Shown here: piece by piece, positions 1 through 64,000 of the stretch | Layout: every line of letters starts with the position of its first letter | How positions within the stretch are numbered: the stretch's first letter is position 1 | Assembly: GCF_008064665.1 (NCBI RefSeq) | Contig: NZ_VRZA01000005.1 | Coordinates: 62,001 to 126,000 of the forward strand | Source of the DNA: Parahaliea maris | Lineage (GTDB): Bacteria > Pseudomonadota > Gammaproteobacteria > Pseudomonadales > Halieaceae | DNA: 64,000 nt | Direction of reading: 5' to 3' | Notes under the pieces: generated by a model | Databases searched by the model: none | Told to the model about the DNA's origin: nothing | What the model saw: the letters and a program-made list of their open reading frames with translations, nothing else | Program-made: the position numbers and the translations under genes

Positions 1-640
1 CAAAGGCCGCAATGTTACGCTGCACCCAGCGCAATGCCTCGATAATATCGAGCTGACCCACGTTAGCATCGTAGTCATTCCCGATGCCGCCCAGGTACAG
101 ATAGCCAAACAGATTCAGGCGATGATTCAGATTAAGGACGACAGCGCCGGCGCCCTCCGCCAGAGCCGCACAGTCGTAGAGCGGCACGCCGCCAGAACCT
201 GTGTGGTATGCCCCACCGTGTATAAATATCATCACCGGTAGCGCCTCACTCCGGCCGCGAGGCGCCCACAGGTTCAGAAACAGGCAGTCTTCACTGCCCG
301 GGAGAAGCGGGTCCTGCCATGCATCCAGATCGCGGCTATCCTGTGGCGCAGGGCTTCCCAGGCTCAGGGCATCACGCGTGCCGACCCACGGTTGAACGGG
401 TTGGGGCCGACGAAAGCGATAGTGTCCAGACGTAGCCTCCCCGTAACGGATGCCTTTAAAGACATTGAGGGCCTCAGTCTGTACGCCCCGCAGCACACCT
501 TCAGATGTCTCGACGAGCAGGGATTCTCCCGTCAACGCCGGCTTTTGCTGCAAAGATGCTGCCAGCATCGCAGGAGACGCACCCAGGGAGGCCAATGAGA
601 GACCCACGCCACTGGATACAAGTCTTCTTCTGGTCAACAT
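1..640 (-). CDS. Carboxylesterase type B, exported (C-terminus cut by window edge)
   Basis: The visible 213 residues are the N-terminal part of a type B carboxylesterase (alpha/beta hydrolase). The family signature EDCLFLNLW lies at residues 117-125, the oxyanion-hole HGG at 141-143, and NHRLNLFGYL at 172-181. The nucleophile elbow (GESAG) would come just beyond the window. The N-terminus TRRRL followed by a hydrophobic stretch up to about residue 28 suggests a Tat or Sec signal peptide. Such enzymes hydrolyse carboxylic esters or carbamates. The gene starts 6 bases after the NCS1 permease stop, so the two are probably one transcript, and the esterase may process a substrate handled by the permease. 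Substrate unknown. Confidence 0.9.
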   Translation of the reverse strand, partial: MLTRRRLVSSGVGLSLASLGASPAMLAASLQQKPALTGESLLVETSEGVLRGVQTEALNVFKGIRYGEATSGHYRFRRPQPVQPWVGTRDALSLGSPAPQDSRDLDAWQDPLLPGSEDCLFLNLWAPRGRSEALPVMIFIHGGAYHTGSGGVPLYDCAALAEGAGAVVLNLNHRLNLFGYLYLGGIGNDYDANVGQLDIIEALRWVQRNIAAF

Positions 641-646
641 ATGGAT

Positions 647-2098
647 CTAAAGCCCAACCTCGGTAATACCGCTTACTGTTTTCCTGTCGCGGGCGAACGG
701 ATAGCTTCCCACTCCTGCTCGGGCAATAAGACGCATCAGCAGGTAATACAACACCGCACAACCCAACATCACGGGGATGCTTGCACCCAGGTAGCGGAAA
801 ACATCCGCTGTTTCCAGGGTCACTGGATTGTATATCCAGATATACGTTGCACTTCCCAGCGCTACCACGAGCACGGCAACCCAGTTTATCCCGCCCCAGA
901 ACCAGTATCGGCCGCCCGGCAAGCGGGCGAACAGATGCTCGGCATCGATATGCTGGCCTCTGAGCAAGTAATAGTCGGTAATACCGATCGCGGTAATGGA
1001 GACAAACTGCATACCGACATACACGGTCACCGTAGCCACCTGCGTCAGTACCCATGAGGTACTGAAGGCTGCAAGAGCCACCGGCACCAGCAGGATGGCC
1101 AGCAATACACTCCAGGGTATATGTGCCAGCGGCCGCAGTTGCTGGACTGAGACGCCCGCGAAGTAGATGAGCATACCCATGATGGCAATATTGGCAAAAA
1201 GAATGAGGATAACGATGCCCGTACCCAGCACCGGCCCACCCAGCAAGGTAATCCACGCCAGCGGATCGGAAGTGGAGAAAGCCGATGCGGCAAGTGCCGC
1301 CACGCTCGAGCAGTAGGCACCGCCCACAAGGGTCAAACCAATCATCGACGGCGTCATGACATGACGTCGATGCTTCACAGCTCGAAACATGCCGCCCAGA
1401 TAGGGCCACCAAGCCAACGATGTCGCTATCCCGAATTCGAGCGCGTACGCCAGTGACTTCAACGGATCCGTGGTATACACGCCTGCCTCAGGCTCTTTGT
1501 TCGTCCACAGCGAATCCCAGCCAAAACGCCACAGCAGCAGGGCCAGGCTCAGTGTCGCCAGGGCAATGAGCGCCGGCCCTGCAACATTATTGACCTGCTG
1601 TATGAAGGTTAGCCCCTTGCGCACCAGCAACCAGCAAAGCACCACAACGACAAGGGCGACAGCAACAGTCAGCATGGCACCCTCGCCACTCCCGTCGCCG
1701 TAAACGAGCTTGGTCACTCCCTGAGCGACCATCGCCATAATAATGGTGCTCCAGGCCAGCGAAGTGCACAGGATGCCGATCATGGGCAGGAATGCGCCCC
1801 TGACACCAAACACCGATTTACTGGCATCAACTGTATCGATACCAAACCGGAAGGAGGGCACACCGCTGGCGAGTACACAGGGCACAAACCCGATGATCAA
1901 ACCACTCGTGTAACCGACGATGCCGAGCTTGACGTTTCCCACAGAAGGTAACAGGCTTCCGACGAGAAACACCCATATGGCGGCACCAAAGGTGATACAG
2001 GTGGTAGTGAAGCTCCTGGCGGTCGCAAATACCCGCTCCTGCGGAAGGATCGGCAAACGTCCGTCAAGAACCGCGTGGTCTAAGTCTTCTGATTTCAC
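647..2098 (-). CDS. NCS1-family nucleobase/allantoin-type cation symporter
   Basis: A polytopic membrane protein with about 12 hydrophobic segments and the layout of the nucleobase:cation symporter-1 family (cytosine, allantoin, hydantoin, thiamine-type permeases), usually 450-500 residues. I chose the GTG at 2098 (484 residues). It overlaps the TGA of the upstream small gene as GTGA, the residues before it read as non-homologous soluble sequence, and MS-type starts inside would remove the first segment. Neighbours are a carboxylesterase downstream and an SDR and purU upstream. The family assignment is firm in outline, but the substrate cannot be read from sequence. Confidence 0.82.
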   Translation of the reverse strand: MKSEDLDHAVLDGRLPILPQERVFATARSFTTTCITFGAAIWVFLVGSLLPSVGNVKLGIVGYTSGLIIGFVPCVLASGVPSFRFGIDTVDASKSVFGVRGAFLPMIGILCTSLAWSTIIMAMVAQGVTKLVYGDGSGEGAMLTVAVALVVVVLCWLLVRKGLTFIQQVNNVAGPALIALATLSLALLLWRFGWDSLWTNKEPEAGVYTTDPLKSLAYALEFGIATSLAWWPYLGGMFRAVKHRRHVMTPSMIGLTLVGGAYCSSVAALAASAFSTSDPLAWITLLGGPVLGTGIVILILFANIAIMGMLIYFAGVSVQQLRPLAHIPWSVLLAILLVPVALAAFSTSWVLTQVATVTVYVGMQFVSITAIGITDYYLLRGQHIDAEHLFARLPGGRYWFWGGINWVAVLVVALGSATYIWIYNPVTLETADVFRYLGASIPVMLGCAVLYYLLMRLIARAGVGSYPFARDRKTVSGITEVGL

Positions 2099-2301
2099 GT
2101 CAGTACCAGCACCCCAGCCAACCAGACCGCAAACCCTGTCAAAGTCCACCACAACGCAGCAAGTAGAATTGGACGACTTCCGGCTGCGCAGTCCTCGTCT
2201 GGCGTTATATCACGTAACAGTGTAAGCCTTTTCGCCAATTCCTTATCCAAGGCGTCTCCAGATGGAGCGGCTATCTCACCCACAGCTACCTTTGTGTCCA
2301 T
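2095..2301 (-). CDS. Small single-span membrane protein coupled to the NCS1 permease
   Basis: A 68-residue protein: a polar N-terminal half of about 45 residues, then one hydrophobic segment (roughly residues 46-67) ending at the stop. Its TGA overlaps the GTG start of the permease (GTGA), a classic translational-coupling arrangement, and it starts 13 bases after the SDR stop. I recognise no family. It could be a small accessory subunit of the transporter. It could also be a separated N-terminal extension, because the segment resembles an extra transmembrane helix. It is supported by context and hydropathy only. Confidence 0.55.
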   Translation of the reverse strand: MDTKVAVGEIAAPSGDALDKELAKRLTLLRDITPDEDCAAGSRPILLAALWWTLTGFAVWLAGVLVLT

Positions 2302-2314
2302 TGCCAGCTCCTAC

Positions 2315-3088
2315 TCAGGCGGGCGCAGAGTAGTACCCGGAGGTGGCCCCACCGTCGAGTGCGTAAATCATTCCGTGGGAGTATGCGGCTTCTGTAGAAC
2401 TCAGGTGTGCAACGACATTTGCCACTTCTTCAGGGCGCGCAAATCGACCCAGTGGAACACTTTTCTTGTAGTAGTCCACTTCCTCAGTGCTCATACCATC
2501 GAGGAGCTGGTCTGCCATCGGTGTCTCGACAAAGCCGGGGCAAACCGCATTGCAGCGTACACCACTGGCACCATAGTCCAGTGCCATTGCCTTGATGAGA
2601 CCATTCACCCCGTGCTTGGTGGCACAGTAGGCAGCAAACTCCTGGGCACCCTGGGTGCCTGCATCGGAACTGATCGCGGTGAAAGTACCGCGGGTCTTGA
2701 TCAGTTCTGGCAGGGTGTACTTGGCCAGGTAAAACGTCCCACTCAGGTTTGTGGAAATCATCTGGTCCCAGGCGTCGAGACCAAAATCATTCACCAGACC
2801 TGTCAGAGCAATGCCGGCAGAGGAAACAACCGTATCGATGCCCCCATACTTTGCTACGAAGGCCCCAATCGCATCCTCTACCGCTGACGGCTGCGAGACA
2901 TCGGCCTGAAGAACTTCAGCTTTGCAGCCGAGTTCCTCTACCTGGGCAGCAACCTCCCTGGCGGCCTCTTCTCTGCGCCCCATTACGCCGACCACCGCGG
3001 CTCGAGAGGCCAAACGTATGGCGATCGCCCTGCCAATGCCTGAAGTTGCCCCTGAAACAATGACCCTCTCAGTTCGTTCAGTTGTCAC
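2315..3088 (-). CDS. SDR-family NAD(P)-dependent oxidoreductase
   Basis: A 257-residue classical short-chain dehydrogenase. The nucleotide-binding motif SGATSGIG is at residues 12-19, the NNAG-equivalent reads SSAG, and the active-site YxxxK appears as YCATK with an upstream serine (SSDAG). The C-terminal part with VCPGFVETPM and the final DGGATSGYYS are typical of the 3-oxoacyl reductase / 3-hydroxybutyrate dehydrogenase branch. The start is a GTG preceded by AGGGAGAG. It lies in the minus-strand unit below purU and above the small membrane gene and NCS1 permease. It probably oxidises an alcohol produced in the same pathway. Exact substrate unknown. Confidence 0.9.
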   Translation of the reverse strand: MTTERTERVIVSGATSGIGRAIAIRLASRAAVVGVMGRREEAAREVAAQVEELGCKAEVLQADVSQPSAVEDAIGAFVAKYGGIDTVVSSAGIALTGLVNDFGLDAWDQMISTNLSGTFYLAKYTLPELIKTRGTFTAISSDAGTQGAQEFAAYCATKHGVNGLIKAMALDYGASGVRCNAVCPGFVETPMADQLLDGMSTEEVDYYKKSVPLGRFARPEEVANVVAHLSSTEAAYSHGMIYALDGGATSGYYSAPA

Positions 3089-3278
3089 GGCTTATCTCTC
3101 CCTAATCTGGTTATCTTTGTTTGCTACCCTCACGCCCCGCAGATGGCAAGGGCAACAATCTGGATAGTGCATTCTTACTACCGCTTATCTACAAACGTTA
3201 GTTCTGGGCAAGCCGGGCAGGTAAGGAGAGCTTGAGCGGCCCCTACATACCCCGGATAAAACTGCGTCCGGGCCCTAT

Positions 3279-4136
3279 CTAGCTGCGGAATACAATGGTT
3301 TTCTGCCCATCCAGCAGCACCCGGTCCTCGAGATGCAGACGGACTGCTTCGGCGAGCACTTGCCGCTCAATATCACGTCCTTTTCTGACCATATCCTGAG
3401 GCGTGTCGGCGTGAGAGACCGTTTCCACATCCTGGTGAATGATCGGTCCCTCATCAAGATCAGCGGTGACGTAGTGTGCTGTGGCACCGATCATTTTTAC
3501 CCCACGCGCATGAGCCTGATGGTACGGCTGGGCACCTTTGAAGCCGGGAAGGAACGAATGGTGGATGTTGATGCAACGTCCTTCCAGATAGCTTGACATG
3601 TCATCGGAGAGGATCTGCATATAGCGGGCAAGTACAACCAGTTCTGCCCCGGTCTCCTCTACCACCTGCTTGATCTGAGCCTCCTGCTGCGGCTTCGTCT
3701 CCTTGGTAATCGGGAAGTGCCAGAAGGGAAAATGCTTCAGAGAGGTAGTCCCAATGGATTCGGCAGGATGATTGCTGATCACGCCCACTACATCCATGTC
3801 GAGTTCACCAATTCGATTCCGGTACAGAAGATCGGAGAGACAATGATCAAACTTACTGACGAGTAGCAGGACTTTTCTGGCTTGTCTCTTGTCCCTCAGT
3901 GCCCAGTCCATACCCTTGGTGTCTGCCAGCACGGTAAAGGCGTCTTTGAATTTTGCACAGGCGCTTGCCTCTGCCAGATCGAACTCAATACGCATAAAAA
4001 AGCGCTTTGCGTCTCGATCATTAAAGTTATGAGCCTCAAGGATATTGCCGGTGTACTCAGTGATGCAACTGGCAACTTCGGCGACCAATCCCGGCTGATC
4101 GGGACACTGCAGTGTCAAAATATATGTATCAGTCAT
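3279..4136 (-). CDS. purU: Formyltetrahydrofolate deformylase
   Basis: The 285-residue protein has an N-terminal ACT domain (about residues 5-85, TLQCPDQPGLVAEVAS) and a C-terminal formyltransferase-fold hydrolase domain. The catalytic triad can be read as Asn190 and His192 in NIHHSFLPGFKGAQPY, and Asp228 in DLDEGPIIHQ. PurU hydrolyses 10-formyl-THF to formate and THF. It balances one-carbon pools and in catabolic clusters releases one-carbon units taken off methylated or formylated substrates. It is the first gene of the minus unit, with a 190-base gap before the SDR, and faces the aldehyde dehydrogenase across a shared promoter region with operator-like palindromes. Confidence 0.95.
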   Translation of the reverse strand: MTDTYILTLQCPDQPGLVAEVASCITEYTGNILEAHNFNDRDAKRFFMRIEFDLAEASACAKFKDAFTVLADTKGMDWALRDKRQARKVLLLVSKFDHCLSDLLYRNRIGELDMDVVGVISNHPAESIGTTSLKHFPFWHFPITKETKPQQEAQIKQVVEETGAELVVLARYMQILSDDMSSYLEGRCINIHHSFLPGFKGAQPYHQAHARGVKMIGATAHYVTADLDEGPIIHQDVETVSHADTPQDMVRKGRDIERQVLAEAVRLHLEDRVLLDGQKTIVFRS

Positions 4137-4324
4137 TGTTCATTACCCGGCGTATTCCTACTGAACGTTAAATCAATTCGAGACGTGCCACTTACCGCTC
4201 ACCCTGAGCGCCACCGTAACCAGGCAAGAAAACCAGCCCGAAGCAGCGCAGGCTTTCCTTCGGCGCCGATTGCTTTCTCCAGACGCTCCGAGGCCCAAAG
4301 CTAAAGCGTTCTTAGTACGCCATC

Positions 4325-4340
4325 TAGTACAGATGTCCTA
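4325..4340. promoter_or_regulatory. Operator-like palindrome, copy 1 (TAGTAC-N4-GTCCTA)
   Basis: Imperfect inverted repeat TAGTAC AGAT GTCCTA (5 of 6 arm positions pair), preceded by CATC. It is nearly identical (17 of 20 bases with flanks) to copy 2, 171 bases away. This is the layout of a dimeric repressor or activator site in a divergent promoter. The cognate regulator is not in the window. Confidence 0.5.
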
Positions 4341-4495
4341 TACACTACCCCTGATCCAGGCGGATGACAATACCCTTGCAGCAATATTGTTCGACCCGCT
4401 GGTCATGTGCCGCCCTGCTGACTCTTTAGGGCAGCAGGACGAAGTCTGCCTGAAACCTGTTGACAAAGCCGGGCGAACCGCTAGAATTTCCCATC

Positions 4496-4511
4496 TAGGA
4501 CTAATGTCCTA
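4496..4511. promoter_or_regulatory. Operator-like palindrome, copy 2 (TAGGAC-N4-GTCCTA)
   Basis: Perfect 6-base inverted repeat TAGGAC TAAT GTCCTA, preceded by CATC as in copy 1. It lies about 90 bases upstream of the chosen aldehyde dehydrogenase start, so it probably overlaps or follows that promoter. Confidence 0.55.
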
Positions 4512-4601
4512 ATCAATCTTGAGTCGATATCGCAGAACCGCTCGTCCGTGGGTTCTGAAATTCGCCACCGCCCACCAAATCCAATGTTAGATGAGGTAGA
4601 A

Positions 4602-6065
4602 ATGGAGATGACGGAGTCACAAGTATCAGTAGAAATGCTGGATGTGCGCCTTCTTATTAATGGTGAGTGGGTATCCGGTAGTGAAGGGAATCGACTCACA
4701 ATTATCGATCCTGCCACAAACTCGCCGTGTGGCCATGTCGCCGTCGCCTCAGAGCGAGATTTGGCGAATGCTGTTGCCGCAGCCGAGGAAGGCTTCAACG
4801 CCTGGCGTAATATTCCGCCATTTCAGCGCGCAACCATACTTGGCAAGGCCGCCACTTTGCTACGCGAGCGTGCAGGCGATATCGCGGCTGATCTGAGTGC
4901 CGAGCAGGGCAAGCCATTTGCCCAGGCCAAGCACGAGGTTTCCGGGGCCGCTGATGTCATTGAGTGGTTCGCCGAGGAAGGCAAGCGCTGCTTTGGCCAG
5001 GTCATTCCCGGGAGAACGACAGACACGCACACCTTGACACGGCTGGAACCGATTGGCCCGGTTGCGGCCTTTACACCCTGGAATTTCCCAGTGTCACAAG
5101 CGGTCAAGAAAGTGGCCGCGGCGCTGGCCGCTGGCTGCTCCATCATTCTCAAGGGGCCTGAAGAGGCCCCGGGTGCCTGCGCTGGAATGATGAAATGTTT
5201 CGCGGACGCGGGGCTTCCGAGCGGCTCAGTTGGCCTGCTGTATGGCAACCCGGCAGAGATATCCAACTACCTGGTCGCACACGACTCAATTAGGTGCGTC
5301 ACGTTAACGGGCTCGGTCGCAGTCGGCAAAACCGTAGCGAGTCTCGCTGGTCGCTACATGAAACCCGTCGTCATGGAGCTGGGTGGTCACGCACCGGTAA
5401 TCGTCTGTGAAGATGCCGACCTGGACCTCGCCGTGGAACAACTGGTGAAAATGAAATTCCTGAATGCTGGTCAGGTTTGTCTTTCGCCAACACGGTTCCT
5501 CGTAGCCCGAAAGATCTATGACGACTTTGTCTCGCGATTCCGCGAACGCGCCGTCGCGCTCAAAATTGATGCAGGTGACAACCCGGAAGCGGATATGGGT
5601 CCATTGGCCAGCCAGCGTCGCATCGAATCAATGGAAGCACTCGTCGCGGATGCCATTGAAGTTGGCGCAACTCTGAAGTGTGGAGGTCAACGCCTGGAGC
5701 GAACAGGCTGTTTCTTCATGCCCACCGTGCTTTCGAATGTACCTACCGAGGCGCGGGCCATGAACGAAGAGCCATTCGGCCCAGTGGCGCTGATCCGGCC
5801 TTTCGATACCGTTGAAGAAGCGCTTGTTGAGGCGAACCGGTTACCTTTCGGGCTCGCCTCTTACATCTTTACCAATTCCATCCAGACAGAAGCCTTCCTT
5901 ACCGAGAACATTCAGGCCGGAATGGTCGCCGTGAACCGTATTTTTTCATCGAACATTGAAGCCCCCTTCAGTGGCGTGAAAGATTCCGGGTACGGCACTG
6001 AGGGAGGCACCTTCGCGATCCGCAACTTTCTGACCGAAAAAATGATCACCCGCTTCGTAGGGTAA
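4602..6065 (+). CDS. NAD(P)-dependent aldehyde dehydrogenase (succinate-semialdehyde-type)
   Basis: A 487-residue ALDH-superfamily enzyme that oxidises an aldehyde to the acid. It has TPWNFP (158-163), the general base Glu259 in VMELGGHAP, the catalytic Cys293 in NAGQVC, and the C-terminal PFSGVKDSGYGTEGG loop. The pattern is closest to the succinate/glutarate-semialdehyde dehydrogenase branch. An upstream ATG at 4548 would add 18 residues that look unrelated, and the ATG at 4602 is preceded by GAGG at good spacing, so I prefer it. It is the first gene of a plus-strand unit with the CoA-transferase, suggesting aldehyde to acid to acyl-CoA. Substrate unknown. Confidence 0.9.
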   Translation: MEMTESQVSVEMLDVRLLINGEWVSGSEGNRLTIIDPATNSPCGHVAVASERDLANAVAAAEEGFNAWRNIPPFQRATILGKAATLLRERAGDIAADLSAEQGKPFAQAKHEVSGAADVIEWFAEEGKRCFGQVIPGRTTDTHTLTRLEPIGPVAAFTPWNFPVSQAVKKVAAALAAGCSIILKGPEEAPGACAGMMKCFADAGLPSGSVGLLYGNPAEISNYLVAHDSIRCVTLTGSVAVGKTVASLAGRYMKPVVMELGGHAPVIVCEDADLDLAVEQLVKMKFLNAGQVCLSPTRFLVARKIYDDFVSRFRERAVALKIDAGDNPEADMGPLASQRRIESMEALVADAIEVGATLKCGGQRLERTGCFFMPTVLSNVPTEARAMNEEPFGPVALIRPFDTVEEALVEANRLPFGLASYIFTNSIQTEAFLTENIQAGMVAVNRIFSSNIEAPFSGVKDSGYGTEGGTFAIRNFLTEKMITRFVG

Positions 6066-6115
6066 AGCCACACGATATTGATATAGCAAGATTGCATAAG
6101 ATGGGAGATGTTTAG

Positions 6116-7345
6116 ATGACTTTGCCACTGGAAGGAATACGAGTTCTCGATTTGAGCCGGGTGTTAGCTGGCCCCCTTGTCGCACAAATGCTTGGAGATC
6201 TGGGTGCGGAGGTGATTAAAATCGAGAAGCCAGGAGACGGCGATGACTCGCGTTCCTACGGCCCTCCCTTTCTCCATGATACAGCCGGAGCGAGAACCCG
6301 GGAGTCGGGTTTCTACCTTTCGGCCAATAGAAACAAACGATCTCTGACGGTTAACCTTGGTTCCGAGTCCGGGCAGGAGGTTGTCAGGGCGATTGCGAAG
6401 CAGTCGGATGTCGTGATTGAGAACTTCCGGGTCGGTACCCTCGCCAAATTCGGGTTGGACTACGATTCGCTATCCAAATTGAATCCGCGGCTGGTCTACC
6501 TCTCAATCACCGGCTATGGCCAGACCGGCCGTATGGCTCATCGACCCGGTTATGATGCGATCTTCCAGGCCGCAGGCGGTCATATGGCCGTCTCTGGAGC
6601 GCCGGATAACCTCCCTGGTGGTGGGCCAACCCGTAGCGGGCTGAGCATTGTTGATATTCTGACCAGTCACTATGGAGTAACCGCGGTATTGGCAGCCCTT
6701 TCCCATCGCGATCGTTCGCCAGAGGGCAAGGGGCAGTACATTGACATTGCCCTCCTCGACTCCATGGTTGCCACTCTCAGCCACCGCGGAATGCAGTACC
6801 TGATCTCAGGCAAAATATCACCGCGCCGTGGTAATGTGGGCGGCGGTGGTTCGCCCTCCCAGGCATTCCACTGCTCCGATGGTCAACTCGTACTCACCGT
6901 CGGTAACAATACACAGTGGCTCCGCTTTTGTGATGCGATTGGCGAGCCGCAACTGGCGAATGACGAACGCTTTGCTGCACCGACCAGTCGAATCGAAAAC
7001 CGTGAACTGCTTACTCCTCTGCTTGAGGAGAAGTTCATGAGCAATACCAAGGCCTACTGGCTGGATGCCCTGGAGAAGGCCGACATCCCAAGCGGCCCCG
7101 TAAATGAACTGGACGAAGTCTTCAGAGACGAGCAGATCCTCAGCCGAGGCATGCTGAAATCGGTTAAGCACCCCGAATCAGCGGATCTGCCACTCATTTC
7201 CAACCCCATTCAATTTTCCGAAACCCCACTGGATCGCTATGAGGCGCCACCCACCCTGGGCGAGCATACCGACATGGTGCTCAAAGACATCCTGGGGTAT
7301 ACCGATGACCAGATTGAGTCGCTCAAAGCTTCAGGAGCGGTTTGA
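6116..7345 (+). CDS. CaiB/BaiF-family CoA-transferase
   Basis: A 409-residue class III CoA-transferase. The N-terminus reads LEGIRVLDLSRVLAGPL with LGDLGAEVIKIE, the standard opening of the family. The catalytic aspartate is Asp147 in PGYDAIFQA. ENF RVGTL and the C-terminal LGEHTDMVL segment also fit. The family moves CoA between carboxylic acids (formyl-CoA, carnitine, succinyl-CoA donors). It follows the aldehyde dehydrogenase by 50 bases and probably activates the acid that enzyme makes, so that the product enters beta-oxidation-like steps. Confidence 0.93.
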   Translation: MTLPLEGIRVLDLSRVLAGPLVAQMLGDLGAEVIKIEKPGDGDDSRSYGPPFLHDTAGARTRESGFYLSANRNKRSLTVNLGSESGQEVVRAIAKQSDVVIENFRVGTLAKFGLDYDSLSKLNPRLVYLSITGYGQTGRMAHRPGYDAIFQAAGGHMAVSGAPDNLPGGGPTRSGLSIVDILTSHYGVTAVLAALSHRDRSPEGKGQYIDIALLDSMVATLSHRGMQYLISGKISPRRGNVGGGGSPSQAFHCSDGQLVLTVGNNTQWLRFCDAIGEPQLANDERFAAPTSRIENRELLTPLLEEKFMSNTKAYWLDALEKADIPSGPVNELDEVFRDEQILSRGMLKSVKHPESADLPLISNPIQFSETPLDRYEAPPTLGEHTDMVLKDILGYTDDQIESLKASGAV

Positions 7346-7391
7346 TCTCTCTTAACAGAGCCCGCGACAAGAATGTGACGAGGAATAGAAT

Positions 7392-7787
7392 ATGAGCGAA
7401 ATTCGGGTCGAAATTCAGGAGACACTGGATGCGGTGGCACGAGCGGTCCATTCTGGTGTCAATGTGGAGGACATCGCGAAACTACTGTACATGCCCGATA
7501 TGTTAGTAGTCGGTGAGGGATGGCCAGGCGCGATCCGCAGCATCGAAGCATTTCTCCCTGACTTCACAGAACTCGTTCAAAGTTGGGGCCCAGAGCCCGA
7601 GCTGATTTTCACTCTCGTGGATCCGCTCATCGTCGGTAGTGACGCCGTCACCTCGTTGGTCGATCTATCGATCACCTGTAAAGATCCTTCTGTACAGACC
7701 GAATACCTGAGAATCGTGTATGCATGGGTTCGATACGAGCAGGGGTGGCGCGTCAAGGCGGAAATGTACACGGTCGGGTCTTACTAG
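7392..7787 (+). CDS. SnoaL-like / NTF2-fold protein
   Basis: 131 residues with the cone-shaped NTF2/SnoaL layout: an N-terminal helix pair (EIQETLDAVARAV), a middle segment around PDMLVVGEGWPG, and beta strands ending in YAWVRYEQGWRVKAEMYTVGSY. Proteins of this size and pattern act as small isomerases, hydrolases or dehydratases, or as accessory folds. It is the third gene of the ALDH/CoA-transferase unit, 46 bases after the previous stop, so it likely serves the same pathway. Function beyond fold class cannot be stated. Confidence 0.7.
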   Translation: MSEIRVEIQETLDAVARAVHSGVNVEDIAKLLYMPDMLVVGEGWPGAIRSIEAFLPDFTELVQSWGPEPELIFTLVDPLIVGSDAVTSLVDLSITCKDPSVQTEYLRIVYAWVRYEQGWRVKAEMYTVGSY

Positions 7788-7885
7788 TCTCAGGCCAGGT
7801 AGAGACATGCTGGCAATGACTAAAGCATTGCACGAAGCAATCTACGTTAGATAGCAAATGCATGACGCGAAGTAGGTGACTCATT

Positions 7886-8419
7886 ATGACCTCGCATGCT
7901 GCAAAAGTTCTTTCTAAAACTTCGCCTGATTCCAGTCCAGTGCAGGTCTACTTGGGACTGGGCAGTAACATTGAGCCGACTGAGTCCCTTTTCCTCGGCA
8001 TCAATCGCTTGAAAGAAGCGTTTGGGCAGCTTGAATGTTCGTCAATCTATAAGTCAAATTCGGTCGGTTTTGACGGTGATCCATTCCTGAATCTGGTGGC
8101 CAGGATAGAAACACAATTGCCCCTCGCGGACTTGTACCGTTCCTTGCGGCTAATTGAATTTTCACTGGGCCGCCCCTTTCCCGCGTCGCCAAACAGCTCT
8201 CGTCGATTCGATGCCGACATTTTGCTTTATGGGAACACTATTGGAACATTCGATACTGTCATCCTACCCAGGCCCGAGATACTTTATAACGCTCACGTCC
8301 TCGCCCCGCTGGCAGAGCTATTACCCGGAGGTAAGCATCCACGAACTAAAAAAACGTATAAGGAATTATGGGATTCATTTGAGTTGGGCAATCAACGTAT
8401 TGCGCTCTTTGACGGGTGA
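7886..8419 (+). CDS. folK: HPPK-like 2-amino-4-hydroxy-6-hydroxymethyldihydropteridine pyrophosphokinase paralogue
   Basis: A 177-residue HPPK homologue. The opening VYLGLGSN is at residues 21-28 after an unusual 20-residue leader. GDPFLNLVARIET matches the pterin-binding loop, and RRFDADILLYG carries the two magnesium-binding aspartates (Asp109, Asp111). PRPEILYNAHVLAPLAELLPG is the conserved C-terminal block. The enzyme transfers pyrophosphate from ATP to 6-hydroxymethyl-dihydropterin in folate synthesis. The housekeeping folK normally sits with panBC or folB, so this looks like a second copy. With purU nearby it points to a folate-linked function of the cluster. Confidence 0.82.
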   Translation: MTSHAAKVLSKTSPDSSPVQVYLGLGSNIEPTESLFLGINRLKEAFGQLECSSIYKSNSVGFDGDPFLNLVARIETQLPLADLYRSLRLIEFSLGRPFPASPNSSRRFDADILLYGNTIGTFDTVILPRPEILYNAHVLAPLAELLPGGKHPRTKKTYKELWDSFELGNQRIALFDG

Positions 8420-8476
8420 TCGATCTTTGCGCGGGATAAGCGTAGGGGCGTCGACAACTGGGGATTTTATAGCGGC

Positions 8477-8809
8477 CTAATGAGTACTGGACTTTGAAAG
8501 TAAATTAAGCACGGCGATCCCACAAATTATCAACGCCATACCCAACGCACCCCAGGCATCAAGTTTTTGCCCGTGTAACAGCCACGCGACAACGGATACT
8601 AGAACGATCCCAAGCCCGGACCAAACCGCATAAGCAATCCCAACGGGAATCGACTTCAAGGTAAGGGATAGAAACTAGAATGCGGCCCCATAGCCAACAA
8701 TAACAATGACCGATGGTACGAGCCGGGTAAAACCCTCGCTGGATTTCAGGCTTGAAGTAGCAACAACTTCAAAAGTGATGGCTAGCGCCAGGTATATCCA
8801 ATGTTTCAC
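8477..8809 (-). pseudogene. emrE: EmrE-type SMR multidrug transporter interrupted by one amber codon
   Basis: Reading from a GTG at 8809 (AGGAGG 6 bases upstream) gives 110 codons that align without gaps to EmrE: Glu14, Tyr40, Tyr60 and Trp63 equivalents are present, and the C-terminus is intact. Codon 45 (8675-8677) is TAG where EmrE has Trp45, which is a one-base change from TGG. The two halves are otherwise undamaged, so the loss is recent, or the codon is read through, or it is a sequencing error. SMR proteins are four-helix proton-coupled exporters of cationic drugs that work as dimers. A downstream ATG at codon 51 could only give the last two to three helices. Confidence 0.85.
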
Positions 8810-9422
8810 GACAACCTCCTATGGGCCTATTGCGCCATAGTAAAATCGGTCAGCGAATACGATTAGCAATCTTATTCATTCCAACCCGTTAGTATCGAAT
8901 CCGCCATCATTCGACTTAAGTATGCTCCACTACTGCTGCAATGCTGACACGTATAGAAAACCCCTTGACGGTCGTGGGCATCAGTATTGATCGAAGATGT
9001 ATTCACGTCTGAGGTCGGTTATAGCGCTTTCGTTACCGTTACCGTTGCCGATTGGTAAACGCAGGCATTACGTCCTCAACGAGAAGCGACTCAACAGCCC
9101 GTCGGCGACAGGGTCGAGGCCAGGATCATCCTTGGCGACCTACTTTACTACAACCCAAAAGACGCAATTACGTCCCACAAGGACCAGTAGCAGTCTCCAC
9201 TATACGAAATATCGATCAGCTGATGGTTTGATTATTAGCCGGTTAGTATCCCCCGCATCTTCAACACTTAATTCCCGCTGAGATGTTCATTCTTGCTTTC
9301 CAATTCGAACCCCTTCAGAAACATTAACATTGCTCTTTCCCGCCCCCGCCGTATCCTGAATTCACTTAGTCGCGGCTCACAGTCGCATTAAGTCGCAGGG
9401 CGACCTGCATCCTCCCCATCCG
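8810..9422. other. Gene-poor stretch between the emrE pseudogene and the 63-residue gene
   Basis: About 610 bases without a credible gene. The one longer frame (8997-9281, plus) has a low-complexity arginine/serine-rich composition, no ribosome-binding site and no recognisable motif. The stretch looks like worn-out sequence between two remnants. A short GTTACCGTTACCGTT run occurs near 9034. Confidence 0.5.
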
Positions 9423-9448
9423 GGTTTCGACCCCTTGGGGACGAAGCC
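9423..9448 (+). promoter_or_regulatory. Strong hairpin in the leader of the 63-residue gene
   Basis: GGTTTCG and CGAAGCC pair over 7 positions (one G-U), followed inward by CCC/GGG. The hairpin ends 33 bases before the start codon and has no T-run after it, so it is not a typical terminator. It could be a leader structure or a processing site. Confidence 0.4.
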
Positions 9449-9481
9449 TGCATGGGATTCATCAAGGTAAGGAGAGTAACC

Positions 9482-9673
9482 ATGCCGAAACACCTGAATG
9501 TGTTAGTACAGGAGCCGTTTGAATCTGGCGGTGAAATGAAAACCAGTTACACCAAAGTCGGTGTAGCGTTTCCTCGCGAGAAGGGCGAGGGTTTGAACTT
9601 CAAGATCACGATGGGGACCTCGATCTCGGGTGACCTGGTGGTGTTCCCGCCCCGCGACCAGGAATACAGCTAG
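9482..9673 (+). CDS. Small uncharacterised protein (63 aa)
   Basis: The protein starts MPKHLNVLVQEPFESGG and ends GDLVVFPPRDQEYS. It is preceded by AAGGAGAG at good spacing and followed at once by a rho-independent terminator, so it is a compact transcription unit. It has no signal peptide or membrane segment. The pattern (short beta-rich protein, TKVGVAFP then GLNFKITMG then SGDLVVFPP) resembles small proteins I associate with plasmids and integrative elements, but I cannot name a family. It lies between an emrE pseudogene and a phytase-like gene fragment, which suggests an insertion-prone spot. Confidence 0.65.
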   Translation: MPKHLNVLVQEPFESGGEMKTSYTKVGVAFPREKGEGLNFKITMGTSISGDLVVFPPRDQEYS

Positions 9674-9683
9674 GTTTCGTTCG

Positions 9684-9718
9684 AAAACCCCGATCGTTTT
9701 ATTTGGGTTTTTCTTTTT
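9684..9718 (+). terminator. Rho-independent terminator after the 63-residue gene
   Basis: AAAACCC (9684-9690) pairs with GGGTTTT (9705-9711), followed by TTCTTTTTAT. It starts 11 bases after the stop codon. Confidence 0.75.
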
Positions 9719-9735
9719 ATTGATTGACCCGCCAC

Positions 9736-10166
9736 AAGGCCGTGCCAGACAACGGCTTCGGTTCCAAGAACAATTCGCTGGATTATGTGATCGGCTTCTA
9801 CAAAATCAGCCCGGAGTTCAAGACCGAGGGCGACGGCACGACCAATCCGGGGAACGTCACCAACAACGGCTTCACCGCATTCTCCGACCCGCAGGGTTAC
9901 CTCAACGATGGCAATGGCGTGGACTTGGTCATTGAGACTGACTTTACCAAGTACCCCAAGGTAGCCGTGGCTCCCACGTCGATTCAGGCATCCCACCGAC
10001 GCGGCCATCATCAGCGGCCGCCTGTTAAGGAGTTTCGATTTCGACGTGGAGTCCATTGCCCGCGACACCGACGGCAACTACTGGGTGGGCGAGGAATTCG
10101 ACCTATGACACCGGGTTCGTGACGCTGCGCTTCAGCAAGGCTCTGTCGGTAATGGAGATCGAGTAG
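9736..10166 (+). pseudogene. Fragment of a phytase-like esterase (PF13449-type), frameshifted
   Basis: The reading frame opening PDNGFGSKNNSLDY and running through GFTAFSDPQGYLNDGNG matches the N-terminal part of the esterase-like activity of phytase family. Near 9985 the frame shifts. The next frame reads AAIISGRLL then FDFDVESIARDTDGNYWVGE, a family hallmark, and stops at about 10108. The start and more than half of the C-terminus are missing, and there is no start codon with a ribosome-binding site. This is a relic, not a functional gene. Its 5' end abuts the terminator of the 63-residue gene, suggesting that unit cut the gene. Confidence 0.75.
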
Positions 10167-10219
10167 TCTCGGCACCTCTGTAGCTATCGACTGGCGGGGG
10201 GGCGATCCAGGCCCCAGCG

Positions 10220-10810
10220 CTATCCCACCTGCGTCATCAGGTAGCAACCGATTAACACTTCCTGCTCACTGACATCGTCTATCGTGCCGACGAAGATGTG
10301 CTCGGTGAGCCAGTTGTACTTGCCGGGGGGTGTTTTGAACTTTGGACTGGTCAGGCAGTAATAGTCGCGCTCGAGCAGTTCCTCGCCAGCGGCCAGTTTT
10401 TTCCGGCCCACGGCATTGGGACGGAAGATGCCCGCGTTATCGATGATCAGCACCTGCTCATCATCGGTCTTCAGCCGGTACAGCGCCTCTATCAGGGTGA
10501 CTCCGTCGTTGCGACGCACGGACATATCCGCCCCGCCGGGAATCACCTCGCCTTTGAGGCCGCGCCCACTGAAGTAGCCCCCGACAATGGGGTAGTTGAT
10601 CCGGTGACCGTCTGCACCTGCGCCCATGTCCTCGATAGGCCCCAGTTTGACGTTAATCTGCAACACCAGTTCGGCATTGAGTTGGCGGCCGACAAAGGGC
10701 GGCTTCGGCGTCCAGTCGGCGGCCCTCGCCCCTGCGCTGCCCAGGCTCATCCCACCCAGAACGCCGGCCAGGCCGAGCACGGTATCGCGGCGTGTGATCT
10801 CGTGGTCCAT
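10220..10810 (-). CDS. Exported DUF3237 (UPF0311) family protein
   Basis: A 196-residue protein with a Tat-like signal (TRRDTVLGLAGVLGGMSLGSAGARA, cleavage near residue 30) and a DUF3237 body. The family pattern is seen in LGPIEDMGAGADGHRINYPI, GGYFSGRGLKGEVIPGGAD and RNDGVTLIEALYRLKTDD. The domain forms a beta-barrel of unknown biochemical role, often next to aromatic or ester catabolism genes. Here it follows an exported amidohydrolase by 17 bases and is the last gene of a block with a TonB receptor and a serine hydrolase. A role in periplasmic handling of the imported substrate is a reasonable guess only. Confidence 0.85.
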   Translation of the reverse strand: MDHEITRRDTVLGLAGVLGGMSLGSAGARAADWTPKPPFVGRQLNAELVLQINVKLGPIEDMGAGADGHRINYPIVGGYFSGRGLKGEVIPGGADMSVRRNDGVTLIEALYRLKTDDEQVLIIDNAGIFRPNAVGRKKLAAGEELLERDYYCLTSPKFKTPPGKYNWLTEHIFVGTIDDVSEQEVLIGCYLMTQVG

Positions 10811-10827
10811 CGTTGTCTTCCTGTCTG

Positions 10828-12555
10828 TTAACGGGTGATGAATTGGCCGTCTACCATGGTGCCGACCACCCGGGTGTCGGCGATACGATAGGGGTCCATG
10901 GCGAACAGGTCGTCCGCCAGAATGACGAGGTCGGCGTCTTTGCCGACGGCGATCGAACCGACCCGCTCCGGCTGCCGGAACTGGTAGGCGCCGTTAAGGG
11001 TGTAACCTTGCAGCAGCTGGTCCAGACTCAGGCGCTCGTGAGCCGGCGCCATTACCGGCCCCTCCCGCCCCAGGGCCGGTTCCTGACGGGTCAGGCCTGT
11101 CTGCATGCCGAGAAAGGGGTTGGCCCGTTCGCGCTCGAAGGGCACTACCACGTCACTGGAGAAGGTCACTGTCGCGCCGGCATCGTCAAAACTGCGGGCC
11201 CGCATCTTGTGGTTATTGCGCTCGCCCAGGGTCTGCGCGCCCCCCTGGAACAGGTCACCAAACCAGTGGGGGGTGAAGTTGGCGATAACGCCGAGTTCAG
11301 CGAAGCGCGGGATGTCGGCATCGTCGACCAGTTCAAGGTGACACAGGGTAAGGCGCGGATAGTCCCAGCCCTGCGCGCCGGCGGCCTCGTAGGCATCGAG
11401 TGCTATGCGCGTGGCCCGGTCGCCCACCACGTGCAGGTGCAGGTCGATTTTCTCCCGGTGCAGTTCGCGAATGAATTCGGTGAGCCGCTGCTGGCTGACC
11501 AGGGTATTACCGCGGTTGCCGGGCTCGTCGGCAAAGTCATCCAGCACCGCGGAGGTGCGAATCTCATGGACGCCATCGAAATGGATCTTGATGGTGTTGA
11601 AGCGCAGGCGTTCGCTGCCATAGCGACGGCGCAGGCGTTTAAGCTCGTCAACCGCGCTATCGATCTGGTGGGGCAGGTGCACGTGCACCGTGCCCTCGTA
11701 CTTCAGGGGCAGGCGCCCTTCCCCGTCGAGTTCCGCCAACGCCTTGTACACCGTGTCATGCAACCAGAGATTGCCGCCGTCGTAGAGACCGGTCACGCCC
11801 TGGCTGGAGAGGTAGTACAGAAAATCGGCGAGATGTTCCTTGAACAACTGCGTGTCCTGCGGCCGCAGTACCCGTTCCTGCACCGGGGCAGTGGCGAACT
11901 CCTTCACCCACCCCGTCGGCTCGCCCTGTTCATCCCGCTGGTAGAACGCCAGGCCCGGCGCGGGGTCCGGCGTATTCGCATCCACCCCCAGCGCGGCCAG
12001 CGCCCGGCTGTTTAGCCACATGCTGTGTCCGGAGTCATCCAGCAGGGCCAGCGGTCGATGGGGCACCACCCGGTCGAGCAGGGCCTTGTCGGGGCCCTGT
12101 ACACCAAAATCCCCGGTGCGCCAGAAGCCGGCGACGATAAAGGGGATATCGGGATTTTCCGCGGCGTAATCGCCCAACCAGTCGAGCAGGCTCTCGGGGT
12201 CGGAATCTGGCGCTACCGCCAGCGTGGTTGAGGCGAACAGGGAAAGAATGCCGGGATGGCTGTGACCATCGATCAGCCCCGGCAGCACCGTGGCGCCACC
12301 GAGGTCCCGCACCACCGTTCCACTGCCAATCCACTGCTGCGCCGCCTCGCGCTCGCCCACCAGGACAAAGCGGCCGTCCTTGATGGCGACACTGTCGGCC
12401 CAGGGCTGTGCCTGCTCAGCGGTGTACACCTTCCCATTGAGCAGCACGGTGTCGGCCACCGGTGCCGCCCCCTGGGCAAACCCTGCCAGCGCCAGCGTGG
12501 TCGCGCCCGCGAGCCACCGGGCGCCAGCACGCCATACCAGCCACCTTCCCGCCAT
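10828..12555 (-). CDS. Exported amidohydrolase family 3 protein (YtcJ-like)
   Basis: The start at 12555 gives a signal peptide (MAGRWLVWRAGARWLAGATT, hydrophobic through about residue 29). The longer frame would run into the TonB receptor gene. The mature 545 residues have the composite amidohydrolase layout: LLNGKVYTAEQAQPW strand block, metal-binding GLIDGHSHPG, and later conserved HLHVVGDRA, LCHLELVDDADI, SSDVV and GKDADLVILADD. YtcJ-type enzymes hydrolyse N-substituted or cyclic amides with a metal centre. The signal peptide places it in the periplasm. It sits between the receptor (23 bases upstream) and the DUF3237 gene, so uptake and hydrolysis are probably linked. Confidence 0.9.
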   Translation of the reverse strand: MAGRWLVWRAGARWLAGATTLALAGFAQGAAPVADTVLLNGKVYTAEQAQPWADSVAIKDGRFVLVGEREAAQQWIGSGTVVRDLGGATVLPGLIDGHSHPGILSLFASTTLAVAPDSDPESLLDWLGDYAAENPDIPFIVAGFWRTGDFGVQGPDKALLDRVVPHRPLALLDDSGHSMWLNSRALAALGVDANTPDPAPGLAFYQRDEQGEPTGWVKEFATAPVQERVLRPQDTQLFKEHLADFLYYLSSQGVTGLYDGGNLWLHDTVYKALAELDGEGRLPLKYEGTVHVHLPHQIDSAVDELKRLRRRYGSERLRFNTIKIHFDGVHEIRTSAVLDDFADEPGNRGNTLVSQQRLTEFIRELHREKIDLHLHVVGDRATRIALDAYEAAGAQGWDYPRLTLCHLELVDDADIPRFAELGVIANFTPHWFGDLFQGGAQTLGERNNHKMRARSFDDAGATVTFSSDVVVPFERERANPFLGMQTGLTRQEPALGREGPVMAPAHERLSLDQLLQGYTLNGAYQFRQPERVGSIAVGKDADLVILADDLFAMDPYRIADTRVVGTMVDGQFITR

Positions 12556-12577
12556 CGGTTTCACGCCCACTACAGCC

Positions 12578-14767
12578 TCAGAACCGGAAGCCGACGCGCA
12601 CACCGTACTCACGGGGCGCCCCGTAGAATTCGGTGGTGAGGAACTGGCCGCTGACATACTCCTCGTCGGTGAGGTTGGTGCCGTAGATCTCCGCCGTCCA
12701 GCGCTCGCCGGCCAGGGTCAGCGAGGCGTTGAGCAGGTCCCGCGCATCGAGTACATCCGACACCGGTGAGTAGGCGAGGTAGGTGAACTGCTCATCCACG
12801 TGGGAGTACTGCAGACGCGGTGTCAGCAGCATGCCCCCGGGCAGGTTGAGGTCATAGGCCAGCGCCAGGTTGTAGGTCCACTCCGGCGCGAACAGCGCGT
12901 TACCACCGTCGGTCTCCACCACAAAGAGCGAGTAGTCAAAGCACTGCGGCGGCGCCGAAGGCTGGCCGGGTGGGCACTGGGGCCCGAGGTTGGTCCCCGG
13001 TAGCGCACGCACGTTGACGAAGCGCTGGCCGCCGATATCGGAATCGATGTAACCCGCCGTCGCGCTGATGGTCAGGCCGCCAAAGCGCGCCTGCACCTGG
13101 GCTTCCATGCCCTGGATGGTCATATCCGCCAGGTTTTCCGATCCCTCCACCCCGGTACTGGGCTCCAGCACTGCGTACTGGAAGTCGGAGTAGTCGGTGT
13201 AGAAGGCCGACAGCTGGGTGCGAACCCGGTCATCCATCAGGCTGAACTTCCAGCCCGCCTCGTAATTGATCACCTCTTCCTTGTCGAACTGGGAGGTCGC
13301 CGAATTGAAACCGCCGGGTTTGTAGCCGGTAGAGACCAGGCCGTAGATCAGCGAGTCACCGAGATACCAGTTGAGGGCGACCTTGCCCGTGGTCTGGCTG
13401 TCGTCATAGTCGCCTGACAGGTCGGCGACCTGCAGCCCACCGGGAGGGAACACCGGTATGCCGCGACCGATGAAAATCCCGCCAAAGCCCTCGACGTCGT
13501 AGGTGGAGCGGCGGATACCGGCCTCGACTTCCAGCGACTCCAGCAGGCGGTAGTTGGCTTGGGCAAACAGGCCAGTCACCTTGCGGTCATTGCCGCCAAA
13601 AATGTCGGTGATAAAGCCGGCCTGGGTATCGGTGATCGGCACCCGGATTTCGTTTTCCTGGTAATAGGCGCCCACGATCCAGTCGAACCGGCCCTCGGTG
13701 GGGGAGATAATGTTGAACTCCTGGCTCCACTGCTTTTCGTTGGCGTGGTAAAGCTCGCTGATATCACCGTTGGCCTGGATCGGGGCGGAGCTGGCGTCCA
13801 CGTCGGCTTCGTTGTCGATGGTCTTGTCCTGGTAGCCACTGAGTGAACGCAGGGTAATGCCGCCGGCGATCTCCCAGTCCAGCTTGAGGCTGACCATCTC
13901 CCCCTCGTCCTCGTAGGACACCGGCGTGTCGTACTCCAGGGTGAAGGCATCGCCGGTGCGGAACGGCGCATAGCTGGTGCCGGGCACAGGCTGGGCCGGG
14001 TAGCCGCCGGTATCGCGGTGATTGACCTGGGCCTTGAGCAGGGCTTCGAACGCGCCGCTACTCCACAGTACGCCCAACCGGGCACTGTATTCCTCGAGCT
14101 TGCCTGCCTCGTTGTCGAAGGGGCCGATGTCGTCGTAGTAGCTGTCACGGTCGGTGGTGAAGCCGGCCAAACGCAGGGCCAGGTTGTCACTGACCGGCAC
14201 ATTGAGCCCTGCCTCCAGGCCCCAGCGGCTGAAATTTCCGGCTTCCAGTTCGGCGTAGCCGCCGAACTCCTCCAGTACCGGGTCTTTCGAGTTGATGAAG
14301 ATGGCGCCGCCGGTGGCGTTGTTACCTACGAAGGTCCCCTGGGGTCCCCGCAGTACTTCCACCGAGGCGATGTCATAGAAACTGCTCGACTGCACGATCG
14401 GCGGCTGGAACAGGCCATCGACATACACCGCCACCCCCGGGGTGATATTGGGCGTGTTGGTGGCGATGCCAATACCGCGGATATTGGCCGTGAGCGTCGG
14501 CCCGGTGTCGGTCAGGGACAGTGAGGGCGTCGCGGTCTGCAGGTCCATGATGCGGGTCACCCCCCGGTTTTTCAGGGCCTCTCCGCTCAGGGCCGTGGCC
14601 GACAGCGGCAGGTCGAGCAGGTTCTGCTCCCGGCGCTGGGCGGTCACCAGCACCTCTTCCAGCATCGCGCCGGCAGGCGCTGTTTGTGCCAGGGTGGTCG
14701 CCGGGGCCGACGCAAGTGTTGCCCCGGCACTGGCCAATACGGTAAACAGCCTCGTTTTCTTCATCAT
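12578..14767 (-). CDS. TonB-dependent outer-membrane receptor
   Basis: 729 residues: a signal peptide (to about residue 27, TTLAQT), a TonB-box/plug opening MLEEVLVTAQRREQNLLDLP, a plug with VEVLRGPQGTFVGNNATGGAI, and a 22-strand barrel ending in aromatic GVRVGFRF. The plug start is of the class common in marine gammaproteobacteria and sphingomonads for uptake of organic compounds rather than siderophores. It lies upstream of an exported amidohydrolase and DUF3237 protein and downstream of a serine hydrolase, in the same direction. Inference: it imports an amide- or ester-containing organic compound. Confidence 0.93.
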   Translation of the reverse strand: MMKKTRLFTVLASAGATLASAPATTLAQTAPAGAMLEEVLVTAQRREQNLLDLPLSATALSGEALKNRGVTRIMDLQTATPSLSLTDTGPTLTANIRGIGIATNTPNITPGVAVYVDGLFQPPIVQSSSFYDIASVEVLRGPQGTFVGNNATGGAIFINSKDPVLEEFGGYAELEAGNFSRWGLEAGLNVPVSDNLALRLAGFTTDRDSYYDDIGPFDNEAGKLEEYSARLGVLWSSGAFEALLKAQVNHRDTGGYPAQPVPGTSYAPFRTGDAFTLEYDTPVSYEDEGEMVSLKLDWEIAGGITLRSLSGYQDKTIDNEADVDASSAPIQANGDISELYHANEKQWSQEFNIISPTEGRFDWIVGAYYQENEIRVPITDTQAGFITDIFGGNDRKVTGLFAQANYRLLESLEVEAGIRRSTYDVEGFGGIFIGRGIPVFPPGGLQVADLSGDYDDSQTTGKVALNWYLGDSLIYGLVSTGYKPGGFNSATSQFDKEEVINYEAGWKFSLMDDRVRTQLSAFYTDYSDFQYAVLEPSTGVEGSENLADMTIQGMEAQVQARFGGLTISATAGYIDSDIGGQRFVNVRALPGTNLGPQCPPGQPSAPPQCFDYSLFVVETDGGNALFAPEWTYNLALAYDLNLPGGMLLTPRLQYSHVDEQFTYLAYSPVSDVLDARDLLNASLTLAGERWTAEIYGTNLTDEEYVSGQFLTTEFYGAPREYGVRVGFRF

Positions 14768-14829
14768 GACGTATCCTCGTCGGCGTTATTGTTCAGGAAT
14801 CAGGTAGGTCCGCTCGGGCTTTCACCCGC

Positions 14830-16080
14830 TTACTCCGGACGCCAGCGAGCGGCGGCCTCAAAGAAACTGAAGGTTTCCCGCGACGCTGTTTCCTCTGGAT
14901 CGTTGGGGGGGAAGTAGCTGAGCTTGACAATGACGGTGCGGCTCTCGGGATCGACGAAGATGTACTGGCCCTGCAGCCCGATCGCGGAGTACGCCTCGGT
15001 GTTGGAGACCGTCCACCACTGGTAGCCATAATCGAGGGGCGCTTTCTCGTCGCCGGCGGGCCGGGTGGACTCCGCTACCCAGGCGGGTGAAATCACCTGG
15101 TGGCCGTTGACCTGCCCCTCGTTGAGCATCATCAGACCGATGCGGGCAAAGTCCCGGAGCACGGCATTGAATCCGGCGCCGCTGAATTCGCGCCCCACTC
15201 CCGGCGCACCGTCCATGATGTAGAAGCCATCTGACTCCGCTCCCATCGGCTCCCACAGGGTGGTCTGCATGTAATCGGCGAGATACATACCGGTGACCCG
15301 TTCCAGCAACAGGCCCAGCACGGCGGTGTCGATGGTCTTGTAGGCGAAGACTTCGCCGGGCGCGTGGGCGCGCTTGATGGTTCTGGCCGGGTCCACAAAG
15401 CGCGACACGTTCTTGACCAGGGCCATGATGTGGTTGCGCGCCGCCAGACCGGGCGCAGAGAAGTCATAGTTTTCTTCGTAGTCCACGCCGGAGCGCATCT
15501 GCAGTACCTGGCGCACGCTGACCCCTTTGTAGGCGCCCTCGCTCAATTCCGGTAGATAGCGGGTAATGTCGTCGTCCAGGGATTTGATCAGCCCCGCTTC
15601 ATGCGCGGCGCCCACCAGAATGGACACCAGCGATTTGGTCATCGACCAGCCCATGAAGTGCGTCTGTGCTTCGCTGTTGTTCAGGTAGTTCTCATACACC
15701 ACCACGCCGTCTTTCATGATCAGCATCGCATTGGTGTAGGTGCGGTCGAGCACCTCATCCGCCGTGTATTCTTCGCCCTCGAAGGTGTAGTTGAAGTTCA
15801 GGTCGTGATCTTCCCGGGGCAATCGCAACACACTGCCGGAGCGCGTCACCGCTCGCGTGGTAAACAGCGAGTGCATGCTGCGGAAGGTCAATGCGTTAAT
15901 CTCGGCATCGTTCATATGCCAGCGCAGGTTCTGTACCGCCATGGGCACGCTGGAAGCCGGGCCTACCGCGGCAACCTGGGGAGCAACGGCATTTTGCCCC
16001 CGGGCTGCGGCCGCCAGCAGGCCGAATGCCAGGCATCCGGCAGCAAAGCGCACAGCTGGACGGTAAAGTGTTGTTTTCAT
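14830..16080 (-). CDS. Serine hydrolase, beta-lactamase/class C fold, exported
   Basis: The ATG at 16080 opens a signal peptide (MKTTLYRPAVRFAAGCLAFG, cleavage near residue 28); a longer frame upstream is not needed. The catalytic SxxK is present as Ser146-Met-Thr-Lys149 in GWSMTKSLVS. The body fits the 6-aminohexanoate-dimer hydrolase/esterase group (family S12-like), 416 residues. Such enzymes cut esters or linear amides. It lies 62 bases upstream of the TonB receptor and could attack substrate in the periplasm. The upstream neighbour is a LuxR-type regulator, plausibly its controller. Confidence 0.9.
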   Translation of the reverse strand: MKTTLYRPAVRFAAGCLAFGLLAAAARGQNAVAPQVAAVGPASSVPMAVQNLRWHMNDAEINALTFRSMHSLFTTRAVTRSGSVLRLPREDHDLNFNYTFEGEEYTADEVLDRTYTNAMLIMKDGVVVYENYLNNSEAQTHFMGWSMTKSLVSILVGAAHEAGLIKSLDDDITRYLPELSEGAYKGVSVRQVLQMRSGVDYEENYDFSAPGLAARNHIMALVKNVSRFVDPARTIKRAHAPGEVFAYKTIDTAVLGLLLERVTGMYLADYMQTTLWEPMGAESDGFYIMDGAPGVGREFSGAGFNAVLRDFARIGLMMLNEGQVNGHQVISPAWVAESTRPAGDEKAPLDYGYQWWTVSNTEAYSAIGLQGQYIFVDPESRTVIVKLSYFPPNDPEETASRETFSFFEAAARWRPE

Positions 16081-16268
16081 GATGTTGCGTACTCCTGCTC
16101 TTGCCGACACGCGTGCCGGGCTACGCCTTGCGGGCGGGTGACTCAAATTGCAGGAGCGATGGTACGCAGCGGTCTATTCACCGGTCATATCCAATTTGAG
16201 ATATGGCCGATGAAAAAGCCTGATCGGGGCCGGGAGGGCCAGGAGTAAGCGCCAGGGGGGGCGCTGTG

Positions 16269-17402
16269 TCAGCTCGAGAAGGAGCGGGTCCGCGTGGTGA
16301 TGGAGGAGCCGATCAGCCGAACCAGTTCCGGCTGACGATTGAGTCCGAGCTTGGAAAAAATACTTTTCAACTGGATGCGCACCGTACCGACCGCGACGCC
16401 ACGCCCCTCGGCGTACTCGTTCACGGTTGCTCCCTCGCACAGGGCAATCGCCAGGCGGGCCTCCGCGGGAGTCAGGCCGTAGAGTTGAACAACTTCCTCG
16501 GGAGAGAGTTCGCTGCGCAGGGCGTCGTCGGAAAGGTAGAGGGCAACGCAGGGCCCGGAAGCAGCGAGCACTGGCACTGCGAGCAACTGAACCGGCCGGT
16601 CCCATCCCGGCCCCACCGCGCCTACAAAGCGTTCTCCAGCGGATTCGCCACTGGCGGCAGCGGCCACCAGTTCCGCCAGCCTGTTCGCGTCATCCGGGTC
16701 GGCACAACGCAGTCGGCCGTTGGCAAGCGAGAGGTGGCGGCTGCGCTGCAACACCTCCCGTGCGCTGCCGTTCAGCCAGCGCACTTCGCCCGAGGCACCC
16801 AGCACCGCCACACCGGCATTGCAGCGGTCGAGGCATTGGCTGAGGGTGTCGTTGGTCTGTTGTAACTGGCTCAGCTTTTCGTAAAGGGAGACAGACTGTT
16901 TGAGATGCGGGGCGAGCTGCTGCAGGAACTGCCCGTGGCGGTTGTCCACGGTCTGGCTGCCGTCACAGCGTGGATGCAGCAGCATGCTGAGACTGCTGTC
17001 ATTGCTGTAGCGGATCCCGAGGATGATCGGGCGGGCCAGGCCCAGCAGCGCCAGTCGTTCGTCCAGGGCGCGAAATTCAGCCTGCCTCATGCGGCCAAAG
17101 CCCTGGTCGCCCTGGATCACCGCCACGTCCTGCAGAGGCAGCCTGGACTCGTCCAGCTGCAGCCGAGGGTTCTCTTCATTGTTCACCAGGCAATCGTGGG
17201 ACTCGGCGTGCTCCATGGAATGGGAGTCACGCAGCACCCATTGCTGCTGCAGCCGGTTGCCGTCGACCCGGAATTTCTGCACCACCACACTGCCGACCTG
17301 CAGTTCATCCCGCACCTGGTCGAGCACAAGCTGCCAGTTGCCGGGCTGTTCCGCGCAGCGATAAAAGTCGGGCAGGAGCCGTTCGATAAAGCTAGTCGTC
17401 AT
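16269..17402 (-). CDS. LuxR-type (helix-turn-helix) transcriptional regulator
   Basis: 377 residues. The C-terminal part (about 312-368) is a LuxR/GerE HTH: YGLTPAEARLAIALCEGATVN then GTVRIQLKSIFSKLGLNRQPELV. The middle region (about 200-300, CNAGVAVLGASGEVRWLNGSA) resembles a PAS fold, and the N-terminal 180 residues are a possible ligand or sensory domain. There is no receiver domain, so it is not a standard response regulator. It is transcribed in the same direction as the serine hydrolase/TonB receptor/amidohydrolase block with a 188-base gap, and is the likely regulator of that block. Confidence 0.85.
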   Translation of the reverse strand: MTTSFIERLLPDFYRCAEQPGNWQLVLDQVRDELQVGSVVVQKFRVDGNRLQQQWVLRDSHSMEHAESHDCLVNNEENPRLQLDESRLPLQDVAVIQGDQGFGRMRQAEFRALDERLALLGLARPIILGIRYSNDSSLSMLLHPRCDGSQTVDNRHGQFLQQLAPHLKQSVSLYEKLSQLQQTNDTLSQCLDRCNAGVAVLGASGEVRWLNGSAREVLQRSRHLSLANGRLRCADPDDANRLAELVAAAASGESAGERFVGAVGPGWDRPVQLLAVPVLAASGPCVALYLSDDALRSELSPEEVVQLYGLTPAEARLAIALCEGATVNEYAEGRGVAVGTVRIQLKSIFSKLGLNRQPELVRLIGSSITTRTRSFSS

Positions 17403-17541
17403 GGGGTTGCCTGGCGTCGCTACAGCACATGGGCTGCAGGCCGATATGTTCAGTTCTGTGAATGGTCACCACTGTCTGTGGGACACACTATAACACCCCC
17501 GGGATCGACGGAAACCCGTCTCTTCTGGTGCACGCCTGGCC

Positions 17542-18603
17542 TCACTCGTTCAGCCACTGCCCTTCGCCATCGGCCACGGTCCAGATCCGCGAGTACCAGT
17601 AAAACTCCCCCGCCGTGCCGGTGCCTGCGGTGCAGTTGACCTTGTTGCGGCCGGCGGTAAATGGCGGCAGCGTCACCGTGAGTTCGCTCCCCTGGGCCGC
17701 AGTCTCCAGCGCCCCACCCGAGGAGGAGAAACAATTCACCGCTCCCGGCGCCACCGCGCCCTGCTGGAGAGTGAGTGTGAGGCTACCGGGGTGCTCCTGC
17801 CCGGCCTGCAGGAAGAAGGGCTGCGCCTGTTCGCGCTCGACGGGCAGGGGACGGGAGCGCACCGCCGTCGCGAGCCGGTCCAGGGCATCGTAACCCGTGG
17901 CCATGGCAAACCGCGGAATGCGCCGGGCCGGTACCGCCGGGCCAAAGGCACCCGATTGCTGGGCAAGGCCGCGCATGCCGGCCTCGGCCACCAGTTCCAG
18001 GGTGGCGGCGCTGTACTCGCCGAAGGGATAGGCGAACACAGGTATCGGCGGCTCAGGAAGTTTCGCGGCAAGGCGCTCGGCACTCTCCTTTATCTCCGCG
18101 GAGACGCGCTGACGCCAGTCGCTCCCGGTTTCGCCGGGCTTGCGCTGTTCCAGGTGCGCATGACTCAGCGAGTGCGGCCCGATCTCCACCAACCCGCTGG
18201 CCTGCATCTCGGCCAGTTGTTCCCAGTTCATGAAGTGGCTGTAGCCTTTATCGACAGCATCGGTAGCAACAAACACCGAAAAGGGCATGTCGCGCTCCCG
18301 CAGCAGCGGGAAGGCCGCCTGGTACACCGAGGCGTAGGCGTCGTCAAAGGTGATGGCAACCGCGTTTTCCCGGGTCTCGCCCAGCTCGTACAGATCATCC
18401 AGCAGGCGCGACAGGGGAAGGACGCTAAAACCGTGACTGTCCAGCCAGTCCAGATGCTCGCGGAACCGGGTGGGGCTGACGCGGGTGGACGCCGGCCCGT
18501 CTTCGGTAACGCGATGGTAAATCAGGATAACACCGTGGTCTGCGGCGTTGGCGCCGGCCGCTACCCCCCAGCACAGCAGTAGCGCCAGCGCCGCACGGAT
18601 CAT
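17542..18603 (-). CDS. Polysaccharide deacetylase (NodB) family protein, exported
   Basis: 353 residues with a signal peptide (to Ala20/Ala21). The NodB domain has the metal and catalytic residues Asp87-Asp88 in ITFDDAY and the His144-x3-His148 pair in GPHSLSHAH. IYHRV at 28-32 resembles the PgaB-type opening. The C-terminal 100 residues look like a separate small beta domain (LTLTLQQGAVAPG to the end). Family members remove N-acetyl groups from chitin, poly-GlcNAc or peptidoglycan. It starts 3 bases after the Bax-like gene stop, so the two wall/polysaccharide enzymes form an operon. Confidence 0.9.
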   Translation of the reverse strand: MIRAALALLLCWGVAAGANAADHGVILIYHRVTEDGPASTRVSPTRFREHLDWLDSHGFSVLPLSRLLDDLYELGETRENAVAITFDDAYASVYQAAFPLLRERDMPFSVFVATDAVDKGYSHFMNWEQLAEMQASGLVEIGPHSLSHAHLEQRKPGETGSDWRQRVSAEIKESAERLAAKLPEPPIPVFAYPFGEYSAATLELVAEAGMRGLAQQSGAFGPAVPARRIPRFAMATGYDALDRLATAVRSRPLPVEREQAQPFFLQAGQEHPGSLTLTLQQGAVAPGAVNCFSSSGGALETAAQGSELTVTLPPFTAGRNKVNCTAGTGTAGEFYWYSRIWTVADGEGQWLNE

Positions 18604-18606
18604 GGC

Positions 18607-19398
18607 TTATGCCTCACCCGCCTTCTCCAGCAGTGACCGGTTGCGGCGCATCATGCCGCTGAGCTGGCTGATGTATTCCTCGCCCCGGGTGGAATAGCCG
18701 CTTAGCCCCTTGACCAGGACTTCACCGCGCGGCTCCTCATCTTTCTGGCGCAGTTGGGCGCGGATATCACGGAACCCTCGATATTCTTCGTGGGTATTGA
18801 GGTTGTTCATGTAGCGGCGAATGGCTTCCGAGATGCTGGGGAACTCACGCACCTCGAAGCGGGCGGATTTACGCCCCTGCGGCGCAAGGCCACAACCCTC
18901 CTCGTAGCAACGCTGGCCAAACAGGTTGTTGGCCTCGACGGCGAACCGCGAGCGCCCCCAGCCGGATTCCACCGCGGCCTGGGCCATGGCAAGCTCGGGC
19001 GGTATGGTGTCCACCCGACGCTGCAGGACGGTAAGCACCTCGGGAAGGTTGTCCCCCGAATACTCGACCTCGTACTCCGCGCTGAGGTTGCCAAGCCAGC
19101 GCTGCTCCAGCCAACCGGGTTCCTCGCCCTGACCCGCCTTGTCGACCACCGTTGCCAGGCGCTGCCGGTCTTCCTGGATCAGGTCGTTGTGGTAGTGCAC
19201 GATGGGCAACAGGTAGTCGTAAAAGGCCTGCTTGCGGGTGGCGGTGTCTTCAATGGCTGCCAGGTCTGGCAGATCGGGAAAGCGGGTCTGGCCAGAGACC
19301 ACAAACAGCAGCGCAGCGACGAGCAGCAGTACCACCGCCGCTCCCCAGCGTCGCGCTTTCGACCAGGTCGAGAGAGTTTCAGAAAATTTCAAGAGCAC
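18607..19398 (-). CDS. Bax-like glucosaminidase-domain protein
   Basis: 263 residues with an N-terminal membrane anchor (residues 18-35) and a periplasmic glucosaminidase domain. The catalytic glutamate is Glu144 in AQAAVESGWGRSRF, followed by NNLFGQRC. The layout and length match the Bax family (beta-N-acetylglucosaminidase related to FlgJ). It probably cuts the glycan strand of peptidoglycan. It is cotranscribed with a downstream polysaccharide deacetylase (3-base gap), which suggests joint work on wall or exopolysaccharide glycans. Confidence 0.9.
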   Translation of the reverse strand: MLLKFSETLSTWSKARRWGAAVVLLLVAALLFVVSGQTRFPDLPDLAAIEDTATRKQAFYDYLLPIVHYHNDLIQEDRQRLATVVDKAGQGEEPGWLEQRWLGNLSAEYEVEYSGDNLPEVLTVLQRRVDTIPPELAMAQAAVESGWGRSRFAVEANNLFGQRCYEEGCGLAPQGRKSARFEVREFPSISEAIRRYMNNLNTHEEYRGFRDIRAQLRQKDEEPRGEVLVKGLSGYSTRGEEYISQLSGMMRRNRSLLEKAGEA

Positions 19399-19470
19399 AC
19401 CTTCGAGCGTACGTTAACACCATGCCTGTCATGCTAGCACGGGCTTGCGGATCACTGCACGGCGGCTCCC

Positions 19471-20259
19471 TCAACTGCTGGTGGTATGGCGCCCCACCAG
19501 CCCGGTAATCCGCCGTACCAGCCACTTGGGTGTGACGCGCCCCGCCATCGCAGCCGCCAGATTGCTCAGCCCCGGTACGCAAATGGCCTCGCCCTTCATG
19601 CAGGCGCTGTAGCCTTCCCGGGCAACCATCTCCACCTCACCGATCAGGAACCGCGGAAAATTCAGGCCCCCGCTCTTCTGCTGGGCCTTGCTGACCATAT
19701 TGGTGGCGGTTACCCCCGGGCACAGTGCGCTGACGGTCACACCGGTGCCCCGCAATTCCTCGGCGAGGGATTCAGACAACGACAGCACATAGGCTTTACT
19801 CGCGGCATAGACCGCCAGCCTGGGCATGGGCTGGAAGGCGGTAATCGAGGCCACATTCAGCACCCGGCCGCTGCCCCGCGCCACCATCGCCGGCAGAAAC
19901 GCGTCGAGCATGGCGGTGAGGCTGCCAATATTCAGGTCGATGATCTGCTGATGCTCGGCGGGCTCCAGATCCACGAATAACCCGTGCTCGAGGATGCCTG
20001 CGCAATTGACCAGGATGTCGACAGCCACACCCTTGCCATCCAGTTTGGCCGCGAGCTTGCCGGCGGCACCCCGCGCGGCCAAATCAACCCGTTCCACCTG
20101 CACCTTTACCCCGTACTCGGCAGCGAGGCTCCCGGCCAGGTCGCGCAGTTTGTCGGCGCTGCGGGCGACCAGCACCAGGTCCTGGTTGCCCGCGGCAAAT
20201 TGCCGGGCGAGTGCTTCTCCTATTCCCGAGGAAGCACCGGTAATGAGACAGGTGGGCAT
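19471..20259 (-). CDS. SDR-family oxidoreductase
   Basis: A 262-residue classical SDR with TGASSGIGEALARQF (residues 7-21), NCAG (about 85-88), catalytic Ser in NVASITAF, YAASKAY (YxxxK), and LCPGVTATNM. The C-terminal tail with LAAAMAGRVTPKWLVRRITG is hydrophobic/basic and may bind membranes, as in the DltE/YqjQ-like subgroup. It lies 77 bases downstream of folE, in the same direction. An SDR next to folE and a cryptochrome is a combination I associate with light-response clusters, but this is only a context note. Confidence 0.9.
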   Translation of the reverse strand: MPTCLITGASSGIGEALARQFAAGNQDLVLVARSADKLRDLAGSLAAEYGVKVQVERVDLAARGAAGKLAAKLDGKGVAVDILVNCAGILEHGLFVDLEPAEHQQIIDLNIGSLTAMLDAFLPAMVARGSGRVLNVASITAFQPMPRLAVYAASKAYVLSLSESLAEELRGTGVTVSALCPGVTATNMVSKAQQKSGGLNFPRFLIGEVEMVAREGYSACMKGEAICVPGLSNLAAAMAGRVTPKWLVRRITGLVGRHTTSS

Positions 20260-20336
20260 GGTGAGCTCCAGGCAGACGCGTTATTAGAGTTTTTCTGGAT
20301 ATTGCCCCCAGGCAACTGCGGGTGCAAGCCCCGCGG

Positions 20337-21017
20337 CTATCGCAGGAATTCCGCTCGCGTCGAGGGAATGCTCTTGAATGCCCCGCCCAGCGCCGTGGTG
20401 CGGGTGCTGGAGTTGCTGTCCATCACCCCGCGCGCTTTCACACAGTAGTGGGTGGCATTGATAGTGATGGCCACATCTTCGGTTTCCAGCAGGGTCTGCA
20501 GGGCCACCAGCACCTGTTGCGTCAGGCGCTCCTGCACCTGGGGTCGCTGGGCGAAGAAGCGCACGATGCGATTGATTTTGCTCAATCCGATAATGCGTTC
20601 CCCCGGGATGTAGGCCACCCGGGCGCTGCCGTCAATCGTCACGAAGTGGTGCTCGCAGGTGCTTACCAGATCGATATCGTCGATCAGCACCATTTCCTCC
20701 ACCTGCATCTTGTTGTCGATCACCGCCACCTTCGGGAACTCGCCGTAATCCAGGCCGGCGAAGATCTCGTCGACGTACATCTTGGCGATGCGGTCCGGGG
20801 TATCGCACAGGCTGTCGTCGGTGAGGTCCAGGCCCAGGGTGCGGGTGATCTCCGTGAACGCGTCACTGATGCGCTGGAATTTCTCCTCCCGGTTCAAGCC
20901 GTTGTCGATCAGCGGCGTCTCCAGCCCCCGCTCCAGCAGCGCGTTGCGAACCCGACGCGCATCATCAGAGATGGCATCCCGGTGGTGGGTGGGATAGTTG
21001 GCGACGACGGCATCCAT
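20337..21017 (-). CDS. folE: GTP cyclohydrolase I
   Basis: The 226-residue enzyme starts at the ATG with AAGGAGAAG upstream (21017); an upstream in-frame extension to 21074 is not needed. It contains [11 protein letters not shown], the zinc and active-site motif [39 protein letters not shown] (part of the pterin-binding core), and CVKARGVMD with the third zinc ligand. It converts GTP to dihydroneopterin triphosphate, the first step of tetrahydrofolate synthesis. The DASH cryptochrome upstream (107 bases, same direction) uses a folate antenna, which links the two functionally. Confidence 0.95.
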
Positions 21018-21124
21018 GGACTTCTCCTTGGCGATTTTTGGCTTGATACGGCGGTGGTGATGGGATGGATTCATTGCCGGCTAAAAAAGAGGCCGGGGCG
21101 CCGGAGGGGATCGGCGCGCCCCGC

Positions 21125-22420
21125 CTAGGCAATCGGCCAGTCGGCCGCATCCACAACAAACTCGGGTTGCGGGGCACACTCCCCTTCCCAGCGCTGCACA
21201 AACGCGCCATCGGGGTCGTACAGCGCCGCCTGCTTGTCGATATTGAAATGCCTGCCGCCGCGGGGGTCTGCGCCGACGCCGGCAATGTACTGCCAGTTCC
21301 CGTAATTGCTCGCCACGTCGTAATCGAGCAGGTGCTTTTCGAAGAAGGCGGCGCCGTAGCGCCAGTCCAGGTTCAATTCGTTCACCAGGCAACTGGCCGC
21401 AATCTGGCGGCCGCGGTTGCTCATCCAGCCCGTGGCAACCAGTTGGTGCATAAGCGCATTCACCAGCGGGTAGTCCGTGGCGCCCGCACACCAGCGGGCA
21501 AAGTTGCGCGGTTCGAAGGTTCGGAGGTGGCGCCGCTGCTTGCGGCCAGCCGCGTGGAACAGGCTGGCGCCGTCCTCATAGGCGCGCCAGTGAAAGAACT
21601 CGCGCCAGAAAAATTCGCTGTACAGGTGCCGGGTTGACTCGTTGGCCCCGTGCTCTTGCTCGTAGTCCCGCAACAGCCGGGCCACCCGGCGTATCGACAC
21701 GCTCCCGTTGGCCAGCCAGGGGGACAGGAAGCTGGAAAAGAACAGGCCTTCCAGTTCGTTGCGGGTGTCCTTGTAGCTATCCACCGCCCGCTCACGCAGC
21801 ATCCAGGCGCGCAGTCGATCATGCCCCGCTGCAGTACCGCCACGAACGATAAAGGCCGGGTGGGGTCGGGCCGATGGCTCGGGCACTGTCCGCACATTCA
21901 ACCCGTTCGGCCTCGGTGGCAACGCCGGCACCCCCACGGGATGCTCTGCTTCCAGGCCCTGCACCCGATTTCGGAAGGGAGTGTACTGCACTGGCAGGCC
22001 GCCGCCCTGCCCCGCCAGTTGCCCAGCCGCAAACAGGGTATTCCCCTCGTGCACTATCAGGGGAACCTCCAGCAGGTGAGCCACCTGTTCCACCTCCCGA
22101 CGCTCATAAACGCCGGGTGACCGCGAGACACCCACGCGCTTCACCGAATAGCGCTCGACCAGTTCGGGCAGCCACTGCTGCGGCGGGCCCTGCAACACCA
22201 TCAGCTCCTGGTCCCGCTCCCGCAGTTCCGCCTGCAGTGCCGCCAGTGATTCTGTCAGGAACCGCTCCCGCTGCTCGCCCAAGCCGGTCACGTTGCACCA
22301 GCCCCGTGACCGCGGCCAGAAGTAGACGCAGAGCAGGTGAGAGGCACCCGCGTGGGCCGCCAGGCCGGGGTTATCCTCGATGCGCAATTCATTGCGGAAC
22401 CAGTACAGCTCTGTCATCAC
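21125..22420 (-). CDS. DASH-type cryptochrome / photolyase
   Basis: 431 residues. The N-terminal Rossmann antenna domain starts TELYWFRNELRIEDNPGL. The FAD domain includes YKDTRNELEGLFFSSFLSPWLANGS, FFWREFF, MHQLVATGWMSNRGRQIAAS and NYGNWQYIAGVGADPR with the DASH-specific GGRHFNIDKQA and YDPDG. DASH proteins bind FAD and methenyl-THF, repair cyclobutane dimers in single-stranded DNA, and may act in blue-light signalling. Length is in the usual 420-520 range. It is followed by folE in the same direction, and the 5' side faces a divergent unknown secreted protein. Confidence 0.93.
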   Translation of the reverse strand: MMTELYWFRNELRIEDNPGLAAHAGASHLLCVYFWPRSRGWCNVTGLGEQRERFLTESLAALQAELRERDQELMVLQGPPQQWLPELVERYSVKRVGVSRSPGVYERREVEQVAHLLEVPLIVHEGNTLFAAGQLAGQGGGLPVQYTPFRNRVQGLEAEHPVGVPALPPRPNGLNVRTVPEPSARPHPAFIVRGGTAAGHDRLRAWMLRERAVDSYKDTRNELEGLFFSSFLSPWLANGSVSIRRVARLLRDYEQEHGANESTRHLYSEFFWREFFHWRAYEDGASLFHAAGRKQRRHLRTFEPRNFARWCAGATDYPLVNALMHQLVATGWMSNRGRQIAASCLVNELNLDWRYGAAFFEKHLLDYDVASNYGNWQYIAGVGADPRGGRHFNIDKQAALYDPDGAFVQRWEGECAPQPEFVVDAADWPIA

Positions 22421-22761
22421 CCCTTCCTGGCGTTATCACTTCCTACATTACGGAAGTCGGGCCGTACCGGTTCAGTCGCGTTGATCCATGGGCACCAGGG
22501 GTGCGTAATGCCAATGAAACACAAGGACCTGAAGCTGCAATTCACCTCCCGTGACATCGAGGGCATGGCGTACGACAGCCAGATCTAACACCGAGAGTAC
22601 TCCCGGACTGAACCTCTTCATCCGGCGACTCAGATTAACCTCGAGAAGCTCACCCGTTCGCCGTTGCCTATACTCAGGAATCTCTGGCGTACATAACAGG
22701 TGGGCCAAAATGAAATATGACCGAGGCGCCGTGCAGGATGCGCGCCCGAAAGGGGAACAAC
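22421..22761. other. Divergent intergenic region, no gene seen
   Basis: 341 bases between the cryptochrome (minus) and the secreted protein (plus). It probably carries both promoters. No clear palindrome, repeat or small gene was found; a frame opening MPMKHKDLKLQF near 22508 has no support. Confidence 0.4.
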
Positions 22762-23787
22762 ATGCAGACCGGGGCACGTGCGCTACGCCAGATCATCACA
22801 ACGGCTCTGCTGGTAGCGACAGCAGGCCTGGTCAGTGAACACTCCTCGGCCGAAACCGACGCGGGAGACCTGGAACTCACCGCGGTCAAACGCTCCGGTT
22901 TCAGCATGGCGCTGCCCCCCTGGACCGTGGAGATCGATGACGACATGGGGGCCAGTGGGCGCTACGTTCGCACGGCTCACCTGAAGCGGGCCGAGGTGTC
23001 CTGGTACCTCCACCCCGACACAGACCTCGCCCCCTTCGACAGCACCCTCAACGCTATGCGAGACGCCTACGACATGCGCATCGTTGAGCGCAACGCCGCC
23101 CCCAACAGCAATCCGCCGCGCCTGGAAGCTCTGCTGGATTACGATGGCCGCGCCTGGTTCTATATCACCCAGCTCGCCTGCCCCGAGGTGGGTGTGGCCG
23201 TGACCATAAGCGTTATGACCCCCGGGGCGGATGAGGCCAAAGCACTATCCCAACGCATGCTCTCCACATTTCACTGCCGCTCCGCTGAGCTCCCCCGCCT
23301 GGTGGAGCGCTGGCCCGACAGTGACCTGCCGGAGTCGTTCGGCCTTACCCTCGACGGATCGCCCGTACTGGTCCACGCCGATGGTCGCTGGGTCATGGTG
23401 GCCCGACAATCCGCCCACACGGTAAGCGGCATGATCACCGACCCGGAGCGCGCCCAGCGCGTGCTCGCTGGCTACGGTGCAGCCCTGGGCGACACCTGGT
23501 CAGTATCCGGCGACGGCAAGGAAGTGCGCAACCTGTCCGGCGCAACCATGGCCTGGAGGCTGGATTCCTCACTGGTGGGTGTCGTCGCAGCAAATGGCTT
23601 CACCTGTGGCGAGGGTGAATCCGCGTTCCTGATATTGGCGGGGGACGATACCGGCGCCAGTAAAGGCGCGGACCTGGCGAACCTAGCAGTGAGGTTTGGC
23701 TGCCCTGGGGCGACGGGTGGGGAATCGGTTGTTGAGAGGCCGTCGGCTTGTGAGGCTGGGGTGGAGGATTTTTGTGACGGGCAGTAA
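22762..23787 (+). CDS. Exported protein of unknown function
   Basis: The ATG at 22762 (AGGGGAAC upstream) gives 341 residues with a signal peptide (hydrophobic 11-27, cleavage near SSAETDAG). The mature protein looks globular: two similar halves, each with strand-rich stretches (ELTAVKRSGFSMALPPWTV; LTLDGSPVLVHADGRWVMVA), few cysteines except pairs late in the chain (TCGEGES, FGCPG, ACEAG, FCDG), and no metal or catalytic motif I can name. It is monocistronic; the downstream gene is convergent. A periplasmic or secreted protein is the safe description. Confidence 0.75.
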   Translation: MQTGARALRQIITTALLVATAGLVSEHSSAETDAGDLELTAVKRSGFSMALPPWTVEIDDDMGASGRYVRTAHLKRAEVSWYLHPDTDLAPFDSTLNAMRDAYDMRIVERNAAPNSNPPRLEALLDYDGRAWFYITQLACPEVGVAVTISVMTPGADEAKALSQRMLSTFHCRSAELPRLVERWPDSDLPESFGLTLDGSPVLVHADGRWVMVARQSAHTVSGMITDPERAQRVLAGYGAALGDTWSVSGDGKEVRNLSGATMAWRLDSSLVGVVAANGFTCGEGESAFLILAGDDTGASKGADLANLAVRFGCPGATGGESVVERPSACEAGVEDFCDGQ

Positions 23788-23821
23788 CGATAGTCAGCTT
23801 GCTTGTAACAATCACTACGGA

Positions 23822-25132
23822 CTACTGTGAAAAACTAGCTCTGTAACTGTTGGGAAGCAGATTTACATGCTTATCCACCGCGCCTGGCAACTGAAAAATT
23901 CTCGCCTTCTTTTTGAAGTCAAAAACCCGGTACAAAGAGTATTGCTCAGCACGCTCTTTTGAAAAAGCCAGCTCATTGGCACTGATGAAAAAAGGCTGGT
24001 ACTTGCCGTTGTTCGTGGTTTTCACTTCGATGAAAAGCTCTGAATCAAGGTCGGGATCAAAGGAACGCACATCGTAACCACGACCGTCCCCCTCTTCCTT
24101 ACTTGTCCACATAACTTCTGCCGCGAGATCTGCTCTCTCCAATGCGATAAGCCGGCGCCTTTCAAACTCGATAACGAATGCTTCGCCTTGCTCACCCAGC
24201 TTTCGGTTCACCCTTTCCCGTTCAGCAAAGTTGGGCCTACTTGCCAAATAGCGTCGATGCGGTTCTTGAATACTAACGATTCTTTCAGGAATTTCAGCAT
24301 CAAGGACCGCCAACCAATCAATAATCTCAGGAGGTTCAGAGGAAACCTGTGTGGCCTTTTCGAGTATTCGATCAATATCGCTTTGATGTCCAGCCAGGTA
24401 AGTGAGAACAACCGATTTCAACTGGGCCTGATAGTTGAAAGCTGGCTTATAGCCTGGAATGTATGGCTGCCCCATCTCCAGCAAAATTGCACTGATATTC
24501 TGGTGCTTGTATTCAATTGACCCGTCACTACGGCCGTTGAGCGCAGCCTTCAGCTTCCTACGATGTGCTGCTTTGTTATAAGACACTCCAGACTGCTCGA
24601 GATTGAGCATTTCGAAATAATCGCCTACGACCGCTTCACACTCCAGCCAATCCCACCCGGCTCCGACATTAAGCAGCTTACTTAAATCATTTGAATTTAG
24701 ATTTCTATACAAAGCCGCGCGTAGTAGTTCTCTGCATGTTCCATAACTCAACAACTCAAAGAGCTCGTCATCGAGATAAACAAAGTCAATGTTTTCCTGG
24801 ATCACAGCAGCACCACTTGCTGTACTGAGGCTGGCATAAACGCCAGAACATCCAGCCTTAACCCTGTGGTGCCAGAACCCGCTGCTGCGCAAATGGAAAT
24901 AAGGGAGGTGGGGGTTGTCCCGATCCCTTGGTCCGGCCAGCGTATTGAAGTTTGCGGAAAATTTCGTTTTCAGCTTTTCATTGAAATCAATACGGTTTTC
25001 ATTGATTTCGTTTGCGTCAAACAGATCCAAGACTGCGAGGAGCATGGCAACTTTATGAGGGCTTTTTTCACCGCCGCCGTGTGTATTTACTTTTAGGCTA
25101 GAGAAACCTCTCTCGTAGTCAAGCAGGCTCAC
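23822..25132 (-). CDS. Restriction-like protein: sulfur-binding-domain-like N-terminus with DUF3883 (PD-(D/E)xK) nuclease
   Basis: 436 residues, starting at a GTG that overlaps the HIT gene stop (GTGA). Residues 1-145 (GEKSPHKVAMLLAVLDLF, LPYFHLRSSGFWH, YLDDELFELL) resemble the N-terminal DNA-recognition domain of phosphorothioate-dependent HNH restriction enzymes. Residues 170-235 hold a linker block, NKAAHRRKLKAALNGRS and EYKHQNISAILLEMGQPYI, common in this group. Residues 313-415 are DUF3883, with a D-ExK nuclease core at Asp354, Glu369 and Lys371. No HNH motif is visible; the DUF3883 core would replace it. Likely a modification-dependent defence nuclease. Function inferred from domains. 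Confidence 0.75.
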   Translation of the reverse strand: MSLLDYERGFSSLKVNTHGGGEKSPHKVAMLLAVLDLFDANEINENRIDFNEKLKTKFSANFNTLAGPRDRDNPHLPYFHLRSSGFWHHRVKAGCSGVYASLSTASGAAVIQENIDFVYLDDELFELLSYGTCRELLRAALYRNLNSNDLSKLLNVGAGWDWLECEAVVGDYFEMLNLEQSGVSYNKAAHRRKLKAALNGRSDGSIEYKHQNISAILLEMGQPYIPGYKPAFNYQAQLKSVVLTYLAGHQSDIDRILEKATQVSSEPPEIIDWLAVLDAEIPERIVSIQEPHRRYLASRPNFAERERVNRKLGEQGEAFVIEFERRRLIALERADLAAEVMWTSKEEGDGRGYDVRSFDPDLDSELFIEVKTTNNGKYQPFFISANELAFSKERAEQYSLYRVFDFKKKARIFQLPGAVDKHVNLLPNSYRASFSQ

Positions 25133-25530
25133 CGGTCACTCCAGTAACTTGCTTTCTCGGGAACTATCCAGCGAATACCTCCCCTTGGATCTACGCCTGG
25201 CTCGCAATAGCGTGGAATCAAGTGAATATGCAAATGGGGGATAGTTTGCCCTGCTGAAGGTCCATCATTTATTCCAATATTGTAGGAATCGGGACTGAAC
25301 TTCTGGTCAAGGTAGGACTTAGCATGGTCAACTAAGTCCAAAAGTGATTTCCTCTCATCCTCTGTCGTCAAGAAAAAAGAAGATACATGTCGCTTTGGGA
25401 TAATGAGGCTATGTCCTTCCGTAATGGGAAACCCATCAGCTATTAGAAACGCGCACGGGTTCTCTTGAAGTATTCTCCCGTTACTCCTGCCCTGCGCGAT
25501 ATCGCAAAATGGGCAATCATCCACCCCCAT
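25129..25530 (-). CDS. HIT-family nucleotide hydrolase/transferase
   Basis: I chose the ATG at 25530 because GGAGG lies 7 bases upstream and MGVDDCPFCDI is the usual HIT start; a frame to 25593 adds unrelated residues. The 133-residue protein has a CxxC pair (Cys6, Cys9) that often binds zinc, and the histidine triad His99-Leu-His101-Ile-His103 in IPHLHIHLIPR. HIT proteins hydrolyse or transfer nucleotidyl groups, for example on Ap4A or AMP-lysine. Its stop overlaps the GTG of the DUF3883 nuclease gene, so both proteins are made from one transcript by coupling. That argues for a joint function. Confidence 0.88.
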   Translation of the reverse strand: MGVDDCPFCDIAQGRSNGRILQENPCAFLIADGFPITEGHSLIIPKRHVSSFFLTTEDERKSLLDLVDHAKSYLDQKFSPDSYNIGINDGPSAGQTIPHLHIHLIPRYCEPGVDPRGGIRWIVPEKASYWSDR

Positions 25531-25748
25531 ATACAGCCCTCCATTGGCAGCAGCGTTGATAATAGCAGCCATTATCTTACTGGGACCAATCACAAACCCA
25601 TAATCGTGATTAGGACTTATTGATGACGCCTCCGCCTACCACAGCATGATCGACTAAAGTCCGATAGACCCAAACCAGTGAGCGTGATTTCATTCGCCCG
25701 CCGGATTTCTCCCGCCCTGAACCACTGCAAACCCAGTGAGGTAGCGCC

Positions 25749-26993
25749 ATGTTCGAGATGTACCTGATCGCCCTGGCAGTGGTCGCCCTGGCCTGCATCG
25801 TTCTCGAGGAGGCCATACACGTCAACAAGGCCAAGACCACGCTGTTGCTGGGCTGCCTGGCGTGGATCAGCCTGTTTATGCATGCCGGTACGCGCGAGGC
25901 GCAACACCTGGTGTCGGAGCGGCTGGATGAGAACCTGCTGGAGATCGCTTCGCTGTGGCTGTTCCTTATGTCGACCATGACCTTTGTGGCCTACCTGAAC
26001 GACAAGGGGGTGGTGCAGAACTTTGTGCGCAGTATTTTTCCCCAGCGCCTGTCGGTGCGCAGCCTGTTGCTGCGGGTGGCGGTCTTTGCCTTGCTGCTCT
26101 CCTCCATCTGCGACAACGTCACTGCGACGCTGGTGAGCCTGGGGCTGATCCAGGTATTCGACCTGGATCGCAAGACCCGGCTGAAACTGGCGACCCTGGT
26201 GGTATTTGCGGTGAACTCCGGCGGCGTCGCGCTGATCACCGGGGATGTGACCACGCTGATGATCTTCCTCGCGGGCCATGTGTCCATGTCAGAGCTGCTG
26301 ACCCTCATGCTGCCGTCGGCAGTCGGCGTACTGGTGCTGGCCGGCCTCTTCGCCATCAAGCTGGAGGGTGAACTGGTGCTGCACCCGGTGGAGATGCGCT
26401 ATGAGCGGGTGGATATCTGGATCGCCGCCATTTTCTTCACCACCATTGTTGCGACCATGGTGCTGAATGTCTTTTTCGGCATCCCGCCGGTACTGACCTT
26501 CCTCACCGGCCTGTCGCTGATGTTCCTGATTGGGCGCACAGTAAAGAGCGACAGCGAGCAGTCCCGTATTCTCGAGTACATTCGCCAGGTGGAGTACGAC
26601 ACGCTGCTGTTCTTCCTGGGGATTCTGCTGCTGGTCGGTATGCTCAAGGAAATCGGTACGCTGGAGATGCTGGCCCGGGCCTACGGCGAATTTGCGCCTG
26701 AGGTGTCCAATTTTTTTGCCGGGGCCATCTCCGCACTGCTGGACAATGTGCCCCTCACCGCGGCACTGCTGAAGGCCAACCCGGTGCTGAACACGCCCCA
26801 GTGGCTGGCGCTGACCTACGCGGTGGGGGTTGGCGGTTCGCTACTGGCGATCGGTTCGGCGGCGGGTATTCTGGCGATGAGCAAAATCGAGGAGCTGACG
26901 TTCATGAGCTACCTGCGCTATGTGCCGGCGCTGGTAGTGGCCTACGGTACCGGTTATGCGCTGACCCTGGCACTGGCGAATTTTATCCATTGA
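25749..26993 (+). CDS. nhaD: Na+/H+ antiporter NhaD
   Basis: A 414-residue membrane protein with about 12 hydrophobic segments. The pattern VALACIVLEEAIHVNKAKTTLLLG near the N-terminus, SSICDNVTATLVSLGLIQVF, NSGGVALITGDVTT and SALLDNVPLTAALLKANP match the NhaD family (ion transporter superfamily), which exchanges sodium or lithium for protons at high pH. Length is slightly under the usual 420-480. It is typical of marine and halophilic gammaproteobacteria. A GAGGTAGCGCC ribosome-binding site precedes the ATG. It stands alone, divergent from the HIT/DUF3883 operon. Confidence 0.92.
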   Translation: MFEMYLIALAVVALACIVLEEAIHVNKAKTTLLLGCLAWISLFMHAGTREAQHLVSERLDENLLEIASLWLFLMSTMTFVAYLNDKGVVQNFVRSIFPQRLSVRSLLLRVAVFALLLSSICDNVTATLVSLGLIQVFDLDRKTRLKLATLVVFAVNSGGVALITGDVTTLMIFLAGHVSMSELLTLMLPSAVGVLVLAGLFAIKLEGELVLHPVEMRYERVDIWIAAIFFTTIVATMVLNVFFGIPPVLTFLTGLSLMFLIGRTVKSDSEQSRILEYIRQVEYDTLLFFLGILLLVGMLKEIGTLEMLARAYGEFAPEVSNFFAGAISALLDNVPLTAALLKANPVLNTPQWLALTYAVGVGGSLLAIGSAAGILAMSKIEELTFMSYLRYVPALVVAYGTGYALTLALANFIH

Positions 26994-27108
26994 GTGATCA
27001 CCGTGAGGCGGGCTGAAGTTCACTGGCGATAATGCTTGGGTACATGACTGAACTCTGGTTCCCGTTGTCTAATTCTTCGGTGTATTGCTGGTATGAGAAA
27101 AAGTCTTG

Positions 27109-28317
27109 TCACGCATCGGGAAACAACCCCGGCATCCAGCGCCCCGCCAGGCGCGCGGGAAAGGCGATGTAGAGTGGCGCCCTGGAGCTGGCTGATTGCA
27201 GCACACCCGCGCTCACCAGCGCCGATACCACGCGCCGCGCCTGGCGCTCCCCTGTGCCGACGATGCCGGGGACATCCGCCCTGAATAGCTCACCCCGGTA
27301 CAGCACCGCCTCCAGGACGTTGGCGGACTTGGGCGGCAATTCACCCACTGACACCGCCTCATCCACCCACCGGCGAATGCGTCCATGCAAACTCCTGGGT
27401 TGGACCAGCGCCTCCATGAAAGCCACCTGATCGATACAGGTTTGCAGGAAGAACCCGGAAAATTCCGCAAGCGCCGCTTCACTCAGGTTACCACGGCCGT
27501 CGAGGTCGCCACGCCGGGGCTGGTCACAGGCGGCCAAATGACGTTTGTAGTCAACCTCGTGCCTGGCGAGCCCCCGGGCTATGGACCAGATGCCGCCGGT
27601 ATCGAGTGCGTCACGCAGCATTGAATAGGAGACCAACCTCGCAACGCGGCCATTGCCATCGAGAAAGGGGTGAATCCACAGTAGCCGATGGTGGGCGGCG
27701 GCGGCATTCACTATCGTTGCGGCCTTGCCCTGCCCGGCGAAGGCCTGCTCGAAGCGCTGCAAAAAGCGCGGCAAAGCCCCCGGGCTGACACCAACATGAT
27801 CGCCGACAATGACATCGCGCTGCCGGGGAATGCCCGGTTCGACCAGTACGCGCTCCGACGATTTCGGCTCCTGGACCCACAGCAGGTCGTCGGGCAACCG
27901 TTCGCAGAACCGGCGGTGCAGTTCGCAAATGCCGTCGACGGTGGCCGCCCGGCCCGCCAACCCGCCCTCGTCAATCCAGGCCTGCACCGCCACGTGAGCC
28001 CGCGCTTCCAACTGCAGGTCGCGTTTGCGAGGCTCATTGCTGTAATCACTGTGCAACGCCCGCTCAATATCCACCGGATGGGTATCGTGACCCTCAATGA
28101 GGTTGGAGTAGTAACAGTTCATCGACCGGACCAAAATGGAAAGCGCTGTAGTTACACCTTCGGGCAGGGAGCGACGCAAGCCAGCGGACTTCGCGGTGAG
28201 TTCGACCGCAAGCTCAGTCAATTTAGCCCGGTGAGGCGAAGCGTCGCCGATGACCAAAGGCTCCATACTCGCAATGGCCTCACCGCGATCGACAAAGCCT
28301 GTCGTGCCCGCTTTCAT
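27109..28317 (-). CDS. Fic-family AMPylase-type protein with N-terminal inhibitory helix
   Basis: 402 residues. The Fic core motif is HPFLDGNGR at 216-224 (catalytic His216). An inhibitory helix motif (S/T)xxxE(G/N) is seen as SNLIEG at 71-76, so the enzyme is a class II Fic protein that holds itself inactive until Glu75 is displaced. A C-terminal winged-helix-like region (about 320-400, SANVLEAVLYRGELFRADVP then RQARRVVSALVSAGVL) suggests DNA binding or self-regulation. Fic proteins transfer AMP or related groups to target proteins. It is monocistronic with a 290-base upstream region rich in A/T. Confidence 0.9.
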   Translation of the reverse strand: MKAGTTGFVDRGEAIASMEPLVIGDASPHRAKLTELAVELTAKSAGLRRSLPEGVTTALSILVRSMNCYYSNLIEGHDTHPVDIERALHSDYSNEPRKRDLQLEARAHVAVQAWIDEGGLAGRAATVDGICELHRRFCERLPDDLLWVQEPKSSERVLVEPGIPRQRDVIVGDHVGVSPGALPRFLQRFEQAFAGQGKAATIVNAAAAHHRLLWIHPFLDGNGRVARLVSYSMLRDALDTGGIWSIARGLARHEVDYKRHLAACDQPRRGDLDGRGNLSEAALAEFSGFFLQTCIDQVAFMEALVQPRSLHGRIRRWVDEAVSVGELPPKSANVLEAVLYRGELFRADVPGIVGTGERQARRVVSALVSAGVLQSASSRAPLYIAFPARLAGRWMPGLFPDA

Positions 28318-28607
28318 GTCCGCTTTTGTGTCCGGTTAATAACGCAAAATAAAATTATTTATAACATGTAGTTACGTATTTATGTATGAACATTTTTCAG
28401 CCAAATATGACCGGTTTATACGCCAATTAGATCAGGCGAGCAAGCCGGTCAGGTATCGCCAAACCCGGGACTGCGGAATCGCCGGGGTGATCTCCTCGCT
28501 GCTGGATAACGTTGTCCATTGACCGCTTGCCCGGCGGCTGAGCCGCGCTGGTCTCCGGATATTCGGTACACTGTGACGGAACCCCGCAGCCCCCGAACGG
28601 AGACACC

Positions 28608-29567
28608 ATGAGCTTCCAGATGTATGAAGATATCGGCCACGGTATCACCCGTATCGATACCGCCATGATGCGCGAGGAACTGGCCGCCTGTTACCTGCTC
28701 GGGGGCCCTGAGTACGCCATTATCGAGACCGGCACCCACAATACGGTGCCGATCATTCTCGACCTGCTCGACCAGCGCGGCATTGCACGGGACCAGGTCA
28801 GGTTCGTCATTCCGACCCACGTACACCTGGATCATGCCGGCGGTGTGGGTGGCCTGATGCAGGCACTGCCAGACGCCACGCTGCTGGTCCACCCCGCCGG
28901 CGCCAGACACATGATAGACCCCGCCAAGCTGAAGGCGGGCGCCATGGCCGTTTACGGTGAAGCAGCCTTTGCCGAAATGTACGGTGACATCATTCCGGTG
29001 GAGGAAAGCCGGGTCAGGACCATGGCCGACGGAGAGCGCATTGAGTTAGGTGACCGCCAACTGGTGTTCTACGATACCCCGGGCCACGCCCGTCACCACT
29101 TTTGCGTTCACGACCCGCTGTCACAGGGCATTTTTACCGGCGATACCTTCGGGCTGGCCTACCCGCGGCTGACCACCCACCAGGGGCCATTCATCTTCCC
29201 TACCACGACACCGGTGCAGTTTGACCCTGCGGCATTGAAGGCCTCCATACGCCGGTTGCTGGCGCTGAACCCGGCGCGTATCTACCTCACGCACTACGGC
29301 ATGGTGGATGCCCCGCAGGCATTGGGAGAGCGCCTGCTGGCGCAGGTGGACGACTATGTGGCGCTGGCGGAAGACGTTGCGGCCAGTTCACCGGCCGAAC
29401 AGTGGGAAGGCGAACTGATGGGCAGGATGGCCGATTACCTGTTTGCCAGCGCGCGGGAGCACGGCTGTGCACTGTCAGAGAGTGAACTGCAGGACGTGCT
29501 GGGCATGGATGTCAGGCTCAACAGCCAGGGGCTGGCGGTCTGGTTAAGCGCTCGCAACACTGGCTGA
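28608..29567 (+). CDS. MBL-fold metallo-hydrolase
   Basis: 319 residues. The zinc-binding HxHxDH motif is HVHLDH (71-76) followed by AGGVGG; further ligands appear in GHARHHFCVHD and near the C-terminus (LTHYG). The two-metal beta-lactamase fold covers residues 15-230, and the remaining 90 are helical. Many proteins with this motif are glyoxalase II-like or lactonase-like hydrolases. No neighbour clearly shares a pathway. It lies 37 bases after a GC-rich region and is probably transcribed from its own promoter. Confidence 0.9.
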   Translation: MSFQMYEDIGHGITRIDTAMMREELAACYLLGGPEYAIIETGTHNTVPIILDLLDQRGIARDQVRFVIPTHVHLDHAGGVGGLMQALPDATLLVHPAGARHMIDPAKLKAGAMAVYGEAAFAEMYGDIIPVEESRVRTMADGERIELGDRQLVFYDTPGHARHHFCVHDPLSQGIFTGDTFGLAYPRLTTHQGPFIFPTTTPVQFDPAALKASIRRLLALNPARIYLTHYGMVDAPQALGERLLAQVDDYVALAEDVAASSPAEQWEGELMGRMADYLFASAREHGCALSESELQDVLGMDVRLNSQGLAVWLSARNTG

Positions 29568-29704
29568 TTGAGGGATTTCAGGGAGCCGCCATGGCGCTTG
29601 CGGAGCCCCACTTCTGGACTATACTCCTGAGCGAAGATTCGGCAGCACCACCCCCTCCCCTGCCTGGCTTGTGAACGCGGGTCCTCCCGTGAAGGAGAAC
29701 AGCC

Positions 29705-29992
29705 ATGAGAATCACCCCCCTCGTATTCGCTACCGCTTTTGCCCTGGCATCCGCCACCAACGGACTCCAGGCCAACGAACCTCTCGCTACCCTCGCAGAT
29801 GTTCCGGCGGTAAAAATGACCAGTGACGAGCTGGCCCAGGTCCGTGGGGAGGGTCACGTACGCCTCCTGGTGTTGCAGCAAACGGGCAAGACCGAACTGC
29901 CCACTGCAGCGGCTGCCGCTGCCACTGATGCCGCGGGATCGATAGGCGCTGTAGGTAACGATCGGCCGGCGATTCTCCGCCTCCTCAATTAG
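29705..29992 (+). CDS. Small exported peptide with a double-glycine-leader-like motif
   Basis: 95 residues with a Sec signal peptide (residues 1-23, ending LQANE). The segment MTSDELAQVRGEG at 38-50 resembles the ELxxVxGG leader of peptides processed by C39 peptidases, here with Gly48-Glu-Gly50 in place of GG. The C-terminal part is rich in alanine (PTAAAAAATDAAGS), which suggests a disordered or assembling segment. A ribosome-binding site GAAGGAG precedes the start. The next gene codes for a C39 peptidase and the one after for an outer-membrane barrel, so this is the likely substrate of the module. Inference only. Confidence 0.6.
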   Translation: MRITPLVFATAFALASATNGLQANEPLATLADVPAVKMTSDELAQVRGEGHVRLLVLQQTGKTELPTAAAAAATDAAGSIGAVGNDRPAILRLLN

Positions 29993-30018
29993 GCCTGATC
30001 ATCCGGCACAGACCGGAG

Positions 30019-30738
30019 TTGCCACGGCTGTTTGACTGCCGGGTCATCGCGACGGCGGTGACTGCCACGCTCGTGGCCGCCGGGCCCGCTGGGGCCGCGA
30101 GCGTCTCCATCGGTAACGGGGACCGGGTCAACGCGCCCGTCACCTCCTTCCGGGCGCTGCGCGACGCCAACCTGGTGCGCCAGCAGTTTGACTTCTCCTG
30201 CGGGGCTGCTGCCCTGGCAACCCTCCTGCGCTACCAATTTGGCGATGCGGTCACCGAGCGCGAGATTCTTCACGACCTGTTCCAACTGCTACCCGAGAGT
30301 GATCAGGCACTGCGGCGCGCCGAGGGCTTTTCTCTGCTGGATCTGCAGCGTGTAGCACGCGCGCGCGGCTACCGGGCCGAGGGCTATCGCCTGACGCCGG
30401 AATCCCTCTCTCGCCTCAACGGCCCGGTGATCGTGTTTATCGAGCCCCAGGGTTACAAGCACTTTGCCGTGCTGCGTGGCACCCGCGGTGACCGCGTCTA
30501 CCTGGCCGATCCTTCCCGCGGCAATATCCGTCTGGCGGGCTACCGCTTCCTCGACTCTTGGCTGGACGACCACGGACAGGGAATCATCTTTGTGGTGGAG
30601 CCGCAGCAAGGTCTGCCGGCGGCGTCGAGCCCACTGGCGGTGCCGGACACCGACCAACCCCAACCAGAGATGCTCAGCGCGCGCGAATTACTGAGCGTCG
30701 GCAGCCCCTTTGAACATTTACCCAACCTGTCGAGGTAG
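30019..30738 (+). CDS. C39-family peptidase, periplasmic
   Basis: A 239-residue protein with a signal peptide (hydrophobic 9-27, ending AGAAS) and a papain-like C39 domain. The catalytic residues can be read as Cys61 (DFSCGAAALATLL), His148 (GYKHFAVLRG) and Asp164 (LADPSRG). The start is probably the TTG at 30019 with GACCGGAG close upstream; a GTG further in would damage the signal. Unlike bacteriocin exporters there is no ABC transporter fused, so the enzyme works in the periplasm, as FapD does in functional-amyloid systems. Flanked by a small leader-like peptide gene and an outer-membrane protein gene. Confidence 0.85.
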   Translation: MPRLFDCRVIATAVTATLVAAGPAGAASVSIGNGDRVNAPVTSFRALRDANLVRQQFDFSCGAAALATLLRYQFGDAVTEREILHDLFQLLPESDQALRRAEGFSLLDLQRVARARGYRAEGYRLTPESLSRLNGPVIVFIEPQGYKHFAVLRGTRGDRVYLADPSRGNIRLAGYRFLDSWLDDHGQGIIFVVEPQQGLPAASSPLAVPDTDQPQPEMLSARELLSVGSPFEHLPNLSR

Positions 30739-30742
30739 CGCC

Positions 30743-31984
30743 GTGACATTACTCGCCAACCCGGAAGCAACCCCGCATTGCAGCGGCCGCGCCCTGCTAC
30801 TCGGCATCCTGATCACCTGGGCCACCACCGTGGCGGCGACCGACGGACACCAGCCGGAGCCCGCCCCGGAACACTGGCCCGAGGTCCTGACCCTGGATCA
30901 GGCCGCTCGCTACCTGCAACTGGACCCGGCAAGCCTGGGCCTGCTGGCCCTTGAGGACGGGATACCGGCCCGACGTGTCGGGAATGACTGGCGCTTCAGT
31001 CGCCAGGCATTGCAGGCCTGGCTCGCCGGGGACTGGCACCTGATCGCCTCCGCCGAACGGTTCGACGGCGAGCCCCCTCTCACAACCACTGCCCTGGCCA
31101 GTGTTCGGGGCGCGGGCACCGGGCGCACGGCGGAGGACGCCGGCGAACTCGCGAGCGAGCGCTCCCCCGAGCACATTGGTGAGGCTCCCCAGGAACGCAG
31201 CGCCGGTGATATTTTCCTGCGCGGACAGCGGGTGCTGCTGCGCCCGGGGGACGTAACGCTGGATTTCGGCAGCTTTTATTCACAGAGCAGCGCCCAGCAA
31301 CTGGTACAAATCGATGATGGCATCGCCCTGGCGGACCTGGAGAGCGAGGGCCTGACCGGCCTCCTGCTGGCTCGCTACGGCCTTTTCGAGGAGACGGAGA
31401 TCTTCCTGAGCACCTCCTGGTCCGACCAGGACACCAAGCTGCGCGTGGCCGACCAGACAATCGCCAGCGACAATCGCTCGGAACTGGGCGATTTTCGCCT
31501 CGGATTGCGCCGCACCCTGCTCACCGAGACGGTTGGGCGCCCGGATATCATCCTGACTCTCAACGGGCGCATTCCCAGCGACAGCGACCACTCCTCCTAT
31601 GCACTGGGGGCCGGCCTTGGCGTGGTGAAAAGCATCGACCCGGTGGTGCTGTTTGCCAACCTCCACTACCGCCATACCTACAGCGATGACTTCGAGGACA
31701 TTACCCGGCTGGAACCCGAAAACCGGCTGGACCTGAATCTGGGCTACGCCTTCGCCATCAACGACACCCTGTCCCTCAACACCACGCTATCGGGACTGTT
31801 TATCGACGAGACCCGTTTCGACAATGCCACCCTGCTCAGCGACGAGCTCTTCAGCCTGCAGTTCAGCATGACCTCCTGGCTGGCGGAGGGCCTGTATATC
31901 GAGCCGGCCGTCGGGTTCCGGCTGAACGGCCCAGGCAAGGGATTCTTTATCGGTATGACACTGCCTTATACTTTCGAGCCATAA
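30743..31984 (+). CDS. Outer-membrane barrel-like protein with N-terminal excisionase-like domain
   Basis: Start is a GTG 4 bases after the C39 stop, with GAGG at good spacing; an earlier frame would overlap the peptidase. After a signal peptide (to about residue 34), residues 48-96 (PEVLTLDQAARYLQLDPA, GIPARRVGNDWRFSRQALQAWLAG) read as an excisionase/MerR-like winged helix-turn-helix. This is followed by a linker (100-165) and a repetitive beta region from about 170 to the end with terminal TLPYTFEP, typical of an outer-membrane barrel. A DNA-binding-type fold on an exported protein is odd; it may have been reused for protein binding. A pore or secretion role like FapF is plausible. Confidence 0.7.
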   Translation: MTLLANPEATPHCSGRALLLGILITWATTVAATDGHQPEPAPEHWPEVLTLDQAARYLQLDPASLGLLALEDGIPARRVGNDWRFSRQALQAWLAGDWHLIASAERFDGEPPLTTTALASVRGAGTGRTAEDAGELASERSPEHIGEAPQERSAGDIFLRGQRVLLRPGDVTLDFGSFYSQSSAQQLVQIDDGIALADLESEGLTGLLLARYGLFEETEIFLSTSWSDQDTKLRVADQTIASDNRSELGDFRLGLRRTLLTETVGRPDIILTLNGRIPSDSDHSSYALGAGLGVVKSIDPVVLFANLHYRHTYSDDFEDITRLEPENRLDLNLGYAFAINDTLSLNTTLSGLFIDETRFDNATLLSDELFSLQFSMTSWLAEGLYIEPAVGFRLNGPGKGFFIGMTLPYTFEP

Positions 31985-31991
31985 GGACAAG

Positions 31992-32744
31992 GTGGATTGC
32001 CATACCAGTATGAGCGAAACAAGCCGCTCAAAGCGCGCCCGGCTGGACCGCTTTATCAGCCAGCAGACAGGTATTGCCCGCAAGGACGTACGCCCGCTGG
32101 TGGCGCGCGGACGTATTGCGGTGGACGGGCAACCGGCCCGCGCAATCAACCAGGTCATCGAACAGTTTACTCACGTCTCCCTGGATGGGCGCATTCTGCA
32201 GGGCGCAACACCGATCTACCTGATGATGAACAAACCCAGGGGGGTGGTGAGTGCCACGCAGGATGAGCAGCACCGCACGGTGATCGAATTGCTGGGTGAA
32301 GAATACCCCGGCGATTTACACATTGCCGGCCGCCTCGACCTCAATTCCACCGGGCTGCTGCTTCTGACCAATGATGGCCGCTGGTCGCGCTGGCTGTCAT
32401 CGCCTGAGCAACGTATCGCCAAGCGTTACCGCGTCACCCTGGCGCGGCCACTGACACCAGAATACATCGAGGCTTTTGCCCAGGGCATGTACTTCAGCTA
32501 TGAAGGCATCACCACGCGCCCGGCTGGCCTGAAAATCCTGTCTGAGTTCGAAGCAGAAGTTGAACTCACCGAGGGTCGTTACCACCAGATCAAACGTATG
32601 TTCGGCCGCTTCCGTAACCCGGTATTGACGTTGCATCGGGTAGCCATAGGCGAGCTGGAACTGGATGAGACCCTGGCACCCGGACAGAGCCGGGCGCTAA
32701 GCTCGCAAGAACTGGCGCAGTTCGCCTGCCCTCAGGACGGGTAA
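31992..32744 (+). CDS. rsuA: 16S rRNA pseudouridine(516) synthase family protein (RsuA)
   Basis: 250 residues: an S4 RNA-binding domain (RLDRFISQQTGIARKDVRPLVARG) and a catalytic domain with AGRLDLNSTGLLLLTNDG carrying the active-site aspartate in GRLD. MNKPRGVVSA and RYHQIKRMFGRFRNPVLTLHRV are the further family blocks. It isomerises U516 of 16S rRNA. The GTG at 31992 has AAGGA upstream; an ATG at 32010 is the alternative. It overlaps the convergent GFA gene by 13 bases at the 3' end. Confidence 0.9.
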   Translation: MDCHTSMSETSRSKRARLDRFISQQTGIARKDVRPLVARGRIAVDGQPARAINQVIEQFTHVSLDGRILQGATPIYLMMNKPRGVVSATQDEQHRTVIELLGEEYPGDLHIAGRLDLNSTGLLLLTNDGRWSRWLSSPEQRIAKRYRVTLARPLTPEYIEAFAQGMYFSYEGITTRPAGLKILSEFEAEVELTEGRYHQIKRMFGRFRNPVLTLHRVAIGELELDETLAPGQSRALSSQELAQFACPQDG

Positions 32745-33145
32745 CGGTCGAAGCAGGCAATGTCCGTGGTATCGCAGGACCAACTGGCTCGCGAGTCCTG
32801 GAAGATACGCGCCTGTGGCATGAAGTTCGGGTCCTGATCCAGCGACCCTGCCGGAATGAAGACCATGCCCATCGCCTCAATAAAGAAAGGCAGCCGCGAA
32901 CCGCATTCGCTGCAAAACGAGTTGGAAAAGCGCTCCGCCTCCGGCAATTGGTAGCGCTTGATCAGTTCCTCTCCCCTGTCCCAGCGCAATGTCCCACGTA
33001 CAAACAGATTGGACGCGTGCCCGGTGCCAGTCACCTTGCGGCAGCGGGAACAGTGGCAGTGGTAGAAACGTTCGGGTTCGCCAGTGGCGGTGTAATGGAC
33101 TTTGCCGCACAGGCAGCTGCCGGAAAGTTCTGCTGTAGCAGTCAT
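32732..33145 (-). CDS. GFA (glutathione-dependent formaldehyde-activating)/CENP-V-like protein
   Basis: 137 residues with the zinc ligands of the GFA family: CLC near residues 11-13, HCHCSRC near 29-35 and CSECGS near 94-99. It is a Mss4-like fold. The name comes from Gfa of methylotrophs, but most members are uncharacterised zinc proteins, sometimes acting on glutathione adducts. It is monocistronic and convergent with rsuA, overlapping by 13 bases. Confidence 0.88.
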   Translation of the reverse strand: MTATAELSGSCLCGKVHYTATGEPERFYHCHCSRCRKVTGTGHASNLFVRGTLRWDRGEELIKRYQLPEAERFSNSFCSECGSRLPFFIEAMGMVFIPAGSLDQDPNFMPQARIFQDSRASWSCDTTDIACFDRYPS

Positions 33146-33279
33146 CGATGTTCCTCGTTGATGAAGCGGGTGGCCTTGGCCAGAACTGGTTTACACTTCT
33201 TTACATGCATGGCGAAGCCTTTACAACACATAAGTGGTCCAATCAGTACTGAGACCCACCCATCAGGGAGAAGGGCATC

Positions 33280-33660
33280 ATGGCAGCCGGAATTCACAAA
33301 TTCACCGCCACACCCATGGCGGCCTGTCTCGCGGTGACTCTCGCCGCCTGCACCACGACCGATGAGGTCATCATCGACAAGAAGGGCGTTAACATGGCCC
33401 GCTACGAGCAGGACCTGGCAGAGTGCCGTTCCTATGCAGACGAGGTCCGCACCGGCGAGAAAGTCGCCAAGGGCGCGGCCTCCGGTGCCGTTGTGGGCGG
33501 CCTGATTGGCGCAGCCGTTGGTAACAGCCGGGACGTGCAGCAGGGCGCCGGTGTCGGCGCGGTCAGCGGCGGCGCCCGCGGTGCGGCTCAAGGTGAAAGA
33601 GAAGAAGTGCGCGTGGTCAAACAGTGCCTGCGCGGGCGCGGGTACCGGGTGCTTAACTGA
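33280..33660 (+). CDS. Glycine-zipper lipoprotein
   Basis: 126 residues with a lipobox at LAAC (Cys24), so the mature protein is lipid-anchored from that cysteine. The body has a glycine-zipper segment (GAASGAVVGGLIGAAVGN then GAGVGAVSGGARGAAQG) of the 17 kDa surface antigen / SlyB type. Such proteins sit in the outer membrane or as spacers to the wall. GGGAGAAG precedes the start. A basic C-terminal tail (CLRGRGYRVLN) is typical of the family. Confidence 0.85.
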   Translation: MAAGIHKFTATPMAACLAVTLAACTTTDEVIIDKKGVNMARYEQDLAECRSYADEVRTGEKVAKGAASGAVVGGLIGAAVGNSRDVQQGAGVGAVSGGARGAAQGEREEVRVVKQCLRGRGYRVLN

Positions 33661-34009
33661 ATCGCCAGTCCCACTGACTTCTGCACGTTCAACCTTGCCA
33701 GATCCTGTGCCACCTGCAGTGCAATTTTCGCTTCGCCAAGGTTAATTTGCGCATGCTGCTGTTGCCTGACCACTGAACCGCTGAAATTGCGTACCCGTTG
33801 AGTCACGGTTTCAGCGTACTCGTTCTAGGCACCCAGCAAGCCGCCGGTGACAACACCAGGATCCGGCGTTATATCCGCAAAGAACGGGCGTGCATTTGAT
33901 CTATTGTTATGTTATTAAATTATTTGTTCATTCAATGCACGACATCCAGAACCATGGATGCCTTCTTACCTGATCTGTATTTCGATACGGGCTTCGAAAG
34001 GACCAAGAG
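33661..34009. other. Intergenic region upstream of the serine hydrolase, no gene
   Basis: 349 bases. A minus-strand frame (33588-33806) overlaps the lipoprotein gene and has no start site or family pattern. An A/T-rich stretch near 33905-33935 (TGTTATGTTATTAAATTATT) is a good place for the promoter of the 34010 gene. Confidence 0.45.
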
Positions 34010-35239
34010 ATGAAAAGTGGTGTATATCTTGCCGTAATCTTCAGCCTCCTGCTCTCCCGAGCATTTGCTGCCGACATGCCGCCCGGCATCCCCGACCCCG
34101 ACAAAGCCATCCAGGACCCGTCATACAACGACCCGGTATTCTTCTGGCGCCTCACCTCCCAACCTGAAAACCCGTACGAGCCTGAACCCTATTTCTACTG
34201 GCCTCCGGGTGTCGTTCATGGCGCCCCCCAGCCGTTCTTTCCCGCGCGAGCGCAGGGTGACCACGAGGGGACGGCGGGAGAGATATCCGATGCCACCCTG
34301 AAGGCCATGGCGACCTGGGCAGAAGAACACGGAAGCAATGCGCTGATTGTCATTCACAAGGGGCGCCTGCTGACGGAAAACTACTGGAACGGAATGACGG
34401 CGGACGAGATCGTGAACGGGCGCGCAATCACGCGCAGCGTTACGCCGATGCTACTGGGATTCGCGGTCGCCGATGGCAAGCTGAAACTGGACGACCCGAT
34501 CGGCCGCTACATCACTGAATGGAAGACCGACCTGCGTGGCAAAGTCACCGTTCGTCAGCTCGCCCAGAATGTTTCAGGCCTGGAGGTGGCCCCTCAGCTG
34601 GGTTTGCGGCCGGTCTATGGCAACAAGGATCTGTGCCTGGTGTATTGCGGTGACGTGGTGCGGGCCGCCTTGAGCTATGACTATGCCATTGAGCCCGGCA
34701 CGAAGTTTGAGACCGCGCAGGAGAATACGCAGTTGCTGGCCCTGGTCATCGAACGTGCCACGGGCACCTCGGTCCAGGAACTGCTGTCCGAGCGTGTGTG
34801 GAAAAAAATCGGGGCAGCGGATGCCGCCTTCCAGCTGGACCGTCCTGGCGGCGTCGCGCGGGTCATGTGCTGTATGCGTGCAACCCCGCGGGACTGGGCA
34901 AGGCTCGGTGTTCTGGTCATGCAGAATGGCGTCTGGGAGGGGCAGCAGATCCTTCCCAAAGGATGGGTGGACATCATGGCAACACCCTCGAAACAGTACC
35001 GCAACTTCGGGCTGGGACTCTGGCTTGGCTCCCCGCTCGATAAAGTGCGCAGCCAACGCATCCCCCAGTCTGAACCGTTCAAGGCTGATGACACCTGGAT
35101 CATGGAGGGCGGCGGTTTCAGGATCGTCCACATGGTTCCGTCACAGGACCTGGTCATCTACCGGCACGGTGTCAGTGTGCCGGACTGGGACGCCTCGTAC
35201 CTGGTAAATACCGCAATGGGAGACCTGCTGCCAGACTGA
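34010..35239 (+). CDS. Beta-lactamase-fold serine hydrolase homologue lacking the SxxK motif (probable pseudoenzyme)
   Basis: 409 residues with a signal peptide (to Ala20). The fold and length fit family S12-like hydrolases (compare the genes starting at 16080 and 63204). At the place of the catalytic SxxK the protein has Ala139-Ile-Thr-Arg142 in NGRAITRSVTPMLLG, where others have SMTKS. No other Ser-x-x-Lys sits nearby. The tail with GGGFRIVHMVPSQDLVIYRHG is normal. It is therefore probably inactive as a serine hydrolase, or uses another mechanism. The gene is intact and has a good ribosome-binding site. Downstream, convergent, is a TetR regulator. Confidence 0.85.
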   Translation: MKSGVYLAVIFSLLLSRAFAADMPPGIPDPDKAIQDPSYNDPVFFWRLTSQPENPYEPEPYFYWPPGVVHGAPQPFFPARAQGDHEGTAGEISDATLKAMATWAEEHGSNALIVIHKGRLLTENYWNGMTADEIVNGRAITRSVTPMLLGFAVADGKLKLDDPIGRYITEWKTDLRGKVTVRQLAQNVSGLEVAPQLGLRPVYGNKDLCLVYCGDVVRAALSYDYAIEPGTKFETAQENTQLLALVIERATGTSVQELLSERVWKKIGAADAAFQLDRPGGVARVMCCMRATPRDWARLGVLVMQNGVWEGQQILPKGWVDIMATPSKQYRNFGLGLWLGSPLDKVRSQRIPQSEPFKADDTWIMEGGGFRIVHMVPSQDLVIYRHGVSVPDWDASYLVNTAMGDLLPD

Positions 35240-35253
35240 CAGCGTATGCCGGG

Positions 35254-35276
35254 GGGGGCCGGACCGCATGGCCCCC
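35254..35276. terminator. GC-rich hairpin between convergent genes
   Basis: GGGGGCC (35254-35260) and GGCCCCC (35270-35276) pair over 7 positions just after the serine hydrolase homologue, before the convergent TetR gene. TTCACT follows, a weak T-run, so it may stop transcription in both directions. Confidence 0.45.
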
Positions 35277-35321
35277 TTCACTCCGCTGCAGCAGTAAGGG
35301 GCGGCCGGCGTCCCCCACCGA

Positions 35322-35960
35322 TCAATCGAGCATAATGGCCAGTTGCACTCGGGCCAGTAACTGCTTTTGCTTCTTGAGAATGCTGTCATCGTCCAGTTTG
35401 TGCTGGTCGCCGACCATGGACGCAAACGCTGACTGACACAGAAAATACCCACAGCACAGATTGAACATGGCGATGATACGCAAGGCCATGTCCTCCCGGC
35501 TCAGGCGCGTTCCGCCAAGACTCTTCGTGGTTTCCATACCGCTGGCAAACAGCTTTTGCAGCCACTCAGTCATGATTGCGCCGCCCTCTCCGTCGTCTCT
35601 GCCCTGCAGCGCCTGCAGGAACAAGGCAGGCATGGCGGGGTGCTCGGCCAGCAATTCGGTCATGACCGCGGGCAGGCTGGCGAAAGCTTGCCCGGAGTCG
35701 GGATGCTCGAGGTGCTCCCGCATGGCATTTTCCATGGGCATCAGCGCGCGATCGAGCATGGCCCGATAGAGGGCGCGCTTGTTCTCGAAGTGGTTGTAAA
35801 TGCCAGGCACCCGAATGCCGACGGCACTGGCAATCATGCGCAGACTCGTCGCCTCATAGCCCTGCGCCGCAAACAGGGGTTCAGCCGCATTCAGGATACG
35901 GTCGGTGGTCTGCTGGCCCTTGGTTCTGGCTTTCACTTTAGCGTCTACCCCGACTATCAC
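35322..35960 (-). CDS. TetR/AcrR-family transcriptional regulator
   Basis: 212 residues. The N-terminal HTH is ILNAAEPLFAAQGYEATSLRMIASAVGIRVPGIYNHFENKRALYRA, with the C-terminal ligand domain of the TetR family after it. The start looks like GTG at 35960; an alternative GTG follows 8 codons later. It is divergent from the Rieske oxygenase (128 bases apart), and an imperfect inverted repeat lies between them. It probably represses the oxygenase genes and responds to its substrate. Confidence 0.9.
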   Translation of the reverse strand: MIVGVDAKVKARTKGQQTTDRILNAAEPLFAAQGYEATSLRMIASAVGIRVPGIYNHFENKRALYRAMLDRALMPMENAMREHLEHPDSGQAFASLPAVMTELLAEHPAMPALFLQALQGRDDGEGGAIMTEWLQKLFASGMETTKSLGGTRLSREDMALRIIAMFNLCCGYFLCQSAFASMVGDQHKLDDDSILKKQKQLLARVQLAIMLD

Positions 35961-35967
35961 TTACTGT

Positions 35968-36040
35968 TCGTTAACTTAATTGGTCCATACTAGCAATTTC
36001 GAGGTATTAGACGGCTATATTTTGCATATTTAATTAACGA
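35968..36040. promoter_or_regulatory. Inverted repeat between tetR and the Rieske operon
   Basis: TCGTTAACTTAA (35968-35979) and TTAATTAACGA (36030-36040) are near-complementary, 50 bases apart, in an A/T-rich region that includes TATATTTTGCATATTTAATTA. Each half could be a TetR-dimer site or part of one long element. Confidence 0.4.
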
Positions 36041-36088
36041 CTGTTAGTTTTTATCGGCCTACTTCCTGAAAACCGACGGAGCGACCTC

Positions 36089-37369
36089 GTGTTGGATCCC
36101 TATTCCCTGGTAAACGACGACGCCAGCCTCATCAGCCGCCGCTGCTGGAGTGATGCGTCGGTCTACGAAGCAGAGAAGCAACGCATATTTGGCCGCTCCT
36201 GGCTGTTCCTGGGGCACGAATCCCAGATCCGCAAACCCGGGGATTTTGTCCAGGCGTACATGTGCGAAACACCGGTTATCCTCGCCCGGAGCGAGGATGG
36301 ACAGGTACATGCCAGTATCAACAGCTGTACCCACCGGGGCCTGCCGGTGTGCCGGGCCAGCCACGGCAACACCCGGCGCTTTGTCTGCCCTTACCACAAC
36401 TGGTCCTACTCGGTGAGCGGCGACCTGGTCGCCATTCCCCAGGAAAAGCAGGTCGCGCAATGCCCCGACAAATCCGCCCTCGGCCTGAAGCGGGTGCCGC
36501 GGCTGGAGAGCTGGCGTGGCCTTATCTTCGGCTCCTTCAACGACAGTATCGAACCCCTGGAAGACTACCTGGGGGATATGCGTTTTTACCTGGACGCCTT
36601 CCTGCTGCGCTTTCCCGCGGGCATTGAATTTGTGGGCTCTCCCCAGCGCTGGGTCATCGATGCGAACTGGAAGTTGCCGGTGGAGAATCAGCTGGGCGAT
36701 GTCAATCACGGTCCCTTCCTGCACGCCGCCATCATTCCGGCAGAGGCCAATCAGGAGATTGTGGATTACGGTTACTCGGTGGTTACCCAGCCAGGTCACG
36801 GCGCCACCTTCCGCCTGTTGCCGGAAGACGCTCCGGTGGAATCCGTGGGCTGGGGCTTCGAGTCCATTCCCGGCCAAACAGGTGGTGCCGAATTGCAGGA
36901 GTATCTGCGCGAAGTCCACGCGCAAGCCAGCGACCGGGTTGGTCCCATTCGCGCGCGCATGAAAGGCCTCACCTACGGCATTTATCCCAATCTCTCCTTT
37001 CTCTGGTCCAACGCCGCCTTCAAGGTGTCCCACCCCCGGGGCCCGGGAAAGGTGGAGTACTGGTCCTGGTCGGTGGTACCCGCCGATGCGCCGGCGCACC
37101 TGAAGAAAATTCTGCGGGCCAATCACACCTCGTTTTTTGGACCCGGAGGGATTCTGGAACAGGAAGATTCCGAATCCTGGATGCAGCAGTTAAAGGGCGC
37201 CAACATCGGTTTTGCCGACGACCGCCCCTTCTACTACGGCCTTGGCCTCGGCGAAGAAAAACCGCACGCTGATTTGCCCGGGTTGGTGAGCAGCACCGCC
37301 AATGAGTTCTATGCGCGGGCATTCTTCCAGCGCTGGCGGGACGATCTGGCTGCGGAGGTAAGAGCATGA
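36089..37369 (+). CDS. Rieske-type aromatic-ring hydroxylating oxygenase, alpha subunit
   Basis: 426 residues, GTG start. The Rieske [2Fe-2S] ligands are Cys80-x-His82 in CTHRG and Cys100-x2-His103 in CPYHNW. The mononuclear iron site is seen in NQLGDVNHGPFLHA (two histidines), with its aspartate further on. It overlaps the beta subunit gene by 4 bases (ATGA). The pair hydroxylates an aromatic ring with oxygen and electrons from a reductase, but no ferredoxin or reductase gene is found in the window. TetR control is likely (divergent). Confidence 0.93.
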   Translation: MLDPYSLVNDDASLISRRCWSDASVYEAEKQRIFGRSWLFLGHESQIRKPGDFVQAYMCETPVILARSEDGQVHASINSCTHRGLPVCRASHGNTRRFVCPYHNWSYSVSGDLVAIPQEKQVAQCPDKSALGLKRVPRLESWRGLIFGSFNDSIEPLEDYLGDMRFYLDAFLLRFPAGIEFVGSPQRWVIDANWKLPVENQLGDVNHGPFLHAAIIPAEANQEIVDYGYSVVTQPGHGATFRLLPEDAPVESVGWGFESIPGQTGGAELQEYLREVHAQASDRVGPIRARMKGLTYGIYPNLSFLWSNAAFKVSHPRGPGKVEYWSWSVVPADAPAHLKKILRANHTSFFGPGGILEQEDSESWMQQLKGANIGFADDRPFYYGLGLGEEKPHADLPGLVSSTANEFYARAFFQRWRDDLAAEVRA

Positions 37370-37920
37370 GCGCGCCCAACATCACACCGGAACTGCAGTG
37401 GTCGATCGAGCAGTTCTACTACCGCGAAGCGAGGCTGCTCGATAACCGCCAGTACCAGACCTGGCTGGGCCTGTGCAGTGAGGACATCAGCTATTCCATG
37501 CCCGGGCGCAACAACCTGCTGGTAGACAATCGCGAGCGGGGCCACGAATCCATGATCGAGGTCGACCGGGAACTGGAAGGCATCGACTCCGACGGCTGCC
37601 CCATTCGCGATGAAAACTACATCTACCTGATGTTGCGCGTGGAGCGCAGCTTCAAGATCAATGCCTGGGCGGAAAATCCCCCCGCACGCACGCGGCGGAT
37701 TATCGGCAATGTGGAGATTCTCGATATTGCCGGTGATGAGTACTCGGTGGTGAGTAACTTTCACTTGCACTATTCCCGGCCGGGGGCCAGGGACTTCTTC
37801 TACGCCGGTCAGCGCCGCGACCGCCTGCTCGAAGTTGATGGCGACTACCGGATTCGCCGCCGTGAAATCCTCATGGACATGGCGGATGTGAACGTGCCGA
37901 CGCTGGGGCTGTTTTTATAA
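37366..37920 (+). CDS. Aromatic-ring hydroxylating dioxygenase, beta subunit
   Basis: 184 residues of the NTF2-like beta subunit: WSIEQFYYREARLLDNRQYQTWLGL at the start, SYSMPGRNNL, and DRLLEVDGDYRIRRREILMDMA near the C-terminus. It has a structural role in the alpha3-beta3 oxygenase. The ATG overlaps the alpha TGA (ATGA), so the subunits are translated together. Confidence 0.92.
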   Translation: MSAPNITPELQWSIEQFYYREARLLDNRQYQTWLGLCSEDISYSMPGRNNLLVDNRERGHESMIEVDRELEGIDSDGCPIRDENYIYLMLRVERSFKINAWAENPPARTRRIIGNVEILDIAGDEYSVVSNFHLHYSRPGARDFFYAGQRRDRLLEVDGDYRIRRREILMDMADVNVPTLGLFL

Positions 37921-37941
37921 TTGAGTGCGAAGCGTTACGAC

Positions 37942-38102
37942 ATGTCAGTGAGGAGCAACGTCTCATGGTCATCACACAGCACGGCGAAGCGAAAGCGGTA
38001 CTGCAGGACATCGTCAGTTATGAACAGACCCAGGAGTCGTTGGCATTACTGAAAATGCTCGCCCAAAGTAGCCAAAGTATTCAGGCGGGAGGTTCACTTT
38101 AA
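37942..38102 (+). pseudogene. Phd/YefM-type antitoxin remnant (N-terminus missing)
   Basis: The frame reads VITQHGEAKAVLQDIVSYEQ then TQESLALLKMLAQSSQSI up to a TAA at 38100. This is the second half of a Phd/YefM antitoxin, with the DNA-binding N-terminal part gone. It begins just after the Rieske beta stop. The last residues run straight into the toxin remnant, so the ends of both genes were joined by a deletion. Confidence 0.8.
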
Positions 38103-38217
38103 ACCGTATCGCGTCATTTACGAGATAAGCCAACGGTCCGTTTACGTCTACTTTGTCGTAGACGGGCGAAGGGATATGCAATCGCTACTGGAGAGGCGGT
38201 TGACGAGGCAGGGGTGA
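38095..38217 (+). pseudogene. ParE/RelE-type toxin remnant (C-terminal 40 residues)
   Basis: From 38095 the frame reads HFKPYRVIYEISQRS then VYFVVDGRRDMQSLLERRL and stops at 38217. This is the C-terminal 40 residues of a ParE/RelE-fold toxin; about half of the protein is missing. It overlaps the antitoxin remnant by 8 bases, in another frame. Confidence 0.8.
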
Positions 38218-38233
38218 TTACGACGCTGAGCCG

Positions 38234-38308
38234 GGCACGCACGCCCTTCGCCGCTGACGCGGTTTGTCGAAGCGGAGAGTTCGAACCAAGTCGTCGCGCG
38301 GCGCCACT
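38234..38308 (+). repeat. Dispersed hairpin repeat, copy 1 (partial)
   Basis: Contains CCTTCGCCGC, then TTGTCGAAGCGGAG and TTCGAACCAAGTC, matching copies at 42.1 and 46.6 kb with some parts missing. CCGC TGAC GCGG forms a hairpin in place of GCCGC TTT GCGGC of copy 4. It sits right after the TA remnant and about 125 bases before mltD. Confidence 0.7.
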
Positions 38309-38434
38309 ATCGACCATTTCCGCCTGATCCCTTGTCGGCACCGCCGGCCGTGCTGCTGAAAAACCCCCGGATATTCGCTTACACGGCGCGGGAATTCTGC
38401 TATAACCAGCACAACAACAAGCGGAAGAGCGGGC

Positions 38435-39952
38435 ATGATCAGGGGACTGATAGCCATCGCCGCACTGGCGATGACACTGGGGACGCAAGCAGGTGAGTTT
38501 CCGCGGCCAGTTTCGCTGGAGCCGGCGGTGCAGTTCTGGACCCGGGTCTACACCCAGATCACCACCAACCAGGGTTACATTCACGACGCCGAGAATCTCG
38601 CTGTCATCTACGATACGGTGAACCTGCCCGCGTCCGGCAGCAATGCCGAGCGCGAGCGGCAGGTGAACAACGCCAAGCTGCGCACGGCAAGTGCGCTGAC
38701 CTCTCTCGGGAAAGGCAAGCGCACCAACCTCTCGGATACAGAGCGTCGGGTGCTGTCTACCTGGCCGCAGGGCACGTCCAATCACACTTTCGCGCGCGCC
38801 GCGCAGAACGTCCGCTTCCAGTTAGGCCAGTCCGACCGCTTCCGCGAGGGGCTCGTGCGCTCCGGGCAGTGGAAGCCGCACATCCGCGAGGTGCTCGCCG
38901 CCCGCGGCCTGCCACGCGAGCTGGAGGTGCTGCCCCACGTTGAGTCCTCCTTCAACCCCGATGCCTGGTCCAAGGTCGCCGCGGCCGGCATGTGGCAGTT
39001 CATGCCATCCACCGCCCGCCAGTTCATGCGCGTCGACCACGTGGTGGACGAGCGCATGGACCCGTTTACCGCCACCCAGGGCGCGGCCGAATTGCTCAAG
39101 CGCAACTACCAGATCACCGGCACCTGGCCGCTCGCGCTGACCAGCTACAACCACGGAACCGGGGGCGTGCTGCGGGCTGCCAGGACCGTGGGCACCAAGG
39201 ACATTGGCATGCTTATTCAGGAGTACAATGGCCCGGCATTCGGTTTCGCGTCGCGCAACTTCTATCCCTCGTTCCTCGCGGCACTGGAAGTGGACACGCA
39301 CGCGTCGAACTATTTCCCCGACCTCAGCGTCGCGGCACCGATGGACTACGACCAGGTCATCCTCGATGCCTTCATCCCCGCCAGTGCCCTGGCGGCCGCG
39401 ACCGGCGTGCCGATCGCGGAGTTCCGGGCGTCCAACCCGGCGCTGCGCGACCCGATCTGGAGTGGCGAGAAGTACATCCCGCAGGGCTACGCGGTGCGTA
39501 TCCCCCGCTCCCGTCTCGGCGGGCCGCTGGAGGGGTATATGGCCGCAATTCCAGGCAATTCGCGCTTCGGCCATCAGCAGCCAGACCTGACCCATCGCAT
39601 CCGTTCCGGCGAGTCGCTGTGGACGATCGCGCGGCGCTACGGCACCAGCGTGTCGAAGCTGCAGGCATTGAACGGCTTGCGCGGGACCAGTATCCGCGCC
39701 GGCAAGACCCTTATCCTGCCCGGTACCGTGATGCCCGAACCGCGCCTCGCGCGCCAGACCGCAACTCCGGTACGTGCCGCGCAGAACCACGGCGTCTACG
39801 TGATCCGCAAGGGCGACTCGCTGTGGAGTATCGCGCGGCGCTTCAACATCTCCCAGCAGCAGCTCGTGAGCTGGAACGGCATTTCCACGAAGCAATACCT
39901 GCAGCCCGGGCAGAAGCTCAAGGTGACCGCGGCCGCCAGCGGCCAGAGCTGA
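38435..39952 (+). CDS. mltD: Membrane-bound lytic murein transglycosylase D-like, two LysM domains
   Basis: 505 residues with a signal peptide (MIRGLIAIAALAMTLGTQAG). The SLT domain has the catalytic Glu in VLPHVESSFNP and SAAGMWQF-type block KVAAAGMWQFMPSTARQF, with TSYNHGTGGV as a third family motif. Two LysM domains lie at about 386-430 and 449-494, the second starting HGVYVIRKGDSLW. It cleaves glycan strands to 1,6-anhydro-muropeptides. MltD proteins have one to three LysM repeats. It is monocistronic, upstream of dbpA in the same direction. Confidence 0.93.
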   Translation: MIRGLIAIAALAMTLGTQAGEFPRPVSLEPAVQFWTRVYTQITTNQGYIHDAENLAVIYDTVNLPASGSNAERERQVNNAKLRTASALTSLGKGKRTNLSDTERRVLSTWPQGTSNHTFARAAQNVRFQLGQSDRFREGLVRSGQWKPHIREVLAARGLPRELEVLPHVESSFNPDAWSKVAAAGMWQFMPSTARQFMRVDHVVDERMDPFTATQGAAELLKRNYQITGTWPLALTSYNHGTGGVLRAARTVGTKDIGMLIQEYNGPAFGFASRNFYPSFLAALEVDTHASNYFPDLSVAAPMDYDQVILDAFIPASALAAATGVPIAEFRASNPALRDPIWSGEKYIPQGYAVRIPRSRLGGPLEGYMAAIPGNSRFGHQQPDLTHRIRSGESLWTIARRYGTSVSKLQALNGLRGTSIRAGKTLILPGTVMPEPRLARQTATPVRAAQNHGVYVIRKGDSLWSIARRFNISQQQLVSWNGISTKQYLQPGQKLKVTAAASGQS

Positions 39953-40116
39953 CATACCGCCTGCCTGCGATAACAACTCCTGATACTGTTCACTATCCTC
40001 CGTGTCGGAACTGGTAGAATCCAGGACGGGCCTGGCTTTCTCGCCACGCTGGTATTGCACGGGCACGGCGCTTCGGCACTGCCCCTGCCCCATTACCGAA
40101 TGAGAATGAATTTGCC

Positions 40117-41493
40117 ATGACCCCCACCGAATTTTCCAGCCTCTCGCTGCCCGCCGATGTTCTCGCCAATCTCGACGCACTCGGCTACAAGGCCATGACA
40201 CCGGTTCAGGCCGGGAGCCTGCCGGCAGTGCTGGCGGGCCAAGACGTGAAAGCAAAGGCCAAAACCGGCAGCGGGAAGACGGCCGCCTTCGGCATAGGGC
40301 TGTTGCAACGCCTCGACCCGCGCCGCTACCAGACCCAGGTGCTGGTGCTGTGCCCGACGCGGGAACTGGCCGATCAGGTCAGCAAGGCCCTGCGTTCTCT
40401 GGCCAGGCCGCTCGCCAATGTGAAGATTCTCACCCTTTGCGGCGGCACCCCCATGGGCCCGCAACTGGCCTCGCTGGAGCATCCGCCACATATCGTGGTG
40501 GGCACTCCTGGACGCCTGCTCAAACTCTGTCGCAAAGGTTCGCTGAAACTCGACCAGGTGCGCGCGCTGGTGCTCGACGAGGCCGATCGCATGCTGGACA
40601 TGGGCTTTCTCGACGACATCACTGCCCTGATCGCTTTCACCCCGGATCAGCGCCAGACCCTGCTGTTTTCAGCAACCTATCCCGAAGAGATTCTCGACAT
40701 CAGCCGCAAGGTTCAGAGAGACCCGGTCGAAATAACGGTGGAGAGCGTGCATGACGACAGCGTCATCAAGCAGCTGTTTTACGAGACCGGGCTTAGGGAA
40801 AAGACCGGGGCACTCGTGGCTCTGTTACAGCACTTTCGCCCCGACAGCTGCGTCGTGTTCTGCAACCGCAAGCTGCAGTGCGAGGAGCTGGCCGACGCAC
40901 TCAGGCAGCGGGGAATCAGCGCGGTCGCCCTGCACGGTGACATGGAACAGAAAGACCGCGACCGGGTGCTGGTGCAGTTTGCCAATCGCAGTGTCAGCCT
41001 GCTCATCGCTACCGACGTCGCCGCCCGGGGCCTCGATATCAAGGAACTGGCTGCCGTCGTCAACTACGAGTTACCTCACGACCCGGAAGTGTATATTCAC
41101 CGCATCGGACGCACCGGGCGTGCCGGCAATGAAGGTCTGGCATTGAGCCTGTTCCAGCCGTCCGAGGCGGCTCGGGTGAATGCGATCGAGGAGTTGCTGG
41201 GCAAGGCACCGACCCTCGGCAACCTGCCCGCGGCCGCTGAACGCGATGCGCCCATCCCGGCCGCCATGAGAACCCTGTGCCTGAACGCCGGACGCAGGGC
41301 CAAACTCCGCCCCGGGGATATCCTGGGCGCACTCACTGCGAGCGGGGAGCTCACCCGTGACCACATTGGCAAGATCGACATCTTCGACACCGTGGCCTAC
41401 GTGGCGGTGACAAGACAACAGACTGGCAAGGCACTGGCCATTCTGTCCGCAACCCGTGTAAAAGGCCGGAAAGTGCTGGCCAGAAAGGTGTGA
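40117..41493 (+). CDS. dbpA: ATP-dependent RNA helicase DbpA
   Basis: 458 residues. DEAD-box motifs: Q motif FSSLSLPADVLANLDALGY, AKTGSGKT (motif I), PTRELA, TPGR, DEAD (in VLDEADRM), SAT, and IHRIGRTGRAG (VI). The C-terminal 75 residues from RTLCLNAGRRAKLRPGD are the DbpA-specific RNA-binding domain that recognises hairpin 92 of 23S rRNA. It acts in large-subunit assembly. It is followed by a NYN gene 38 bases on. Confidence 0.95.
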   Translation: MTPTEFSSLSLPADVLANLDALGYKAMTPVQAGSLPAVLAGQDVKAKAKTGSGKTAAFGIGLLQRLDPRRYQTQVLVLCPTRELADQVSKALRSLARPLANVKILTLCGGTPMGPQLASLEHPPHIVVGTPGRLLKLCRKGSLKLDQVRALVLDEADRMLDMGFLDDITALIAFTPDQRQTLLFSATYPEEILDISRKVQRDPVEITVESVHDDSVIKQLFYETGLREKTGALVALLQHFRPDSCVVFCNRKLQCEELADALRQRGISAVALHGDMEQKDRDRVLVQFANRSVSLLIATDVAARGLDIKELAAVVNYELPHDPEVYIHRIGRTGRAGNEGLALSLFQPSEAARVNAIEELLGKAPTLGNLPAAAERDAPIPAAMRTLCLNAGRRAKLRPGDILGALTASGELTRDHIGKIDIFDTVAYVAVTRQQTGKALAILSATRVKGRKVLARKV

Positions 41494-41530
41494 GCGCGGC
41501 ACCGGCGCCCCTGGAGATGACAGCTTAACC

Positions 41531-42004
41531 ATGCCCACTATCGCCCTGTTCGTCGATGTACAGAATATCTACTACACCACGCGCGACACCTGGAAGCGCC
41601 CGTTCAACTACCGCAAATTCTGGGACACGGTCAGCGCACAGGGCGATATACGGGTGGCGAATGCCTACGCTATCGACCGGGGCGACGAAGGTCAGCGACG
41701 CTTTCAGGATGCCCTCAGACACATTGGCTTCACGGTACGCCTCAAGCCCTATATCCAGCGTGCGGACGGCTCCGCCAAGGGAGACTGGGATGTGGGCATT
41801 ACCATCGACGTGCTGGAGGCCGCGAGTCGCGTCGATCGCGTCATTCTGCTGAGCGGGGACGGTGACTTCGACCTGCTGTTGGACAAGATTCGCCTCGATC
41901 ACGGTGTGAGCACGGAAGTGTACGGTGTGCCCGGACTGACAGCCCACTCGCTGATTCAGAGCGCGGATACGTTCCACCCGATCACTGAAACCCTGTTGCA
42001 GTGA
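41531..42004 (+). CDS. NYN-domain (LabA/DUF88) ribonuclease-like protein
   Basis: 157 residues with the PIN-like NYN fold: IALFVDVQNIYY opens with the first metal aspartate, then KGDWDVGITIDVLEA and RVILLSGDGDFDLLLDKI supply the acidic cluster. Such proteins are RNases or RNA-binding proteins. It shares a transcript with dbpA (38-base gap), so a role in RNA metabolism is likely. It ends 66 bases before the second dispersed repeat. Confidence 0.9.
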   Translation: MPTIALFVDVQNIYYTTRDTWKRPFNYRKFWDTVSAQGDIRVANAYAIDRGDEGQRRFQDALRHIGFTVRLKPYIQRADGSAKGDWDVGITIDVLEAASRVDRVILLSGDGDFDLLLDKIRLDHGVSTEVYGVPGLTAHSLIQSADTFHPITETLLQ

Positions 42005-42070
42005 CCCCTGGCCCAGTGCGGCAACCCAGGAACCTGTCGCGGGGTAAACGGGGCAGGGACTGATATGCGT

Positions 42071-42290
42071 TACCGGGGTCGCGCACGACCTTCGCCGCGT
42101 TTCGGCTCGTCTCAAATTGCTGCGCAATTTGTCGAACCGGAGCGGCCGGCGTCCCGGGGTTCGAACCAAGTCCTCGCGCGGCGCCGCTAACGAATGCCCT
42201 CCCATGCCTTTAAAATCAAAGAGTTAGAAATTGGGCTGGGCGTAGGGTGGCATAAAAAGGCGCGTGCGTGATCCCATGGTGGTCCCAAAA
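42071..42290 (+). repeat. Dispersed hairpin repeat, copy 2 (full)
   Basis: About 220 bases, most of the 330-base gap between the NYN gene and higA. Blocks in order: GGGGTCGCGCACGA, hairpin 1 (GCCG CGTTT CGGC), hairpin 2 (CAAATTGC TGC GCAATTTG, 42113-42131), GGCGTCCCGGGGTTCGAACC, TAAAATCAAAGAGTTAGAAA, and TCCCATGGTGGTCCCAAAA at the end. The same blocks appear in copy 4, but hairpin 2 has a different sequence that still pairs. No transposase lies next to it. Confidence 0.8.
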
Positions 42291-42335
42291 ATTCCCGAAG
42301 GAATAGCAGGGAAGTCGGCCAGTGACGCATAAACT

Positions 42336-42629
42336 TCAAGCGGCGATAGGCTTGGCCTTCTCGATTCGGGCACGCCGCTTCGGTGTATTCAGCGCTTTCC
42401 AAAGCTCGTTCCGCTGCTGCAGGTTCAGCCAGAAATCTGCCGTATTGCCGAAAACCCTGGCCAGCATCAACGCAGAATCCGCCGTAATGGTTCGACGATT
42501 GGTACACAACTCATTGACAGTTTTTCGACTCACACCCATGGCCTGTGCCAACTGTCCCTGGGTCAAGCCAAGGGGCACAAGGAATTCCTCGGTAATCATC
42601 TCGCCGACACTGACGGGTTGTCGCACAGT
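42336..42629 (-). CDS. higA: HigA-family antitoxin (orphan)
   Basis: 97 residues from the GTG at 42629 (AGG upstream); a TTG at 42653 is the alternative. PVSVGEMITEEFLVPLGLTQ, VSRKTVNELCTNRR and LARVFGNTADFWLNLQQR are the HigA/VapI antitoxin blocks with an XRE HTH. The HigB toxin normally lies directly upstream. Here only about 150 bases separate the gene from the plus-strand hipB, and no toxin frame is present. So it is an orphan antitoxin, perhaps acting on another system or being lost. Confidence 0.88.
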   Translation of the reverse strand, partial: TVRQPVSVGEMITEEFLVPLGLTQGQLAQAMGVSRKTVNELCTNRRTITADSALMLARVFGNTADFWLNLQQRNELWKALNTPKRRARIEKAKPIAA

Positions 42630-42807
42630 AACGTACCTGGTTACTTTGGCCAACCTGTGTTCATTGGCGCCAGCCCCCGCAGATGTAATGATCTATTTAC
42701 AGTACATTTGCGCATCAGAAGCCTTGCCAAACTGGCAACTTACTGCGAGTATGACTCACAAATGAAGCATTAGATACCATTATGACCTTTTTATAGATCT
42801 ATCGCCC

Positions 42808-43146
42808 ATGGCAAAACCCGCACACAGAAGCTATTCCCGATACGCCCGAGAGGCTGTCGAGCTTCTCGGATTAATGGTTCGTAACGCACGCATTGAGCGC
42901 GGCCTGACGGTGGCAGATATCGCCGAGCGCGCGGGAGTTTCACGTGGCCTCGTACACCGGATAGAGCAGGGTGAAATGGGCACATCCATCGGCGTCGCAT
43001 TTGAACTGGCCGCGATTCTGGGGCTCCGCCTCTTTGAAGCCGAACCGGCTACACTGACACGACATCTGGCTGTTGAGCACAATAAACTCACCCTGCTCCC
43101 ACAAGCCGCCCGCAAGAAAAAGCAGCAGGTCGATGATGACTTCTGA
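42808..43146 (+). CDS. hipB: HipB-like XRE-family antitoxin
   Basis: 112 residues with an XRE HTH at about 20-75: LGLMVRNARIERGLTVADIA and AGVSRGLVHRIEQGEMG. It binds DNA upstream of its operon and neutralises HipA. The stop overlaps the start of the hipA gene (14 bases), so the two are translated together. It is longer than the 88-residue E. coli HipB, with a basic tail (RKKKQQVDDDF). Confidence 0.9.
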   Translation: MAKPAHRSYSRYAREAVELLGLMVRNARIERGLTVADIAERAGVSRGLVHRIEQGEMGTSIGVAFELAAILGLRLFEAEPATLTRHLAVEHNKLTLLPQAARKKKQQVDDDF

Positions 43147-44428
43147 GCGTCCACGATTGGACGCGCCGGATGAAGCCTTCGTCTGGCTTTGGCTACCGGG
43201 CGCGACAAAGCCTATGGTCGCCGGGCGAGTTTCTCGCGACGGCGATCGGCTAATTTTTAACTACGGCCAAAGCTATCTGCAGCGCGATAACTGCATGCCA
43301 ATATACCTCCCGGAATTGCCCCTACGCCGCGGGGCGATTCCGCCCGAAACCGGCCTGAACATGGCCGGCTGCCTGCGCGACTCTGCACCGGACGCATGGG
43401 GGCGCCGGGTTATCCTGAACCGTACCTTCGGGCGCAAAGGCAAGGACATCGACATGGCGGCACTCAATGAGTTGACCTACCTGCTGGCGTCTGGATCAGA
43501 CCGTGTGGGCGCACTCGACTTCCAGCCCTCTCCCTCAGAATACGTGCCGCGTACGATGGAGACAGCAACAATCGAAGAGCTCTTGAGCGCCGCAGAGAAA
43601 GTTGAACAAGGGATCCCTCTCTCGCCCGACCTGGATCAGGCTCTGTTTCATGGCTCCTCTTTGGGGGGTGCGCGCCCCAAAGCACTACTTGAGGATGGCG
43701 ACAGGAAACTGATTGCCAAGTTTTCCTCGTCGACGGACACCTACAACGTGGTGAAGGCTGAGTACGTTGCCATGCGCCTTGCTGAAAAAGTTGGGCTTAG
43801 CGTCGCCCCGGTCCGCCTTGCGCACGCTGCTGGAAAAGATGTGCTGCTGATTGAGCGATTTGACCGCGCCCGAACAGCGGATGGCTGGACACGCAAGTTC
43901 ATGATGTCTGCGCTTACCCTCTTCGGCCTCGATGAAATGATGGCGCGCTATGCCAGCTACGAAGACCTCGCGGAGATTATCCGGCACCGCTTTACCTCCC
44001 CAAAGTCGACCCTGCACGAGTTATTTGGCCGGCTGGTATTTAACATCCTGTGTGGTAACACGGACGATCATGCCCGCAACCACGCAGCTTTCTGGGACGG
44101 AGAACAATTGTCCCTGACACCCGCCTATGACATATGCCCTCAGAGCCGCACGGGTAATGTGGCCAGCCAGGCCATGCTGATCGCTGGCGATAACAGAGCG
44201 AGCACAGTGGCAAACTGCCTTGAGGCCGCTCCTCACTTTCAACTCGATGGAGATGCAGCGAAAGGAATCATCAAGCGGCAACTCAATGTTATCCGAAGTA
44301 CCTGGGGCGACATCTGTGAAGAAGCGGAATTGACCACGGTAGAGCGCAACCTGTTCGGTCAGCGCATGTTCCTCAATGAGTTTGTTTTCGAAGGAGCGCC
44401 AGTTGGACTTCAAGCTTGGCAAAGCTAG
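43133..44428 (+). CDS. hipA: HipA-like toxin kinase (first hipBA pair)
   Basis: 431 residues, start at the ATG ATG pair (43133/43136) inside the end of hipB. The kinase is seen in GSSLGGARPKALL (nucleotide loop), LIAKFSSSTD, the catalytic loop NTDDHARNH and the metal motif PAYDIC. HipA-type kinases phosphorylate glutamyl-tRNA synthetase and trigger persistence; relatives use other targets. The N-subdomain is in one chain. Overlap with hipB is 14 bases. Confidence 0.93.
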   Translation: MMTSERPRLDAPDEAFVWLWLPGATKPMVAGRVSRDGDRLIFNYGQSYLQRDNCMPIYLPELPLRRGAIPPETGLNMAGCLRDSAPDAWGRRVILNRTFGRKGKDIDMAALNELTYLLASGSDRVGALDFQPSPSEYVPRTMETATIEELLSAAEKVEQGIPLSPDLDQALFHGSSLGGARPKALLEDGDRKLIAKFSSSTDTYNVVKAEYVAMRLAEKVGLSVAPVRLAHAAGKDVLLIERFDRARTADGWTRKFMMSALTLFGLDEMMARYASYEDLAEIIRHRFTSPKSTLHELFGRLVFNILCGNTDDHARNHAAFWDGEQLSLTPAYDICPQSRTGNVASQAMLIAGDNRASTVANCLEAAPHFQLDGDAAKGIIKRQLNVIRSTWGDICEEAELTTVERNLFGQRMFLNEFVFEGAPVGLQAWQS

Positions 44429-44661
44429 CCCGGAGCATCAATGCCAGGGTCGTCGCCAATCATCGCCAGTGTTTCGTTTACTGCTTATAGGCGGTGGGCG
44501 TGTTAGTGCACTTGGTCACAAAAGCAGGCACGAGTGGCAGGAATATCCCGGCCGGGACCAAGGGAGCAAGACGGCGACGTATGGCCACATGGAGATCGCA
44601 TGAGGCAGTACAGTGACTTTCGACGAAGGAGTACGGATGGTTTGTTAAAAAGGTGAAACCC
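44429..44661. other. Gap after hipA 1, possibly a worn dispersed element
   Basis: No gene is supported. The minus-strand frame over 44478-44765 has a composition I associate with spurious frames in repeated intergenic elements of gammaproteobacteria, not with a protein. The gap runs to the next hairpin and to repeat copy 3. Confidence 0.35.
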
Positions 44662-44692
44662 TGGCGGCCCGTGACTCCCATAGGGGCCGCCA
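44662..44692 (+). terminator. Terminator-like hairpin between the two hipBA modules
   Basis: TGGCGGCCC (44662-44670) pairs perfectly with GGGCCGCCA (44684-44692), followed by AACTTCTCTTT. It could end transcription of the first hipBA pair, though it is 234 bases past the stop. Confidence 0.6.
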
Positions 44693-44734
44693 AACTTCTC
44701 TTTAAAAACGCTGGTATGAGTTGTGAGGTCTGAG

Positions 44735-44784
44735 TGGGCGGCCGGCATCCCGGGGGTTCGAACAAAGTCCTCGCGCGACGCCTC
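44735..44784 (+). repeat. Dispersed hairpin repeat, copy 3 (short)
   Basis: GGGCGGCCGGCATCCCGGGG and GGTTCGAACAAAGTCCTCGC match the middle block of copies 2 and 4. Both ends of the repeat are missing. It lies between the two hipBA pairs. Confidence 0.7.
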
Positions 44785-44819
44785 TAATCTGTAGCTCTAT
44801 ACTGGCGGCCATCTATTTT

Positions 44820-44928
44820 TACCGCACGTGATACAAATGTGCTCAGGCAAGCCAGCAACCTAATATTTGTCACGTACGGTATTAATATACTGCTTTAACG
44901 CCATACTCATGCTAATTTGTACCGTACG
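44820..44928. promoter_or_regulatory. Three 9-base operator-like sites upstream of the second hipBA
   Basis: TACCGCACG (44820-44828), CGTACGGTA (44873-44881) and TACCGTACG (44920-44928) are one motif in alternating orientation, 53 and 47 bases apart. The last two are exact reverse complements. The last ends 20 bases before the hipB start, which is where autoregulatory HipB binding is expected. Confidence 0.6.
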
Positions 44929-44948
44929 CTCGTTTATCTGGACAGATT

Positions 44949-45233
44949 ATGACTCAAGATCAGGTGCAATACGGTGCAATCCGATCCGCTGAGGATCTCG
45001 GTAAACTGGTGCGCGCTCACCGGAAACAGCGAAAGCTAACGCTGGAAACGATCTCGGGGCTGGGCAACCTGAGTACCCGCTTTCTATCCGAATTCGAGCG
45101 TGGCAAAGAAACCGCCGAACTGGGCAAAGTGCTGAAAGCGCTACGCACCCTGGGCCTGGAAGTGGTCATCCAGCCCCGCGGGCACGCTCCGTTAAAACCG
45201 CCAATCGAGCCCGAAGCAGGAAGCCATGCTTGA
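44949..45233 (+). CDS. hipB: HipB-like XRE-family antitoxin (second pair)
   Basis: 94 residues with an XRE HTH: IRSAEDLGKLVRAHRKQRKL, LETISGLGNLSTRFLSEFERG, KETAELGKVLKALRTLGLEV. This is a compact HipB close to the E. coli length. It overlaps hipA by 8 bases. Three operator-like sites precede it. It differs in sequence from the first hipB, so the pairs are not a recent duplication. Confidence 0.92.
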   Translation: MTQDQVQYGAIRSAEDLGKLVRAHRKQRKLTLETISGLGNLSTRFLSEFERGKETAELGKVLKALRTLGLEVVIQPRGHAPLKPPIEPEAGSHA

Positions 45234-46482
45234 TCCGGATGGTCTCAACGTCTGGAGCGATCAACGGCTTGTCGGCTACCTGTGGCGCAATACCCAGGGG
45301 CAGATCGGCTTTCGCTATGAAGAGGACTGGCTGGCACAGGGCGGGTTTGCAATTTCCTATACCTTGCCCCTGCAACACGAGGCTTCTACGCCCGAAGAAG
45401 GGCTCGCCCACCGCTTCTTCGCCAACCTGCTGCCGGAGGGTGGCGTTCGCGAGCGGGTTGTTCGCGATCTAAAAATCGCCAATACCGATTTTGATCTGCT
45501 CAGGGCCATTGGCGGCGAATGCGCAGGGGCATTGTCCGTATTGCAAGCGGAGCATCAACCATCCACTGAGTACGAGTACTACAAGGTCGCGGATGAAGAT
45601 CTCGCCAATCTGGTGGCACGTCGTGGTCAGGTACACACGTGGAGCGCAAACGAACGCCCGCGACTGTCTCTGGCCGGAGCACAAGACAAGTGTCCGCTGT
45701 TGGTCAGGAATGGCGCTTACTGGCTGCCTAAAAAAGAATCGCCTTCCAGCCATATCCTCAAGTTCGAATTGTCTGATTACCGCCACCTGCCCGCATACGA
45801 AACTTTCACGACACTACTGGCCGGCGCTATTGGTTTGCCGGTGGTCGACATCCAGCTGCGATCCATTGCAGATACGCACTACGCCTTGATTGAACGCTAC
45901 GACCGGCACGGCACTGAGCGCAATCAGATTGTGAGACTGCATCAGGAGGATTTTTGCCAGGCATTAGGCTTAGGGCACGAACGCAAGTACCAGGCAGATG
46001 GCGGTCCGTCTTTCGCCGATTGTTATCGGCTGGTTCAGGACGTTTCCAGTGATCCCGCCAACGATCTGCAGCATTTGCTGCGCTGGCAAATCTTCAACGT
46101 ACTGGCGGGCAATTCGGATGGCCACGCCAAAAACCTTTCACTGCTGTACCAGGCCAACGGCGAAATTCGCTTAGCGCCTTTTTATGACCTGGTTTGCACC
46201 CGTGCCATCGAACGTATTGACTACCATCTGGCATTTTCCGTTGGAGAGGAACGCAATCCCGGTGTCGTTTCCCGGAAACACTGGGACACACTTGCGCAAC
46301 ATTGTGGCGTGCGCCCTCGATTTCTCCAGGATCAGGTTCAGGATGTCGCGGCTCAACTACTGGAACAACTGCAACCCACTCGAGAAGCTTTCGAAAGACT
46401 GTACGGGGACTACGCCGCGCTTCAGCGGATCGAACAGATCGTGATGAAACAGTGTCGGCGCATGATCGAAGAATCAGTGTGA
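45226..46482 (+). CDS. hipA: HipA-like toxin kinase (second hipBA pair)
   Basis: 418 residues. N-subdomain 1-100 (VWSDQRLVGYLWRN, EEGLAHRFFANLLPEGGVRE), kinase with LSLAGAQDKCPLL, SHILKFE, the catalytic loop NSDGHAKNLSLL and PFYDLVCT. This chain is nearer the E. coli HipA type than the first pair. The start overlaps hipB (8 bases). It is followed 58 bases later by a perfect hairpin and by repeat copy 4. Confidence 0.94.
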   Translation: MLDPDGLNVWSDQRLVGYLWRNTQGQIGFRYEEDWLAQGGFAISYTLPLQHEASTPEEGLAHRFFANLLPEGGVRERVVRDLKIANTDFDLLRAIGGECAGALSVLQAEHQPSTEYEYYKVADEDLANLVARRGQVHTWSANERPRLSLAGAQDKCPLLVRNGAYWLPKKESPSSHILKFELSDYRHLPAYETFTTLLAGAIGLPVVDIQLRSIADTHYALIERYDRHGTERNQIVRLHQEDFCQALGLGHERKYQADGGPSFADCYRLVQDVSSDPANDLQHLLRWQIFNVLAGNSDGHAKNLSLLYQANGEIRLAPFYDLVCTRAIERIDYHLAFSVGEERNPGVVSRKHWDTLAQHCGVRPRFLQDQVQDVAAQLLEQLQPTREAFERLYGDYAALQRIEQIVMKQCRRMIEESV

Positions 46483-46539
46483 TTGGCAATGTTCTCAACG
46501 AGTAGAGAATACATTCGCCTACCTCCGCGAGGGATGGAT

Positions 46540-46563
46540 CACAACGGCCTATGGGCCGTTGTG
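46540..46563 (+). terminator. Perfect 10-base-pair hairpin after hipA 2
   Basis: CACAACGGCC (46540-46549) and GGCCGTTGTG (46554-46563) enclose the loop TATG. No T-run follows (CCCCTCGG), so it may be a processing or bidirectional stop signal rather than a standard terminator. Confidence 0.5.
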
Positions 46564-46570
46564 CCCCTCG

Positions 46571-46778
46571 GCCGGGGTCGCGCACGATCTTCGCCGCTTT
46601 GCGGCTCGTCTCAAAATCGCCCCTGGGGCGAGTTTGTCGAAGCGGAGCGGCCGGCGTCCCGGGGTTCGAACCAAGTCCTTGCTCTCCCACGCCCTTAAAA
46701 TCAAAGACTTAGAAATTGGGCTGGGCGTGGGGTGGCATGAAAAGGCGCTCGCGTGGTCCCATGGTGGTCCCAAAATCC
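46571..46778 (+). repeat. Dispersed hairpin repeat, copy 4 (full)
   Basis: The same block order as copy 2: GGGGTCGCGCACGA, hairpin 1 (GCCGC TTT GCGGC), hairpin 2 (CAAAATCGCCCC T GGGGCGAGTTTG, 46612-46636), GGCGTCCCGGGGTTCGAACC, TAAAATCAAAGACTTAGAAA, and TCCCATGGTGGTCCCAAAA. Hairpin 2 differs from copy 2 in sequence but pairs again. The remaining 246 bases to parD hold no clear gene. Confidence 0.8.
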
Positions 46779-47024
46779 AGCCCCGGATCCAGCCGCACAT
46801 GCCCCCGGGCTTCATCAAGGTAGGTACTGGCAAAGCCTTCCATGCATACCGTCATCAACACGAAACCCGTCGCACCTCACCATGAGTCGCTCACTTTCGA
46901 TTATAGCCCTGTCGTAGTCACGCGTTTCAAGCGAGGTTCCCTGGTAGCAACCCAGCATTGACACCCATCGATACAGGCGCATAATTGGTGCATATTTACA
47001 CCACGCATATCCGGAGGCCGCGAG

Positions 47025-47264
47025 ATGTCCAGACAAAGTATTTCCTTCACACCACCTAACGACGAATGGCTCCGAGCGCAGGTCGAGAGCAAAGAATTTT
47101 CGAGCAAGAGTGAGGTTATCAACGATCTCATCCGCAAGGCACGGGAGATCGAGGCCATACGTGCCAGGCTCATCCACGCGGAAAGTAGCCAATTCACCAG
47201 TCAGGGAAGAGCGGAGATACTCGCTGAAGCCAAAGCGGAAGCGCGGCACAATGGGGACCTATAG
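47025..47264 (+). CDS. parD: ParD-family antitoxin
   Basis: 79 residues with a ribbon-helix-helix start (QSISFTPPNDEWLRAQVESK, SSKSEVINDLIRKAREIE), the C-terminal part binding the toxin. It overlaps parE by 14 bases. GGAGGCCGCG lies upstream of the ATG. It is typical of the CC2985-type ParD. Confidence 0.9.
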   Translation: MSRQSISFTPPNDEWLRAQVESKEFSSKSEVINDLIRKAREIEAIRARLIHAESSQFTSQGRAEILAEAKAEARHNGDL

Positions 47265-47538
47265 ACTCACGGAAGATGCGAAGTCCGATTTAAAACGCAT
47301 TTACGCGCGCGGGCTCCGTGAGTATGGAGAAGAACAGGCCGATATCTACTTCAACGCGTTTTTTGATCGATTCCAACAGCTCGCAGCACAACCATTCTCA
47401 TATCCAGCCGTGGACGAAATCCGAGCCGGGTACCGGCGCAGCGTGTGCGGAATCGACAGCATCTATTATCGGGTTCAGGGCGAAACCGTGGAAATAATGG
47501 CCATTATTGGGCAGCAGGATCTGGATCAGTGGCTCTGA
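47251..47538 (+). CDS. parE: ParE-family toxin
   Basis: 95 residues starting at the ATG at 47251; a longer frame over parD is not needed. TEDAKSDLKRIYARGLREYG, then QLAAQPFSYPAVDEIRAGYR and IYYRVQGETVEIMAIIGQQD are typical ParE/RelE-fold blocks. ParE toxins poison DNA gyrase. Intact, with its antitoxin directly upstream (14-base overlap). Confidence 0.92.
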   Translation: MGTYRLTEDAKSDLKRIYARGLREYGEEQADIYFNAFFDRFQQLAAQPFSYPAVDEIRAGYRRSVCGIDSIYYRVQGETVEIMAIIGQQDLDQWL

Positions 47539-47617
47539 CCAACGATTAGTATTACAACATTGATAAATGCTGCAGGAAAACCCAACAAATTCGGTACCCG
47601 TTGCGACCAGGATCATA

Positions 47618-50026
47618 TTACTGAGGCGGGAGGGGTAAGTTCGCCTGAAACTGAGCTTGTGCCGCCCCATCAGCGATGGAATAGCCAAGGGCCGCATACG
47701 CTTTTTCCCGACGCCCGAACATACGCTCCAGTGTCGGGATGGTGGTATCGAGGTAGTCGTAGATCCGCACCGTGTCCTTATCCACAAACTGCCGGTGAAT
47801 CCGCCCTGCGTATTGCGCGAGCGAGCCCTTCCAGGAAATCGGTAGGCACAGGAACAATGTATCAAGCCGCGGGAGATCAAAGCCCTCCCCGATATACTTC
47901 CCTGTAGCAATCAGAACTTGGGTAGTGTCCAAGGCTGCCATCGCGGCGTTTCGCTCTTTGACGCCCATGGCTCCTCTCAGTACCTGGCAGGAGACACCAA
48001 GCTCTCGAAGGCGATCCGCCAACAGCGAGGCATGCTCCCGGCGCTCAGTCAAAAGTAATGGGTTGCGCCCCTCCGATACCGCAGCGACCACGTCTCCAAT
48101 GATTAATTGGTTCCGTTCATCGTCCAGTGTCAGCCAACGGTAGATGTCCGCAATATGCGGCCGACTCTCTGGAATGGAAAGTTCCTGTGGTGGCGCCCGA
48201 TGAACACGACGGACTATTACACGCTGCTCAAAAGTATGGCGTTGATCATCTTTGACCGCGTACCGGATTGGACCGGCCAACATGAAAATCAGCGATTGAT
48301 GACCATCCTGCCGATGGGGCGTCGCTGTTATACCGGCGAGATATTTCGCCCGTGCCTCACTGATTAGTGCCTCATACCTGGGAGCGGCAATGTGGTGACA
48401 TTCATCCACTATGATCTGGCCGTAATCAAACAGCCGCGGGTCGACAGCGTTAGTTTTACGATCGAGCATACTCTGATAGGTCGCAATATCGATCGCTCCA
48501 CTGGGTTTTCGCTTACCACCACCAATGACTCCAATATCGCAGCCTTCCAGGAACACCTCCAGTCGCTCTTTCCACTGATCGAGAAGCTGCCGACTGTGGA
48601 CCAGGATAAGCGTATTGACCTTACGTTTATGGATCAATCCGATAGCCGTCACGGTTTTTCCGAACGCGGTCGGGGCGTGCAGGAGACCAGTCTCGTGCTT
48701 GGCGAGCGCCGATACCGCTTTCGTCTGTTCAGGCCGTAGACGGCCCTTGAACTGCAGTCCCCGTAATCGCCTGCCACTCATCCGCTTATCATCAATAGTT
48801 ACCGAAATCCGATGTTCTGCGAGTAATGCCAGCACTTCGTCCATGCATCCGCGTGGCACGGATAAGAAACCTTGCTCGATCTGCGCCAGGCTGATAAAAC
48901 GCGGTATGCCCTGAGTAGAAAATCGTAGAGCCTGGGTTTTGAAAAACACCGGGTTGGAGAAGCTCGCGAGGCGTTTCAGTCGTGCGAGTAACCCTTGTGG
49001 TAGCGTCTCCACCGGCAGGTACAGACGGTTCGCCAGCGTAACCTCAATGGCGTTGGGGCAACCGGTAATAGCGACTTTAGACACCGGCAGTCCCTGCTCC
49101 CAGGGCTTCGTATCGTAGTCAGATATGCCAGGATCCTGCAGGCGGCTCAAACACTGTTCTATCTGTTCCGGTTCTATTTTCCTGACACCGGCAAGGTAGG
49201 CCCACTGGTCAACGAATGGCTCGAAGTGTACATCGACGAATACCGAGTTCCCCAATTGCCTCGGCCCCTGTTGCAAGGGGAGCGCAATCAGATTGCCAAA
49301 CCCGGCCTCTGGTAGCGTATCCTGGTTAGGAAACAGACGATCATAGGACTCAAAGGAGAGGCCGGCATGTTGATCCATCGCCCGGTCCAAAATTGCAAAT
49401 CCCAATCGACGTGCGCGCACCGCCGGCACCGGCTGAGTAAAGAACAGCCAGACATGGGCACCCTCACCGGAACGGGAGCGCTCCACCGAACAAGGTACGC
49501 CATGTTCTTCACAGACGCGGCAGAAGGCCCGTACCGTCTGTTGCCAGTCACTTTTGTCGAAATCGACGGCCAGAATCCAGGTCTGATCGTCGCGCAGTAG
49601 CGGATACACCCCGACGGTTTTCTTCCCGGACAAATGCGCATAGACCGCGCGATCATCCAGAGGAAGGAAAGCCTGGTGGCGACAGTCTCCACACTTGACC
49701 TTCGGTTTGTAACAGATCCCCTGGCGCCACTCATTTTCGCAGGCCAGGGCATAACCTCGACGCCCCTGAGTGTTCTCCCAGCGCAATGCGTGAACGTCGT
49801 CCCGCCCGCGGAACAAACTACGAAACAATGCAATTTTGTCGCCCGTCGACACCGGCACTTCGATGGCCGGCACCGTCCGATCGTTGACCCGCTCCATGGC
49901 AACAAGTTGCCGTTTGCGTTCAAGCAGCGACTGCCTTTCCAACTCAAGGGCCATGAGCCTGGCTTCAATGACCTCCAGTTCTGTCTCGGCAGTCGCCTCA
50001 TCAACTTCAGCCGGATCAATTTCCAA
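47618..50026 (-). CDS. TOTE-type conflict-system protein: primase-like (AEP) domain fused to SF2 helicase
   Basis: 802 residues from a TTG at 50026 (GGAGG at -12 to -8). A coiled coil lies at 10-45. The archaeo-eukaryotic primase-like domain follows: zinc-type cysteines 105, 112 and 115 (CYKPKVKCGDC), AVDFDKSD with Asp155 and Asp157, and SGEGAH at 186-191. The superfamily 2 helicase core has Walker A APTAFGKT (451-458), DECH (541-544), GITATPHR and QYAGRIHR. This architecture is known from the TOTE conflict systems, predicted defence against invading nucleic acids. It stands alone on the minus strand between parDE and hicAB, with no partner gene visible. Confidence 0.85.
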   Translation of the reverse strand: MEIDPAEVDEATAETELEVIEARLMALELERQSLLERKRQLVAMERVNDRTVPAIEVPVSTGDKIALFRSLFRGRDDVHALRWENTQGRRGYALACENEWRQGICYKPKVKCGDCRHQAFLPLDDRAVYAHLSGKKTVGVYPLLRDDQTWILAVDFDKSDWQQTVRAFCRVCEEHGVPCSVERSRSGEGAHVWLFFTQPVPAVRARRLGFAILDRAMDQHAGLSFESYDRLFPNQDTLPEAGFGNLIALPLQQGPRQLGNSVFVDVHFEPFVDQWAYLAGVRKIEPEQIEQCLSRLQDPGISDYDTKPWEQGLPVSKVAITGCPNAIEVTLANRLYLPVETLPQGLLARLKRLASFSNPVFFKTQALRFSTQGIPRFISLAQIEQGFLSVPRGCMDEVLALLAEHRISVTIDDKRMSGRRLRGLQFKGRLRPEQTKAVSALAKHETGLLHAPTAFGKTVTAIGLIHKRKVNTLILVHSRQLLDQWKERLEVFLEGCDIGVIGGGKRKPSGAIDIATYQSMLDRKTNAVDPRLFDYGQIIVDECHHIAAPRYEALISEARAKYLAGITATPHRQDGHQSLIFMLAGPIRYAVKDDQRHTFEQRVIVRRVHRAPPQELSIPESRPHIADIYRWLTLDDERNQLIIGDVVAAVSEGRNPLLLTERREHASLLADRLRELGVSCQVLRGAMGVKERNAAMAALDTTQVLIATGKYIGEGFDLPRLDTLFLCLPISWKGSLAQYAGRIHRQFVDKDTVRIYDYLDTTIPTLERMFGRREKAYAALGYSIADGAAQAQFQANLPLPPQ

Positions 50027-50136
50027 TCTTCATCCTCCAGCCGCAGAAATACTGATCTACTTACAGTTTAGAGCATAGCGAACATGTAATTTTCGGACCG
50101 CTTGCAATAGTACTAATATTCAGTACCATATTCGAG

Positions 50137-50391
50137 ATGAACAAACGACAGCACCGTACTCTCACGAGGATATACTCCCGCCCTGTAAGCGGCTCGATTC
50201 CGTGGAAGGAGATCGAGTCCTTACTGCAGGCACTGGGCGCTGAAGTTGAAGAAAGAGCTGGAAGCCGCGTAGCAGTGGTTTGGAAAAACGAGGTGCGGGT
50301 ATTCCACAGGCCACACCCCAGTCCTGATACTGACAAAGGCGCTGTGGCAAGTGTAAAGAAATGGCTGGAAAGTCACGGGGTAACGCCATGA
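50137..50391 (+). CDS. hicA: HicA-family toxin
   Basis: 84 residues, with SGSIPWKEIESLLQALGAEV, AGSRVAVVWKNEVRVFHRPH and KKWLESHGVTP matching a HicA subfamily in which GSR replaces the usual GSH. HicA is a double-stranded-RNA-binding-fold mRNA interferase. Its TGA overlaps the hicB ATG (ATGA), toxin first, as usual for hicAB. Confidence 0.88.
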   Translation: MNKRQHRTLTRIYSRPVSGSIPWKEIESLLQALGAEVEERAGSRVAVVWKNEVRVFHRPHPSPDTDKGAVASVKKWLESHGVTP

Positions 50392-50729
50392 TCAAGATGA
50401 TGGAAGTAAATGGGTTTCGGGCAACAGTTGACTATGACCCGGATATCGAAATGTTTCGCGGTGAATTCGTTGGCCTCAACGGTGGCGCTGATTTTTTCTC
50501 AGACAGCGTAAAGGGCCTGAAGCGGGAAGCTGAACGCTCCCTCAAGGAGTTTATAGCCGTCTGCGAGGAGCGGGGTCTGCCTGTGAAGAAGGACTACTCA
50601 GGCCGTTTCAATGTTCGAGTTGATCCGCAATTGCATGAAGAGGCTGTGCAGGTAGCCCGAGCTGCAGGAATCAGTCTGAATAAACTGGTGGAGAAGGCGT
50701 TGGAGCACGAACTCAAAGACAGTGCTTGA
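50388..50729 (+). CDS. hicB: HicB-family antitoxin
   Basis: 113 residues: a partial RNase H-like N-terminal domain (FRATVDYDPDIEMFRGEFVG, DSVKGLKREAERSLKEFIAV) and a C-terminal ribbon-helix-helix/CopG-like domain (RFNVRVDPQLHEEAVQVA, GISLNKLVEKAL). The start at 50388 gives the ATGA overlap with hicA. A complete TA pair. Confidence 0.9.
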   Translation: MIKMMEVNGFRATVDYDPDIEMFRGEFVGLNGGADFFSDSVKGLKREAERSLKEFIAVCEERGLPVKKDYSGRFNVRVDPQLHEEAVQVARAAGISLNKLVEKALEHELKDSA

Positions 50730-50763
50730 GGTGTGTACTCTTACCCTCCTACATTTTCTGCGA

Positions 50764-51165
50764 TCAGCAACCGCCCCTTTCCGCATCGAGAAAATTTCGA
50801 ACTACCGCCAGATCGCTCACCTGACCGGCCAGCATGTGATCCAGTGGTTTTGTACCTTTGAACAGTGGATTGTCGTTCGGGGTAGCTAGCCACCGGTCAG
50901 CCTGCGTCTGCTCGGGCAGCAGAACCTGAAGGGACTTGAATATTCCCAGAATGTAACTGGTCCGCTCCAGTTGATCCCCCGTTAGCTTGGCCTTATCCGG
51001 CTGGCTCTTCCAGTTGCACAGAGTCTCCTCACTGCCAAGCCCCAACAGGATTAATTGCTGTGCAGCGGTAAGGCGCCATTGGCTGAAGATTTTGAGTATC
51101 GCCGGCAGCAGTGAGCCAGTGACATTTGAATCAAGGTGCAACAGACGTTCGGCTTGAATAACCAT
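50764..51165 (-). CDS. Xre/MbcA/ParS-type antitoxin (orphan)
   Basis: 133 residues with the DUF2384 toxin-binding C-terminus: ILGIFKSLQVLLPEQTQADR, WLATPNDNPLFKGTKPLDHM, QVSDLAVVRNFLDAERGG. The upstream half is an XRE-like HTH (WRLTAAQQLILLGLGSEET). The partner RES-domain toxin would be expected directly downstream, but only 34 bases separate the stop from the convergent hicB. AGGAGAAAAGC precedes the ATG. An orphan antitoxin at the edge of the TA zone. Confidence 0.85.
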   Translation of the reverse strand: MVIQAERLLHLDSNVTGSLLPAILKIFSQWRLTAAQQLILLGLGSEETLCNWKSQPDKAKLTGDQLERTSYILGIFKSLQVLLPEQTQADRWLATPNDNPLFKGTKPLDHMLAGQVSDLAVVRNFLDAERGGC

Positions 51166-51452
51166 GCTTTTCTCCTGTTCGCATTCTCTACCGTATCGTT
51201 ATTGAATTAACAACGATCAGTCCAACGTTACTATTTCAGGTAGCCAGGAACACCGCCTTTCAAGCATTCAAAAATACGGATAAGAGGAGTACCGCGTTGG
51301 ACTATGCGTACAGAAAGAAAATTTGTGCCGCGACTGGTGCTGAAAATCAGGTCGGTGGGATTTAGAATTTTCGAGTCGATGGTCCCAATTTGGTCCCACG
51401 GGAAATTGACATGATATATTTTCCTGTAACTTCAATAACTTACAGAGAAAAG
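51166..51452. other. Region between the orphan antitoxin and tRNA-Ser
   Basis: 287 bases with no gene. Two direct GGTCCCA boxes near 51380-51400 (GGTCCCAATTTGGTCCCAC) resemble the GTGGTCCCA ends of repeat copies 2 and 4. The tRNA 3' end faces this side, so it may hold the boundary of the accessory zone. Confidence 0.4.
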
Positions 51453-51542
51453 TGGCGGAGAGCGAGGGATTCGAACCCTCGATAGGGATTAACCTATACA
51501 CCCTTAGCAGGGGTGCGCCTTCAGCCACTCGGCCAGCTCTCC
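51453..51542 (-). tRNA. serX: tRNA-Ser (GCU)
   Basis: 90 bases, 5' GGAGAGCTGGCCGAGTGGCT to 3' GCTCTCCGCCA. The acceptor stem GGAGAGC/GCTCTCC pairs perfectly, the anticodon loop is CTGCTAA (anticodon GCT), a long variable arm (TAGGTTAATCCCTA) is present as in serine tRNAs, and the T arm is GAGGGTTCGAATCCCTC. The CCA is encoded. It lies next to csrA, as in most gammaproteobacteria. Confidence 0.97.
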
Positions 51543-51665
51543 GGATTGTCTGTGTCGATGAATTTCCGTCTGGGGAAATCTGCGATATTCCCTTGGCATA
51601 CCGCCCTTCAACACAGGCGCGGCATCATACCACAATGGCTATGAATTCAAAGCCTTGCGGGGGCT

Positions 51666-51866
51666 TTAGCGGGAAGATTCTTCTTTTTTGGGTGCGTCCG
51701 TTTCGCCGTCCTGGATCCGGTTGTAGATCTCTTCACGGTGCACTGCTACATCACGCGGCGCGTTCACGCCGATGCGCACCTGGTTGCCTTTGACACCAAG
51801 GACGGTAACGGTGATTTCGTCGCCGACCATCAGTGATTCTCCAACCCTGCGTGTCAAGATGAGCAT
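51666..51866 (-). CDS. csrA: Carbon storage regulator CsrA
   Basis: 66 residues with [51 protein letters not shown]: all conserved blocks including Arg44 and the RNA-binding loop GxxxGVNAP. It binds GGA motifs in mRNA leaders and controls carbon flow, motility and biofilm. It lies between lysC and tRNA-Ser, the standard gammaproteobacterial position. Confidence 0.97.
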
Positions 51867-52040
51867 AATGTCCTTTTCTCCAGTCTTGGGCCTGTTGGGT
51901 TGTGGATATAACGCAACGTGCTACCCGCCACCGATCCTGGTGGCGTGGGGCAAACCAAGTACTTCCAATAACCTAGTTGTAGTTCAGTTTTACAAGATAG
52001 CAAAACTGGACCCTGAATCCGAATCCGCCTTCCGTGGGTA

Positions 52041-53282
52041 TTAGGCAGGTGATTCGTTCTGAGGTTCCTTGGACAGGCCAAATGACGAATGCAGTGAACG
52101 CACGGCCAGTTCGAGGAACTTCTCTTCGATGATCACCGAAATCTTGATTTCAGAGGTGGTGATCATCTGGATATTGATGCCGACTTCCGCCAGGGCGGCG
52201 AAGGCCTGGCTGGCAACACCGGCGTGGGAACGCATGCCCACACCGACAATGGAGACTTTGGCGATTTTGTTGTCGGAGCGAACTTCTTCAGCGTTGATGT
52301 CCTCGGCCACTTTCTTGAGGACTTCTTCGGCGCGGGCAAGATCGCCGCGGGATACGGTGAAGGTAAAGTCGGTAGTGTTGTCGTGCTCCACGTTCTGCAC
52401 GATCACGTCCACTTCGATGTTGGCCTCGCCAATAGGGCCGAGAATGCGGTGGGCAATACCGGGCATGTCGGGCACGCCCACTACAGTGAGCTTGGCCTCG
52501 TCGCGGTTGAAGGCGATGCCTGCAATTGTTGGAGTTTCCATTTGCGAACTGTCCTCCAGCGCAATCAGTGTGCCCGGGCCTTCCTCAAAGCTGTGCAGGA
52601 CCCGCAGCGGAACGTTGTACTTGCCGGCAAATTCCACGGCGCGAATCTGCAGTACCTTGGAGCCCATGCTGGCCATTTCCAGCATTTCCTCGAAGGTGAT
52701 GCGGTCCAGACGCCGGGCGCCATCCACCATGCGCGGGTCGGTGGTGTATACGCCGTCGACGTCGGTATAGATCTGGCATTCGTCGGCCTTGAGGGCCGCT
52801 GCCAGCGCCACCGCCGTCGTATCCGAACCGCCGCGACCCAGGGTGGTGATATTGCCGTGCTCATCCACCCCCTGGAAACCGGCCACGACCACGACGTACC
52901 CCTTGTCCAGGTCGGCATGCAGGCGCTCGTCGTCGATGTCGCGGATGCGGGCCTTGGTGTGGGCGTCGTCAGTGAGAATACGCACCTGGCTACCGTTGTA
53001 GCTCTTGGCTTTCACGCCGCGCTTGTTCAGTGCCATGGACAGCAACGCCGTGGTCACCTGCTCACCGGTGGACACCAGCACGTCCATTTCCCGGGGTACC
53101 GGGCGGTCCTGGATCTGGTGCGCCAGGGCGATCAGGCGATTGGTCTCGCCGCTCATGGCGGACACCACCACAACAACGTCGTGCCCTTCCGCCCGGAAGC
53201 GGGACACTTTGTCGGCAACTTGCTCGATACGCTCGATGCTACCCACCGAGGTACCGCCGAATTTTTGTACGATCAGGCTCAT
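52041..53282 (-). CDS. lysC: Aspartate kinase
   Basis: 413 residues. The N-terminal kinase domain starts VQKFGGTSVGSIERI, with LGRGGSDTTAVALA and YTDVDGVYTTDPRMV. Two ACT domains (about 265-400) give feedback control by lysine and threonine. It phosphorylates aspartate, the first step to lysine, methionine and threonine. The order alaS, lysC, csrA, tRNA-Ser is typical. Confidence 0.97.
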   Translation of the reverse strand: MSLIVQKFGGTSVGSIERIEQVADKVSRFRAEGHDVVVVVSAMSGETNRLIALAHQIQDRPVPREMDVLVSTGEQVTTALLSMALNKRGVKAKSYNGSQVRILTDDAHTKARIRDIDDERLHADLDKGYVVVVAGFQGVDEHGNITTLGRGGSDTTAVALAAALKADECQIYTDVDGVYTTDPRMVDGARRLDRITFEEMLEMASMGSKVLQIRAVEFAGKYNVPLRVLHSFEEGPGTLIALEDSSQMETPTIAGIAFNRDEAKLTVVGVPDMPGIAHRILGPIGEANIEVDVIVQNVEHDNTTDFTFTVSRGDLARAEEVLKKVAEDINAEEVRSDNKIAKVSIVGVGMRSHAGVASQAFAALAEVGINIQMITTSEIKISVIIEEKFLELAVRSLHSSFGLSKEPQNESPA

Positions 53283-53392
53283 GTGCTCACTCAGGGCCCG
53301 GAATCAAAGGGGCTGCATTAAACAACAATAGTGCGCCCTTGAAAACCGGCAATAGTGCAGTTTGCGACGGGGTGCCCCTTTAGGCCGGCGGG

Positions 53393-55996
<2,604 letters not shown>

Positions 55997-56000
55997 AAAA

Positions 56001-56058
56001 GGTCTCTGACGGGCTCGTTAATGGTCTCTGACGGGCTTAAAAAAGTCTCTGACGGGCG
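56001..56058 (-). repeat. Three direct repeats in the alaS leader/promoter
   Basis: GTCTCTGACGGGC occurs at 56002-56014, 56024-56036 and 56045-56057, that is every 21-22 bases (about two DNA turns), starting 5 bases upstream of the alaS ATG. It may be an operator array or a leader RNA repeat. Confidence 0.75.
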
Positions 56059-56091
56059 TAATAAAAAGTCGCTTTGGAAAAATTCCCGGGC

Positions 56092-56439
56092 TCAGCCCAG
56101 CATGCGCGATTCGGACAGGGTAGACCCCGCCAGGATGTGCAGGTGCAGGTGAAACACGGTCTGGCCCGCGCCGCTGCCGTTGTTCACTATCAGGCGGAAG
56201 GCGTCATCCACCCCCAGTTGCTTTGCCACCTTGCCCGCGGCCAGCATCAGGTGCCCCAACAGGGCCTGGTCGTCCGGCTCGGCATCGGACAGCTTCTCAA
56301 TGGCCTTCTTCGGAATCACCAGTACGTGCACCGGGGCCAGGGGATTGATGTCCTTGATCGCCACGCAATGTTCGTCTTCATAGAGGAAGTCGGTGGGGAT
56401 TTCGCCGCTGATGATCTTGCCGAAAATGGTCTCTGACAT
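56092..56439 (-). CDS. hinT: HIT-family purine nucleoside phosphoramidase (HinT-like)
   Basis: 115 residues: IFGKIISGEIPTDFLYEDEH, VLVIPKKAIEKLSDAE, and the histidine triad in VFHLHLHILAG. It hydrolyses AMP-phosphoramidates and similar bonds. It is the compact housekeeping HIT protein, distinct from the HIT gene at 25.1 kb. Confidence 0.95.
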   Translation of the reverse strand: MSETIFGKIISGEIPTDFLYEDEHCVAIKDINPLAPVHVLVIPKKAIEKLSDAEPDDQALLGHLMLAAGKVAKQLGVDDAFRLIVNNGSGAGQTVFHLHLHILAGSTLSESRMLG

Positions 56440-56480
56440 GGGTGCCTCTGCCTGGGATGGGGGTGGGTGGTGAGCCTGGA

Positions 56481-56666
56481 TCAGCCGAGTTTTTCGTCGG
56501 CAGTGAGCTGGCGCGCCTCACTTTCCAGCATGACCGGGATGCCGTCGCGCACCGGGTAAGCCAGGCCGGAGGCCTTGCACACCAGTTCTTCTTTCTCGCG
56601 GTCGTACTCCACGGGTGCCTTGCTCACCGGGCACACCAGGATGCTCAACAGCTTGTCGTCAATCAT
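56481..56666 (-). CDS. Trm112-family protein (YcaR-like)
   Basis: 61 residues, [20 protein letters not shown] with a single CP pair, and [20 protein letters not shown]. The family includes YcaR and eukaryotic Trm112 (zinc-ribbon methyltransferase activator); bacterial function is unclear. It lies 41 bases before hinT in the same direction. Confidence 0.93.
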
Positions 56667-56769
56667 GACGGCCTCTGCGGGTCAAAAAATGGGCGGCCAT
56701 TATACGGGTTTTATCACCCGGTGGCAGTGCCTCGCGCGGCTCTCTCCTCAACCAGCCCTCAAGCTGCCC

Positions 56770-57630
56770 TCAGCCTCCCGGCAAGGCCGCCGGTTCAGCC
56801 ATGGGCGGCACCAGCAGTTGCGGGTCAATCCGGTGTCCACGCCAGCTCATGCGCCAGTCCAGGTGGGGGCCGGTGGCGCGGCCGGTGGCGCCCACCTCAC
56901 CGATAATGTCCCCAGGGGCCACCTCCTGCCCCACCGCCACCCGCACCTTGCTCAGGTGTAAAAAGGAGGACGACAGCCGGTAGCCGTGGTCCAGGATGAT
57001 GGTGCCGCCGGAGTAGAACAGGTCGGGTTCCGCCAGGGTCACCACCCCCGCGGCCGGCGCCCGCACGATGGTGCCAGTGGCCACCGCTACGTCCACCCCG
57101 TAGTGGGGGCTGCGGGGTTCACCGTTGTAGATGCGCTGGCTCCCATACACACCGGAGATAGGGCCGGTCACGGGCCACTGGAAACCGGTTAACGCGGCCT
57201 CCAGCAGGTCATCGCGTTGCAGGTTGCGGGCTTTGGCGGCTCCCACCAGCTCCTGCTCCCGGGCAATGCGGGCCCGGTGCTCCGGCGATGGCGTGACCGT
57301 ACGCTGGGGGACACCTTCCACTCGCTGGATGTCATAGTCGCGCTGGACCACAGTCAGGATTTCACTGCAAGCCGTGTTACCGGTCAGTTTGAGCGCGGCC
57401 GTGGCGGGGGCATCGCGGCCAAAACCGGCAAACACGGTACCGTCTGCGAGCACGTCCAGTGCTTCGCCCGCCAGTTGCACCCCGGTACCCGGGGTCACCC
57501 GTGCCCACACCAGCCCGCCCTGGCGCAGGCTGCCCTGCCAGTCGAGGCAGCTGGCCAGTGCACTACCATGCCACAGGCTGGCAATGGCAAGGACCGCGGC
57601 CACAGCGCGGGTCCGGATTCGTGAAGGCAT
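56770..57630 (-). CDS. M23-family metallopeptidase (LytM domain), exported
   Basis: 286 residues from the ATG at 57630 (AGGA 6 bases upstream), with a signal peptide (to about residue 25, GSALA). The LytM domain has HYGVDVAVATG (His and Asp ligands) and GATGRATGPHLDWRMSW in place of the HxH found in LytM (HLD here). The HLD form is common in one M23 subgroup. It cleaves peptide cross-links in peptidoglycan or acts as an activator. It is divergent from greB. Confidence 0.9.
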   Translation of the reverse strand: MPSRIRTRAVAAVLAIASLWHGSALASCLDWQGSLRQGGLVWARVTPGTGVQLAGEALDVLADGTVFAGFGRDAPATAALKLTGNTACSEILTVVQRDYDIQRVEGVPQRTVTPSPEHRARIAREQELVGAAKARNLQRDDLLEAALTGFQWPVTGPISGVYGSQRIYNGEPRSPHYGVDVAVATGTIVRAPAAGVVTLAEPDLFYSGGTIILDHGYRLSSSFLHLSKVRVAVGQEVAPGDIIGEVGATGRATGPHLDWRMSWRGHRIDPQLLVPPMAEPAALPGG

Positions 57631-57755
57631 GAGCACTCCTGAGCTCGCAGCATTGTGGTCCCCCTTCTACCAGCCCCAGCCCCGCCGCGTCCACCTTTAC
57701 GCCATTCTATGAGGCTGCTGGCGCGCCCGGCACCGCCGGCGCTATCATGCCCGCC

Positions 57756-58262
57756 ATGAGCAGATACCGACCGCCGCGCCGCCGCGGCTCAGCCTACATC
57801 ACCCCCGAGGGCGAAGCCGCCCTGCGGGCGGAATTGCATCAACTGTGGAAAGTGGAGCGCCCCACCGTCACCCAGGCCGTGCACGAGGCGGCCAAGAACG
57901 GCGACCGTTCGGAGAACGGTGACTACATCTACGGCAAGCGCCGCCTGCGGGAAATCGATTCCCGGGTGCGCTTCCTCAACAAGCGCCTGGACGAGGTCAA
58001 GGTGGTGGACCGCAGCCCGGATGACACCGAAAAGGTGTTCTTCGGCGCGTGGGTGACCCTGGAAGACGACCACGGCGAGGAGCAGGAATGGCGCATTGTC
58101 GGCCCGGATGAGTTCGACCTGGCTGCCGGCAAGCTCAGCATGGATTCGCCCATGGCCCGGGCCCTGCTGGGGCGCAGGCTGGATGACGAGGTGACGGTGC
58201 GCAGCCCCACCGGGGAGCGCAGTTTTATCATCACGGAGATCCGCTACCGTCCCTCCGGCTGA
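57756..58262 (+). CDS. greB: Transcription elongation factor GreB
   Basis: 168 residues from the second ATG (57756). AYITPEGEAALRAELHQLWK, AAKNGDRSENGDYIYGKRRL (catalytic acidic tip in the coiled coil) and RIVGPDEFDLAAGKLSMDSP in the FKBP-like domain are the family blocks. It rescues backtracked RNA polymerase by stimulating cleavage of the transcript. The MFS gene follows 65 bases later. Confidence 0.95.
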   Translation: MSRYRPPRRRGSAYITPEGEAALRAELHQLWKVERPTVTQAVHEAAKNGDRSENGDYIYGKRRLREIDSRVRFLNKRLDEVKVVDRSPDDTEKVFFGAWVTLEDDHGEEQEWRIVGPDEFDLAAGKLSMDSPMARALLGRRLDDEVTVRSPTGERSFIITEIRYRPSG

Positions 58263-58327
58263 ATTCGGGGTATCCGCGCGTACCGCGCCAACCCTACTCA
58301 CCCATAATAAGAAGCAGGAGCGCCACT

Positions 58328-59665
58328 TTGCCATCCACCCCCAAACCCCGGCAGGCCAATTACGCCCTGCTCCTGTTGCTGCTGGCGTACATCCTGTCCT
58401 TTGTCGATCGCAATGTGATGGCGGTACTGATTGGCCCGATCCGTGAGGAATTCGCCATCAGCGACTTCCAGTACAGCCTGCTGCACGGCTTTGCCTTCTC
58501 CATGTTCTACATTGTGCTGGGACTGCCCATCGCCCGCCTGGCAGACCGCCACAACCGGGTGTGGATCATCAGCACCGGTATTTTCCTGTGGAGTTTGATG
58601 ACCTGCCTGTGCGGGGCCGCGCGCAGCTTTGGCAGCCTGTTCCTGGCCCGGGTGGGTGTGGGCGTGGGTGAAGCCGCCCTGTCCCCCGCCGCGTTCTCAC
58701 TGCTGAGCGACCTGTTCCCGAAAGACAAGCTGGCCCGGGCCCTGGCCATTTACAGCCTGGGGATCACCCTGGGCGGGGGGCTGGCCTACGTGCTGGGTGG
58801 CGCGGCTTACGCCTGGTTTGCCGGGATGGGGCCAATCCACCTGCCCCTGTTCGGCGCCGTATCTGCCTGGCAGATGACGTTCATTGCGGTGGGCGCACCC
58901 GGGCTGCTACTGACGGCGCTGCTGATGCTGTTGAAAGAGCCGCCACGCGGGCTTGCGGCAGAAGGGGCCGGTGCTGCAGCGGGCTCGGCGCAGAACCCTG
59001 CGGGTAGCAGTATCGGCCTGGGTGAGGTGGTCGGGCAGTTCCGCCGCCACTGGCTGGCCTACCTGGGGATTATCGGGCCGCTGTCGCTGCTGGCGGTGCT
59101 CGGCTACGGCACCATGGCCTGGTACCCGGAGTTTCTGATCCGCAGCTTCGAGCTGCCCCGAAGCGCAGCCGGCGGCCAGTTCGGCACCCTGTTCCTGGTG
59201 GCCGGCAGCCTGGGCACCGTGGCGGCTGGCTGGTGTGTGCAACCGCTGATACGGCGCGGCTACCTTGATGCCCCGGTGCGCCTGATCGGGCTGATCGCCT
59301 TGCTGTGGATTGTGCCCGCGAGCCTTGGCCCCCTGGCGCCCTCCGCCACCCTGGCCCTGCTGGCAGCCGGGCCGATCGTGTTCTGCCTCAATGCCTATTA
59401 CGGGGTAGGTGTGGCGGCGCTGCAGTTCATCACCCCCAACGCCATGCGCGCCCAGGCCTCTGCCCTGCTGTTGTTCTGCACCAATTTTTTTGGCCTGGCG
59501 CTGGGGCCGTCGGCGGTGGCGGCCCTCACCGACTTCCTGTTTCGCGATGAGGGCGCGCTGAACCAGTCGCTGGCCCTGCTGCCGTTGCTGGTGTGCCCGG
59601 CGGCCGCGCTGCTGGCCTTTGCCAGCCTCAGGGCCTACCGGGCCGCGGAGTCAGCAGCAGGCTAA
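58328..59665 (+). CDS. MFS transporter (spinster-like)
   Basis: 445 residues with 12 hydrophobic segments. The MFS loop motif is present as LGLPIARLADRHNRVWI, and RVGVGVGEAALSPAAFSLLSD is the marker of the spinster-type branch. The start is a TTG with AGGAG upstream. Substrate unknown; marine relatives are linked to organic acid or sterol-like compounds. It is convergent with the TonB receptor (20 bases apart). Confidence 0.88.
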   Translation: MPSTPKPRQANYALLLLLLAYILSFVDRNVMAVLIGPIREEFAISDFQYSLLHGFAFSMFYIVLGLPIARLADRHNRVWIISTGIFLWSLMTCLCGAARSFGSLFLARVGVGVGEAALSPAAFSLLSDLFPKDKLARALAIYSLGITLGGGLAYVLGGAAYAWFAGMGPIHLPLFGAVSAWQMTFIAVGAPGLLLTALLMLLKEPPRGLAAEGAGAAAGSAQNPAGSSIGLGEVVGQFRRHWLAYLGIIGPLSLLAVLGYGTMAWYPEFLIRSFELPRSAAGGQFGTLFLVAGSLGTVAAGWCVQPLIRRGYLDAPVRLIGLIALLWIVPASLGPLAPSATLALLAAGPIVFCLNAYYGVGVAALQFITPNAMRAQASALLLFCTNFFGLALGPSAVAALTDFLFRDEGALNQSLALLPLLVCPAAALLAFASLRAYRAAESAAG

Positions 59666-59685
59666 ACTCTGCCTCGCCGCGGCGA

Positions 59686-61800
59686 TCAGAAGGTCCACTC
59701 CACCCCCACCGACGCCGTACGCGGCTTGTTGGGCCGGGCACCATCGGGCTGACGGGACACAATCGCCCGCTCGTCGAAGGCATTTTCCAGCTTGAAGTAC
59801 ACCGACATCGCCGGGGTGTATTCCAGGCGGCTGATGTAGTCCACCACGAACAGGTCCTCGGAGCGGTCGAAACGGTCACCGCCGTTGTTGCAGCCGATAT
59901 CCATGCACAGCTCGTCGATGTACTTGGCCACCAGGTAGTTGTTCCAGCCCATGGCGGTCTCGATACCCGCGCGCAGGCTGAAGGTGTTCTCGGGTACCGA
60001 AGCCAGTTGGTCGCCGTCCTCGAAGCCCTGGGTGGGGTTGTCGTCACTGACGGTGGCGTCGGTGTAGGTGTACATCAGGTGCAGGGGAATGTTCAGGCTC
60101 CCCGCTTCGAGTGCCGTGCCGAGCTGCAGCTCGAGGCCCTGGATCACGGCTTCACCGGTATTGAAGGTGCCAGACGTTGCACCGTTACTGCAGGGGCTGG
60201 CGTTGGAGCAGTTCTCGGTCTTGTTGTCGAAGTCGCTGTAGAAACCGATGGCCTCCACGAACCAGGCACCGTCGTAACGGAAGCCCGCTTCCCAGTTGAC
60301 GCTGGTTTCCGGATCTTCGTTGGCGGTAGCGCCGCCACCGAGAGGGGAAAAGCCGCGGTGCACACCGGCCAGAATGTGCCATGCATCCGTCAGGTCGTAG
60401 GTGAAGGACACGCCGGGCAGCCACTCGTCGCTGTCGTTACCGCGACGGCTGGGGGCGTCGGAGCGGTCGGGGGTGGCGTACTGGCGGCGGCGGGACTCAA
60501 CGTCCTCGTAGCGCAGGGCCAGGTTCATCTGCAGCGCAGAAGATACCTGCCAAGTATCCACCAGCCACAGGCTGAGGGCTTCCGCCTCTTCCTGACGGTT
60601 GTCGCTGCCGGTGGGCTCATCGATCTCCACAAAGACCAGCTCGCCGTCGACCTGGTTGAAGATCTCTTCCGGCTGGTAACGGTCCATTTCATCTTCGTGC
60701 ACCCGGCCGCCCACGGCCAGCTGGTGGGCGCCGAGGTCCACGTCGAAATTCACGTCGATGCCGCGGGACTCGTACTCGCGGTTGTTGTGCTTGTAGGCCA
60801 GGCCGGTGGCGTCCACGGTGCCTTCCAGCACGCCCTGGGCTACCTGGTCTCCGGCATTGGCGGCGTTGATAAAGGCGCTACCGCCACCCAGCTTGAACCA
60901 GTCCCGGGCGAACTCGTTGTAGTAAGCGGTGGCCGACAGGTTCACCCGCTCATTCAGGTCGAGCCGGTAGGTCAGGTTGTAGCCCTTGTGGTCGTTGTCC
61001 ATTTCGTCGATGCGGGACAGGCCGTAGCGGCGGTCCGGGTCGCGGTCGAAGTCGGCATCGGTCAGGCCGAGGTAGGTCTCGTCGGACACTTCCGTGGAGT
61101 ACTGGGCCTTCAGCAGCAGGCTCTGGCGCTCGCCCTCCCAGCCCAGTTTCACCAGGTAGTCCTCGATCTTGTAGCCGGAATCCTGGTTGCTGCGGTCGAT
61201 GTCCTTGAAGCCGTCGCTGCGGCGCTGGGCCGTCTCCAGCAGGAAACCGAAGGCGCCGGAGCGGCCACCGAAGGACGCCAGCAGGTCTGCTTCGGCATTC
61301 TGGCCGTAGCGGAAGTTGACCGAACCGGTGTTTTGCTCGGGGATCGGGGTGGAAACCATATTGACCACCCCGCCAGTGGTCTGCGGGCCGTAACGCAGCA
61401 AGGGGGCGCCTTTCAGCACTTCCACGCTGTGCATGCGCAGGGCGGTGGGGAAGTAGTAAGCCTCAGGATTGGAGTACGGAGCGGGGGCGATCAGCACGCC
61501 GTCTTCCATCAGGGTAATTTTGCCGGCGCGCTCGGACGTGGCGCCGCGGATGCCGATATTCGGCCGCAGGCCATAACCGTCCTCTTCCTGGATGTAGATA
61601 CCGGGTACGGTCTTGAGCAGCTGGTTAATGTCGTTGGCGGCCTCGATACGGATCTGCTCCGCGTCGACCAGGGCGCCGGAACCGGGCAGGGTCCGGGCCA
61701 CCTCACGGGTGCCAACAATACTCACTTCTTCCAGGGCCACCTGGGCCCAGGCAGACGGCATGAGGCTCGCCACGGCGAGCGCGAGAAGGCGCTTGTGCAT
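59686..61800 (-). CDS. TonB-dependent receptor, FecA-like
   Basis: 704 residues with a signal peptide (to Ala19), TonB box region VALEEVSIVG, a plug (IRIEAANDINQLLKTVPG, NIGIRGATSERAGKITLMED, VEVLKGAPLLRYGPQTTGG) and a barrel ending SVGVEWTF. The plug pattern is like the FecA-type ferric citrate receptors, without the long N-terminal signalling domain. A Fur-box-like site lies about 105 bases upstream. Ferric chelate uptake is likely. Confidence 0.92.
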   Translation of the reverse strand: MHKRLLALAVASLMPSAWAQVALEEVSIVGTREVARTLPGSGALVDAEQIRIEAANDINQLLKTVPGIYIQEEDGYGLRPNIGIRGATSERAGKITLMEDGVLIAPAPYSNPEAYYFPTALRMHSVEVLKGAPLLRYGPQTTGGVVNMVSTPIPEQNTGSVNFRYGQNAEADLLASFGGRSGAFGFLLETAQRRSDGFKDIDRSNQDSGYKIEDYLVKLGWEGERQSLLLKAQYSTEVSDETYLGLTDADFDRDPDRRYGLSRIDEMDNDHKGYNLTYRLDLNERVNLSATAYYNEFARDWFKLGGGSAFINAANAGDQVAQGVLEGTVDATGLAYKHNNREYESRGIDVNFDVDLGAHQLAVGGRVHEDEMDRYQPEEIFNQVDGELVFVEIDEPTGSDNRQEEAEALSLWLVDTWQVSSALQMNLALRYEDVESRRRQYATPDRSDAPSRRGNDSDEWLPGVSFTYDLTDAWHILAGVHRGFSPLGGGATANEDPETSVNWEAGFRYDGAWFVEAIGFYSDFDNKTENCSNASPCSNGATSGTFNTGEAVIQGLELQLGTALEAGSLNIPLHLMYTYTDATVSDDNPTQGFEDGDQLASVPENTFSLRAGIETAMGWNNYLVAKYIDELCMDIGCNNGGDRFDRSEDLFVVDYISRLEYTPAMSVYFKLENAFDERAIVSRQPDGARPNKPRTASVGVEWTF

Positions 61801-61902
61801 AGTATTCCCCCCACTGGGTACTGCATTCTTGCGGTCGGGAGCGCCCCGCTGCCGGTGGCACAGCCCTTATAGTGTGATTTAGCGATACACGCGAAGGGTA
61901 AT

Positions 61903-61921
61903 GCGTAGGATTCTCATTAAC
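61903..61921 (-). promoter_or_regulatory. Fur-box-like site upstream of the FecA-like receptor
   Basis: GCGTAGGATTCTCATTAAC matches the 19-base Fur consensus at 12 positions, with the right half (ATTCTCATTAAC) strongest. Position fits iron repression of the receptor gene. Confidence 0.5.
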
Positions 61922-61986
61922 AATACGAATTGTAAATATTTGTAAAGCGCCGCCGGGCAGCGACGCAGAAGCCACTCGGGCGCTGG

Positions 61987-63204
61987 CTACTCCAGCGCCG
62001 CGTAGATCAGTGCCTCCAGCTGACCGCGGAAGTTAAAGGTACTGGAGGGCATCAGCTGGGTCAGGAACAGCACGGTCAGGTCCTCCTCCGGGTCCACCCA
62101 GAACAGGGTGCTGGCGAGCCCGCCCCAGAAGAAGCTGCCCGCGGAACCGGGGTAGCCATTAGCCACCGGATCCAGCTTGGTGGCAAAACCGAGGCCGAAG
62201 CCCACCCCCTCGTAGGCGGTTTCACTGAAACTGCCGGTGGCGAACTCCGCCAGGTCCACATCACCCGGCAGGTGGTTGCGGGTCATGAAATTCAGGGTAC
62301 GTGAGCCGATGATGCGCTGGCCGTCGAGGGTACCGCCGTTGAGCAGCATCTGGCAGAAGCGGTAGTAGTCGCTGGCCGTGGACAACAGGCCGCCACCACC
62401 GGAGAAGAAGCTACGCTCACTGAACTGGGTGGCCTGGCCATCATCGTTCATCACCAGCTCTTTTTTGGCATTGCGCTCGTAGCAGCTGGCCAGCCGCGGC
62501 ACCTGCTCCGGTCGCACATTGAAGGTGGTATCGCGCATGCCGAGCGGCTGGAACAACACTTCGTCCAGGTATTCCGGCAGCGGCTTGCCGCTGAGCACCT
62601 CTACCAGGTAACCGCAAACATCGGTGGCCAGTGAATAATTCCAGCACTCCCCGGGGGAGAACTCCAGCGGCAGTTGGGCCAGCTGGCCGATCATGTCCTT
62701 CAGGGTATACCCCGGCGCCGGATTGCCCACCTGCAGTTTGCGGTAGGCGTAATCGATGTTGGACTCGCGCAGGAAGTCGTAAGTCAGGCCCGAGGTGTGG
62801 GTAAGCAGGTCGCGAATGGTCATCGGCCGCTGGCAGGGTACCGTTTCGAACAGGGGGTAGGAGCCGGCCTTGCGTACCGCCAGCTGGCGGAATTCGGGAA
62901 TGAAGCGGTACACCGGGTCATCGATCGCGAACAGCCCGCGCTCGTACAGGGTCATCAGGGCCAGGGAGGTGATGGGCTTGGTCATGGAGTAGATGCGAAA
63001 GACCGTGTCCTCGGTCATCGGCTCGCCGCGGGCGATGTCCCGCTGCCCGGCGATATCCAGGTAGCCGACCTTGCCGGCCCGGGCCACCAGGCTGATGCAG
63101 CCGGGGATCTTGCCGGGCTCGATGTAGGCGCGGCGCAGGTGCTCCCCTACCCGGCCCAGTTGGCGGCTGTCCAGGCCGATGCTTTCTGGTGTGACCAGCT
63201 CCAT
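61987..63204 (-). CDS. Beta-lactamase-fold serine hydrolase
   Basis: 405 residues without a signal peptide. The SxxK motif is Ser73-Met-Thr-Lys76 in RIYSMTKPITSLALM; NYSLATDV supplies the YxN-like tyrosine and FFWGGLASTLFWVDP the C-terminal block. It is close to EstB-type esterases (family VIII). No pathway partner in sight. It lies 186 bases upstream of the TonB receptor start in the same direction. Confidence 0.92.
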   Translation of the reverse strand: MELVTPESIGLDSRQLGRVGEHLRRAYIEPGKIPGCISLVARAGKVGYLDIAGQRDIARGEPMTEDTVFRIYSMTKPITSLALMTLYERGLFAIDDPVYRFIPEFRQLAVRKAGSYPLFETVPCQRPMTIRDLLTHTSGLTYDFLRESNIDYAYRKLQVGNPAPGYTLKDMIGQLAQLPLEFSPGECWNYSLATDVCGYLVEVLSGKPLPEYLDEVLFQPLGMRDTTFNVRPEQVPRLASCYERNAKKELVMNDDGQATQFSERSFFSGGGGLLSTASDYYRFCQMLLNGGTLDGQRIIGSRTLNFMTRNHLPGDVDLAEFATGSFSETAYEGVGFGLGFATKLDPVANGYPGSAGSFFWGGLASTLFWVDPEEDLTVLFLTQLMPSSTFNFRGQLEALIYAALE

Positions 63205-63312
63205 GGTGTGTCCTCGTTATTGATTGTTAGTTCGGTGAGCCAAAGCAGACCAGTGTCGGAGATGTGGCACTCGTTGGCAATGTAGAGGGGCAACGAGGTG
63301 CCCTGCCAACCG

Positions 63313-63921
63313 TTACAGCCCCATCTGCCGCACGCGATCCCGCAGGGCCGGAATCACCTCCCCCTCGAACCACGGATTGCGCCGCAGCCACAAATTGTTG
63401 CGCGGAGACGGGTGCGGCAAGGGGAACTGCATGGGTCCATAGTCCCGCCAGTCCTGTACCCGCCGGGTCAGGGTGGTGCCCGGGGCGTCGAGGTAATACT
63501 GCTGGGCATAGCTACCCACCAGCAGGGTCAGCTCCAGTTGGGGCATTCGCTGCAGGAGCAGTCCGTGCCAGCGGGGAGCACATTCCGGGTCCGGCGGCAG
63601 GTCGCCGGACTTGCCGCGGCCGGGGTAGCAGAAGCCCATGGGCACAATGGCAATGCGGGTCCCGTCATAGAAAGCCGGCCTGTCCAGTTGCAGCCAGTCC
63701 CGCAGGCGATCACCACTGGGATCATCCCAGGGCACCCCGCTGGCGTGAACCCGGGTACCCGGCGCCTGCCCCACAATCAGCAGCCGCGCACTGGTGCTGG
63801 CCCGCAGTACCGGTCGCGGCCCGAGCGGCAGGCGATCGGCGCAGTGCTCGCAGTCGCGAATGGTGGCCAGCAGGTCCTGCAGCGGGAGACGGTCAAATAG
63901 TTTCACAGGCGCCCGTGACAT
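63313..63921 (-). CDS. Uracil-DNA glycosylase family protein
   Basis: 202 residues from the ATG at 63921 (a TTG at 63930 is possible). LIVGQAPGTRVHASGVPWDD resembles motif A of the family 4/5 UDG superfamily, and PLPHPSPRNNLWLRRNPWF carries the HPSPRN motif B. Cysteines at 24, 27 (DCEHC), and later in GFCYPG and PECAPRW suggest an iron-sulfur cluster. Such proteins remove uracil from DNA or are of unknown specificity. Confidence 0.88.
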   Translation of the reverse strand: MSRAPVKLFDRLPLQDLLATIRDCEHCADRLPLGPRPVLRASTSARLLIVGQAPGTRVHASGVPWDDPSGDRLRDWLQLDRPAFYDGTRIAIVPMGFCYPGRGKSGDLPPDPECAPRWHGLLLQRMPQLELTLLVGSYAQQYYLDAPGTTLTRRVQDWRDYGPMQFPLPHPSPRNNLWLRRNPWFEGEVIPALRDRVRQMGL

Positions 63922-64000
63922 GCCCCGCAAATGGTGCTCAAAAAGCGTCCGATTGTTTGCCCGGAGGGGGCGCTGCTGCTAATATCGCGCCCTCTAAACA
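63922..64000. other. Right window end, no gene seen
   Basis: 79 bases up to the edge with no supported frame; probably promoter of the next gene off the window. Confidence 0.3.

Follow-up and report, generated by a model that had tools for sequence, protein, structure and literature searches.

A putative Sec-dependent peptide processing and export set in Parahaliea maris, related to the Fap and Fil systems

Results

Gene content of the locus

The window, by which we mean the whole stretch of 64,000 nucleotides of Parahaliea maris analysed here, carries three adjoining open reading frames on its plus strand between positions 29705 and 31984, and their coordinates bear out the place given in the original prediction. 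P1 (29705..29992, +), called from its open frame and ribosome site, encodes a small exported precursor peptide of 95 amino acids with signal-like residues 1-23; it starts with ATG, and an AAGGAG ends 7 nt upstream. P2 (30019..30738, +; 239 amino acids) encodes an exported C39 peptidase (PF03412, 3.2e-19) with Cys61, His148 and Asp164, whose start codon is unsure because it is a TTG with a GGAG directly against it. P3 (30743..31984, +; 413 amino acids), recognised from its open frame, Pfam matches and a structural model, joins an HTH_17 domain, a linker and a FapF-like barrel in one exported chain; it starts with GTG, with a GAGG 7 nt upstream, and a TTG at 30710 is a possible alternative start. 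Signal peptides were called from a crude hydrophobicity screen and by eye. P1 and P2 are parted by 26 nt, P2 and P3 by 4 nt, and all three frames are open.

An MBL-fold gene (28608-29567) lies upstream and a pseudouridine synthase gene, from 31992, downstream. The operon has a GC content of 0.647; tiles average 0.598 (sd 0.045), and a departure of about one standard deviation is not telling. In search of an empty site, we matched ten window proteins to the region around the homologous pseudouridine synthase gene of three other genomes (G002, G004 and G013); only the synthase itself found a counterpart. Elsewhere in the window, the minus-strand frame 27109-28317 contains HPFLDGNGR, which we take to be a Fic-domain motif.

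No amyloid-like gene stands beside P1-P3. The amyloid-like subunit from the full Fap-like operon L155 of G002, a genome of the same genus, found no match in the own genome and did find matches in G002 and in G004, of the same family; the own-genome search with the FapC model NF058558 carries no weight, as all 14 controls were silent. The amyloid subunits thus appear to be missing, as had been predicted.

The leader motif of the small precursor

Part of PMC6363468 gives the C39 leader rule as L(-12)-x3-E(-8)-L(-7) before GG, GA or GS, and an excerpt of PMC10885120 describes hydrophobic positions -4, -7 and -12 and the pockets of LahT. Set in this register, P1 reads M-T-S-D-E-L-A-Q-V-R-G-E|G, with a hydrophobic residue at -12, E at -8, L at -7, a hydrophobic residue at -4 and G at -2. 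The leader end M38-E49 (MTSDELAQVRGE; 29816..29851, +) is the predicted C39 recognition sequence with a predicted cut at E49|G50, which would release a product of 46 residues, G50-N95 (29852..29989, +). Hydrophobic residues at -12, -7 and -4 and G at -2 are found both here and in the P3 linker, where residues -2 and -1 are GA; in P1 they are GE, outside the classical GG, GA and GS. Set against the GG-type leaders after which C39 peptidases cut, RGE|G has the glycine at -2 and departs from the type at -1.

We scored this spacing with a leader matrix built from 24 FapE-type motifs, picked by pattern from 23 loci among L007-L086 with the window excluded. Over the 88,909 six-frame positions of the window, P1 ranked first (19.4 bits) and the P3 linker second (14.4 bits), followed by a position at 11.5 bits; a motif in the neighbouring MBL-fold gene (29469, 10.7 bits) was taken as chance. 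In 49 test loci, which are other or held-out loci together with the window's own and of which L258 is, by its length, probably the contig of L053, a training locus, and L255 likewise that of L016, which lay outside the training set, the best small exported frame reached at least 8 bits on the same strand in 28 and on the opposite strand in one, the sole opposite-strand match being the divergent peptide frame of L116 itself. At thresholds of 4, 6, 10 and 12 bits the same- and opposite-strand counts were 38/5, 34/3, 24/1 and 22/1. The 21 test loci under 8 bits include eight of the 12 that we label H-type, and three loci whose fap operon we read as Pseudomonas-like (L263, L267, L270) scored 15.8 to 17.0 bits. 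Plain leader patterns pointed the same way in 109 loci (61 versus 16 with the loose pattern, 16 versus 2 with the strict one), counted after a strict first signal-peptide screen (24/109 loci) had been loosened. These locus counts leave out 64 short loci (L001-L006, L087-L115, L125-L153) and keep 110, with a C39 gene in 109 and none in L117; in an earlier set of 154 loci, 28 were without C39. The P1 motif is more than chance.

P1 matches no Pfam family at E 1, and a phmmer search against the frames of 80 loci (the best 80 of 116 P2 relatives) returned nothing credible, the best E being 0.28. Because no credible product homologue was found among these 80 loci, the conservation of P1 rests on its leader pattern and not on its product. 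What is kept among relatives is the spacing, not the literal ELAQVRGEG to which attention had first been drawn; a leader-bearing exported frame occurs in many, though not in all, of the related loci. The leader spacing beside related C39 genes supports the proposal that the peptide is the substrate of the peptidase.

Fold, family and descent of the peptidase

The assignment of P2 to C39 with the triad C61, H148 and D164 stands: these residues are invariant in 30 aligned rows, and the structure closest to the P2 model (pLDDT 80) is 6mpz (E 4.6e-9), in which a C39 domain holds a leader. Since non-proteolytic C39-like domains acting on substrates as chaperones are known (passages in PMC5557850 and PMC6173800), P2 might bind the P1 leader as a chaperone and not cut it; with the triad present and invariant, and with FapC secretion abolished in a FapD Cys-to-Ala mutant according to a section of PMC5557850, we regard this as very unlikely. 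PF03412 has a single match in the own genome, inside a 259-aa open frame (P2), with no fused ABC transporter. Against NCBIfam models P2 scores 131.8 bits (2.2e-38) for FapD, short of the cut-off of 330, and 104 bits for FilB, short of 475.

Our phylogenetic analyses set this peptidase apart. In a C39 tree of 109 rows, for which the program warned of long branches, 17 rows (the window, L116, L118, L119, L120 and 12 H-type rows) split from 92 carrying Fap and Fil labels with support 100/98, where 'Fap' is the default for rows not typed otherwise, not checked singly, and 'Fil', 'H-type' and 'Pseudomonas-type' are working labels from gene order and sequence. The window peptidase pairs with that of L116 (96/77; 64% identity over 117 columns), and L121, L123 and L124, labelled Fap, group with Fil rows (84/33). 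A tree of 46 rows that omits L118 and all H-type rows still sets five core rows, L251 among them, apart from the rest (97 SH-aLRT), with L121 and L124 adjoining the window group (85). When eight H-type rows, L118 and one PCAT row were included, the window side comprised 15 rows with support 98 and the single-peptide rows fell at the base, which is only a hint since the PCAT branch is very long (6.35). Judged by these trees, the window peptidase belongs by descent to neither the Fap nor the Fil peptidases, though it may work like one.

This placement bears on whether P1-P3 are the decayed remnant of a full Fap operon that has lost its amyloid genes and has no present function. Full Fap-like operons do occur in the same genus (L155 in G002) and the same family (L154 in G004), and part of PMC3792158 describes the remains of partly deleted fap operons; yet P2 does not group with the Fap rows, not even with those from G002 and G004, all three frames are open with the triad intact, and an HTH_17 domain in place of the coiled coil recurs in another genome, G265. 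We consider such a remnant quite unlikely.

The barrel protein

P3 is predicted to be, as foreseen, an outer-membrane-like barrel with an excisionase-like domain. Residues 48-95 (30884..31027, +) match HTH_17 (PF12728, 1.6e-8; TIGR01764, 1.2e-5, below its cut-off), and residues 171-411 (31253..31975, +) are modelled as a beta-barrel, mostly at pLDDT 80-95, for which the first 18 PDB rows are all FapF. The HTH_17 domain is not resolved in the model, and none of the aligned rows has that domain. The NCBIfam FapF model gives 5.6e-12 and 45.2 bits, short of its cut-off of 700; together with the FapD match of P2, likewise far below the curated cut-off, and the FapF-like model, this upholds the likeness to FapD and FapF seen at the outset. 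A plasmid search with P3 returned only HTH matches, in two Sulfobacillus plasmids.

HTH_17 domains are usually DNA-binding, and the Pfam match might be taken to make P3 a regulator acting on DNA, in which case the signal-like N-terminus would be a misreading and the barrel would have nothing to do with export. In P3 and in L116 alike, however, HTH_17 comes after a hydrophobic signal-like stretch, and the same P3 chain carries the FapF-like barrel, so that this reading seems to us scarcely credible.

Between the two domains, the linker contains the leader-like motif L113-A124 (LTTTALASVRGA; 31079..31114, +), a possible second C39 site at A124|G125. After a cut there, the barrel would keep only a short helix (154-161) in front of it and so resemble the crystallised FapF fragment 83-406 of PMC5557850, in which a passage notes GG and GA motifs just before the start of that fragment. 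In FapF-like barrels the N-terminal part reached p <=0.05 against its own shuffles in 30/107 rows where about five were expected; the other 77 did not reach p 0.05, and the rows, among them many from Massilia and Cupriavidus, are non-independent. We rejected the idea that near kin retain the linker motif, since L118 scores -5.8 bits. The linker may be a second C39 site, a weaker claim than that for P1 because the L118 linker lacks the motif.

Related loci

From the 116 relatives found by scanning genome contigs with P2, we retained the best 80. Among 11 of these that were examined, at least six (L008, L016, L050, L073, L083, L086) have repeat-rich amyloid-like proteins beside the C39 gene; in L050, L016, L086 and L073 the C39 gene is followed by one for a small exported protein whose motif resembles DEELASLRGGF. 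Genome searches found closer kin in G265 and G230. In G230 (L119), a small exported protein with MPEDQLASIEGT is followed by C39 and barrel, and in G265 (L118) one with MSSQQMASITGE lies between barrel and C39, so that in both a small exported protein with P1-like leader spacing stands beside C39 and barrel. A second G265 locus (L116), nearest by C39, has a C39 gene and then an exported HTH_17 domain, a match of 57% identity that is cut by the contig end; its leader-bearing frames lie on the opposite strand at distances from about 3 kb upward, and a FapF-like barrel stands at the start of another contig (L117). Apart from G265, no other barrel locus among the loci collected gave a credible HTH match. 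As separate observations, three adjoining exported frames of L116 (1182-2087, 2229-2951, 4324-4920, -) carry leaders like MTAAEMDAVQGK on the strand opposite C39 and HTH_17, and the G265 C39 gene next to the HTH_17 frame (L116:6562-7239) contains one in-frame stop.

The leader match is weak in L120 (6.0 bits); in G289 (L251:637-894, -) a 79-aa precursor beside C39 and barrel scores 7.1 bits, with a predicted product of 13 residues. C39 matches at E <=0.001 were found with P2 in 35/97 relatives and with profile A1 in 83/398 phylum, 76/369 class and 107/322 order genomes, many of the A1 matches sitting in long open frames of ABC-transporter size; the best A1 match outside G265 and G230, both of which are in the profile, was G289 (2.1e-53). 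The form found in the window looks rare in the genomes sampled. Two contigs each carry two C39 genes, close together in G534:C78 (L262) and separated by about 2.9 kb in G581:C11 (L269), where the two score the same.

The H-type comprises 12 loci of the window's bacterial family (L159-L161, L163, L165-L169, L171-L173), in all of which barrel and C39 share a strand and the barrel comes first. By pattern search, nine (L159-L161, L163, L165, L166, L171-L173) carry a leader and, behind it, a hydrophobic product that ends near its CxxC; in L167, L168 and L169 a leader-like exported frame was recognised by eye. A small membrane protein lies ahead of C39 in L159, L163, L166, L171 and L172. Only 4/12 reach at least 8 bits under the leader matrix, position -4 often being T, N or S. 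These nine loci look like an undescribed single-peptide family.

In the seven Fil-labelled loci (L040, L122, L158, L164, L170, L264, L266) the barrel comes directly after C39. A FilA-like leader, for instance L-D-D-S-A-L-A-D-V-T-G-Q, occurs in three, and contig ends are near in some others; the FilA-like exported proteins with leader spacing before VTGQ or ITGQ are L264:7195-7635 (-), L158:6858-7772 and 7910-9007 (-), and L266:5061-5747 (+).

Discussion

How the P1-P3 set relates to known systems is best seen by setting them side by side. With Fap (FapABCDEF) it shares an exported C39 peptidase, a FapF-like barrel and a small exported protein with FapE-like leader spacing; it differs in lacking the amyloid subunits FapB/FapC and FapA, in having HTH_17 where FapF has a periplasmic coiled coil, and in a peptidase that branches outside the Fap rows, with P2 and P3 under the NCBIfam cut-offs. 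The Fil system, with FilB as its C39 protein, FilC as its barrel and FilA, which a section of PMC11784438 calls a pilus subunit, likewise has C39 and barrel side by side and, in three of the seven loci, a leader of like spacing; in the window, however, the pseudouridine synthase gene and not a FadL-like gene follows P3, and P2 lies outside the Fil rows. The H-type loci have the barrel, a short leader-bearing exported precursor and a C39 peptidase from the same side of the tree, whereas their barrel is upstream and without HTH_17, a small membrane protein often lies between, and the product is hydrophobic with CxxC in 9/12. The PCAT/AMS exporters LahT, ComA and PCAT1 share the C39 fold and the leader spacing, in contrast to which the window set has no ABC transporter, a periplasmic peptidase and a proposed substrate that would first pass through Sec.

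We think it fairly probable that P1-P3 form a minimal set that processes and exports a peptide in a Sec-dependent way and stands next to Fap and Fil as a sister, not as a member of either. The signal-like N-termini suggest that all three proteins cross the inner membrane by Sec. In the periplasm, P2 would bind the P1 leader via M-12, L-7 and V-4 and cut after RGE at E49|G50, as the spacing, the intact triad and the fold suggest, and the 46-residue product would then, by analogy with Fap, exit through the FapF-like barrel of P3. More tentatively, the P3 linker may be a second target of P2; a cut at A124|G125 would separate a periplasmic HTH_17 domain from the barrel. The earlier idea of a minimal system for one small peptide gains support from spacing, triad and barrel, and the FapD- and FapF-like order keeps its likeness with two corrections, the branching of P2 outside the Fap rows and the second leader-like site in the barrel protein.

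Alternatively, the set might nucleate an amyloid or adhesin, its P1 product being a small subunit of a surface fibre and not a signal, a bacteriocin or some other free peptide. Fibre proteins are exported by Fap and Fil rows, and the L118 peptide has a NTNTNTNNNTNNN stretch; the P1 product itself is without such repeats, though, and the products of the H-type and of G289 are short and hydrophobic, so that we hold a fibre subunit to be possible but the less probable outcome. As to the origin of the processing and export set that we favour, it is tempting to speculate, even if we deem it unlikely, that single-peptide sets are older and Fap and Fil export derived, that P2 cuts both peptide and pore, and that HTH_17 grips the leader at the pore mouth instead of DNA. 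The cytoplasmic binding of RiPP leaders by winged-helix RRE domains offers a comparison.

The substrate of FapD was called undetermined in part of a 2018 paper (PMC6173800), and passages of a 2017 paper state that Fap proteins lack canonical C39 sequences (PMC5557850); an excerpt of a 2025 paper (PMC12822426) names FapE and the periplasmic portion of FapF as proteins that FapD is 'thought to' process. FapE and FapF as possible FapD targets are already published (sections of PMC5557850 and PMC12822426), as is a double-glycine motif in FapF (an excerpt of PMC5135000). Parts of PMC6173800 report that fapD and fapF co-occur beyond the known Fap phyla, and parts of PMC3792158 take the view that FapD and FapF are members of larger families. 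Among the open papers listed in our searches, no title or abstract opening assigned a -12/-7/-4/-2 leader to FapE and none described an exported HTH_17 barrel. The common leader spacing, read from sequence, suggests that FapE is a FapD substrate. We add to this the leader register, its occurrence in single-peptide as well as Fap-like sets, and the minimal form found in the window.

Such a minimal set is useful, given that FapD must be catalytically intact for FapC secretion, as far as the cited sections go, while its cut site is unsettled; and the one leader spacing common to P1, FapE-like and other small exported proteins names the exact residues to mutate. If our reading is true, Fap, Fil and several single-peptide sets would use one Sec-plus-C39-plus-barrel route, and the predicted 46-residue product would be a new secreted peptide.
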